A stretch of 36,452 nucleotides of DNA from a virus. Position 1 is the stretch's first letter; every line of letters starts with the position of its first letter. Of the stretch, positions 1 to 36,452 are shown piece by piece. The stretch is from positions 1-36,452 of the IMG/VR virus record IMGVR_UViG_3300032207_000453; one strand, written 5' to 3'. Position numbers and translations under genes: made by a program. A model generated the notes under the pieces. It saw only the letters and a program-made list of their open reading frames with translations, was not told the origin of the DNA and searched no databases.

Positions 1-1408
1 TTTTAATTCTTTCGATTAAGTGATTGAGAGTATAGTTTTTCAAACTTCTAATTGTGCAGTCGTCTGCAATATCATAAAGAGTTGCTTTGGTTTTATCCTT
101 ACCCTTTCTTAGAACTCTACCGATGGACTGTAAATTGCGGATTCTTGATTTAGACGGACTAGCAAAAATAACATTATGAAGATTTCTAATGTTAATTCCC
201 GTTGAGAAAGTTCCATATGATGCTACAATAATTGCATTACTTTCATTCTCAGTTATTCGTCGGACTTCTTCCCTTTCTTCAGAGTCAACTCCACCGTGGA
301 CAAAAAATACTTTTCGTCCTTCACTTACTGAACTATTTATCTTTTCAAAAAGGGGCTCACCGTGTGCGGCAACCCGACTGTAAAGTATCAGAGTGTTACC
401 TTCAAGTTCCTTTGCAAGGTTGATTATAAATTTATTTCTTCTCTCATGTCCAATTAGATATTGTATCTCATCCTCATAAGTATCAAATTTTTTAGGAGTG
501 TGCTTCAAGATAAGACATCTAATCTCAAGATCTGACACATGACCCTTTTCCATCAATTCTTTTGTTCTAGTTACACGATAGCAAGGACCAAACAATCCTT
601 CTAGAACCCATTTATGAGTTTGAGTTCCATCTAGTGTTCCTGTAAAACCATACCGATACTTAGTATGATGGAGGTGTGTCATGATTGTAATGAGAGACTT
701 ACTCTTAAATAAATGTGCCTCATCACCAATGACTACATCAAAATCTTCAAAATAACTACGTTCTAATTTATAAATAGACTGCCATGTAGTAACGGTTACA
801 GGGAGATCCGTTTGTTTTTCACATCCTGCGTATATTTTGTGACAGTATGAATCAGAATCCCATCCATAATCCCGAAAGTCAGAGACGAGTTGATCTACTA
901 GACTGGTCGTTGGAACAACTACAAGAATTTTTCGACCTTTATCCACATGATATCTCACGACAGCGTAAATCATCAGACTTTTTCCTGACGCAGTTGGACT
1001 TAACAGAATCTTTCTGTTATATCTTAATGCATCATGAACTGCTTCAATCTGATAATTTCTTGGGGTTAAAGCAGTTATCGAAGCAAGATAATCCTTAACT
1101 CCTTCTAGACTAATTTCACTATTAACTTCAAAAGGTTTTCCATAGTACTTGTTTGTTACAAACTCATATGTGTAATTGTAATTGCTGCAAAACTCGACAA
1201 GTCTATGTAAGAGACCTATGTAAAGTCTCTTTGTCCTCATATCAAACAAGTGTATCTCACCGTTCCAGTTTCTTTTACGGTATTGAGGCATAAACTTTGC
1301 CCCAGGAACTTCAAATCTAAAATGATCTCTTAATTCGTATTCGATATGTGGTTCGGTTTTTATTTTTAGATATACTTCGTTTACTTTTTCAATAATTAGA
1401 TTAGCCAT
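1..1408 (-). CDS. uvsW: UvsW-like recombination DNA-RNA helicase, C-terminus cut by window edge
   Basis: I translated this frame directly: 469 residues are open from the ATG at 1408 to the window edge, with no stop. It is a superfamily 2 helicase. Walker A PTASGKS lies at about residues 138-144, the Walker B box DEAH at 229-232, motif III FTGTL at 255-259, and motif VI QSIGRVLRKG at about 427-436. The first 100 residues (with a Trp-Asn-Gly segment near 48-50) fit the small N-terminal domain of T4 UvsW. T4 UvsW has about 587 residues, so some C-terminal part is missing here. In T4 it unwinds branched recombination intermediates and R-loops and helps switch from origin-dependent to recombination-dependent replication. 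The ATG overlaps the uvsY stop by 8 bases, which implies translational coupling and fixes the start. Confidence in family is high. Confidence 0.93.
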   Translation of the reverse strand, partial: MANLIIEKVNEVYLKIKTEPHIEYELRDHFRFEVPGAKFMPQYRKRNWNGEIHLFDMRTKRLYIGLLHRLVEFCSNYNYTYEFVTNKYYGKPFEVNSEISLEGVKDYLASITALTPRNYQIEAVHDALRYNRKILLSPTASGKSLMIYAVVRYHVDKGRKILVVVPTTSLVDQLVSDFRDYGWDSDSYCHKIYAGCEKQTDLPVTVTTWQSIYKLERSYFEDFDVVIGDEAHLFKSKSLITIMTHLHHTKYRYGFTGTLDGTQTHKWVLEGLFGPCYRVTRTKELMEKGHVSDLEIRCLILKHTPKKFDTYEDEIQYLIGHERRNKFIINLAKELEGNTLILYSRVAAHGEPLFEKINSSVSEGRKVFFVHGGVDSEEREEVRRITENESNAIIVASYGTFSTGINIRNLHNVIFASPSKSRIRNLQSIGRVLRKGKDKTKATLYDIADDCTIRSLKNYTLNHLIERIK

Positions 1409-1838
1409 ATCCAGCTTGGAATTTCAAAAATTCAATTGAGTTTTTTATTTGGTATGTTCTGTTAGATATTTGTTTAAGAATACTATCAACATAGTTGATC
1501 ATTACTTGGTAATACTCAATCTTCATACTGATAGAAGATAACTTCTGATCAGCATCAAGATACTTATTCATAGCATCTTTATCTCTTACTTTTTTGGGGA
1601 AAGGATCCTTTACATACACATCAGGATCTGCTTTTCCAGAATAATATTCGTATCTTTCGTGTCTTACGTTTTTTCTTTGCTGTTCTGCTTTTGCTTTTAG
1701 TAATACTAGATTGTTGAAGATGTCGTAGTATTTTGAATGCAGAACTGGAATTTTTAGTGATTCTTCATGTAAGTTGTCAATATCAATTTGGGAATCTTTC
1801 TCCCACATTGATTTAATCATGCTAATGTCAAAGGTCAT
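1401..1838 (-). CDS. uvsY: UvsY-like recombination mediator protein
   Basis: A 145-residue, charged, mostly helical protein. T4 UvsY has 137 residues. Shared features that I recognise are the central stretch rich in Lys/Arg and Tyr with a YYSGKADPD segment (YYSGRGDGD in T4) near residues 65-73, followed by a C-terminal helical part ending in FxAG. UvsY loads the UvsX recombinase on single-stranded DNA coated with gp32. The start ATG overlaps the stop of the upstream tail-tube-like gene in an ATGA arrangement, and its stop overlaps the uvsW start. The three genes therefore read as one translational unit. A recombination gene in a structural late operon is usual for marine T4-like phages. UvsX and gp32 are not in this window. 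Confidence 0.9.
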   Translation of the reverse strand: MTFDISMIKSMWEKDSQIDIDNLHEESLKIPVLHSKYYDIFNNLVLLKAKAEQQRKNVRHERYEYYSGKADPDVYVKDPFPKKVRDKDAMNKYLDADQKLSSISMKIEYYQVMINYVDSILKQISNRTYQIKNSIEFLKFQAGYG

Positions 1839-2404
1839 ACCCGTTTGTTAAACCTGTTGTTGATAGTGTATATGCTGTATTTAAAGGTTACTGTTGCTGT
1901 GAAATATTGAATGTCAGTATCTGTAGAATCAAATTCCATATCGGAAAGTGATGTCGGGAACATATCCTTGAATACAATATTATAATTTAAATTTTCTGTA
2001 TTAGTTAAGATTTGCAGAGTGCCATCAGAGTAATGATTTTGTTGGTTATTTGTAAATGGTTGTCCCAACAAATTCTCTTCATTTTGAAGATCATAAATTT
2101 CTTGAAGACTTTCTGGGAATCCAAGACCTCTCATCCAATTTTGAATTTCTAGATAATTGGATAGATCTTCATCAACCAAGAATCGAATTGAAAGATCATC
2201 AAATTCCATCATGTCACCTGGAACGGGAATGTATCTGAGATACGATCCTTGTTCTGCAACACCCAATCTTATACCAGGGACATTTGCCGAATTGGTAAAG
2301 TATGATAGTTTAGGTGCTCTTGTTAGTGAGAACTTGAAACCAGTTGGAGCAAGAAAATTCCTGTTCGCAATCTGCTTTTTAAATGCTAATGATGTTACTG
2401 CCAC
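1835..2404 (-). CDS. Second tail-tube-fold protein (gp19 family-like)
   Basis: A 189-residue protein with the pattern of the T4 gp19 tail-tube family: an LPG-like turn (VPG, 42-44), a basic/aromatic strand, then FDDLSIRFLVDED at about 68-80, a Trp-Met pair at 90-91, and a C-terminal DMFPTSLS segment (147-154) followed by alternating strands. The gp19 gene at 8215-8862 has matching elements (INDEDF, AWM, DIFPTNVS), so the two are distant paralogs. It could be a tube-initiator, tube-terminator or completion protein; related phages often label this gene gp3, which I cannot confirm. It starts with GTG at 2404, chosen because AAGGATC lies just upstream and no ATG exists near the N-terminus. A late promoter-like GATAAATA lies at 2426-2433. 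Confidence 0.75.
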   Translation of the reverse strand: MAVTSLAFKKQIANRNFLAPTGFKFSLTRAPKLSYFTNSANVPGIRLGVAEQGSYLRYIPVPGDMMEFDDLSIRFLVDEDLSNYLEIQNWMRGLGFPESLQEIYDLQNEENLLGQPFTNNQQNHYSDGTLQILTNTENLNYNIVFKDMFPTSLSDMEFDSTDTDIQYFTATVTFKYSIYTINNRFNKRV

Positions 2405-2431
2405 GATAGAGATCCTTGGATACTCTATTTA

Positions 2432-2602
2432 TCACTCCAGTCCCATGAGATAATTTCCAAGTGCTTGTCTTAAATCTTCTGGTGTTAATGCTGGTTCTTC
2501 CTTCAAATATTGTTCCAAAACATAAACGCAATGGTTTTTCATTGCATCATCACTAGACCAGGAAAGTCTGTCATTTACAATGTCTCTTGGTGTTTTTAGC
2601 AT
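2432..2602 (-). CDS. Small conserved-looking phage protein, unknown function
   Basis: This 56-residue reading frame was translated by hand. It begins MLKTPRDIVNDRLSW and ends in YLMGLE. It looks helical and mixed-charge, with one cysteine and a TPEDLRQALGNYL segment that could form a short amphipathic helix. I do not recognise the family. It is the first gene after the gp23 terminator, with its start 31 bases beyond the T tract, and its stop codon TGA is embedded in the late promoter-like element for the next gene. A purine-rich AGAGAAA upstream of the ATG could act as a weak ribosome-binding site. The full use of the gap and tight spacing support a real gene, but function is unknown. Confidence 0.6.
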   Translation of the reverse strand: MLKTPRDIVNDRLSWSSDDAMKNHCVYVLEQYLKEEPALTPEDLRQALGNYLMGLE

Positions 2603-2632
2603 GATAGTTTCTCTGCTTTATTATGTATGCAT

Positions 2633-2658
2633 AAAAAAAGAGGTCCCGAAGGACCTCT
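2633..2658 (-). terminator. Rho-independent terminator after gp23
   Basis: On the minus strand the 8-bp perfect stem AGAGGTCC/GGACCTCT encloses the loop TTCG and is followed by seven T. The closing C-G pair makes an unusually stable cUUCGg tetraloop in RNA. It starts about 20 bases after the gp23 stop codon and separates the capsid gene from the 56-residue gene and the uvsY-uvsW unit. Confidence 0.93.
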
Positions 2659-2663
2659 GAAGA

Positions 2664-2685
2664 AATGTGAACGATGGATCACATT
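2664..2685 (-). other. Inverted repeat spanning the gp23 stop codon
   Basis: AATGTGA and TCACATT form a 7-bp inverted repeat with an 8-base loop. The gp23 stop codon TGA (2681-2679) lies at the end of the 5' arm. It sits six bases upstream of the terminator stem, so the gp23 mRNA would end in two tandem hairpins. It has no T tract of its own. A role in mRNA protection is inference. Confidence 0.5.
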
Positions 2686-4070
2686 AGGTTCTTAACAGTT
2701 ACACGTCTGTAGTAACGGTTTGCGTTGACATTTAGTCCACCGAGACCCTGGTTGGTGCCTTCTGCGAATGGGTTAGCAACTAGACCGTAACGGGTCTTGA
2801 AGCCAATTTTTGGCTGGAAGGTGTTCTCGCCAACTGCACGTACCATCTGGAGAGGTACATATGGGCAGTAGAAGAGACCTGCGTCATAAGGTGAAGAACC
2901 CTTATAACCTGCAACGTAATACTGGTTAGTAGCATTGTTTGCAGAATATGGGTCGATGTATACACGGAACTTACCGAGTAGAGTACCAGCAAAGGTGTTG
3001 CCAGTGTCATCAACGTTGAGATTTGCGTTGAGTGCTGGGGTGTAGTCTAGAACACCAGCCATTGCTAGTGCAGAAGCAACGTCTGCAGAGCACATGATGA
3101 TGTTGCCCTTTCCTCTACGAGTTCTCTGTGCAATCTGGTTTGCATCACGCTCGATTTGGAAGAGTAGACCCTTGAACTTCTCAACAGACCAACGACCGTT
3201 GGAGTCGATGTCTAGGTCGAACTCACCAGCAGTTGCGGTGTTGACGGTAGCACCTTGCTCAGCAACCTTGTAGATGGTACGAATGACTTCACGGTTGATC
3301 TCTGCAAGAATCTCTGTGGAGAGAATGTTTGCGAGTTCAGCCTCAGCATTCAGACCGTGGATTGCCTTGATGTCTTGTGCTAGTTCTAGGGAGTACTCAG
3401 CTTTGAGTGCTCTGGACTTTGCAGTCACAGTAACTTTCTCGATGCTGAATGCCATCTCGTTGAACTGATCGGTGACGCCGAGATTCTCAGCATCATCAGT
3501 TCTCATGCCCTGTCCAACGTTGTAGGATAGGGAGTTACCAGTACCAACTGGGTTTAGAACGGAAGGATTACCACCTGCTTGTGCAGTAGTACCCATACCA
3601 GCAGTAGCATCAGTGAAGCCACTGGTATTGTTGAATCCAGAATCCTGTCCAGAGAATGCAGTATCTGCTTCGTTGAACAGTGCTTCGGTTCCGCTCTGGT
3701 TGGTGTAGCGGGAACGCATTGCGAAGATGAGTCCAGTAGGACCACTCATTGGCTGAACACCTGCGAGGTCGTATGCGACCAAGTTAGGCATAGAGCGTCT
3801 GATTAGGGAAATCAGAACTGGGTCGAAACCTGCGGTAGGACCAGCATCTGCAGATCCACCTTGGAAACCATCAGAACCTACTGCATTGGTTGGTGCTTCA
3901 GTTAGGAAGGATCCAGAGTTAGAGAAAGCATTTTGCTCTCTTAGGAATTTTTCTTGGTTTTCTAGCAGGACTGCGGTAACTGCTCTCTTATGGGAATCTT
4001 GAATATTTTCAAGACCCTGGTGATCGAGAACGGGTGCCCACTTCTCCTGCAATTGCTCGGAATTGAACAT
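2679..4070 (-). CDS. gp23: Major capsid protein gp23
   Basis: A 463-residue T4 gp23-type major head protein (T4: 521). It has the helical N-terminal pro-sequence (residues 1-58, starting MFNSEQLQEKW) and a clear prohead-protease site, FLTE58 followed by APTN, fitting the T4 gp21 consensus (L/I)-x-E. The mature chain would hold about 405 residues in the HK97 fold. The segment DPVLISLIRRSMPNLVAYDL (about 83-102) and the C-terminal RYYRRVTVKNL are typical of the family. It assembles into the hexameric shell around the gp22 core. A short RBS (AGGTAAA) precedes the ATG. The 48-base gap from gp22 lacks a clear TATAAATA element, so expression may depend on the gp22 promoter. A strong terminator follows. 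Confidence 0.97.
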   Translation of the reverse strand: MFNSEQLQEKWAPVLDHQGLENIQDSHKRAVTAVLLENQEKFLREQNAFSNSGSFLTEAPTNAVGSDGFQGGSADAGPTAGFDPVLISLIRRSMPNLVAYDLAGVQPMSGPTGLIFAMRSRYTNQSGTEALFNEADTAFSGQDSGFNNTSGFTDATAGMGTTAQAGGNPSVLNPVGTGNSLSYNVGQGMRTDDAENLGVTDQFNEMAFSIEKVTVTAKSRALKAEYSLELAQDIKAIHGLNAEAELANILSTEILAEINREVIRTIYKVAEQGATVNTATAGEFDLDIDSNGRWSVEKFKGLLFQIERDANQIAQRTRRGKGNIIMCSADVASALAMAGVLDYTPALNANLNVDDTGNTFAGTLLGKFRVYIDPYSANNATNQYYVAGYKGSSPYDAGLFYCPYVPLQMVRAVGENTFQPKIGFKTRYGLVANPFAEGTNQGLGGLNVNANRYYRRVTVKNLM

Positions 4071-4117
4071 TGCGGTTTACCTATAAAGTGTTTGTTTTCG
4101 TTTGATTAATATTGAAT

Positions 4118-5266
4118 TCAGTTTTTAGCAAATGAAGAGAGTGTCTTCAGGTATGCTGCCATAGATCCAGAAACCTGCTCTGGAGCAGCATCTGCACCTT
4201 CGGATAGTGTCTCAGTTTTTGCTTTTGGAGCTGCCTTAGTGGAGAAATATGACTCCTTAAGTGTCTCCAATTTTTCACGATATTTTTCTTCACTTTCAAA
4301 CTCAACACTTTCAGCAAGTGAAGCGAGCTTTTCCTTCTGTGTCTCGGCGAGACCACCAGAAACTTGATCAAGAATACCCTCAGCAACAGCCTCTGCGAGT
4401 CTGGAGTTTAGGGAAACATTCTTCTCAATTTGCTCGTTGAGTTTAGTCTCCATGTCATCAAGTTTTTCTACCATGCTATCAATTACATTGTATTTCTCTT
4501 CAGGGATAGTTACATAATGTGCTTCAAAAAGATCCTTCATTCCAGAGAGGAAGGATTCAGTCATTTCGGACTTAAGTGCATGTTCGACTGCGAGTTCGTT
4601 TTCGGACATCCACTCATCTGCAACGTACTCTAGATAAGAGTCAACACGTGCAGTTAGACCTTCTTTAATTTCTACTACTTCTTCAAGTAGTTTTTCTTCG
4701 TATTGTGCTTCTAGACCTTCTTTGATTGCTGCAACCTTTGCATTGATTGCTGCTTCAAAGATGGTTTTTGCTTTTTCTTGGAATTCTTCGGAGAGTTCCT
4801 CACCTTGGAGAAGTGCGTTAACATCTTCTTCCATGTCATACTCAACTGTCTCTTCTTCGACAACTTCTTCTTCAGTAGTTTCTTCTTCAGCAACTACCTC
4901 TTCGGTTGTCTCCTCATCTTCGGTGACAACTTCTTCTTCTGTGGTTTCTTCTTCAGCAACCACTTCATCAGTGATTTCCTCTTCTTCCTTCATGCCTTTT
5001 GGCATTGGATCTGCTTTACCAGCAGACTTAGTAACAACATCTCTAACTTGCTTGAGTGTTGCAGCTGGTTCTTTGAGTTTTGCTGAATCGTCGTCAGACT
5101 TATAATTCTCGGGGGTAGGACCACCAAGATCTTCTACAGAAGCAAGTTGGGTTCCAGGATCTGCCATTGTTGGCATAGGATCTGCTTTGGCAGCTCCAGC
5201 ATTAACAGCAGTGTTGGATTGCTTAGTGCCTGCTTCCATTTCCTGTAAATTGTTGTCACTAGACAT
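4118..5266 (-). CDS. gp22: Prohead core scaffolding protein gp22
   Basis: A 382-residue highly acidic, helical protein in the T4 gp22 position between the protease and the capsid gene (T4: 269 residues). The C-terminal two thirds (about 150-330) is long heptad-like helix, as expected for a scaffold core that gp21 later digests. The N-terminal part is longer than in T4 and low in complexity: KADPMP occurs at 27-32 and 84-89, and an acidic Glu/Thr/Val block spans 93-148 with a 14-residue unit repeated at 101-114 and 123-136. Possible gp21 sites include LAE before AV in the helical region and LSE before GADAAP near the C-terminus. RBS GGAGAG precedes the ATG, and a perfect late promoter TATAAATA lies at 5309-5316. 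Confidence 0.92.
   Translation of the reverse strand: MSSDNNLQEMEAGTKQSNTAVNAGAAKADPMPTMADPGTQLASVEDLGGPTPENYKSDDDSAKLKEPAATLKQVRDVVTKSAGKADPMPKGMKEEEEITDEVVAEEETTEEEVVTEDEETTEEVVAEEETTEEEVVEEETVEYDMEEDVNALLQGEELSEEFQEKAKTIFEAAINAKVAAIKEGLEAQYEEKLLEEVVEIKEGLTARVDSYLEYVADEWMSENELAVEHALKSEMTESFLSGMKDLFEAHYVTIPEEKYNVIDSMVEKLDDMETKLNEQIEKNVSLNSRLAEAVAEGILDQVSGGLAETQKEKLASLAESVEFESEEKYREKLETLKESYFSTKAAPKAKTETLSEGADAAPEQVSGSMAAYLKTLSSFAKN
4823..4990 (-). repeat. Acidic low-complexity repeat in gp22
   Basis: Codes for residues 93-148 of the scaffold protein: Glu, Thr, Val and Asp almost only, with EVVAEEETTEEEVV present twice in exact form. On the plus strand the DNA is a string of cttc/tcttc units. 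Confidence 0.85.
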
Positions 5267-5308
5267 TTGAGACTCTCCGTTTATCTTTTAGTTTAGATTA
5301 ACTATATT

Positions 5309-5316
5309 TATTTATA
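5309..5316 (-). promoter_or_regulatory. T4-type late promoter before gp22
   Basis: Exact TATAAATA on the minus strand in the 80-base gp21-gp22 gap, 43 bases before the gp22 ATG. It matches the T4 late consensus read by the gp55 sigma factor. As gp23 has no clear element of its own, this may drive both genes. Confidence 0.8.
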
Positions 5317-5346
5317 AATTAAAATGTTTTATGTAGGCACCACTAC

Positions 5347-5997
5347 TTATAGTGAATTTAGAAAATCATTGAATAATCCGAGCTTGTGCTCATCAAGTGC
5401 TCTTTGATCAACTAAGGTGTTAATTCTCTTTGCAGTTTTTGATGCAATTTGTTCACGAAGGATACCACCTTCCCAAACCCATTCTTTACCTTCCATAATT
5501 CCCTGAACAAATGCATCAGGTGCAGATGGATCGGCAACAATATCTGCTGCAGTTGCTAACATAAAGTCTTCACCAACTTCAGAGTAACCTTCTTTGGTTG
5601 GACGAAGTGAACCAATACCTCTAGAAGAAACACCGAGACATACACCTTCGTTAAGAAGAGACTCGGCAATCTTACCCATTGGTGTTGATAGGATTTGTGC
5701 CTTACCAATGAAGTCATTTCCCTTTTGCTCAAGAGAAACGATTTTATGAGAAACACGGTCAAGGTTAATGGTTGGACCATCTGGATGACCGAGTTCACCT
5801 AGAGCACGACCTTTTGAAATGTGCTCATCAGTATATCTTTTAACCTCACGTTCCATTACGTTACGACGATATACTCTGCCATTACGGTTTTGTTGTTCGG
5901 TTTGTAGAAAAGGTCCTTGAATATAGAGAGTTCTCTTACCGTTCTTTGTTTCGGTAATAACCTCTACCTTTTCGATTTCTTCTCTGATAAGTTTCAT
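5347..5997 (-). CDS. gp21: Prohead core protease gp21
   Basis: A 216-residue serine protease of the T4 gp21 / herpesvirus-assemblin type (T4: 212). The conserved histidine box is GELGHP (His71 within 67-72). The catalytic serine lies in GVSSRG (Ser124/Ser125). Acidic residues in DIVADPSAP (Asp152, Asp156) sit where the family keeps a conserved block. The early segment QNRNGRVYRR (36-45) is also typical. The enzyme cleaves gp22, gp23, gp67 and itself after (L/I)-x-E during head maturation. It begins 4 bases after the upstream 89-residue gene stop (RBS AGGTTAAA), which suggests coupling. A 5-bp inverted repeat flanks its stop codon but does not look like a terminator. Confidence 0.95.
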   Translation of the reverse strand: MKLIREEIEKVEVITETKNGKRTLYIQGPFLQTEQQNRNGRVYRRNVMEREVKRYTDEHISKGRALGELGHPDGPTINLDRVSHKIVSLEQKGNDFIGKAQILSTPMGKIAESLLNEGVCLGVSSRGIGSLRPTKEGYSEVGEDFMLATAADIVADPSAPDAFVQGIMEGKEWVWEGGILREQIASKTAKRINTLVDQRALDEHKLGLFNDFLNSL

Positions 5998-6001
5998 TTG
6001 T

Positions 6002-6271
6002 TTAACCTGTAAATCCTACTTTTGCACCACGAACACTTGCATTTTCAGCATATACACAATGTGCATATTGCTTCTCAAGAATTTCTACAGAATTACCAGG
6101 CATAGTCATTGAACCAATCATGGTTCCACTCTGAGTTTCTACTACAACAACGTGGTATGCTGTAGAAGAATTATTAACAAGTCTGACTGCAGATGCTTGA
6201 GAAAAACTAGTAGCAGTGCCCGTTGTAGTGGGTAAAGCAGATTCTCCACCCAACAGTAATGTTCTGTCCAT
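6002..6271 (-). CDS. 89-residue beta-rich protein, possible capsid-associated; paralog of 13018-13287
   Basis: A small Val/Ser/Thr-rich protein, likely an all-beta sandwich, with no signal peptide or membrane segment. The core reads VRLVNNSS, then SGTMIGSMTMPGNSVEILEKQ, then a closing strand ending KVGFTG. The same order (GGTVLGSVYVAP, VVQKERTD) occurs in the equal-length protein encoded at 13018-13287. Small proteins of this pattern are frequent in marine phage structural clusters, but I know no proven function. The location between core protein gp67 and protease gp21 suggests a prohead or capsid-surface role (inference). Its promoter is a perfect late TATAAATA at 6295-6302, so it may be made in quantity. 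Confidence 0.8.
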   Translation of the reverse strand: MDRTLLLGGESALPTTTGTATSFSQASAVRLVNNSSTAYHVVVVETQSGTMIGSMTMPGNSVEILEKQYAHCVYAENASVRGAKVGFTG

Positions 6272-6294
6272 AGTACAAAAGTGCTTTTATAAGT

Positions 6295-6302
6295 TATTTA
6301 TA
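6295..6302 (-). promoter_or_regulatory. T4-type late promoter before the 89-residue gene and gp21
   Basis: Exact TATAAATA on the minus strand, 24 bases before the ATG at 6271 and two bases beyond the gp67 stop codon. It is the best-placed consensus match in the window. Confidence 0.85.
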
Positions 6303-6304
6303 CT

Positions 6305-6475
6305 TTATTCCTCTTCTTCAGACTCAACTTCAGTCTCATCAAAGACTGCATTTCCAATAGATGGCTTCAAAGCATCAATTTTTTCTGCACTTTTTGCAAA
6401 GAGCACATCCTTAATTCTGTCACTAATATTTGTTGGTGACTCGTCTTGAAGGATCATATCCATTAAATCGTCCAT
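6305..6475 (-). CDS. gp67: Prohead core protein gp67-like
   Basis: A 56-residue frame translated by hand: it begins MDDLMDMILQDESP, continues as an amphipathic helix (RIKDVLFAKSAEKIDALKPS), and ends in an acidic tail (ESEEEE). T4 gp67 (80 residues) also combines an N-terminal helical part with a run of acidic residues, and it occupies the same place directly after portal gp20 and before gp21. In T4 it is a minor core component needed for head shape and is processed by gp21. This version is shorter and its tail much shorter than in T4. There is no gp68 equivalent unless the next 89-residue gene fills that role. A late promoter-like GATAAATA overlaps the portal stop just upstream. Confidence 0.78.
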   Translation of the reverse strand: MDDLMDMILQDESPTNISDRIKDVLFAKSAEKIDALKPSIGNAVFDETEVESEEEE

Positions 6476-6498
6476 GATTTTAATTTAAGTAACGTTTT

Positions 6499-6506
6499 TA
6501 TTTATC
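6499..6506 (-). promoter_or_regulatory. Late promoter-like element before gp67
   Basis: GATAAATA on the minus strand, one mismatch from the T4 late consensus, overlapping the portal gene stop codon (TGATAAATA) and 24 bases before the gp67 ATG. Confidence 0.7.
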
Positions 6507-8178
6507 AGATCTCTGCACTTTTAAGATCTTTTGCACCAATTTCAGGTGCTGCAGTTGCTTGAGCATCTGCTTCCATATCAGGTTCCATTACTGGTTGACC
6601 CAAATCACCACCTTCAGGTGCAAATGGCATTCCTGTTTGTGGATCAATTGTTGCTGGATCAGGAATAACTCCTGTCTTAATTTCTTTATCAATAAGTTTA
6701 TCCTGTTCAATGATTTCTTCATCAGTCTGACGAAGGATCTTTCTTCTTAGATAATCTTGAGAGAAATACTTACCGACATATGGTTCTGCAGTTGCAACCA
6801 TATTAAGTCTTTCAGTCATCAACTCAGTTTCTTTGAGTTCTGAGAAGTGATTATCATAAAGGAAATCATATTGAATATGCTCACTCATTGTCTCCCAGTC
6901 TTCTGGAGTACAAATATTCTTGAGAATAAGTTGAGTTTTAAGCATATCATTGAACATATTTGAGAATCTCTTTCTCAAACGTCCAACAAACTTTGTGAAC
7001 TTGAGTTCGTCCCTTAGAATTTCTGAAGAACGACCAAGATTGAAACCACTGTCACCATCCATTCTTGATGGTGGAACATTAAGTGATTGATATAGTTTTT
7101 TCTTAAAGTAATCAATATCTGTGATTTCACCAAGATTTTGACCACCAGGTAGAGTAGAAATTTCAGTTCCTCTACCACCTTCACGTCTTGGTAGCCAGAA
7201 ATCTTCTAGCATTGACATGAATTTTTTGTCATCACGAATCTCACCAGTACCCGCATCATATACGAGTTTGTTACGATATCTACTCATAACATCACGCAGA
7301 TATTGTTCTGCTTTCTGCTTAGGTAGATTACCAACATCAATGTAGAAAATTCTACGTTCTGGTGCTCTGGATAATCTGTAGATAACCAGAGAGTCCTCAA
7401 TCATTCTAAGTTGATTGAGAGACTTAATTGCTTTGTGAAGATATGATAGAGTTGATCCCTTATTTCTATCTACTAGTCCAGAAGTGCAATATGCAATAGC
7501 ATCTTTTGCAATTTTTACACCCTTGGCATCATTCATTCCACCAGCTGCCTGGTTTGGATACTGGAGTTTTGGTGTGTACATGAAGTATTCTTCTACTTCA
7601 GGGAACACATAATCCATTGGATCCTCAGTGTTCTTTCTAACTAGAACATTTGGATTACTCTTATCTTTCTTAGTTTTACGAACATAACGCATCTTCATTG
7701 CGTCGATGTAACGTAATTCTTGAATACCTTCTTGAGGTTTTTTGAGATCGATTACCTTGTGGTAATATAGTCTCCCATCAATGTACCAATTCCTATAGAT
7801 TTCGTGACACTTTTTATCAAAATCCAATAAATCTAGAATAGTTTTAAATTCTTCACGAATTTTTTTCTTAATGCCATCACTAGCATTTAGGTTTGATAAT
7901 TCAATCTTTACAGGTGAATCATCAGAATCAGAAACAATTGCTTCGTTTACAATATCCTCGATTGCACTATCTACTTCAGGATGTAGAGACATTTCTCTAT
8001 ATCTTCTAAGTAGATCAAACTCTGTTCGATATACACCTTCTATATCAACGTAAGACCCAAAAAATCCTGTACTCAAATAATGGTCAACCCCGTCCTCATT
8101 ATTTGGAGGAACGGGGGAGACGACTGACGGTGACTTTGGATCCGAATCTTCAATTGAAAATCCAAAAAGTCTGGACAT
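6505..8178 (-). CDS. gp20: Portal vertex protein gp20
   Basis: A 557-residue T4 gp20-type portal (T4: 524). Recognisable stretches include a YREMSLHPEVDSAIEDIVNE segment near 60-79, LYYHKVID, and PSRMDGDSGFNLGRSSEILR in the second half, followed by the DELKFTKFVGRLRKRFS helix. The ring of twelve sits at one capsid vertex, starts head assembly on the membrane, anchors the core, and is the docking site for terminase and later gp13/gp14. The last 60 residues are acidic, rich in Gly/Pro/Ala and look disordered. The start is the ATG at 8178 with a weak upstream RBS. An element CCTAAATA lies at 8201-8208. gp20 is a standard marker gene for cyanomyovirus diversity, so this copy can place the phage. 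Confidence 0.97.
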   Translation of the reverse strand: MSRLFGFSIEDSDPKSPSVVSPVPPNNEDGVDHYLSTGFFGSYVDIEGVYRTEFDLLRRYREMSLHPEVDSAIEDIVNEAIVSDSDDSPVKIELSNLNASDGIKKKIREEFKTILDLLDFDKKCHEIYRNWYIDGRLYYHKVIDLKKPQEGIQELRYIDAMKMRYVRKTKKDKSNPNVLVRKNTEDPMDYVFPEVEEYFMYTPKLQYPNQAAGGMNDAKGVKIAKDAIAYCTSGLVDRNKGSTLSYLHKAIKSLNQLRMIEDSLVIYRLSRAPERRIFYIDVGNLPKQKAEQYLRDVMSRYRNKLVYDAGTGEIRDDKKFMSMLEDFWLPRREGGRGTEISTLPGGQNLGEITDIDYFKKKLYQSLNVPPSRMDGDSGFNLGRSSEILRDELKFTKFVGRLRKRFSNMFNDMLKTQLILKNICTPEDWETMSEHIQYDFLYDNHFSELKETELMTERLNMVATAEPYVGKYFSQDYLRRKILRQTDEEIIEQDKLIDKEIKTGVIPDPATIDPQTGMPFAPEGGDLGQPVMEPDMEADAQATAAPEIGAKDLKSAEI

Positions 8179-8200
8179 AATTTAACTGCTAAGTTTTATC

Positions 8201-8208
8201 TATTTAGG
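8201..8208 (-). promoter_or_regulatory. Late promoter-like element before gp20
   Basis: CCTAAATA on the minus strand in the 36-base gap between gp19 and gp20. It keeps the TAAATA core but differs at the first two positions of the T4 consensus. Confidence 0.5.
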
Positions 8209-8214
8209 TAGATA

Positions 8215-8862
8215 TTACCTGAGGGTTCCAGGACCACCTACCATTTCAAAGTACTGAACTTGGAATTCGACGGTGAATTCTTCGATAGTATCTGAGGTAT
8301 CATAGGAAAGATCAATTGCAGAGACATTAGTTGGGAAAATGTCAATGAAATTGTAAGTTCTTAGAACGGTGCTATCACCACTTCCTGAAGAACCACCACC
8401 AGGACCAGCAGTATCAACCTTGTCACGAACTTTGGTTCCTTCAAGTTTGTCGGATCTACCAAGTTGATGAACAGTTGCATTCCTCATATAAGAGGTTGGG
8501 TTGACTGCACCAGTTGCGTTATCAAGTTTGGAGAGTAAGTTCATCCATGCCTCGAAAGCATGTCTGATCTTGAAGTCTTCATCGTTGATGATCGTAACAG
8601 TCCAGGTATCGAAGGTGCGGTCTCCCGCAACCTTCAGTGTTCTACCTCTGAAAGGAATTTCAATTGCTGCAACGTTAGATGCAGGAAGTTGTGCTGATTT
8701 ACAGAAGAATCTAAAATCAACTTTCTCTTCAGATCCCCAGAAGGACTTTACCTCTGCTGGGAAATCATCAAGCTGCACCTCAAAGATATTAGGTCTTGCA
8801 CCACCACCTGCAAGCCTAGTCTTAAATGAGGAGAGATTTTTGAGTGTTGGATTGTTTGCCAT
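8215..8862 (-). CDS. gp19: Tail tube protein gp19
   Basis: A 215-residue tail-tube subunit (T4 gp19: 163) with family landmarks: QLPASNVAAIEIPFRGR at about 58-74, INDEDFKIRHAFEAWM at 92-107, and NFIDIFPTNVSAIDLSYD at 171-188. It stacks as hexameric rings inside the gp18 sheath and carries DNA during ejection. Compared with T4 it has an added loop at about 139-166, rich in Lys/Asp and then Gly/Ser. Its order (18, 19, 20) is the T4 order. RBS AGGGAG sits 11 bases before the ATG, and TATAAATT, one base off the late consensus, lies at 8885-8892. Confidence 0.95.
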   Translation of the reverse strand: MANNPTLKNLSSFKTRLAGGGARPNIFEVQLDDFPAEVKSFWGSEEKVDFRFFCKSAQLPASNVAAIEIPFRGRTLKVAGDRTFDTWTVTIINDEDFKIRHAFEAWMNLLSKLDNATGAVNPTSYMRNATVHQLGRSDKLEGTKVRDKVDTAGPGGGSSGSGDSTVLRTYNFIDIFPTNVSAIDLSYDTSDTIEEFTVEFQVQYFEMVGGPGTLR

Positions 8863-8884
8863 TTTAGTTTAAGCTCCCTAATTA

Positions 8885-8892
8885 AATTTATA
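8885..8892 (-). promoter_or_regulatory. Late promoter-like element before gp19
   Basis: TATAAATT on the minus strand (one mismatch at the last position), within the 41-base gp18-gp19 gap. Confidence 0.65.
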
Positions 8893-8903
8893 AAAAACGA
8901 ATA

Positions 8904-11060
8904 TCAAACTCTGCCAGCAACTTCCTCAAAGCTAACACCTGTGCGTGTTGCAACAAATGTTAGAGTGACGTAGTTGATTGACTTTGTAGGCTTGAGGAAA
9001 ATGTCAGCCCTGAATTCATTGTTGTCAATGATGTCGGGAGTGTTATTGGATTCATCACAAACAACTAGGAATCCGTAGAGACCTCTCTTTGCTTGAACAT
9101 CACGTAGGTATGGTTCAACAATGTTGATGAAGTTTGCTCTTGTGATCTCATCGTTGAGTTCAAAGAGTTGTGCATCACCAGCACTCTTGAGTGCTTGCTC
9201 GACTGTGAGGAACAGACGACGAACGTTGATTCTGTCGAATGCGGAGTTGTAACCGAGTGCGGTTTTATCACCAAAGAGGATGATTCCAGTTCCAGGAGAA
9301 TTGATGATGGAGTTAATTCTCTTAGGATAGAGACGATCTCTTTGTGCCTTGGATGGATTGTATGCAAGTTTAATTGCACTATTCAGAACACCTCTCTGCT
9401 GACCAGCAGGTGAGAACCAAGGATATGCTTCAATTGAAGTTCTTACACATAGACCAGCAACGTCTGCGTTAGTTGGAACGTAACGGAATCTGTTGTTGAA
9501 TCTATCAAACATGTACTTGTATCCAGTATCAAAGATCGCATAAGAAGAGGATGAAAGTGGTGCGAAGAACTCTAGAATATTAGTTGTTTGAGTGTTGGAA
9601 TCAGCAATGTCAACAACATCAGCACGATGAGGAGAAATTACTGCAACACAATCCTTTCTAAGTTCTGCGATTGCAATGAGTTCAGCTGCTTTTGCTTGAG
9701 ACTCATACTTGGTTGAGCAACCTGGTCCCATGATTAGATAATCAACTGGGAATTCTTCATCATTTCTGAAGAGTCTGTATGAAGTAACAAGATCTCCAAG
9801 AGTTGCCTTCATTCTCTGTGAACCAGATGCATAATCTTTACCACCTTTTAGTTGATAGGTGATATTACCGACAGATGCGAAGTTAACATCTTGTGCATTC
9901 TGACCCCAAAGTCCATCAGCAGTAGAAATTCCTGCTTTAGTCTGTGCAACATCTTCGTTTCCACTTCCGTCAGAAACATTGTCACCAACGTAGATGTATT
10001 CGGAGAAGTCTGCAAGATACTGAGTGTAGTAGATCTTCTGTGGAGAGTTGACTGCAGAAACTGCATCCAATGCCTTAGAAAGACCAACGTGCTTTTCAAG
10101 AACGTTTGCTTTGATTCCAGTTACAGTGCCATAATCATCGATGACTGCAACGTGCAATTCATCAGAATGTCCATTTCTTTCATTAACATAGTTACTAGTT
10201 CCAGGTTTTGGTGCAATCTGACTCCAATAGATAAGACCATTATCTAGAGGAATGGTTTGTTGATCGTACCAATCTGTTCTTGCAGTAACAGTTGCAGCAG
10301 CACCAGCACCGATTTGAATTTCACCAGCACTAGCACCTATATCAGCAGTTGCTGGGAACTGGTTTGCTTCAGCTTCTGCATAATCGATGTTAGTTGTAAC
10401 TCCAGAAACAGTTCTGGAATTTACCTTAACTGTAATGGAAGTTCCATCAATTTCGGTAACAACACCGTTTAGTGTTCCACCAGATAGTGCTGAAGTTGAA
10501 CCTCCAGAAACTAGAACTTCATCGTTGAATGTGTAAGTAACAGCAGCACCAACAGAAACACCAGTTGCATCTGAAACAGTTAGGATTTGGTCTCCTCTGT
10601 CGTCGATGAAAGCAACTTTTAGGTCATTTGCCCACTCACCAGGAGTTTTAGCTGCATATGCATAACCTGCCACTTCATCTGCGTGGTTTAGGTTATAGTC
10701 GTCGATATTTTTAATTTTTAGTGATGCATCTCCAACAGATGAGGTTACTTGATCAGCAGCAATTGCTGCGTTAGCATTGACTAGATTAGTACCATCTGTT
10801 CTTACTACCTTTAGGACTCCTCCATAAGATAGGAAAGATGATGCTGACATCCAGTACTCATACTGACTATCTGTTGAAATTGGCTTACCGAAATTTTCGA
10901 TAAGTTGTTGCTCAGTTGAAATATCAATTGGGTAATCGATTGGACCGATTGCAAATGGTGCAGCAATAGCACCAATATTATCTAAAACATTATCAGCTCT
11001 TCCAACAGTTAAGTCAACCTCTCGGATTAATACTCCAGGAGATAATTGAGGAGTCGCCAT
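8904..11060 (-). CDS. gp18: Contractile tail sheath protein gp18
   Basis: A 718-residue T4 gp18-type sheath subunit (T4: 659). The start MATPQLSPGVLIREVDLT is typical of contractile sheath proteins. The C-terminal third (from about residue 500) holds the conserved inner domain: YKYMFDRFNNRFRYVPTNAD, AYPWFSPAGQQRGVL, a GTGIILFGDKTA strand, RRLFLTVEQALK and a final TFVATRTGVSFEEV. The middle (about 110-400) is the surface-exposed, variable part with short Gly/Ser/Thr repeats. Sheath contraction drives the gp19 tube through the cell envelope. RBS GGAGAAA is just before the ATG, and AATAAATA at 11094-11101 is the likely late promoter. Confidence 0.97.
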   Translation of the reverse strand: MATPQLSPGVLIREVDLTVGRADNVLDNIGAIAAPFAIGPIDYPIDISTEQQLIENFGKPISTDSQYEYWMSASSFLSYGGVLKVVRTDGTNLVNANAAIAADQVTSSVGDASLKIKNIDDYNLNHADEVAGYAYAAKTPGEWANDLKVAFIDDRGDQILTVSDATGVSVGAAVTYTFNDEVLVSGGSTSALSGGTLNGVVTEIDGTSITVKVNSRTVSGVTTNIDYAEAEANQFPATADIGASAGEIQIGAGAAATVTARTDWYDQQTIPLDNGLIYWSQIAPKPGTSNYVNERNGHSDELHVAVIDDYGTVTGIKANVLEKHVGLSKALDAVSAVNSPQKIYYTQYLADFSEYIYVGDNVSDGSGNEDVAQTKAGISTADGLWGQNAQDVNFASVGNITYQLKGGKDYASGSQRMKATLGDLVTSYRLFRNDEEFPVDYLIMGPGCSTKYESQAKAAELIAIAELRKDCVAVISPHRADVVDIADSNTQTTNILEFFAPLSSSSYAIFDTGYKYMFDRFNNRFRYVPTNADVAGLCVRTSIEAYPWFSPAGQQRGVLNSAIKLAYNPSKAQRDRLYPKRINSIINSPGTGIILFGDKTALGYNSAFDRINVRRLFLTVEQALKSAGDAQLFELNDEITRANFINIVEPYLRDVQAKRGLYGFLVVCDESNNTPDIIDNNEFRADIFLKPTKSINYVTLTFVATRTGVSFEEVAGRV

Positions 11061-11093
11061 GTTTTTCTCCGTGTGTTCAGTTTATCTAAAAAA

Positions 11094-11101
11094 TATTTAT
11101 T
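11094..11101 (-). promoter_or_regulatory. Late promoter-like element before gp18
   Basis: AATAAATA on the minus strand in the 77-base gap before gp18, 34 bases upstream of the ATG; one mismatch from the T4 consensus. Confidence 0.7.
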
Positions 11102-11137
11102 AAAAAGCTACTTTTCATGTGGGAAACTGGACGTGAA

Positions 11138-11359
11138 CTACCAATCTGGATATTCCCATAGGTTATCACTCTTTTTACTTTTCATAATTCTTTTTATCGT
11201 ACATTCTTTACACTCATATGAATATGAAGATGCTACTGGTCCTCTATCTTTACGAGTTCTATAAAACTCACCTACAAGATTCTTAGATTGACCACAAACT
11301 CTACACTCTCTTTCATATAATAGCAGATGTCCTAATTTAATCTGCTCATCAAAATCCAT
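11138..11359 (-). CDS. Small four-cysteine zinc-binding protein
   Basis: A 73-residue protein beginning MDFDEQIKLG. Cys19-x2-Cys22 (ECRVCG) and Cys50-x2-Cys53 (ECKEC) form a CxxC-x27-CxxC pattern that should bind one zinc ion. The spacing recalls the tetra-cysteine site of T4 endonuclease VII, but the HxxH / DHDH catalytic part of that nuclease is absent. It is therefore not a credible nuclease from sequence alone. I chose the ATG whose A is the last base of the gp17 stop (TGATG); a GTG five codons upstream would overlap gp17 more. Overlap with gp17 suggests coupled translation. A role in packaging, late transcription or DNA binding is open. Confidence 0.75.
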   Translation of the reverse strand: MDFDEQIKLGHLLLYERECRVCGQSKNLVGEFYRTRKDRGPVASSYSYECKECTIKRIMKSKKSDNLWEYPDW

Positions 11360-13011
11360 CACTGATAGTCCCACATATATGACATGTCACCATACTCACC
11401 AATAGATGCATTTGACCAACGATCTCCTTGTGCATCAACAAAACTAGTATCTTCTAAACCATCAGACATAAATCCAAATGGTGCCATATCTTGTTCGATT
11501 TGATTCTTCTGCTCTTCATATAATCTCTTACGAACATCCTGGTCAGTCAATTCTTTGAAGTAGTCCATCTGAACCAACCATGCATAGATGACAAGACACA
11601 TTGCTAAGTCATCATTACATCCTTCTTCTGCTTCAAATGAATTGTGCTTTGAGATAAAGGTAGTCAGTTCAGCAATAATCTCATAGTCATTGAAAATTAG
11701 TTTATCTTCCTCAATCAAAGTTTTGAGGTTGAGTGATCCAACCTTCTTAACAGTCTTGGACATCTTGACACCTAGTTGTGTCTTCTTACCAGAAAATCCT
11801 TGGCCAACAATCTGTCCTGCTCTACCTCGCATAGAACACATCAACAGATTCTGATACTCAAGATCATATTGCAGAATTGCTGCTACTTGATCTCCAATGT
11901 CATTTACTTCGCATAGAATATATGCACTATTATAATTCTTTGCTACCTCATAGATTACATTGGGAAACAGCATCGGTTTGATGTCATTGTTTCTATATTT
12001 TGCTACAACTCTATGAGGAAATTCTGTAATATCAACCACAACAAATGCAGAGTAGTCTTCTCCAACTCCTCTTGCAACGTCAACAGTCATCACATAATCG
12101 TGATTCTCTAAAGCAGGTTGATATACATCCAAACCCGCATTCTTGTTCATCGGTGCATCATACACCAATGTTCTTAATTTACTTGGAGCAATGAGTGTAT
12201 CAACAGATCCTAGGAACTCACATTCAAACTCAACTTTGAACTGCTGCTCAGAAGTGTTTGCAATAGTCTGTTCTTTCCACTTTGCATCTCTACCAGGAAC
12301 TTCTGACCAGTGAACATCAGTATGGACATATTCATTTTTACCTTTCTCCGCATCGTGCCACATACGGTAGAAGTGGTTCATACCGTGTGGAGTAGAAACG
12401 ATGATTACCTTCGTTGACTTACCAGACGTAATAGTAGGATAAACAGAGGCAAAGAACGAGTCAGCAATGTGATTTGGGACGAACGCGAACTCGTCGAGAA
12501 AGAGGATGTTGAACGACATACCTCGGACAGCACTTGCAGATGTAGAAGCTGCCAATATCTTACTGCCATTTTCTAATTCCAAACTACCTTTGTTCCAGGA
12601 TATAATACCCTGCTGCATCCATCGTGGCAAGTTCTCATATGCAGTCTGTAACCTATCGAGAAGTTCTCGGGCAGTTGCTGCTTTGTTTGCCAGGATGCCA
12701 ATATTTACACTGTCATTGAATACTGCATAATGAAGCAGATAAGACACACACGTTGTAGACTTACCAGTCTGTCGTGGCATCTTACAGATATTAAATCTGT
12801 TCTTATGAAATCTATTGACTAACTTTTCCTGAAAGTCATACATCTTGAATGGTTGGAGACCATGATCAAGAGTAACGATCTGAACGTAATTCTTTGCAAA
12901 ATATACGGGATCTTCTTTACATTTAATAAACTCCTCAATCTGTTCTTTCGTGAACTCTTGAGGTGTATTTGCTTTTTTTAGATTAGGATTACCAAGATAT
13001 ACGTCACTCAT
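11359..13011 (-). CDS. gp17: Terminase large subunit gp17 (packaging ATPase-nuclease)
   Basis: A 550-residue terminase motor (T4: 610). The ATPase half shows Walker A MPRQTGKST (78-86), Walker B ILFLDEF (169-175, with the catalytic Glu next to the Asp) and coupling motif STPHG (206-210). The RNase H-like nuclease half shows MTVDVARG with Asp311, an acidic ILCEVND block (Glu368/Asp371) and NDDLAMCLVI with Asp467/Asp468. These match the T4 triad Asp401, Glu458, Asp542 in order. It docks on gp20, cuts concatemeric DNA and pumps it into the head. Unlike T4, its partner gp16 is not adjacent but lies about 8.5 kb upstream. The RBS is GGGATAA, formed by the end of the preceding 89-residue gene. Confidence 0.97.
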   Translation of the reverse strand: MSDVYLGNPNLKKANTPQEFTKEQIEEFIKCKEDPVYFAKNYVQIVTLDHGLQPFKMYDFQEKLVNRFHKNRFNICKMPRQTGKSTTCVSYLLHYAVFNDSVNIGILANKAATARELLDRLQTAYENLPRWMQQGIISWNKGSLELENGSKILAASTSASAVRGMSFNILFLDEFAFVPNHIADSFFASVYPTITSGKSTKVIIVSTPHGMNHFYRMWHDAEKGKNEYVHTDVHWSEVPGRDAKWKEQTIANTSEQQFKVEFECEFLGSVDTLIAPSKLRTLVYDAPMNKNAGLDVYQPALENHDYVMTVDVARGVGEDYSAFVVVDITEFPHRVVAKYRNNDIKPMLFPNVIYEVAKNYNSAYILCEVNDIGDQVAAILQYDLEYQNLLMCSMRGRAGQIVGQGFSGKKTQLGVKMSKTVKKVGSLNLKTLIEEDKLIFNDYEIIAELTTFISKHNSFEAEEGCNDDLAMCLVIYAWLVQMDYFKELTDQDVRKRLYEEQKNQIEQDMAPFGFMSDGLEDTSFVDAQGDRWSNASIGEYGDMSYMWDYQ

Positions 13012-13017
13012 AAAATA

Positions 13018-13287
13018 TTATCCCAAATGTGCGATACTTGTAGCATAGATGTCAGTCACTGCTGCTTCTGTTTCCACAGTATCTGTGCGTTCTTTCTGAA
13101 CCACAATAGGTCTATGTGGAGCAACATAAACACTTCCGAGAACAGTGCCACCAGAGTTCTTGATAGTTACCAAGTGTGCGTTACCACCAGCATGGTTATG
13201 CTGAAGAAGAATTCTCTCACCACTATCAATGTTGTCAGCAGTGTTTGTTAATTGGGTTGCTTCACCGAGAAGTTTTACTACGTTCAT
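13018..13287 (-). CDS. 89-residue beta-rich protein, paralog of 6002-6271
   Basis: Predicted all-beta, with the core strands ERILLQHNH, HLVTIKNSGGTVLGSVYVAP and IVVQKERTD and a C-terminal ATSIAHLG. The length is identical to the protein encoded at 6002-6271 and the pattern (Gly-Thr-hydrophobic-Gly-Ser, then beta, then Lys-rich turn) aligns without large gaps in the second half. Overall identity is low, so the duplication is old. The start ATG lies 1 base beyond the TGA of the 516-residue gene, and the stop is 6 bases before gp17. Co-translation with gp17 is likely. Role unknown; a capsid-surface or packaging accessory is a guess from context. Confidence 0.78.
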   Translation of the reverse strand: MNVVKLLGEATQLTNTADNIDSGERILLQHNHAGGNAHLVTIKNSGGTVLGSVYVAPHRPIVVQKERTDTVETEAAVTDIYATSIAHLG

Positions 13288-13288
13288 A

Positions 13289-14839
13289 TCAGCAATTCCA
13301 AGCTCTAAGGGACTTATTGATTCTGCTATCTGGATCGTTAGCAGTTTTGGCAGAAGTAAGTTTCTTCTTCATACCTTTCATTCTTGCACAGAATGATGCT
13401 CTTCTTTTATTGCCCTTCTTCTTAGAAGGTGCTTTTAGATCAGAACCAGGATTCTCTCTTTCATAGGACTTACGTCCTTTTTCATTTAGACCACCAGACT
13501 CAGACTTACCTGCTTTCTTAGTCCAAGCAGCACCCTCAGAAACTTGTAGGAATTGCTCACCTGGTTTTACGTTAGCAATTTCCATATATCTGACTCTACC
13601 ATCAGGATAGACTTTCTGAACTTCAAGTTCAACTTCTTTTCTGGTAGGTCTCTTTGCTTGTGGGAAGAACATCTTGAGAGAATATCCTTTTCCTCTCCAA
13701 GTAACCATAACAAAGAAGATGTTACCAGTTTTTGCAGGAACTCTTACTGCTTCTTCAATTTCTACACCCTCACACTCGCAAGGATCGCAACTGCAATATG
13801 GACAAACCTCATCTTTTCTTTCTTCTGGTTCTACTTCCTCTTTGGGTACACAGTTGGGAACCATTTTACCACCCTTCTTTTTCATACCCACTTGCTTGTG
13901 ACTATCCCAGCAAGGATCATTATCACCACCATTCTTTGCTTCACCAAGATCTACTTCTTCTTTTCTGGTCTTCTTCTTTTTAACGCAGTTTGGATATCTC
14001 TTACCAAACATGGTCTTCATACCCTTCTTCTCATAACCATCCCAGCAATCTTCGTTGAATAGTTCTGATCTCCAATCAGAGTATTCTTCTTTCTTAGTGC
14101 TATTGCCCCAATTAGCAGCACCAACCTTACGACACTTAACTAGTGCTCCAGATGCATACGCAGAAGGCCATACAGAATAACGAGACTTGACCTTATGGTA
14201 GCAAGCATCTTTTGATCCACTACCTTTGCCTTTCTTATCTTTAGCCTCAGTCATTGCTTCAAGATCATAAGTCTCATATGACTCGATAGGTGGTGCTTTT
14301 GATTCCATTGGTTTTGTCTCGATAACGTCTTGTATTACTGCAAATGTCTCACCATATGCATCAGTGAGTTCAACATCTTCTTTTACCTTTTTCTTTGGTT
14401 TATCGGTTGAAACATAAGTTGGTTTAGCAGCACCTGATTTTTGTTGTTGACCAGGATCTGCTTTCTTCTTTCTTCTAGCAGCAGAAAGTCTTTCCTTTTT
14501 ACTCATGCTTGCACGTTTTGATGAAGAAACACACTTTGGAGTTCCTTCACCTGGTTCATCACTCGCACAGGTTCCACCTGTTACTACATTGACCCATCCA
14601 CCTTTACCATCTTTAGATTTGGATCCTTTGAACCACTTGTGAAGAGTTCCTTCACTCACCCCGCCACCATTTTCACCACCATTACCTTCAGAAGACTCAC
14701 CATTTCCATTCTCTTTCTTAGTCTCTTCATCATCCTTTTCAATCATTCCACCACGACCCACATGCCAACCGACAGGAATTTTCTTACACTTCTTGTCGGT
14801 ATAGCACCAGTAATATCCTGGTTTGCAGGTCTTTGCCAT
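13289..14839 (-). CDS. Modular basic Cys-rich phage protein, possible processed core protein
   Basis: A 516-residue Lys-rich protein that reads as a chain of short modules: an N-terminal CKPGYYWCYTDKKCKK (5-20); a basic segment HKWFKGSKSKDGKGGW to STD (67-146); a Cys-Tyr-His-Lys module with VWPSAYASGALVKCRKVG (213-240); two copies of CWDxxxxxGMK...PNCV (265-286 and 310-331); a CPYCSCDPCEC knuckle (346-356); a beta segment around MVTWRGKGYSLKMFF (378-392); and a C-terminal DUF6321-like domain (from about 448, ending RINKSLRAWNC). The single modules recur in many marine phage proteins, as far as I recall. Between modules lie VSE63-G, MTE198-A, LGE300-A, IEE363-A and VSE435-G, all resembling gp21 sites. 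A role as injected or core DNA-binding peptides is inference. Late-like CTAAATAA lies upstream. Confidence 0.8.
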   Translation of the reverse strand: MAKTCKPGYYWCYTDKKCKKIPVGWHVGRGGMIEKDDEETKKENGNGESSEGNGGENGGGVSEGTLHKWFKGSKSKDGKGGWVNVVTGGTCASDEPGEGTPKCVSSSKRASMSKKERLSAARRKKKADPGQQQKSGAAKPTYVSTDKPKKKVKEDVELTDAYGETFAVIQDVIETKPMESKAPPIESYETYDLEAMTEAKDKKGKGSGSKDACYHKVKSRYSVWPSAYASGALVKCRKVGAANWGNSTKKEEYSDWRSELFNEDCWDGYEKKGMKTMFGKRYPNCVKKKKTRKEEVDLGEAKNGGDNDPCWDSHKQVGMKKKGGKMVPNCVPKEEVEPEERKDEVCPYCSCDPCECEGVEIEEAVRVPAKTGNIFFVMVTWRGKGYSLKMFFPQAKRPTRKEVELEVQKVYPDGRVRYMEIANVKPGEQFLQVSEGAAWTKKAGKSESGGLNEKGRKSYERENPGSDLKAPSKKKGNKRRASFCARMKGMKKKLTSAKTANDPDSRINKSLRAWNC

Positions 14840-14860
14840 GATATCTATATCTCGATAAAA

Positions 14861-14868
14861 TTATTTAG
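14861..14868 (-). promoter_or_regulatory. Late promoter-like element before the 516-residue gene
   Basis: CTAAATAA on the minus strand, overlapping the TAA stop of the 712-residue fibre gene and 22 bases before the ATG at 14839. Keeps the TAAATA core only. Confidence 0.5.
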
Positions 14869-17003
14869 TCCAGTTGTCTCTTAAGTTCGTCAATCTGACG
14901 TTGTTGATCTTTAACTGCTTCAATCAAGAGAGCAACAATATTCATATATGCTACAGACTTGACACCTGTCGCATCTTCATAAACAACATCTGGAATAATT
15001 TCCTCAACTTCTTGTGCAATTAGACCTAAGCAGTGATCACCAGTTTTCTTATGATCATATTCGACACCACGAAGACTGCGTACTTTGTTAAGTGCGTCAT
15101 CAATGGTTTTTACATTTTTCTTGAGTCTTTCATCAGAGTTTGCAGTAACAGTTCCCGCACAAGTTAGATCAGTTCCATTAAACTGTAAGTTGGCAGATGT
15201 AGTTGCTGTATTGGTGTTGTCTTTAAATAGAACTTGGTTTGCAGAACCAATTTGATCAATATCTCTACCACCCTCAACATTAATTGTACCAATACCAGTA
15301 ACAAGATCAATTGTTACAGCACCCATACCAGGACCTCTGAAGTCCAGAGTAGTTGCACCACTACCAACATAACCACCTTCAGTTGCAAGACCAACACCAG
15401 TAATAATGTTGTCTAGATTTGATCCATCACCCACAAATGATGTTGCACTGACAATGCCAAGGAAATTAGCATTTTGCATTGATAGAATGCTTCCATTACT
15501 ATCAATTTCGCAACCTTTTATGAGGTTGATAGTTGCAATACCAATATCATCACCGAGAGGCATGTTAATGTTAGCAACATTAAAGTAATTTGCTGCAGTA
15601 ATGATTCCAGATATTGCATCGATTTCAAATGCAAGAGGATCAACTCTCACAACACCATGATCTGTATATGATGCATATTGATGCTTATCACTAGTAAATC
15701 CAGTTACTCTACCATAACCATCAGTTTCAATTGTTACAACAAAATGCTTTTCTTCCGTAGAATTTGTAAAGGTATTTGTAGTACTTACAACCGCAAGATC
15801 AATATCATCAGCATTAACACGGATTCTATCTGAACCTGCAGTACCAACGTTAATTGTTGATCCATCTTTGAATAGACCATCTCCTGCTTCTACCTGACCA
15901 GCAGCAGAGAACTGTGTAAATCTGATTGAGGAGAAACCGACAAATCCATTACCAAGAAAATCAAATTCTGGTTCAATTTCAATAAGCACGAAACCATTTG
16001 CACCGTTTTGAGTACCATTGGTTACGAATGAGAATGCACCAGCAATGATTTCATCTGGTTGGTCGAAGTCTTGTGCTCTTTCTAGAATAAACGGAGTTGA
16101 CGCACTACCAGTTGAAATGGCAACGTAGAATCCATTTTCTGCTTCAACAGTTTGGTCTTTAACTAAGATTCTATCATCTGCTTCAACTTCATATTGGTCA
16201 ATGAACAAAATTCCATTAGAAGTAGAAGTAAGTCTTGCACCAACACCAAGTAAACTATTACCAATACCAGCAGTGGAACCATTTGTATATGTTGTTCCAA
16301 GATCTTCTGTTGTACCAACTGCTACTGCCTGCTGAACAACAAGTGCTGCTGTTGCAAATAAATCAACGTATTCTTTACTGGCAAGTTCATTTGCCAAAGT
16401 CGGAGTTTTATCGTTAACAAATACTTTTTCTACATTAAGTTCATCTCGAACACCTAGATTACCTGTTACATATAAAGTCTCCGATCCAAATACGGTAGAA
16501 CCAATTCCAACTTTTAGTAATTCTTTTTGATAAACTAAACCTTCTGCTCCACCAAAATTATTATTATCGTTGAACTGAACATAAGTATCCTCACCTGAAG
16601 GATCAAATGGATCAACAGTTACAGTAGCAATACCTTGAAATGCTGTTGCCTCTACACTCTGACCAACAAAGTTTACTGTTTGAACACTACCAGCAGTACC
16701 AACAACTACACCTTCTTCTTGAATAGTAATACCACCAAAAACAATTTCTGGTGTTCCCCATCTAACGGAAGCACCAGTAGAAACTAAAGATAATCCTGCT
16801 TCACCTGGAGATCCAGTAAAATCATACAATTCATTTTGAATTTGCACATCACCATTAACGGTAAGTTGGTGATATGCTGATGTAGTACCAAATCCAACTC
16901 GTCCTTCTGTTACTTCTAGAACAGTATTAGTCGCAGAAAAATTCGGTATACCAAGTGCTAATTCAGTTTCTCTACCAGATGTAAATCGTCTACGTGATGG
17001 CAT
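14865..17003 (-). CDS. Tail fibre protein with C-terminal S74 chaperone domain
   Basis: A 712-residue Gly/Thr/Ser/Val-rich beta protein. The last 90 residues are a peptidase S74 intramolecular chaperone domain: NSDERLKKNV gives Ser623 and Lys628, the Ser/Lys pair with +5 spacing used for self-cleavage in endosialidase-type tailspikes. GLIAQEVEEIIPDVV and a C-terminal coiled coil (LIEAVKDQQRQIDELKRQL) follow. The domain helps trimer folding and is then released, so the mature fibre should end at Asn622. A middle part (about 275-360) shows the DRILVKDQTVEAENGFYV pattern common in phage fibres. Probably a host-binding fibre or tailspike (inference). RBS AAGGG precedes the ATG. Confidence 0.9.
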   Translation of the reverse strand: MPSRRRFTSGRETELALGIPNFSATNTVLEVTEGRVGFGTTSAYHQLTVNGDVQIQNELYDFTGSPGEAGLSLVSTGASVRWGTPEIVFGGITIQEEGVVVGTAGSVQTVNFVGQSVEATAFQGIATVTVDPFDPSGEDTYVQFNDNNNFGGAEGLVYQKELLKVGIGSTVFGSETLYVTGNLGVRDELNVEKVFVNDKTPTLANELASKEYVDLFATAALVVQQAVAVGTTEDLGTTYTNGSTAGIGNSLLGVGARLTSTSNGILFIDQYEVEADDRILVKDQTVEAENGFYVAISTGSASTPFILERAQDFDQPDEIIAGAFSFVTNGTQNGANGFVLIEIEPEFDFLGNGFVGFSSIRFTQFSAAGQVEAGDGLFKDGSTINVGTAGSDRIRVNADDIDLAVVSTTNTFTNSTEEKHFVVTIETDGYGRVTGFTSDKHQYASYTDHGVVRVDPLAFEIDAISGIITAANYFNVANINMPLGDDIGIATINLIKGCEIDSNGSILSMQNANFLGIVSATSFVGDGSNLDNIITGVGLATEGGYVGSGATTLDFRGPGMGAVTIDLVTGIGTINVEGGRDIDQIGSANQVLFKDNTNTATTSANLQFNGTDLTCAGTVTANSDERLKKNVKTIDDALNKVRSLRGVEYDHKKTGDHCLGLIAQEVEEIIPDVVYEDATGVKSVAYMNIVALLIEAVKDQQRQIDELKRQLD

Positions 17004-17024
17004 GATTGTTTTACCCTTATATTA

Positions 17025-17366
17025 TTAGAAGTTAGAAGTTTCAAGAATTGATGCTATCAGTTTCAATACACCACTAGATGAAGATGCATTAATTGCTATC
17101 TTATCACCAGTTTGTAATACAAGTTTTCCTGGTAATACATCAAGACTGTCTTTAGAAACAATTGGTGAATCCAATTGTAGTGCAGTATCAGTACTTTCTC
17201 TCCTGTGGTACAAACTAAATTTTTGAGTTTGTGAATCAGTATTTGTAATTTGGAGAAGCAAAAATACTGAAGTATAACCAGTTGGAGCAGTGTAAATTAC
17301 TGTTGGTGCTCCAGTAGATAATGAATGAGTAACTGTTTTAAAGTTATTAACTGCAACTGCTGCCAT
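17025..17366 (-). CDS. 113-residue beta-sandwich virion protein, unknown
   Basis: A small Ser/Thr/Leu/Val-rich protein of alternating strands: TVIYTAPTGYTSVFLLLQITN, then KFSLYHRRE, then KLVLQTGDKIAINASS and a final LIASILE. The YTAP-TGYTS start with a LQxGDKI turn is a familiar pattern of small proteins near phage fibre genes, but I know no established function. No Cys, signal peptide or membrane segment. It starts behind a full Shine-Dalgarno AGGAGG that is part of the upstream gene's final codons (GGA GGT TAA), the strongest RBS in the window. This suggests high translation and coupling to the 1,381-residue gene. It may be a fibre accessory or a head-surface protein. Confidence 0.75.
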   Translation of the reverse strand: MAAVAVNNFKTVTHSLSTGAPTVIYTAPTGYTSVFLLLQITNTDSQTQKFSLYHRRESTDTALQLDSPIVSKDSLDVLPGKLVLQTGDKIAINASSSSGVLKLIASILETSNF

Positions 17367-17369
17367 GAT

Positions 17370-20300
17370 TTAACCTCCTAGTGCTAGAATAAATGGTGTG
17401 ACGCTGTTGAACAATGATTTAATATAAACACGACCAGAGATGGTTCCAGTTGCCTGATCAATTTGAATACCATCACCAATTCTGAAGTTACCTGCTTGGT
17501 CCGTACTTGTGTAAACTACGAGACCACCATCTTCCTGAACAACCTCATTATCTTGAACAATGATGCCTCCAACCGAAGGTCTTGCAGTGAGGATTGTGTT
17601 TCCTGCACCAACATATTCAAATGAGTGTGAAGATGTAATCTGCAAACTCTGACGAGTTATGTAGGCAACTTCACCCCCTACTAAATCATTATTTAGTCCT
17701 TGACTCATTGTGATAGTTGAGATGCCATTGTGAGGTAATGTTGCAGAAGCAACCTTAAAGTATAATGGCTGCATTCTCTCAACTACAGCAGTTGCTTGTA
17801 CTCCACCAGCTGGTGGTGCTGCAATTGTAATTGCTGGAGTTGTTTGATATTGAGTTCCAGAGTTAGCAACTAAGAAATCAGTAACTGAACCATCTTCGAT
17901 AATTGGAATACCCTGTGCAGTAATACCATCTGGACCCGTTGGATCAGCAAATACAACTCCAGGAACAGCACCTTCATACCCAGAACCTGGATTAGTAATC
18001 TTGACTTTTTCTACGGATAAGTAGAGTTCATCAAAGAATAGTGTCTGACCATCATAAGGTCTTTGTGTTCCAATACCTTGAAGAGTAACTTTTCTATCAC
18101 CAATATCATATGGACCCTGAGCATTTGTTCTTCCAGGATCACCTACCTTGACAACCTCGGCAGTTTGTCTGTAGTTAGAACTAGAGTTTTCATCACCAAC
18201 ACCCTTAGAAACTAGACCAAACTCACCGAAGGAAGAGTTAGAGTTTGTAAGGTCGCACTGACCACCAGTTAGGGTTACAATTGCTTCATTACAGCAGATG
18301 GTGAAGATAGATACCAACTGAGCATATGCACCATTAGTGATAGATACACCGATACCACCCTGGTTATATTGAGTGTATGAGTCAACACTCATTGAACCTT
18401 GTACACCTAATTCATCCTTATCACCAGGATCTGCATCAAATCCATCGATTCTCATTCCAATACTATTTTCAATGAAGTTGGTACAGTTTCTGATATATGG
18501 ACCTTTTAGAACTGGTCCATCAGTACCAGGAGAGAATGATGGGTCATTTTCAAAGTTAGAACCTGCTCCATTATTTCCTGGGAATCTGGTAGAAATACCA
18601 GAACCACCATAATTAACTGCATCTGCAACTGCAGCAACAAATGTATGGATATAGGTTGATCCGAATCCTGCAATACTACCAGCATTAATAGTAAATGTAT
18701 TTGCAGTTGTTTGGGAAATTCCTACAAATTTATCAAATATTGGGCTAGTTTTATCTGGATAACCAATTGTAGTTACATTACCATCAGAACTGCATGTAAA
18801 TTGAAGTGAATTTGAAGCAATTTTTACTTTATCAGTACCAGAAATTAATCCATGTCCTGCGGAAGTGATTGTAAGAGCACCACCAACTGGATCATAAGTG
18901 GCATTTGTTGGAGTTAGATATTGAGGGTCTTGAAGTGCTCTAAATCCATCCTCAATAAGTGCAGTAGCAACTCCGATAGCAGTATTGACAGCAGAAATAA
19001 CATTCTTACAGTTACCAACAGTATTGTTATTGCCAGTATCAGGATCACTCTGAATACTTATGTCTCGGATTTGTCCAATATCTGGTCTAAAAGTTCTTGT
19101 CTTCTGAATAGTACCACCACTTTGATACGTGTGAGCAATAGTTGATATACCAACATTAATTGCTAATTGAGTATCTGAGACGTAATCCTTGACTTCAAAA
19201 TAATCACCAAATGTTCCATCTGGGAAAAGTGTTGTAGTAACACCAATTCGTACTTCACCACCAGTATCATAGGTGTGATCAATAGTAGAGATGCCAACGT
19301 TAGTATAAATTATATTTCCTGCAGTTCCTACATATGCGTCGAAGATGTAGTCACCTCCTCCACCACCATTTGTTGCTCCACCATCTGGGAAAATAGTTGT
19401 TGTAATTCCAGATCCACCAGGACAAGTGAATGCAACATCAAACATTTCAAATTCATCACCAGAACTTAGTCCATGATCAGATGCTAAGGTAATAGTGCTG
19501 AAACCAGATGCTTTATCATATTCAAAGTTGGAAATGCTAATTACATTGCTATGAGCAGCACAACTAAATCCAAGACCAGCAAGTTTAACAGTATCTTTAG
19601 AAGTTAGTCCATGACCAACACTAGTTGTTACTGTAATGATACCTGAAGGTGCGTGATAATCACCCGCACTAATATTGAATGCAGTTCCAATGGTATAAGA
19701 ACCATCTCTTACATTATTAATAATTCTTCTCGATAAATCTTTTGAATATTCTAGTGCAATAACAGATTGCTCATATTCATCTGGATCAACTAAGATTCCT
19801 GATAGTCTATTGCCGTTTGCATCAAAATAAGACTTACCTGCACCAATAACTTTAGTATTACCACCACGGGTAATATCATAGCAAACTGCTTTTAAGATCT
19901 TAGCAACATCACGACGACACTTGTTTTGCTCCAATCTCATACCAGTTGTAATACCTGGAAGACTATCAGTATTACCTGCACCAATTGCACTGGTTACAAT
20001 TCCTACCAGTTCTGTAATATCATTGTTGACGTTGAGACAGATACCATTACCAACAACGTTCTCACCACGAAGTGGAGTTCCTGCAGCAGCACCAGTATCA
20101 AATTGTTGCTGACCTTCAAATTCACTATATTGAGTAATTGTTGTTGCAGTTCCACTACTTGGAACATATGTGTGTTCAATTGTAGAGATACCTACGTTAA
20201 TAACAAATTGATTGGAATTGAATAAACCATCTGGGTCAATTTTGTAAATAAATCCAGATGGGCTGCTACCATCTGGGAAAATAGTAGTTGTAATACCAGA

Positions 20301-21515
20301 ACCACCAGGACAGGTAAATTCTAAGTCTGCAAGTTTAACATGATCTGAAGTGCTTAATCCGTGACCAACTACTGTAGTTACTGTTGAAACACCAGTGGTT
20401 GGTGTATATTCAAATCCACTTATGACTCTCGCAACCCCTTCAGTTTCAAAACCATATGGTTTGTTATTGATAACAAAAGTAGCAATACCAGCAGCACGAT
20501 CTAGAGCAGCAATAGTTGCTTCAGAAACACCAACACCTAAAATGTGAGCAAGTGCTCCACCAACAAAATAAGATTGTGCAGCACCTACAGATTTTAGATT
20601 TGCTTGAACTCCATCTCTATATCCTGCTCTTAAATCATGAGCAACTGCTTCTAGAACATCATGAACATCATCTCTACAATCAGTTACCGAACTAATAGAC
20701 AATGAGAATGCACCACCATCATAATTGACACTGGTAATAAATCCTACTGCTTCTGCTGCAATATATTCTGCATTTAGATCGATAAGTCTTGCAGCATCTT
20801 GTGCTCTATGAGATCCAGCAATACCACTAAATCCACTGGTAAGGAAACCAACTGCTTCACCAGCAATATAGTCTGCATTTTGACGGATCATTCTCGCACC
20901 GTCAAAATATCTATCTACCGCAACACCTTCAAGTGGAACAAAGGCAATAACTGCTTTGTCACTTTGCATTGCTTCACCAAGGAAACCAGGTTCAGAACCA
21001 CCTTGAGGAACACCTTTAGAACCACCACCAATATCAGCACCTTTACCAATGAATGCTAGGTCAGTTAGGTGACATGCATTATTAATATGGAATAAGTCTC
21101 GATTTGAGTTGAGTGGGGCAATATAACAGTTTCTTAATTCAAAACCTTCGACAGATACATTATCTCTGAGAACAATGGGATTATCTTCGGTATAAAGACC
21201 TGCCGATACCTTAATGGTGTCACCTGGTTGTGCAGATTCAGATGCTTTTTTAATACTTGCAAAAGCATCTTGCTGGGATAGTCCACTATTTAAATCACTA
21301 CCTTCTACAGTTACAAAAAATGTATTACCAATACTTCTACCAGCACCAACTGAGACAACTCTAGTTGCAATACCAACACCTTCAGTATCTTGACGAACAT
21401 AAACCGTACCATCATAATGATTGATGGCTAACTCTCCATAGGTTAGTTGTTGTAATGTAGGTTTAGATCCTTCGGTTAGAGATCTTTTTAACCTAATTGT
21501 TGGACTTGTATTCAT
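17370..21515 (-). CDS. Giant beta-helix structural protein, putative tail fibre or spike
   Basis: A 1,381-residue Gly/Thr/Ile/Val-rich protein. The first 60 residues (IRLKRSLTEGSKPT, then YGELAIN and DGTVYVRQD) resemble the N-terminal attachment module of phage tropism and fibre proteins. Residues about 70-160 start a right-handed beta-helix (SIKKASESAQPGDTIKVSAG, LRDNVSVEGFELRNCYI). The helix pattern resumes near 1000-1110 (VLKGPYIRNCTNFIENS to LTGGQCDLTNSNSSFG). The ~850 residues between hold repeats: four HGL...F(T/S)C units, several VGISTIxHTY units, two NADYIAGEAVGF-like units and two Cys-Arg-Asp-Val helical units. Two GSGY-type beta modules lie near 1190-1260. AATAAATA upstream overlaps the gp16 stop. 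RBS CGGAG. Probably host recognition (inference). Confidence 0.85.
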   Translation of the reverse strand: MNTSPTIRLKRSLTEGSKPTLQQLTYGELAINHYDGTVYVRQDTEGVGIATRVVSVGAGRSIGNTFFVTVEGSDLNSGLSQQDAFASIKKASESAQPGDTIKVSAGLYTEDNPIVLRDNVSVEGFELRNCYIAPLNSNRDLFHINNACHLTDLAFIGKGADIGGGSKGVPQGGSEPGFLGEAMQSDKAVIAFVPLEGVAVDRYFDGARMIRQNADYIAGEAVGFLTSGFSGIAGSHRAQDAARLIDLNAEYIAAEAVGFITSVNYDGGAFSLSISSVTDCRDDVHDVLEAVAHDLRAGYRDGVQANLKSVGAAQSYFVGGALAHILGVGVSEATIAALDRAAGIATFVINNKPYGFETEGVARVISGFEYTPTTGVSTVTTVVGHGLSTSDHVKLADLEFTCPGGSGITTTIFPDGSSPSGFIYKIDPDGLFNSNQFVINVGISTIEHTYVPSSGTATTITQYSEFEGQQQFDTGAAAGTPLRGENVVGNGICLNVNNDITELVGIVTSAIGAGNTDSLPGITTGMRLEQNKCRRDVAKILKAVCYDITRGGNTKVIGAGKSYFDANGNRLSGILVDPDEYEQSVIALEYSKDLSRRIINNVRDGSYTIGTAFNISAGDYHAPSGIITVTTSVGHGLTSKDTVKLAGLGFSCAAHSNVISISNFEYDKASGFSTITLASDHGLSSGDEFEMFDVAFTCPGGSGITTTIFPDGGATNGGGGGDYIFDAYVGTAGNIIYTNVGISTIDHTYDTGGEVRIGVTTTLFPDGTFGDYFEVKDYVSDTQLAINVGISTIAHTYQSGGTIQKTRTFRPDIGQIRDISIQSDPDTGNNNTVGNCKNVISAVNTAIGVATALIEDGFRALQDPQYLTPTNATYDPVGGALTITSAGHGLISGTDKVKIASNSLQFTCSSDGNVTTIGYPDKTSPIFDKFVGISQTTANTFTINAGSIAGFGSTYIHTFVAAVADAVNYGGSGISTRFPGNNGAGSNFENDPSFSPGTDGPVLKGPYIRNCTNFIENSIGMRIDGFDADPGDKDELGVQGSMSVDSYTQYNQGGIGVSITNGAYAQLVSIFTICCNEAIVTLTGGQCDLTNSNSSFGEFGLVSKGVGDENSSSNYRQTAEVVKVGDPGRTNAQGPYDIGDRKVTLQGIGTQRPYDGQTLFFDELYLSVEKVKITNPGSGYEGAVPGVVFADPTGPDGITAQGIPIIEDGSVTDFLVANSGTQYQTTPAITIAAPPAGGVQATAVVERMQPLYFKVASATLPHNGISTITMSQGLNNDLVGGEVAYITRQSLQITSSHSFEYVGAGNTILTARPSVGGIIVQDNEVVQEDGGLVVYTSTDQAGNFRIGDGIQIDQATGTISGRVYIKSLFNSVTPFILALGG
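19381..19430 (-). repeat. Direct repeat copy A inside the giant fibre gene
   Basis: 45 of 50 bases match the segment at 20269-20318. Both encode FTCPGGSGITTTIFPDG without change. Confidence 0.85.
20269..20318 (-). repeat. Direct repeat copy B inside the giant fibre gene
   Basis: Partner of the repeat at 19381-19430, 888 bases apart, with five base differences that are all silent in the encoded segment. Confidence 0.85.
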
Positions 21516-21552
21516 CTCAACTCCGCGTAAAGTTACTCAAACCTTCTTTTGT

Positions 21553-22008
21553 CTATTTATTCAAGGTTTCATTTTGTATATTTTCAAAAGCATTTTTGTT
21601 CAAAAGTTTCGATAATTCCGCAGTTGATCCTACGAATAATGCATTATTGACAGTTGTTGGTGCTTGTTTTTTAGTATCCTGCTCCAACTCATGCATTTTC
21701 TTCTGAAGATCTAATAATTTATCAGTAGCATCAGAAACATTCTTGATCAAATGACCAACAACTTCATATGCTCTTGGTGTTTCTGTTTCTTGTGCTAATT
21801 CAAGAATACCATTAATTGCTTCTTGACCTTTTTCTATGATTGAATATAAGTTACCTCTTGTATATTCATAGTCATTTGTTACATCATCTTTCTTGACAGG
21901 TTTTTCTTTTTTAGGTTCTTCAACAATCTCAGAAGAAGCATCTACCTCAACAATAGGTGCCTCCTCTTCAATATTAAAAGTCTCGTTTAGATCGTCAAAT
22001 TTTGCCAT
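21553..22008 (-). CDS. gp16: Terminase small subunit gp16
   Basis: A 151-residue acidic/helical protein (T4 gp16: 164). An acidic N-terminal tail (to about 45) is followed by a DYEYTRGNLYSIIEKG segment, a helix with ETPRAYEVVGHLIKNVSD, and a coiled-coil helix with LLDLQKKMHELEQ. The end shows NNALFVGSTAELSKLL, close to the T4 NATVFMGSPTEL motif. The protein forms a ring that recognises DNA and tunes gp17 ATPase and nuclease. Its ATG overlaps the gp15 stop by one base (TAATG). The partner gp17 is far downstream, with three structural genes and two others between. The 3' end includes the late promoter-like element for the next gene. Confidence 0.92.
   Translation of the reverse strand: MAKFDDLNETFNIEEEAPIVEVDASSEIVEEPKKEKPVKKDDVTNDYEYTRGNLYSIIEKGQEAINGILELAQETETPRAYEVVGHLIKNVSDATDKLLDLQKKMHELEQDTKKQAPTTVNNALFVGSTAELSKLLNKNAFENIQNETLNK
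21554..21561 (-). promoter_or_regulatory. Late promoter-like element before the giant fibre gene
   Basis: AATAAATA on the minus strand, formed by the last gp16 codons and its TAG stop (AAT AAA TAG), 39 bases before the ATG at 21515. Confidence 0.65.
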
Positions 22009-23054
22009 TAGATGAACTCTCCATCAAATCCGAAGTTATCACCAGTTCCTACAGCATAGAATCTGATACTATCTGACCTTGTAATCTCAGTTACTTTTGA
22101 ACCAGATACATGCACTTCTGCTCTTGTTCCATTCTGTGCTCTTCTGACAAGAATAGTATTTTCAGTGTCTGATTTTGCTTTGACATACATCACTTCATCA
22201 TTGATTGTAATGTATGAGGCAAGATTGATATTTTGAATGGAATTAAATTCGAGGATTTCGTCTGTCTTATCAATATTTTTTGAAGTAGTTGTGAGAGTAA
22301 CTTCATCGTATTCTCTTCTTGCTTCTGGTTCAACAGAGTATGTAACATCTCTTGTGGACTTACTTGGATCTCCTGGAGTTCCGTCATTAGTACCAGTAGA
22401 AGATGCATAGTAAGCAACTTGAGCCTTTTTGATGATCTTGGTAGAGATATCTTTTGCAACAGGACCAAATAGGTATGTCTTTGCAGTAAATCTCAGAGTG
22501 TAGATAAGTGCTCTTCTAGTATCAAAATTCCCTTCATATTGATCATCCATAGAGATACCTTCCAAGATAATTGGAATATCTCTCTTTTCATCCATTTCAT
22601 CAACTAATTCGATAGTTAGATTATATTGTGGTTGGAAATATGGTAAAATTTGTTCTACAATCTGGAGCATGTCATCATTCAACTTCGTATAAATGTTGAG
22701 TTCAAATGACATGTTGTATGGAACAGGCATAAATGCCTGTTTAACTGTGCTATCTCCAGCTGGAGACGGTACAAGAATTTTTTGAGTGGTAGTTACTTTT
22801 CTGGAAGAATCATATTGTAAACCAACAAACTCAAATGACATTCTTGGTAATGTGATCTGAGTCGTTTTGTTCAGATCTTCTGCTTGTTCTAGTCTTGCTA
22901 AAAATTTCTGCTGAGGTGCATACGCAAGAGGAACTTTTACACTATTAGTAACATTATTATTAGCATCAGTAGTCTTAATGTTTACATCATTAAAGAGCGT
23001 ACCAAATCCTATAACAATCTTTCTCAGAATTTCGTGGTAATAATATTCAAACAT
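22008..23054 (-). CDS. gp15: Tail terminator / sheath stabiliser gp15
   Basis: A 348-residue version of T4 gp15 (272). The motif DDMLQIVEQILPYFQP at 127-142 is nearly identical to T4, and the N-terminus MFEYYYHEILRK corresponds to MFGYFYNSSFRR. The hexamer caps the tail tube and sheath and joins the tail to the gp13/gp14 neck. It carries about 95 extra C-terminal residues (from about 250) with the strand pattern ASYITINDEVMYVKA, then LVRRAQNGTRAEVHVSG. A similar element (YIRIEDEIISY) appears in the 2,623-residue protein. The gene starts 13 bases after the gp14 stop and overlaps gp16 by one base. The N-terminal assignment is firm; the tail's role is unknown. Confidence 0.95.
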   Translation of the reverse strand: MFEYYYHEILRKIVIGFGTLFNDVNIKTTDANNNVTNSVKVPLAYAPQQKFLARLEQAEDLNKTTQITLPRMSFEFVGLQYDSSRKVTTTQKILVPSPAGDSTVKQAFMPVPYNMSFELNIYTKLNDDMLQIVEQILPYFQPQYNLTIELVDEMDEKRDIPIILEGISMDDQYEGNFDTRRALIYTLRFTAKTYLFGPVAKDISTKIIKKAQVAYYASSTGTNDGTPGDPSKSTRDVTYSVEPEARREYDEVTLTTTSKNIDKTDEILEFNSIQNINLASYITINDEVMYVKAKSDTENTILVRRAQNGTRAEVHVSGSKVTEITRSDSIRFYAVGTGDNFGFDGEFI

Positions 23055-23066
23055 GATAGAACTCTA

Positions 23067-24518
23067 CTATACTCTTCCGAATGGGTTTCTTTCTGTGAAG
23101 TCGAGAAGATCATCACCTTCAGATTGAATTGCAACGTTTTCGTCGTAACTACTTGATGGATTTGTTTCTTCTACACTCGTTGATGTCTCTGGAACATCAT
23201 AAGTGTTATCATCGACTAATGGATTATCGCTAATAGTATTTAGGATAACAATTTTATGTTGTGCTCCAGATGTTCCACCAGTGATTACTTCACCATTTGA
23301 GAAGTCACCAGATAGATTTGAGAGACGTAATTTTCTAGTTCCAACATTCCAGGACTTAACTCTTCCAGTAACTCCAGAAGTTCCTGTTACTATCTCATTA
23401 TATTCAAAGTTTCCACTTGCAATTTGATTTGGTTCCCCAAAGGTAATAGAAGGAGCAACTGTATAACCCGATCCAACGTTAGTAATTCTAACTGCACTTA
23501 CAGTATTATTTGAAGAAAGAATTACCCTGCCAGTTGCAGTGGTTCCAGCACCAGGTGGTGCTGAGAATGTTACTGTTGGTTCTTCAACGAAATTAGCTCC
23601 AACACTAGTAACAGTAACAATACCAACTGCACCCATAGTTACAATACCGACAGTGGCAGCTGCTCCAACTCCCGTTGTACTACCACTAATAGCAAGAGTT
23701 GGTGCAATAGTATATCCAGCACCTGGATTTACCAACTCTATTCCTTGAATTGTTAAGAACTCAGCTCCACCAGAACCATATGTAGTTCTTCCAGTAACGA
23801 TACCAGAAGCATTTACACCACCTGTAGGTGCAGTAGATATAGCTACAGTTACTGGTTTATTATATCCATAACCTTTGTCTGAGAAGTAGAATGTTCCACT
23901 CAAAGCACCATCAACGATGCCTGCATATGCTGCAGCAGTTTCACCCGCACCAGCAGTGGTGAATGTTTGAATATATCCTTGATCGGTAAAGTTATCATCA
24001 ATCTTATCTACACCAGTATCGACAACTTCTGTAGAATATCTGAATAGTTCACATCTTAACTCATAGACATAAGTTTTCTGGAGTTGATAGAATGGTTGCT
24101 CATGCTCAACAAACTTAATCTCGAACAATCTATCACCAAATGGGAAATAGATTAGATCACCTTCTTTTGGTCTAGTTGCTAATTCAATATTAGGAAGATC
24201 TCTAATCAGAGGTGTGATATATTGCTCATATCTCTCCTTAGAGATGATGAGAGTTAAATCATCTAGATCTGTAATACCAAATTTAGATAATAATGTTCCT
24301 TGCCCATCATAACCATCATAATTGTTGACATATGCCTCAATTGGATATGCACTCGTAAACTCTGATTGAATTACTTCTTCAATTACAGTATTTTTAGTTA
24401 GATATTGCCTTGGGATGTAGTATACTTCTACACCATACATCCTCAACTGTTCATTGATTAAGTCTTGGACTAAATTCTGTTCACTTCGTGAACCTTGTTG
24501 AAAATAGGGATTTAACAT
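23067..24518 (-). CDS. gp14: Neck protein gp14 with inserted beta modules
   Basis: A 483-residue relative of T4 gp14 (256). The N-terminal 165 residues match the family: NPYF at the start, MYGVEVYYIPRQYLTKN (27-43), NNYDGYDGQG (65-74), KEGDLIYFPFGDRLFEIKFVEHEQPFYQLQK (118-148). Residues about 185-430 are extra and contain four related beta modules with GYGYNKPVTVAI (216-), GAGYTIAPTLAI (266-), GANFVEEPTVTF (307-) and GSGYTVAPSITF (349-), then a NEIVTGTSGVTGR / GEVITGGTSGAQ module (374-421). The C-terminal 50 residues, acidic and Ser-rich, end with DLLDFTERNPFGRV. With gp13 it forms the neck that closes the head after packaging. The insertion may project outside the neck, replacing collar ornaments (inference). 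Confidence 0.94.
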   Translation of the reverse strand: MLNPYFQQGSRSEQNLVQDLINEQLRMYGVEVYYIPRQYLTKNTVIEEVIQSEFTSAYPIEAYVNNYDGYDGQGTLLSKFGITDLDDLTLIISKERYEQYITPLIRDLPNIELATRPKEGDLIYFPFGDRLFEIKFVEHEQPFYQLQKTYVYELRCELFRYSTEVVDTGVDKIDDNFTDQGYIQTFTTAGAGETAAAYAGIVDGALSGTFYFSDKGYGYNKPVTVAISTAPTGGVNASGIVTGRTTYGSGGAEFLTIQGIELVNPGAGYTIAPTLAISGSTTGVGAAATVGIVTMGAVGIVTVTSVGANFVEEPTVTFSAPPGAGTTATGRVILSSNNTVSAVRITNVGSGYTVAPSITFGEPNQIASGNFEYNEIVTGTSGVTGRVKSWNVGTRKLRLSNLSGDFSNGEVITGGTSGAQHKIVILNTISDNPLVDDNTYDVPETSTSVEETNPSSSYDENVAIQSEGDDLLDFTERNPFGRV

Positions 24519-24522
24519 GGTA

Positions 24523-25365
24523 TCAACCGATCATGTCTAGAGGTGGAAGTTCATATGTGGATGACATCTTCTCTCTAATCCTTTCAAGTTCTTTTTCTGC
24601 ATCATCAAACATTTGACGACCATTAAGTTCTACACCACCTGGAAGTTTTACTCCTTGGAACTTCATGAGGTTTTGACCCCATTGCCTCTTCACAAGGGCA
24701 GTCAGGTACATCTTAAGGAACGAATCGTTCCATACTTGAGTATATGTGCTCGGATCAAGAAGTCTCCAACAATCGATAACTAAGTAATCATTTTCGATAA
24801 GTGTTCCCCAATCTGCATCAATATAGAGACGATCTTGTCTTTGATTAAATCTAAAATGCTTGAGTGGATTTAACAGATGATCGATATCAGAAAGTTTTGA
24901 TTGAACCATTGAATATTGAAGAAGATCAATAGAATCCCAATAATAGAGATCATTCAAAAACAACTGATACTTCACACTAAACATTGATCCACTAGTTGCA
25001 GATGATGATTGAACTCTGAAGATCTTATTTACACCAGTAATAGAACTTGGAACTGGTAGATAGTTTGAATTCTCTTCAAATGCGAATGATGAAGTTCCAC
25101 CAACAGTTTGTGTTACAGTATCAGTAGTGATGCCAGAAACTGTTTGACCACCTCTAGATCTTCCTCGATCTATGTCGTCTTGTGTTACTTTATACTTTAA
25201 ATATGTTCTAACTACACCATCAAAATGTCTTTCGTGGAAATATTGCAAAGCATCATCAACTAGATCATCAATCTGCTCATCAGCAACATTGATTTCTAGA
25301 ACAGGAGCACCCAATTGTCTCTTGACATAGTTAATTAGATCTTGTCTAGATGATGGTTGTGCCAT
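24523..25365 (-). CDS. gp13: Neck protein gp13
   Basis: A 280-residue neck protein (T4 gp13: 309). Family landmarks are VKRQLGAPVLEINVADEQIDD near 14-34 and YFHERHFDGVVRTYLKYKV near 42-60, then a Trp/Tyr/Leu-rich region (LFLNDLYYWDSIDLLQYSM) and a C-terminal helical part with VKRQWGQNLMKFQGVKLPGG and a DAEKELERIREKM helix. gp13 binds the portal ring first and gp14 follows; together they make the head-tail connector gate. The gene ends 4 bases before the gp14 ATG. Upstream is the late-like element CTAAATAA overlapping the previous stop. The RBS is weak. Confidence 0.93.
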   Translation of the reverse strand: MAQPSSRQDLINYVKRQLGAPVLEINVADEQIDDLVDDALQYFHERHFDGVVRTYLKYKVTQDDIDRGRSRGGQTVSGITTDTVTQTVGGTSSFAFEENSNYLPVPSSITGVNKIFRVQSSSATSGSMFSVKYQLFLNDLYYWDSIDLLQYSMVQSKLSDIDHLLNPLKHFRFNQRQDRLYIDADWGTLIENDYLVIDCWRLLDPSTYTQVWNDSFLKMYLTALVKRQWGQNLMKFQGVKLPGGVELNGRQMFDDAEKELERIREKMSSTYELPPLDMIG

Positions 25366-25383
25366 TTTATTACAGCTTTAAAA

Positions 25384-25391
25384 TTATTTAG
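25384..25391 (-). promoter_or_regulatory. Late promoter-like element before gp13
   Basis: CTAAATAA on the minus strand, containing the TAA stop of the 128-residue gene and 18 bases before the gp13 ATG. Confidence 0.5.
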
Positions 25392-25774
25392 GGAGCAGAA
25401 GAAATACCTGGTTGTACCATGATATTTCCATCTACAATTTTATATGTTGTAGTCCCAGAACTTACCAATATATCATAATAATATCTTCCAGAAGTCAGTG
25501 CTCTAGTAACTGATGAACCCATTGCAATTTTAAATTCACCGTTTGATGCACTTGTAAAACTAAAATCAAATGTTCCATGTGCATACATTGTTGAACCAAT
25601 GGATACACTTTTAGACATTTGAGCAGAACCTGACCAACCGTCAAAGTCATATCTTCCACTACTCATATTATAAGTAGTGAAATTTACTTTTAGATCAGAA
25701 CCTGGGTAAATTGAGAAATTTACTCCATATGGTGCATTAACATTAGGGTTAAATGTTATTCTTTGATTAGACAT
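25388..25774 (-). CDS. 128-residue Ig-like beta protein of the neck/baseplate region
   Basis: An all-beta protein with no Cys. It starts with MSNQRITFNPNVNAPYGVNF and a GSDLKVNFTTY strand, and ends with TSGRYYYDILVSSG, VDGNIMVQPGIS. This closing pattern (Tyr-x-Tyr-Asp-Ile, then Gly-Asn-Ile-x-Val-x-Pro-Gly) is common in small Ig-like phage domains found in baseplate, fibre and head-decoration proteins. The start ATG lies inside the end of the 72-residue coiled-coil gene (19-base overlap, different frame), with AAGGATCT as RBS. The pair stands immediately before gp13, the place of fibritin (wac) in T4. A collar or fibre-attachment role is inference. Confidence 0.75.
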   Translation of the reverse strand: MSNQRITFNPNVNAPYGVNFSIYPGSDLKVNFTTYNMSSGRYDFDGWSGSAQMSKSVSIGSTMYAHGTFDFSFTSASNGEFKIAMGSSVTRALTSGRYYYDILVSSGTTTYKIVDGNIMVQPGISSAP

Positions 25775-25974
25775 TTGAGAAGATCCTTAATTTCTTTGAG
25801 ATCATCCTTGACGGATTTAACATCATTTTCAAGTTTTTCCATTCTTTTCACCTCCCTCTTTTTGTGTTTGAGGGAGTTCATATAGTTCTGGTATTCTGTC
25901 ATGTTAGTATTGACAATTGCATTTGTGGATGAATCACGATATAGATCTGAGTGATTTTCTACTTTTAGGTACAT
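25756..25974 (-). CDS. 72-residue coiled-coil protein
   Basis: The start ATG (25974) follows the stop of the giant gene by one base; an earlier ATG in the same frame would lie within that gene. The protein begins MYLKVENHSDLYRDSSTNAI, a small ordered head, then has a Tyr/Asn-rich linker (MTEYQNYMNSLKHKKREV) and a C-terminal heptad-like coil (MEKLENDVKSVKDDLKEIKDLLKCL) of about four heptads with Leu/Val/Ile at core positions. The single Cys (69) is near the end of the coil and could link chains. I do not know the family. The shape and place suggest a small oligomeric adaptor, comparable in layout with fibritin but far shorter. Confidence 0.75.
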   Translation of the reverse strand: MYLKVENHSDLYRDSSTNAIVNTNMTEYQNYMNSLKHKKREVKRMEKLENDVKSVKDDLKEIKDLLKCLIKE

Positions 25975-25975
25975 G

Positions 25976-28900
25976 TTATGCGAATGCGATTGCTCGTAGG
26001 TCACGAATTCTTGGTGGGTAGCACTGGTTGGTTGATGTTCCAACTAGTTTCACACTGAAGAACTTGAATGATGGTAGATTTTCAATAGTAAAGGTATAAT
26101 CTTTGAATGTTAATTCAGTAGATGCAAATCCTTTATTATCTGTTGGTGGAACCAACTTATCTGGTCTACCACTGTTCTTAGAAGAATCAATTACCTGACC
26201 ACTTTCAAGTAAGTTATCATAACCAGGGAATGGATAATAAATTAGTGTTTCTGATGGATCATTAGTTAATGCATAGAATGCTCTGATATCAGAGAAGTTA
26301 TTAATATATGCAGAACATAGTAACTTAATGTTACTTGCTGGAATTTCTAGACCAATTGGTTTGGTTGCATATATGAACGCACTAGGATCTTCCTCAATAG
26401 TTGCTACACGTGGATCAGTAATGAAATCAGTTACTACATTATTAACTCTATTAGAAACGAATACCGCACCAATTCTATCCATATCAATCACTGGGGATAG
26501 TCTAGGATCAAATGATGTCATATTAAGTTCAAGTTCAAATGATCTATTTCCTGGTAGTGTTGTTAATAGAGAATCTGCATTTACCTTAGATGGGATCATT
26601 CTTGGTGTATCGAAGTAGTTATCATCATCAAGATTGATTGATTGATAACCAGCATCTAAGAATGAAACTTCATTACCATTAATACTAGATCCACTAACTG
26701 TTCTTGCTCTAGCAGTCAGATTAGTTCTTTGAAGAACCATTGACTGAACAATAGGTTTCATGACTTCATAGTGAATATTCTGTGTAGCAGTTATACCTTC
26801 ACCACCAGCAGATTTGGATTCATTTGCATACAATGCTGGGAATGATGCTGAAGTTGATCTATCAATACCATTTGCAGAGGTATCAATTCTGAGAGTGTAG
26901 TGGTCAAGACCAACATCCTCAGTTACAGTTGCATCTTGTAGTGCATGATCCTTATTAATTCTTCTTAGAGAAATACCAGCAGTTTCATATTTTTCGACGA
27001 TAGATTGATCTTCGTATGCGCCACCAAATGTAGAATCAACACGTCTAGTAATGCCACCAAGAGTATTACCAGTTACTGAAGTATAAGAAATAATTTCATC
27101 TTCAATTCTAATATAACCTGGGTTAGTGGTTCCTACACCAACACCCTCAAAGTTCTCAAAGTTGGATGCATCTGAGATAACAAGATCATCAGTAGCATTG
27201 AGTAGATAATCACCTTCAAGTCTTACGACAGGAACATCAGAAGAAACATTATCAATGGTAACAGTGTTTGTGTCTGCGTGCATACCATGGTTTAGATGAT
27301 TTACCTTAATGTGCAATCCATCAGTTACTACTCTTGGTGCAACTAGAACATCTGTGGATCCTTGATCAGTGAACTCAGTAGTTACACCACTTGAATTGAT
27401 ATATCTCAAGGTATTTCCACCACCAACAGTAAAGTTACCTTGAACCTGGTCAAGAATAAGTTCACTGATACCGAAAGTATCTGTTACGGAAAGTTGCAGA
27501 TTTCTACCAACTCCACCACCAATAGTAGCAGTTAGAACATCACCAACTTTGAAACCATTGCCACCGTCAGAAATTGTAGCAGCAGCTGCAACACCATTGT
27601 TTACATGAATATTTGCAGTTGCATTTTCACCTCTACCAGTTAGTTTGGTTAGTGGGACATTATTATATTGGAAGAAACCAGTGGAAGGTGTAAGTCCAAG
27701 TCCAGCATTAGTGACTGACATTGTGCCAGTAGCAATGCCAAGACCCATCACATAATTACCAGATGCATTTGAACCATCTTGAATAACAGTGTTTCCAGGA
27801 ACGATAAGTTCACCCCAATTTCTTGCAGTTGTACCAAGTCCAACAATAATTCTTCTAGAATCCATTTCTAGAGAATCTTTTTTAAGTGTTGCTACTTGTC
27901 TATTTCCAGTAGATAGATCTGGGTTAAAGAAACTGACAGATCCTTCCTCTACGAAATTTGCTCTGTTAAGTCTAAACTTAAGATCTTCATACTGACTTGG
28001 TGTCCAAGTAGAAGTGTTCTGAGACTTAAACATAGAACCAAGAGATGACTGCTTGGTAATTGGAACTTGCTGAGATTCTGGAAGTGCCAATGTTGTAACA
28101 TCAACTTCACCTAGTCTAGATGCCCATAGTGTAAAGTCTGTTGAGTTAGAACCAACGACAACGCAATGCTCCTTGTTACCTTCCAAGTAAACAGGTGCTG
28201 GGAATGTTACAGTTGTTGCAACAGTTCCATCTTCAGAAACTTCGATCTGCTCACCTGTCAAGACAACCTGAGACATTGGGTAGATAACTTCTGCGGAAGG
28301 AAGACCATTTACCATAGGTCTCAATTCAACGAAACAAGTTTGTCCTGTTGTTGATGTTGTTCTGAAGAATAGATCGACTGATGTAGCAAAGATGCCAGTA
28401 GGATCTGCTGCATTACCAACCATAAATGACTGTGCAATAGGATCTCTTCTTCTGCGTGGTCTAGGTGGTCTAGGTATTCTTGGCCTTGGTCTTGGTCTTG
28501 GTCTAGGACGTCTGGTGATTCTTCTAACTATAGGTCTTGGTCTAGGACGTGGCCTTGGTCTAGGTCTTGGTCTAGGACGTGGCCTTGGTCTAGGTCGTCT
28601 CGCTACAGGTCTTCTAGGTATGGGTCTAGGTCTAGGACGTGGTTGTGGTCTAGGTCTAGGTCTAGGACGTGGTGTTGGTCTTGGACGTGGATTTGGTCTA
28701 GGTCTAGGAGCTGGACGTGGATTTGGTACTGGATTTGGTACAGGTCTAGGGCTAGGTCTAGGTGATGGTGATGGTTGTGGTCTAGGTTGTGGTCTAGGAC
28801 GTGGTTGTGGTCTAGGACGTGGTTGTGGACGAGGAATTGGTACAGGTTGTGGAAGTGTAACGTCTAGATCAACATCTAGATTTACGAGAGTTTCTCTCCG

Positions 28901-31900
28901 TCTTCTGATAGGTCTAGATTGTTGCGTATATGCATTAGTAACCTCTACATTTCTTGTAGAAATTACTTGACCTTGAACATTATTAATAGTACCTTGAGCA
29001 AAGAAATCTTTTTCACCACCAGTGTATGCAACACCTTCGACTGGATCTAATGTATCCGCATCACTAAGTTTAAATGTTACATTACCAGTCTTAAACTTAG
29101 GAGTTCCTTGTGCATTGGGATTTGGAATATAGAATGATGCTTGCATCATTCCAACGTTGTCACTAGTAAGTCTTAAAGTCGTAATTCTTGCTCTTGCACC
29201 ACTAGTTCTACCCTGAAGAATCATTCCTTCGGTTATATAACCAAAATATTGACCACTTGGAGCCAATGCCATTGATGCTAAATCAACATTCAATGTGGAT
29301 GATGTTGTAGAATATAGATCAGGCATTTCCTCACGTGTGTAAGGATTTATTGTATAAACATCTTGGGGATCATTGAATGGTCCAGTTCTGTGGTGAGCAT
29401 CAGCAACTCTAAATGTAATGTATGGTAGATCTTGAGATACACCAGGTATTCTTGAATTTGCTCCAGCAGAAGTAACAGTTTCACCAACAGCAAATGTTCC
29501 AGAAATCATTTCAATTTCTAGAAGTTTTGGTACACAATACCTAGTTACACTTGATGCTCCAAAGAATGCAAACAATCTGGTATGAGGTTTCATACCTTTT
29601 GAAATTATTTCAACATTTCTTGATCTCATGAATGAGGAAACATCACTTGATACAAGTTTGTCTCCAAGATTGATACTATTTCCAGGTACTGATCTTATTC
29701 TTTGAGAGAAACCTTGTTGAGTTGCAGTTCCTGTTCTAGTAACTGTTTGTACAGTTGCAGATGCACTTACAGTAGCTCTTCCTGGTCTTGTGCCACGACC
29801 ACCACGTAGTGTTTGAGAGTCTCTAGCAGATACCGTTCTTCTAGTTACTGTTCTTCCAGTCCAGTTTCTATTCCAACCACCCCATAATGTTGGAGACCAA
29901 CCTGCTTGAGGATCTAAGTCTGCGGGAGTTGCTCTAATATTTGTCTGAGTAACACCACCAATTAATCCTTCAATAGTTTGAGTTTCAATTCTTGACTGTT
30001 CAACCCAAATATCAGAAGAAGGATTAAGTGTGACTTGACCAGTATAAAAATCAACAAAGTATGGTGCAGCATTTACAACTCTTGTTGCTGTTAGTTGCTC
30101 TTCTGCTGTAACTTCTTCATAATCTAGGGTGATAACACCCATACCATCCGTTCCAGCACTTCCATTTGGATCTACAGTAGATCTTCTGATATTTTCAGCA
30201 ATAAGGTCTTCAGCAAAACGTATATCAGAATTGGGATCAAGAACTCCATTGACTCCAGTAGAAGCAGTTGAACCTAAAATTAGGTCAAGTTCTGTCGTAT
30301 AGGAAGAAGGTCTTAATTCATTATTTTCTGGATCAATTGAATTCTTAGCACCAAATTTAATTTGGTTTGTTGTCGATGTAAAGTTGTCAACATAGAAACC
30401 AGACTTAAATCTAGTTGCTCCATCAGAGTCTTTAATTTCTAGATTTGCAGTATTTGTTTCTAATAGAGATAATTGAGTGTAATACTCAAGATTTGCAATT
30501 CTCTTCTCCAATAATGCAATATCTTGCATTCTATATCTCTTATGATCTAGAAGAGATACTTTTGCATCTTTTACATCGGTCAAATATGGAGGATATGTTA
30601 TTACAGCAACCTCCATTGCATTGTCTATAGGAACTGGTGGTTCTGGAGTTTCCTCAGGAGTTCCTTGAACAACTTGGAAAGATTTTTGCTTCGTTAGGTA
30701 CAGTCTATCAATTCTTCCCAAGTAAATTGAATAATCGAGATTAATTGACTCGTCTGACGCTAGTATACTTAAATTACTATTTTGAGTTGAATCAAAAGAT
30801 CTACCTAAAAATTCAAATGGAGATCTAACACCTTCGGATACTGAATATGATTTAACTTTTGGTCTAATATCAATAATATCACTCTGCCTTTCACCATCAA
30901 TTGTTGGAATATTTGAGTAATCAAAATTTTCATAAGAATTAGCAGTTACTAAAGTTCCAGTATCTGAACTATCAATACTTGCGTATTCATATGCTATGAT
31001 TATTTTTTTAGTTGGTGGTTTTGTATTTGGTTTTCTAGTAATTCTAGAATAATCATAAATTGTTGCTTTTGATGAATTATCGAAAGAATATTTTCCAGTA
31101 ATATCATTATCACCATCAACAATTACATCTATTTTTGCAAGAATTGAAGATTCTTTAAATATAATGTCTTCACCTACAGCAAATTCCTTACCATTTGTGT
31201 AGACTACTTCAATAGTTGATGAACTTATTTTATTTACTAAAATAGCAACACAATTACTGGTAGTACCAACAAGTTCTTCACCAGTTAAAGCATCTTCAAT
31301 ACTTGCATTAAAACTGCTAATATCACTTACAGTAAGTCTTGGTAATTGAGGTGTTCCTGTTGTAGATGATTCGTAAATTGCATGAATTTTGGTTACATCT
31401 GGTTCTAGGAGACAGATTGTATCATCTTGAACTCTTGTTCCATATGGATAATTGCCATATGTCAAACCATCATTTAGTGTGGTTGCACCAATACCAGATC
31501 CTGCAACAGAAGACTTATCTACTAGAACAGTTTTAACTCTATTCTTAATCTTATTTTGTGCTTTTACTTCAGATTTCTTCAGTGTAGCAACTAGGGTTGC
31601 TGAACCAATAACACTTAGACCCTTGATAATTAACTCTCTACTTCCACTTGTAATTGTGAATTTATCTTCAGTTAATGCTTCAGTTTCACCATTTGCATTG
31701 ATAACAATATATCTTTCTTCATCAAATGGTAAGAATGTTTCACCAGTTTCAAGATCAGCAGGAAGAATTGTTAATCTTCCACCAGTTTCGTCAACAACGA
31801 TTGGTTCGTTGAAAACTTTTCTAATGGTGATTATAGAATCTGTTAAAGTTACATCTGCTACATTTTCTTTTGGTAATGAAGTATATAAAGTATCAGATCC

Positions 31901-33847
31901 GTTATCACCTAGTTGTGTATTTACTTTGGTAATGTTGACATCTCCATTACCAAATAATGCTCCATTATGAACACCTGTAACTGCTTGTGTTGCTTCTACA
32001 GTTAAGTCATCTGCAGTTACTGCTGTTACTCTGTTGAGTGTTGATAGAGTATCACCAGATTTTCTAAATGAAATTAGATCACCTACAACAAAATCTTTTG
32101 TAAAGTCTCTGTCTGCCTGTGTTATGGTTGCTCCACCAGCACTGAGCTCACATAGACCCAATTCTAATACAGCAGTCTGTCTTACGTCACCAGAGAATGT
32201 AGTAATTCCAATTTCACCATGAACTGACTTAACATTAGAAATACCATAGTTTGTTGAAGTCAGAACAATTCTGTCACTATCTTCACCATTGAAGATTAGT
32301 TCTTCACCTTTAATAAAGTTACCAGTTACGTTATATGCGGTAATGATGCCAGTATTTGTTGCTTCATATCTGAGATAACCAACAGCACCACTAGATTTAC
32401 CTTTGATGAATGTAGGTATCTGCTGAGATGTTAGATTTTGGTTTAGAGTTAGGTCTGTAAATGGGACAACATCAAATAATGTTAAATCAAATGAATTAGT
32501 GAGTGGATTTGAAGCATCATAAGATCCAGTTTCAAGAGCATAGTCATAAACTCTTGCTAGACCAATTTCTTTACCTGCTGCAATTGTTGCAGCTGCTCCA
32601 ACTCTTTCACTTCTAAGGGATACTGTATATGTTGTTGATAGTCCAATTTTTGGAGCACCATATACATTATTGATTCTCAATGTAGAACCAGTTGCATATT
32701 CTACTGCTTGAGATTTAAATTCTTTTGTAGTTCTTGGTTTTTCAATGTCTATTGAAAAACCAGAGGGAATATTTACTTCATAACCTTGAACGTAAGCTTT
32801 ACCTGCTGAAATTTGATATACCGCTAAATCATCTCTTGGAGTTTCTCCAGATACTGTAGTTTCGTCTTCAACATATACACCGTCACTTCCTTTAAAATCG
32901 TTTAAACTATTTCTTACATCTAAAGTAAATGGTTTTACATAATAGTCACCACTTTCATCATATGTTCTTCTTGCCATTTCATCTGCAAGAATATTATACT
33001 CTGGATTTTCAACTTTTGAAGATCTAATTGCTCCACCTTCTACTTGAGCTAATTCAATAAAATCTTGAGGAATTTCACCATCAGACTCAACCGCAATCAT
33101 TTTTGCTTCAAGTTTTAGTCGATCAGCACCAGGAGCAGCATAGTTAACAAATCCTTGTGAGTTATCATAGAGTGACTCATCATCAAAAGAAGAAACAAAA
33201 GTTTCTTCAACAGAAAAACCTAATGTGAATGTTGGTGTTGGATCATCTACAGAAACAATTAGAAACTGTTCTGAAACTTCTACAAAATATCCTCTTAAAT
33301 AAAATACACCTTCTGTAAGTTTTGCAACACATCCTTCCTCAACTGACTGAACTGTTGCTACTGAAGCACCTGCAGCAAAACTAGTAATGGCAGCATCAGT
33401 TAGAGGAATAGATTCTTCAACAAAAATATCTTCATCTGTTAAAAAATCTTCCAGTTCATTATCTTCACCAGTTTCAAATAAACTAACAATTATATACTCC
33501 CCTTGATATCCTTCAACTTTTCCTTTTACACCACTATCTGAACCAACAATGGTCTTTCCAACTAATTGATCTAGATATTGTGTTACATCTAAACCATTGA
33601 AAGTTTTTTCAAGTTGTAAAACACATTGGCCTGCTCTTACAACTAAAGATCCAGGAATTACTACAGATCCCTCTTTAAAGACATGATTGCCAAACTGCTC
33701 TACTTGATTTTGGACAATACTCTGTAGAGTTGTAAGCTCTCTAGCCTGAACAGGTTGTCCAGGTTTGAACAACACCTTATAAAAATTATTTGACTCATCA
33801 AAATCGTCAAAGTAAGGAAATGTGTTGAGATTAGTTAGCTGTGGCAT
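25976..33847 (-). CDS. Giant virion structural protein, DUF4815-like, with Pro/Arg tract
   Basis: A 2,623-residue protein. The N-terminus (NTFPYFDDFDESNNFYKVLF, PVQARELTTLQSIVQNQVEQFGNHVFKEGSVV) is the start of the DUF4815-type domain seen in marine T4-like phages. Around 1076-1122 a helical segment AKVSLLDHKRYRMQDIALLEKRIANLEYYTQLSLLE belongs to the same family. A Trp/Arg-rich linker near 1316 is followed by a 136-residue Pro/Arg tract at 1666-1801 without any acidic residue. The C-terminal ~800 residues are beta-rich, with (G/N)GF/GSGY-like and GExxxxxxSGA-like modules, and end KFFSVKLVGTSTNQCYPPRIRDLRAIAFA-like. It stands where T4 has gp9-gp12 and wac, directly after gp8, so a baseplate-periphery or fibre-base role is likely (inference). 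Confidence 0.85.
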   Translation of the reverse strand: MPQLTNLNTFPYFDDFDESNNFYKVLFKPGQPVQARELTTLQSIVQNQVEQFGNHVFKEGSVVIPGSLVVRAGQCVLQLEKTFNGLDVTQYLDQLVGKTIVGSDSGVKGKVEGYQGEYIIVSLFETGEDNELEDFLTDEDIFVEESIPLTDAAITSFAAGASVATVQSVEEGCVAKLTEGVFYLRGYFVEVSEQFLIVSVDDPTPTFTLGFSVEETFVSSFDDESLYDNSQGFVNYAAPGADRLKLEAKMIAVESDGEIPQDFIELAQVEGGAIRSSKVENPEYNILADEMARRTYDESGDYYVKPFTLDVRNSLNDFKGSDGVYVEDETTVSGETPRDDLAVYQISAGKAYVQGYEVNIPSGFSIDIEKPRTTKEFKSQAVEYATGSTLRINNVYGAPKIGLSTTYTVSLRSERVGAAATIAAGKEIGLARVYDYALETGSYDASNPLTNSFDLTLFDVVPFTDLTLNQNLTSQQIPTFIKGKSSGAVGYLRYEATNTGIITAYNVTGNFIKGEELIFNGEDSDRIVLTSTNYGISNVKSVHGEIGITTFSGDVRQTAVLELGLCELSAGGATITQADRDFTKDFVVGDLISFRKSGDTLSTLNRVTAVTADDLTVEATQAVTGVHNGALFGNGDVNITKVNTQLGDNGSDTLYTSLPKENVADVTLTDSIITIRKVFNEPIVVDETGGRLTILPADLETGETFLPFDEERYIVINANGETEALTEDKFTITSGSRELIIKGLSVIGSATLVATLKKSEVKAQNKIKNRVKTVLVDKSSVAGSGIGATTLNDGLTYGNYPYGTRVQDDTICLLEPDVTKIHAIYESSTTGTPQLPRLTVSDISSFNASIEDALTGEELVGTTSNCVAILVNKISSSTIEVVYTNGKEFAVGEDIIFKESSILAKIDVIVDGDNDITGKYSFDNSSKATIYDYSRITRKPNTKPPTKKIIIAYEYASIDSSDTGTLVTANSYENFDYSNIPTIDGERQSDIIDIRPKVKSYSVSEGVRSPFEFLGRSFDSTQNSNLSILASDESINLDYSIYLGRIDRLYLTKQKSFQVVQGTPEETPEPPVPIDNAMEVAVITYPPYLTDVKDAKVSLLDHKRYRMQDIALLEKRIANLEYYTQLSLLETNTANLEIKDSDGATRFKSGFYVDNFTSTTNQIKFGAKNSIDPENNELRPSSYTTELDLILGSTASTGVNGVLDPNSDIRFAEDLIAENIRRSTVDPNGSAGTDGMGVITLDYEEVTAEEQLTATRVVNAAPYFVDFYTGQVTLNPSSDIWVEQSRIETQTIEGLIGGVTQTNIRATPADLDPQAGWSPTLWGGWNRNWTGRTVTRRTVSARDSQTLRGGRGTRPGRATVSASATVQTVTRTGTATQQGFSQRIRSVPGNSINLGDKLVSSDVSSFMRSRNVEIISKGMKPHTRLFAFFGASSVTRYCVPKLLEIEMISGTFAVGETVTSAGANSRIPGVSQDLPYITFRVADAHHRTGPFNDPQDVYTINPYTREEMPDLYSTTSSTLNVDLASMALAPSGQYFGYITEGMILQGRTSGARARITTLRLTSDNVGMMQASFYIPNPNAQGTPKFKTGNVTFKLSDADTLDPVEGVAYTGGEKDFFAQGTINNVQGQVISTRNVEVTNAYTQQSRPIRRRRETLVNLDVDLDVTLPQPVPIPRPQPRPRPQPRPRPQPRPQPSPSPRPSPRPVPNPVPNPRPAPRPRPNPRPRPTPRPRPRPRPQPRPRPRPIPRRPVARRPRPRPRPRPRPRPRPRPRPRPIVRRITRRPRPRPRPRPRIPRPPRPRRRRDPIAQSFMVGNAADPTGIFATSVDLFFRTTSTTGQTCFVELRPMVNGLPSAEVIYPMSQVVLTGEQIEVSEDGTVATTVTFPAPVYLEGNKEHCVVVGSNSTDFTLWASRLGEVDVTTLALPESQQVPITKQSSLGSMFKSQNTSTWTPSQYEDLKFRLNRANFVEEGSVSFFNPDLSTGNRQVATLKKDSLEMDSRRIIVGLGTTARNWGELIVPGNTVIQDGSNASGNYVMGLGIATGTMSVTNAGLGLTPSTGFFQYNNVPLTKLTGRGENATANIHVNNGVAAAATISDGGNGFKVGDVLTATIGGGVGRNLQLSVTDTFGISELILDQVQGNFTVGGGNTLRYINSSGVTTEFTDQGSTDVLVAPRVVTDGLHIKVNHLNHGMHADTNTVTIDNVSSDVPVVRLEGDYLLNATDDLVISDASNFENFEGVGVGTTNPGYIRIEDEIISYTSVTGNTLGGITRRVDSTFGGAYEDQSIVEKYETAGISLRRINKDHALQDATVTEDVGLDHYTLRIDTSANGIDRSTSASFPALYANESKSAGGEGITATQNIHYEVMKPIVQSMVLQRTNLTARARTVSGSSINGNEVSFLDAGYQSINLDDDNYFDTPRMIPSKVNADSLLTTLPGNRSFELELNMTSFDPRLSPVIDMDRIGAVFVSNRVNNVVTDFITDPRVATIEEDPSAFIYATKPIGLEIPASNIKLLCSAYINNFSDIRAFYALTNDPSETLIYYPFPGYDNLLESGQVIDSSKNSGRPDKLVPPTDNKGFASTELTFKDYTFTIENLPSFKFFSVKLVGTSTNQCYPPRIRDLRAIAFA
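28445..28852 (-). repeat. Pro/Arg-coding imperfect tandem repeat
   Basis: 408 bases encoding residues 1666-1801 of the giant protein, mostly alternating Pro and Arg with some Gln, Asn, Ser, Val, Ile. On the plus strand it is made of ggtctagg, ggtcttgg and ggacgtgg 6- to 12-base units, so CTAG is unusually frequent. The reading frame stays open throughout. Confidence 0.95.
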
Positions 33848-33853
33848 AATTCT

Positions 33854-35422
33854 TTAGAACTGCAATACGATTTTGATATCTTCTCTTTGGTTTTCAGATC
33901 TTGTAATAGATGGTCTATTATCAACATAAACCAAATCTCCAGAATATTTTTTCACTTCTGGGTTAGAAACACCATTTGTGAATGTCTGTCCAAGATAGTA
34001 ACTTAGGTTATTTATGACGAATTTATCATCACTAAATGACGTATCAATCTTAAGATCTTGATTAGATCCAGTAATATTTAAACTTCCACCAGTTCCTGGA
34101 GTTGAAGTAAATTCGATCAGATCATTTCCATATGTTCCTGTACCATCGGTATTTTGTAAATCAAAATCAAATCCATAAGAAGTTCTATCTTGCCAGTACT
34201 TCAAAACACCAGTATTTTTATTATAAGAAACAACCCTACCAATTGCTGTTGTTCCAGCAGATACTGTTTGAGTAACAGTTGCATTTGCATCAAATACTGC
34301 ATTAATATAGTCACCTGCCGCATTTACACCAGTGAGTTTTAGTGCATATAACGCACTTGCTTGATTGCTTTGAAGAGTTTCGGTTGAATCAAATTCTTCT
34401 GGATTTGCAATAATTCCAATTCTTGAAACTCTATTTCCAACAATAAAGTCTGGATTTGTAGCATCATTCTTAATTTGAGAATAAATTAAGACTTTTGTAC
34501 ATCCAAGTTCTCTATAGATGTCCGCACCATGACCACCTTTTGGTGGAATCATAACATCAAAGGTTGGAGTAGTCGTAGAACTGGTTGGGAAGTTTCCAGT
34601 TGTTAAGTCAACACGTGCATATGTATATCCAGATCCACCATTTGAAATAGTAATAGAATCAACTTTTGATTGGTTATCAACTACGATTGTTGCTTCACCG
34701 CCAGTGCCATCACCAACAATATTGCAAGTGTAAACTTGGTTTGGTGATCCTACATCAACACCTCTAGATTTGACTGTTGCAATTTTTAATTGACCACTGT
34801 TTTGTGCATTTAATCTAACTGATTGATATTCATCTGCTGTATCCCAATCAGTTGGAACTGTGATATAATTTAGAGTATCAAACTTAATAACATCATTTGG
34901 ATTAATTGTAAAAAGATATTTCCAAATATATCCATCACCACTTGTACCAGCACTTCTTGGTTCTAGGTCAATGAATGTTGGTTCATCAAGTGATGGTCTG
35001 CCATTTGGGTTTTCTGGATCTGTCCCATTTTGCAAACAAGCATAAACTTTAAAGTCCTTGTTTACAACATAAAAATTTGCAGAGTATAGACTAGTTGCTA
35101 GTGATGGTTGCGATAAGTTATCACGATTGATGTCATGTCTGTACATATCATAGGTAATACCTGATGTCCAGGTATTTTTCTTCAAGGCGAATCTAACATT
35201 ATTGGAATCAACTTTTTTCAAACCAATAATAGTATCCCAGTTATGATTCTCCTGGTTAAAATTGTCTTTTGGTGCAGGAGGATCTTCATCCCAAGTACTC
35301 AAATATTCGTTTGGATTTGTTAATCCAACAAATGTGTAATAATTATTGTTAGCAGAAGTAATTTCACTAATGAAATTCTTTGCATTCAATATTCTAAGTT
35401 GATCTGTTACAATTGCAGACAT
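33854..35422 (-). CDS. gp8: Baseplate wedge protein gp8
   Basis: A 522-residue T4 gp8-type wedge subunit (T4: 334). GDGYIWKYLFTINPNDV at 162-178 corresponds to T4 GDGYVWEYLFEIPPDV, and the C-terminus YVDNRPSITRSENQREDIKI (500-519) to T4 MENRPPIIMAMDQTEEINI. Dimers of gp8 bind gp7/gp10 in each baseplate wedge. About 190 residues are added in the middle and late parts, including a beta module with NGGSGYTYARVDL near 259-271 and another with GRVVSYNKNTGVLKYW near 400. No clear Shine-Dalgarno is seen before the ATG. Two late promoter-like elements lie at 35441-35448 and 35465-35472. The stop is 6 bases before the giant gene. Confidence 0.95.
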   Translation of the reverse strand: MSAIVTDQLRILNAKNFISEITSANNNYYTFVGLTNPNEYLSTWDEDPPAPKDNFNQENHNWDTIIGLKKVDSNNVRFALKKNTWTSGITYDMYRHDINRDNLSQPSLATSLYSANFYVVNKDFKVYACLQNGTDPENPNGRPSLDEPTFIDLEPRSAGTSGDGYIWKYLFTINPNDVIKFDTLNYITVPTDWDTADEYQSVRLNAQNSGQLKIATVKSRGVDVGSPNQVYTCNIVGDGTGGEATIVVDNQSKVDSITISNGGSGYTYARVDLTTGNFPTSSTTTPTFDVMIPPKGGHGADIYRELGCTKVLIYSQIKNDATNPDFIVGNRVSRIGIIANPEEFDSTETLQSNQASALYALKLTGVNAAGDYINAVFDANATVTQTVSAGTTAIGRVVSYNKNTGVLKYWQDRTSYGFDFDLQNTDGTGTYGNDLIEFTSTPGTGGSLNITGSNQDLKIDTSFSDDKFVINNLSYYLGQTFTNGVSNPEVKKYSGDLVYVDNRPSITRSENQREDIKIVLQF

Positions 35423-35440
35423 GATCGTTTATTTTCTAGT

Positions 35441-35448
35441 TATTTATT
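35441..35448 (-). promoter_or_regulatory. Late promoter-like element before gp8 (proximal)
   Basis: AATAAATA on the minus strand, 19 bases before the gp8 ATG; one mismatch from the T4 late consensus. Confidence 0.65.
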
Positions 35449-35464
35449 AGGTTAATCGTAGGGT

Positions 35465-35472
35465 TATTTATG
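35465..35472 (-). promoter_or_regulatory. Late promoter-like element before gp8 (distal)
   Basis: CATAAATA on the minus strand, 43 bases before the gp8 ATG and just beyond the stop of the upstream fibre gene. Either this or the proximal copy may be the real one. Confidence 0.55.
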
Positions 35473-35476
35473 ATTA

Positions 35477-36452
35477 TCAGGTAAAATATGTAATTGTGAA
35501 TCGAATATCCGCAAAGTCATCTACTTTGTCCGTAACCTCCAAGTCATCAAGTGCTCCACCATCAACACACTGTCTGATAACAGCTACTGCAGTTCCAGCA
35601 GCAATTTCGCAAGTCACATTCATAACTCCTGCTGCTGTGTTAAATTTAGTCAAAGTACAGGAACCTACATGAATTCCCTTTGATGCTGAAGAAGAGGAAG
35701 GAAGTCCTGTTATTTGAATAATACCAGATCCTGCACTAGACGTGGCGATGTTGAGAAGATTACATGTCGCAGTAATCATATTTCCAATTTGAATGTAGGT
35801 CCCCAACTGAGTACCATAAGTATAGGTTCCAGCCGTAACAGCACCTTCAAATACGGGTGTCCATGTCCCTTCAGTTGTGACTGTTGATGACGTTAGATAA
35901 GTATTTGTGTCAACTGTATATGTTCCAGCACCAGTTCGTTTCATGAAACCATTACTGGTGAAGTCAGCATCCTGTATAGCATCACCCAATGATGTCAAAT
36001 AAGTATTGCTATCAACAGAACCATCTGCCTTTAAGAATTCACCAGATGTACCACCAGATTTTACAATTGATCCTGTGACTGTAATTCCATTGGTAGTGGT
36101 TTCAAATTTCTTAGAGTTGTCGTAGTAAAGATCTACTGATCCATCAGCAGTAAAGACTGCGATTGGTTCATCACCAGTGTCTTTTTGAACTATGAATTGA
36201 TTAGCAAGTTCGTATTTTAAATCACCACTAGTCTGTTTAAAGAATGAATTAGTTCCGTTTGTATAAATCCGAAGGATTCCAGAACCAGAAGTTCCAAATC
36301 TTAATTGATGATCATCAATAATACGAACGTCTCCTTGGAACGTAGAAACACCAGAGATATTAATACCACCAGTTCCAGTGATGTCATTATTATTAAGATC
36401 TAAATCTCCACCTAATTGTGGTGATGTATCACCTAGAATATCGGTAGTGATA
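35477..36452 (-). CDS. Tail-fibre-like structural protein, N-terminus outside window
   Basis: The frame is open from the window edge to the TGA at 35477: 324 residues are visible and no true start is seen. A TTG at 35998 is an internal codon, not a start. The visible part begins with PQLGGDLDLNNNDITGTGGI and ISGVSTFQGDVRI, then LYYDNSKKFETTTNGITVTG, a hallmark repeat pattern of marine phage fibres in which beta strands alternate with Gly/Thr/Asn turns. NTYLTSxx occurs twice (YLTSLGDAI and YLTSSTVT). The last 130 residues (from EGTWTPVFEGAV) form a separate beta domain resembling the C-terminal receptor or tip domains of phage fibres, with two Cys. It precedes gp8 and is probably transcribed with it. 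Confidence 0.8.
   Translation of the reverse strand, partial: ITTDILGDTSPQLGGDLDLNNNDITGTGGINISGVSTFQGDVRIIDDHQLRFGTSGSGILRIYTNGTNSFFKQTSGDLKYELANQFIVQKDTGDEPIAVFTADGSVDLYYDNSKKFETTTNGITVTGSIVKSGGTSGEFLKADGSVDSNTYLTSLGDAIQDADFTSNGFMKRTGAGTYTVDTNTYLTSSTVTTEGTWTPVFEGAVTAGTYTYGTQLGTYIQIGNMITATCNLLNIATSSAGSGIIQITGLPSSSSASKGIHVGSCTLTKFNTAAGVMNVTCEIAAGTAVAVIRQCVDGGALDDLEVTDKVDDFADIRFTITYFT

Follow-up and report, generated by a model that had tools for sequence, protein, structure and literature searches.

A modular cyanophage protein with putative gp21-type cleavage motifs at the junctions between its modules

A 516-residue protein is encoded in the window, the 36,452-nucleotide stretch of viral DNA analysed here (IMG/VR record IMGVR_UViG_3300032207_000453). 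The protein is a chain of small modules, or beads, and its relatives carry a recurrent hydrophobic-x-Glu motif at the junctions. This anatomy and the junction signal are shown, as is the absence of the signal where no protease was detected. The junctions are very probably cleaved by the phage's gp21 prohead protease, an inference made without direct cleavage data. The full model, a gp21-cleaved polyprotein whose beads are retained in the head as internal peptides, is likely, with both cleavage and retention inferred.

Architecture and setting of the 516-residue protein

The ORF has an ATG start, and its translation was confirmed. It lies in the structural region of a T4-like cyanophage, with gp23, gp22, gp21, portal, tail tube, sheath and terminase in order (Table 1). 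The best PHROGs match is phrog_727 (E 8e-136); further PHROGs match too, every one of unknown function. The nearest isolate ortholog is in Synechococcus phage S-SCSM1 (87% identity), where it is also placed beside the large terminase, and 498 phage records match the protein. Pfam finds DUF6321 (PF19846) at the C terminus as the sole domain (E 2.9e-22; 79.5 bits versus a curated cut-off of 28.5; model positions 1-72 of 72) and no enzymatic or embedded peptidase domain. No match was found in NCBIfam or by a PDB sequence search. The C-terminal bead is a member of the DUF6321 family, whose homologs in S-SM2, P-SSM2 and P-SSM4 constitute cluster T4-GC119 (PMC3037559). In the sources examined, these are described only as hypothetical proteins, with no function assigned.

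Two 89-residue proteins of unknown function are also encoded in the window, at 13018-13287 and 6002-6271. They weakly share phrog_19805 (E 0.025 and 1.6e-26, respectively), and the N terminus of the first reads MNVVKLLGE/A (a slash marks a candidate or reference cleavage bond throughout).

Table 1. Coordinates of the polyprotein, its predicted pieces and the head genes of the window
Feature	Description	Coordinates	Strand	Basis or remarks
Polyprotein ORF	516 residues, modules m1-m2-m4-m5-m17-m7-m8	13289..14839	-	Translation, PHROGs, S-SCSM1 ortholog
Piece 1, residues 1-63	Cys cap CKPGYYWCYTDKKCKK and Gly/Asn-rich tail, end VSE63/G	14651..14839	-	Module m1, in 92 ORFs; net -1
Piece 2, residues 64-198	WFKGSKSKDG module and acidic spacer, end MTE198/A	14246..14650	-	Module m2; net +5, pI 9.1
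Piece 3, residues 199-263	DACYHKVKSRYSVWPSAYASGALVKCRK module, end YSDWRSELFNE263/D	14051..14245	-	Module m4, in 182 ORFs
Piece 4, residues 264-300	DCWDGYEKKGMKTMFGKRYPNCVKK module (Cys module), end LGE300/A	13940..14050	-	Module m5
Piece 5, residues 301-363	PCWDSHKQVGMKKKGGKMVPNCV repeat and CPYCSCDPCEC cluster, end IEE363/A	13751..13939	-	Module m17; acidic, net -7, 7 Cys
Piece 6, residues 364-435	AVRVPAKTGN.. domain, two strands/helix/strand, end VSE435/G	13535..13750	-	Module m7; pLDDT ~84-92 over 371-420
Piece 7, residues 436-516	DUF6321 (PF19846), net +16, pI 10.5	13292..13534	-	Module m8; Pfam match
gp21	Prohead protease (Peptidase_S77), presumed processing enzyme	5347..5997	-	PF03420, E 5e-35
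gp23	Major capsid protein, reference cleavage site LTE58/A	2679..4070	-	PF07068, E 1.5e-146
gp22	Scaffold	4118..5266	-	PF25623, E 9.7e-81

An earlier note, made from sequence alone, had read the protein as a possible gp21-processed chain of at least six basic or Cys-containing modules. The modular chain was confirmed, with the correction that pieces 1 and 5 are not basic (Table 1). All five Glu-Ala/Gly bonds that it listed, after residues 63, 198, 300, 363 and 435, are present; its predicted piece lengths of 135, 102, 63, 72 and 81 residues are correct, and the reference site that it gave in gp23 was confirmed. A sixth candidate bond, FNE263/D, stands ahead of the Cys module and was absent from its list. 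The T4 gp21 rule of L or I at P3 (PMC9026906) is met at two of the five original bonds (LGE and IEE), the other three being V or M variants. The term "gp21 consensus" was loose usage, with L or I at P3 in about 40% of junctions across the family.

Composition-matched shuffles give 1.14 expected occurrences of the loose motif [LIVM]xE[AG] in this protein, against the five present (P 0.005), and 0.37 of the strict motif [LI]xE[AG], against two (P 0.05). The motif is over-represented in gp22 of the window as well (7 versus 2.6 expected). Because the excess in the 516-residue protein is just modestly above chance, and the loose pattern was picked after the sequence had been viewed, the single sequence is suggestive only; significance comes from the homologs.

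An AlphaFold2 model built on 22 sequences has a mean pLDDT of 58 and places better-predicted beads between disordered linkers. All five original bonds fall in segments with pLDDT <50; FNE263/D misses such a segment by one residue. DUF6321 is modeled as helical (mean pLDDT 72.6). Neither the whole model nor DUF6321 had a fold match in the PDB, and hits in a viral structure library came chiefly from the same phage family, with the addition of a single protein named for DUF5872. Since the alignment is shallow (22 rows), the per-bead folds are tentative. Residues 223-231 (VWPSAYASG, in piece 3) are invariant in the 22-24 homologs aligned, and E363, the last residue of piece 5, is likewise invariant in homolog alignments.

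Junctions and stand-alone modules across relatives

The comparison set comprised 332 loci, drawn from phage isolates and viral contigs, and 16 models were built to represent the modules. These annotate 353 ORFs, 200 of them multi-module, in 140 architectures. The junction set was made non-redundant at 60% identity across 18 residues; related viruses are still not fully independent. The motif [LIVMF]xE occurs at 211 of 272 non-redundant junctions, versus 39.7 +/- 5.7 when the 25 upstream residues were shuffled (maximum 57 in 1000 shuffles). The upstream linkers are highly divergent, yet hydrophobic-x-Glu precedes nearly every module, in front of 14-15 unrelated module families and in varying module orders. 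Non-redundant junctions carry it before m7 in 37/37, m5 in 28/29, m2 in 23/25 and m8 (DUF6321) in 45/55. Junction windows span 13% of length and hold 62% of all [LIVMF]xE[AGS].

When 12 residues were scanned at P1, Glu was the sole one enriched (z 34), the other 11 all falling below 0. Enrichment at P3 is for M, V, I and L (z 11-19), and at P1' mainly for A (30) and G (23), next E (18), then D, S and K. Chance occurrence in acidic linkers was ruled out by the shuffles and these residue-specific controls. The specificity at P1, P3 and P1' is likely to be a protease signal rather than a property of acidic linkers generally, an inference from sequence with no cleavage data behind it. By the earlier note's own account, homologs with the same modules and no junction motif would have refuted its idea; the junction counts do not refute it. 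The homologs consistently without the motif are stand-alone genes in records where gp21 was not found. The polyprotein interpretation is supported, while cleavage, head retention of the pieces, DNA binding and injection remain inferred.

The P3 counts are V 71, M 53, I 52, L 35 and F 9, with V or M in over half. At the gp23 cleavage site, P3 is L in 62 of 62 non-redundant relatives. More than a third of junctions have E, D or K at P1'. Either cyanophage gp21 tolerates M or V at P3 (leaders, described below, show M), or some junctions are poorly cut; we can only note these as possibilities.

DUF192 (PF02643, E 3.6e-24) is the sole Pfam domain besides DUF6321 above cut-off in the relatives scanned. 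It forms one exchangeable bead (L083 5515-7641; S-SM2 SSM2_109).

Stand-alone DUF6321 genes occur in Pelagibacter phages HTVC033P, HTVC034P and HTVC022P, Prochlorococcus Autographiviridae phage P-SCSP1c and Planktothrix phage Pag-Yong1. They typically begin MAK(T/S)P, exactly where the fused form shows xxE/GA, and no hydrophobic-x-E motif was found in true stand-alone DUF6321 genes. gp21 (PF03420) is present in 20 of 21 fused-module records versus 0 of 19 stand-alone-DUF6321 records, the latter including five complete isolates. Many records are fragments, and a gp21 could be hidden in incomplete ones. The association of gp21 with fusion also tracks ancestry (T4-like versus others) and therefore amounts to one or a few evolutionary events.

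Two polyprotein modules have genes of their own in HTVC033P, m0 (40% identity, E 6e-19) and DUF6321. In this 53-kb phage, the two sit within a row of seven genes whose products are all very small and highly basic (gp36-gp42; L087 892-2237). Mutual exclusion of polyprotein-borne and separate modules was considered and rejected. For m12, which is inside the polyprotein in 8 cases, a separate gene in 14 and both in 0, the trend is not significant (Fisher P 0.18); m7 is often present both ways, the separate copy being a diverged m7-type gene.

Leaders on sister genes and virion evidence

T4-type leaders on sister genes and some relatives are shown. In polyprotein-encoding loci, leaders resembling a capsid-targeting sequence (CTS) open 36 of 37 stand-alone m7-type genes and 33 of 34 stand-alone m12 genes, for example MKSFQQFLSE/S and MKTFKQFQE. 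T4 IPIII and IPII begin MKTYQEFIAE/A (from AF158101). In the T4 targeting sequence, residues 4 and 7 serve capsid entry and residues 8 and 10 processing (PMC9026906), and the cyanophage leaders carry F4, F7, L/M/I8 and E10 at the equivalent positions. The pattern M[KRN][STNK][FYLIW]xxF describes 50 non-redundant leaders, 31 of which have (L15, I8, M7, V1)-x-E at positions 8-10. The leaders thus support M at P3 (7/31) and V just once. Three polyproteins themselves start with a CTS-like leader, L184 (868 residues), L227 (504) and L242 (360); in L184, MKSLNLFINE/G stands ahead of module m1, which is also found in piece 1. Such an N-terminal leader is absent from the 516-residue protein of the window.

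A diverged m7-type gene with the leader MKTFKQFMSE/S lies directly downstream of the polyprotein in S-SCSM1 (PQC12_gp030; L082 13554-13874), with equivalents in other loci. Genes of this type share 34% identity with the m7 bead of the window (E 2e-7); the equivalent position in the window holds a different gene, the 89-residue one at 13018-13287. Leaders also open NMNAT/cytidylyltransferase-like enzymes, MKSFLQFLKE/A in S-SCSM1 (PQC12_gp281; L335 38819-40048) and MKKFSAFLKE/A in P-SSM4 (PSSM4_155; L085 4370-5521).

Mass spectrometry detected 45 proteins of S-SCSM1 (PMC9602691). In its genome record, the virion-protein tag is attached to 47 CDS, including the ortholog PQC12_gp029, but not to the terminases. 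This annotation of the ortholog is shown; that the tag records the mass-spectrometric result is a likely inference from the matching counts and the untagged terminases. Because scaffold and protease are tagged too, the tag alone cannot separate finished cargo from core remnants. The NMNAT-like enzyme PQC12_gp281 was also found in the S-SCSM1 virion. The S-SZBM1 DUF6321 protein (165 residues; S-SZBM1_192 by gene order) is not among the 30 virion proteins listed for that phage. Since Lys/Arg-rich beads give short tryptic peptides, its absence is only weak counter-evidence. Near the DUF6321 gene, S-SZBM1 encodes a hypothetical 87-residue protein, PP650_gp081 (L333 11327-11590; S-SZBM1_195 by gene order), whose abundance index is the third-highest in the virion table (emPAI 2.66; PMC9146016).

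The cleavage model, its rivals and known systems

In the explanation that we favor, the 516-residue protein would be synthesised full length and then enter the prohead core. There, the phage gp21 would cut after hydrophobic-x-Glu in the disordered linkers and free six or seven small and mainly basic beads. The beads would remain in the head as internal proteins, probably DNA-bound and perhaps ejected with the DNA. Retention in the head is the likely outcome, and DNA binding or ejection could as well be wrong as right; both inferences rest on the charge and conservation of the beads and on how they compare with T4 internal proteins. Against the cleavage model stand the lack of any mass-spectrometric neo-N-terminus, the frequent V or M at P3, the frequent E, D or K at P1' and the missing N-terminal leader.

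An unlikely alternative is a sacrificial core component like T4 gp22, gp67 and gp68, cut by gp21 and mainly shaping the prohead core, its fragments exiting the head. T4 core proteins do yield multiple fragments that mostly leave the head (PMC9026906), and gp22 in the window is similarly site-rich. gp67 and gp68 are missing from cyanophages (PMC2984593), so the 516-residue protein could take their place. Against this, the S-SCSM1 ortholog bears the virion annotation, though scaffold and protease bear it too. The conserved, partly folded beads also occur by themselves in phages where gp21 was not detected, which suggests that they function as finished proteins. It is also improbable that the chain stays uncut, with hydrophobic-x-E as linker or recombination punctuation between cassettes and the intact chain acting as a DNA-binding virion or early protein. 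Domain shuffling is very high, as the 140 architectures attest, the related cluster T4-GC119 lies within a mobile cassette (PMC3037559), and V or M at P3 departs from the gp23 site. However, the residue preferences at P1, P3 and P1' match a protease signal, not acidic linkers at large; this signal is missing where the protease was not detected, and sister genes carry it at the end of T4-type targeting leaders.

The motif could also mark relict or working internal start codons (M, V as GTG, L as TTG) inherited from ancestral separate genes. Some ORFs do open MNE/G or MQE/G right before the first module, and M is common at P3. V at P3, however, is GTG in 6% versus a 10% background, TTG is not enriched, I is common, and true stand-alone genes for DUF6321 open with MAK(T/S)P rather than MxE. 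Shine-Dalgarno-like sites stand at 6.5% versus 5.1% background. On codon usage and Shine-Dalgarno counts this explanation was rejected; it is largely refuted and very unlikely.

The cleavage model has a bolder form, an exchangeable cargo cassette of marine T4-like cyanophages in which beads are swapped between phages and gp21-cleavable junctions serve as universal connectors; we would argue for or against it with equal ease. In the same form, one gene would load varying anti-host or DNA-condensing peptides and protease-less phages would carry the cargo as separate mini-genes, which is no more settled.

Like T4 IPI, IPII, IPIII and Alt, the system combines a gp21-bearing phage with small basic products and hydrophobic-x-E sites followed by A, G or S, and a 10-residue leader that matches by position is carried by its sister genes and by some relatives. 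Unlike them, it has several beads per chain rather than one protein per gene, and P3 is commonly V or M. The modules were not found to be related in sequence to the T4 internal proteins. As the window protein is without an N-terminal leader, we class it as working like a T4 internal protein, not as one. With T4 gp22, gp67 and gp68 it shares multiple gp21-type sites within one head protein; here, unlike there, the sites separate conserved folded modules that also occur as free genes, and no sequence relation to those three proteins was found. Head proteins of phiKZ and SPN3US are cut several times by gp175 or gp245 (x-x-E), T4-gp21-related proteases with another P3 preference (PMC5694885, PMC10052503). 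Those cuts trim long propeptides, whereas cuts in the 516-residue protein would yield several separate products. Polyvalent proteins, encoded by phages and conjugative elements, are also multidomain, probably packaged and perhaps processed (PMC5512222); the present protein differs in its tiny basic or Cys beads, in having no enzymatic or embedded peptidase domain found, and in putative processing by a separate gp21.

We found no polyprotein or capsid-targeting work on cyanophages in the open-access literature searched, which excluded subscription papers. If true, the model would describe a tailed-phage head polyprotein in which maturation protease sites release several internal proteins from one chain, and would give a function to a widespread unknown cyanophage family. 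It also brings a T4-type targeting leader to light in cyanophages; carried by NMNAT-like enzymes, this leader offers a simple reason why such enzymes could be present in cyanophage virions.

Two linker motifs recur in the family. The first, [FYI]S[NDE]W[RK] (for example FSDWRSELEE/G), is found at residues 253-263 of the window protein and in the linkers of 48 of 190 polyproteins, at a density of 0.55 per 1000 residues in polyproteins versus 0.0019 in other ORFs. It is possible, though speculative, that this linker is an internal core-targeting element replacing the N-terminal leader. The second, of unknown role, is D[VLI]I[KTE][PA][EDK][PA][LIM] (DVVKPEPL-like), which occurs in 59 of 190 polyproteins, among them L020, L028 and L058.
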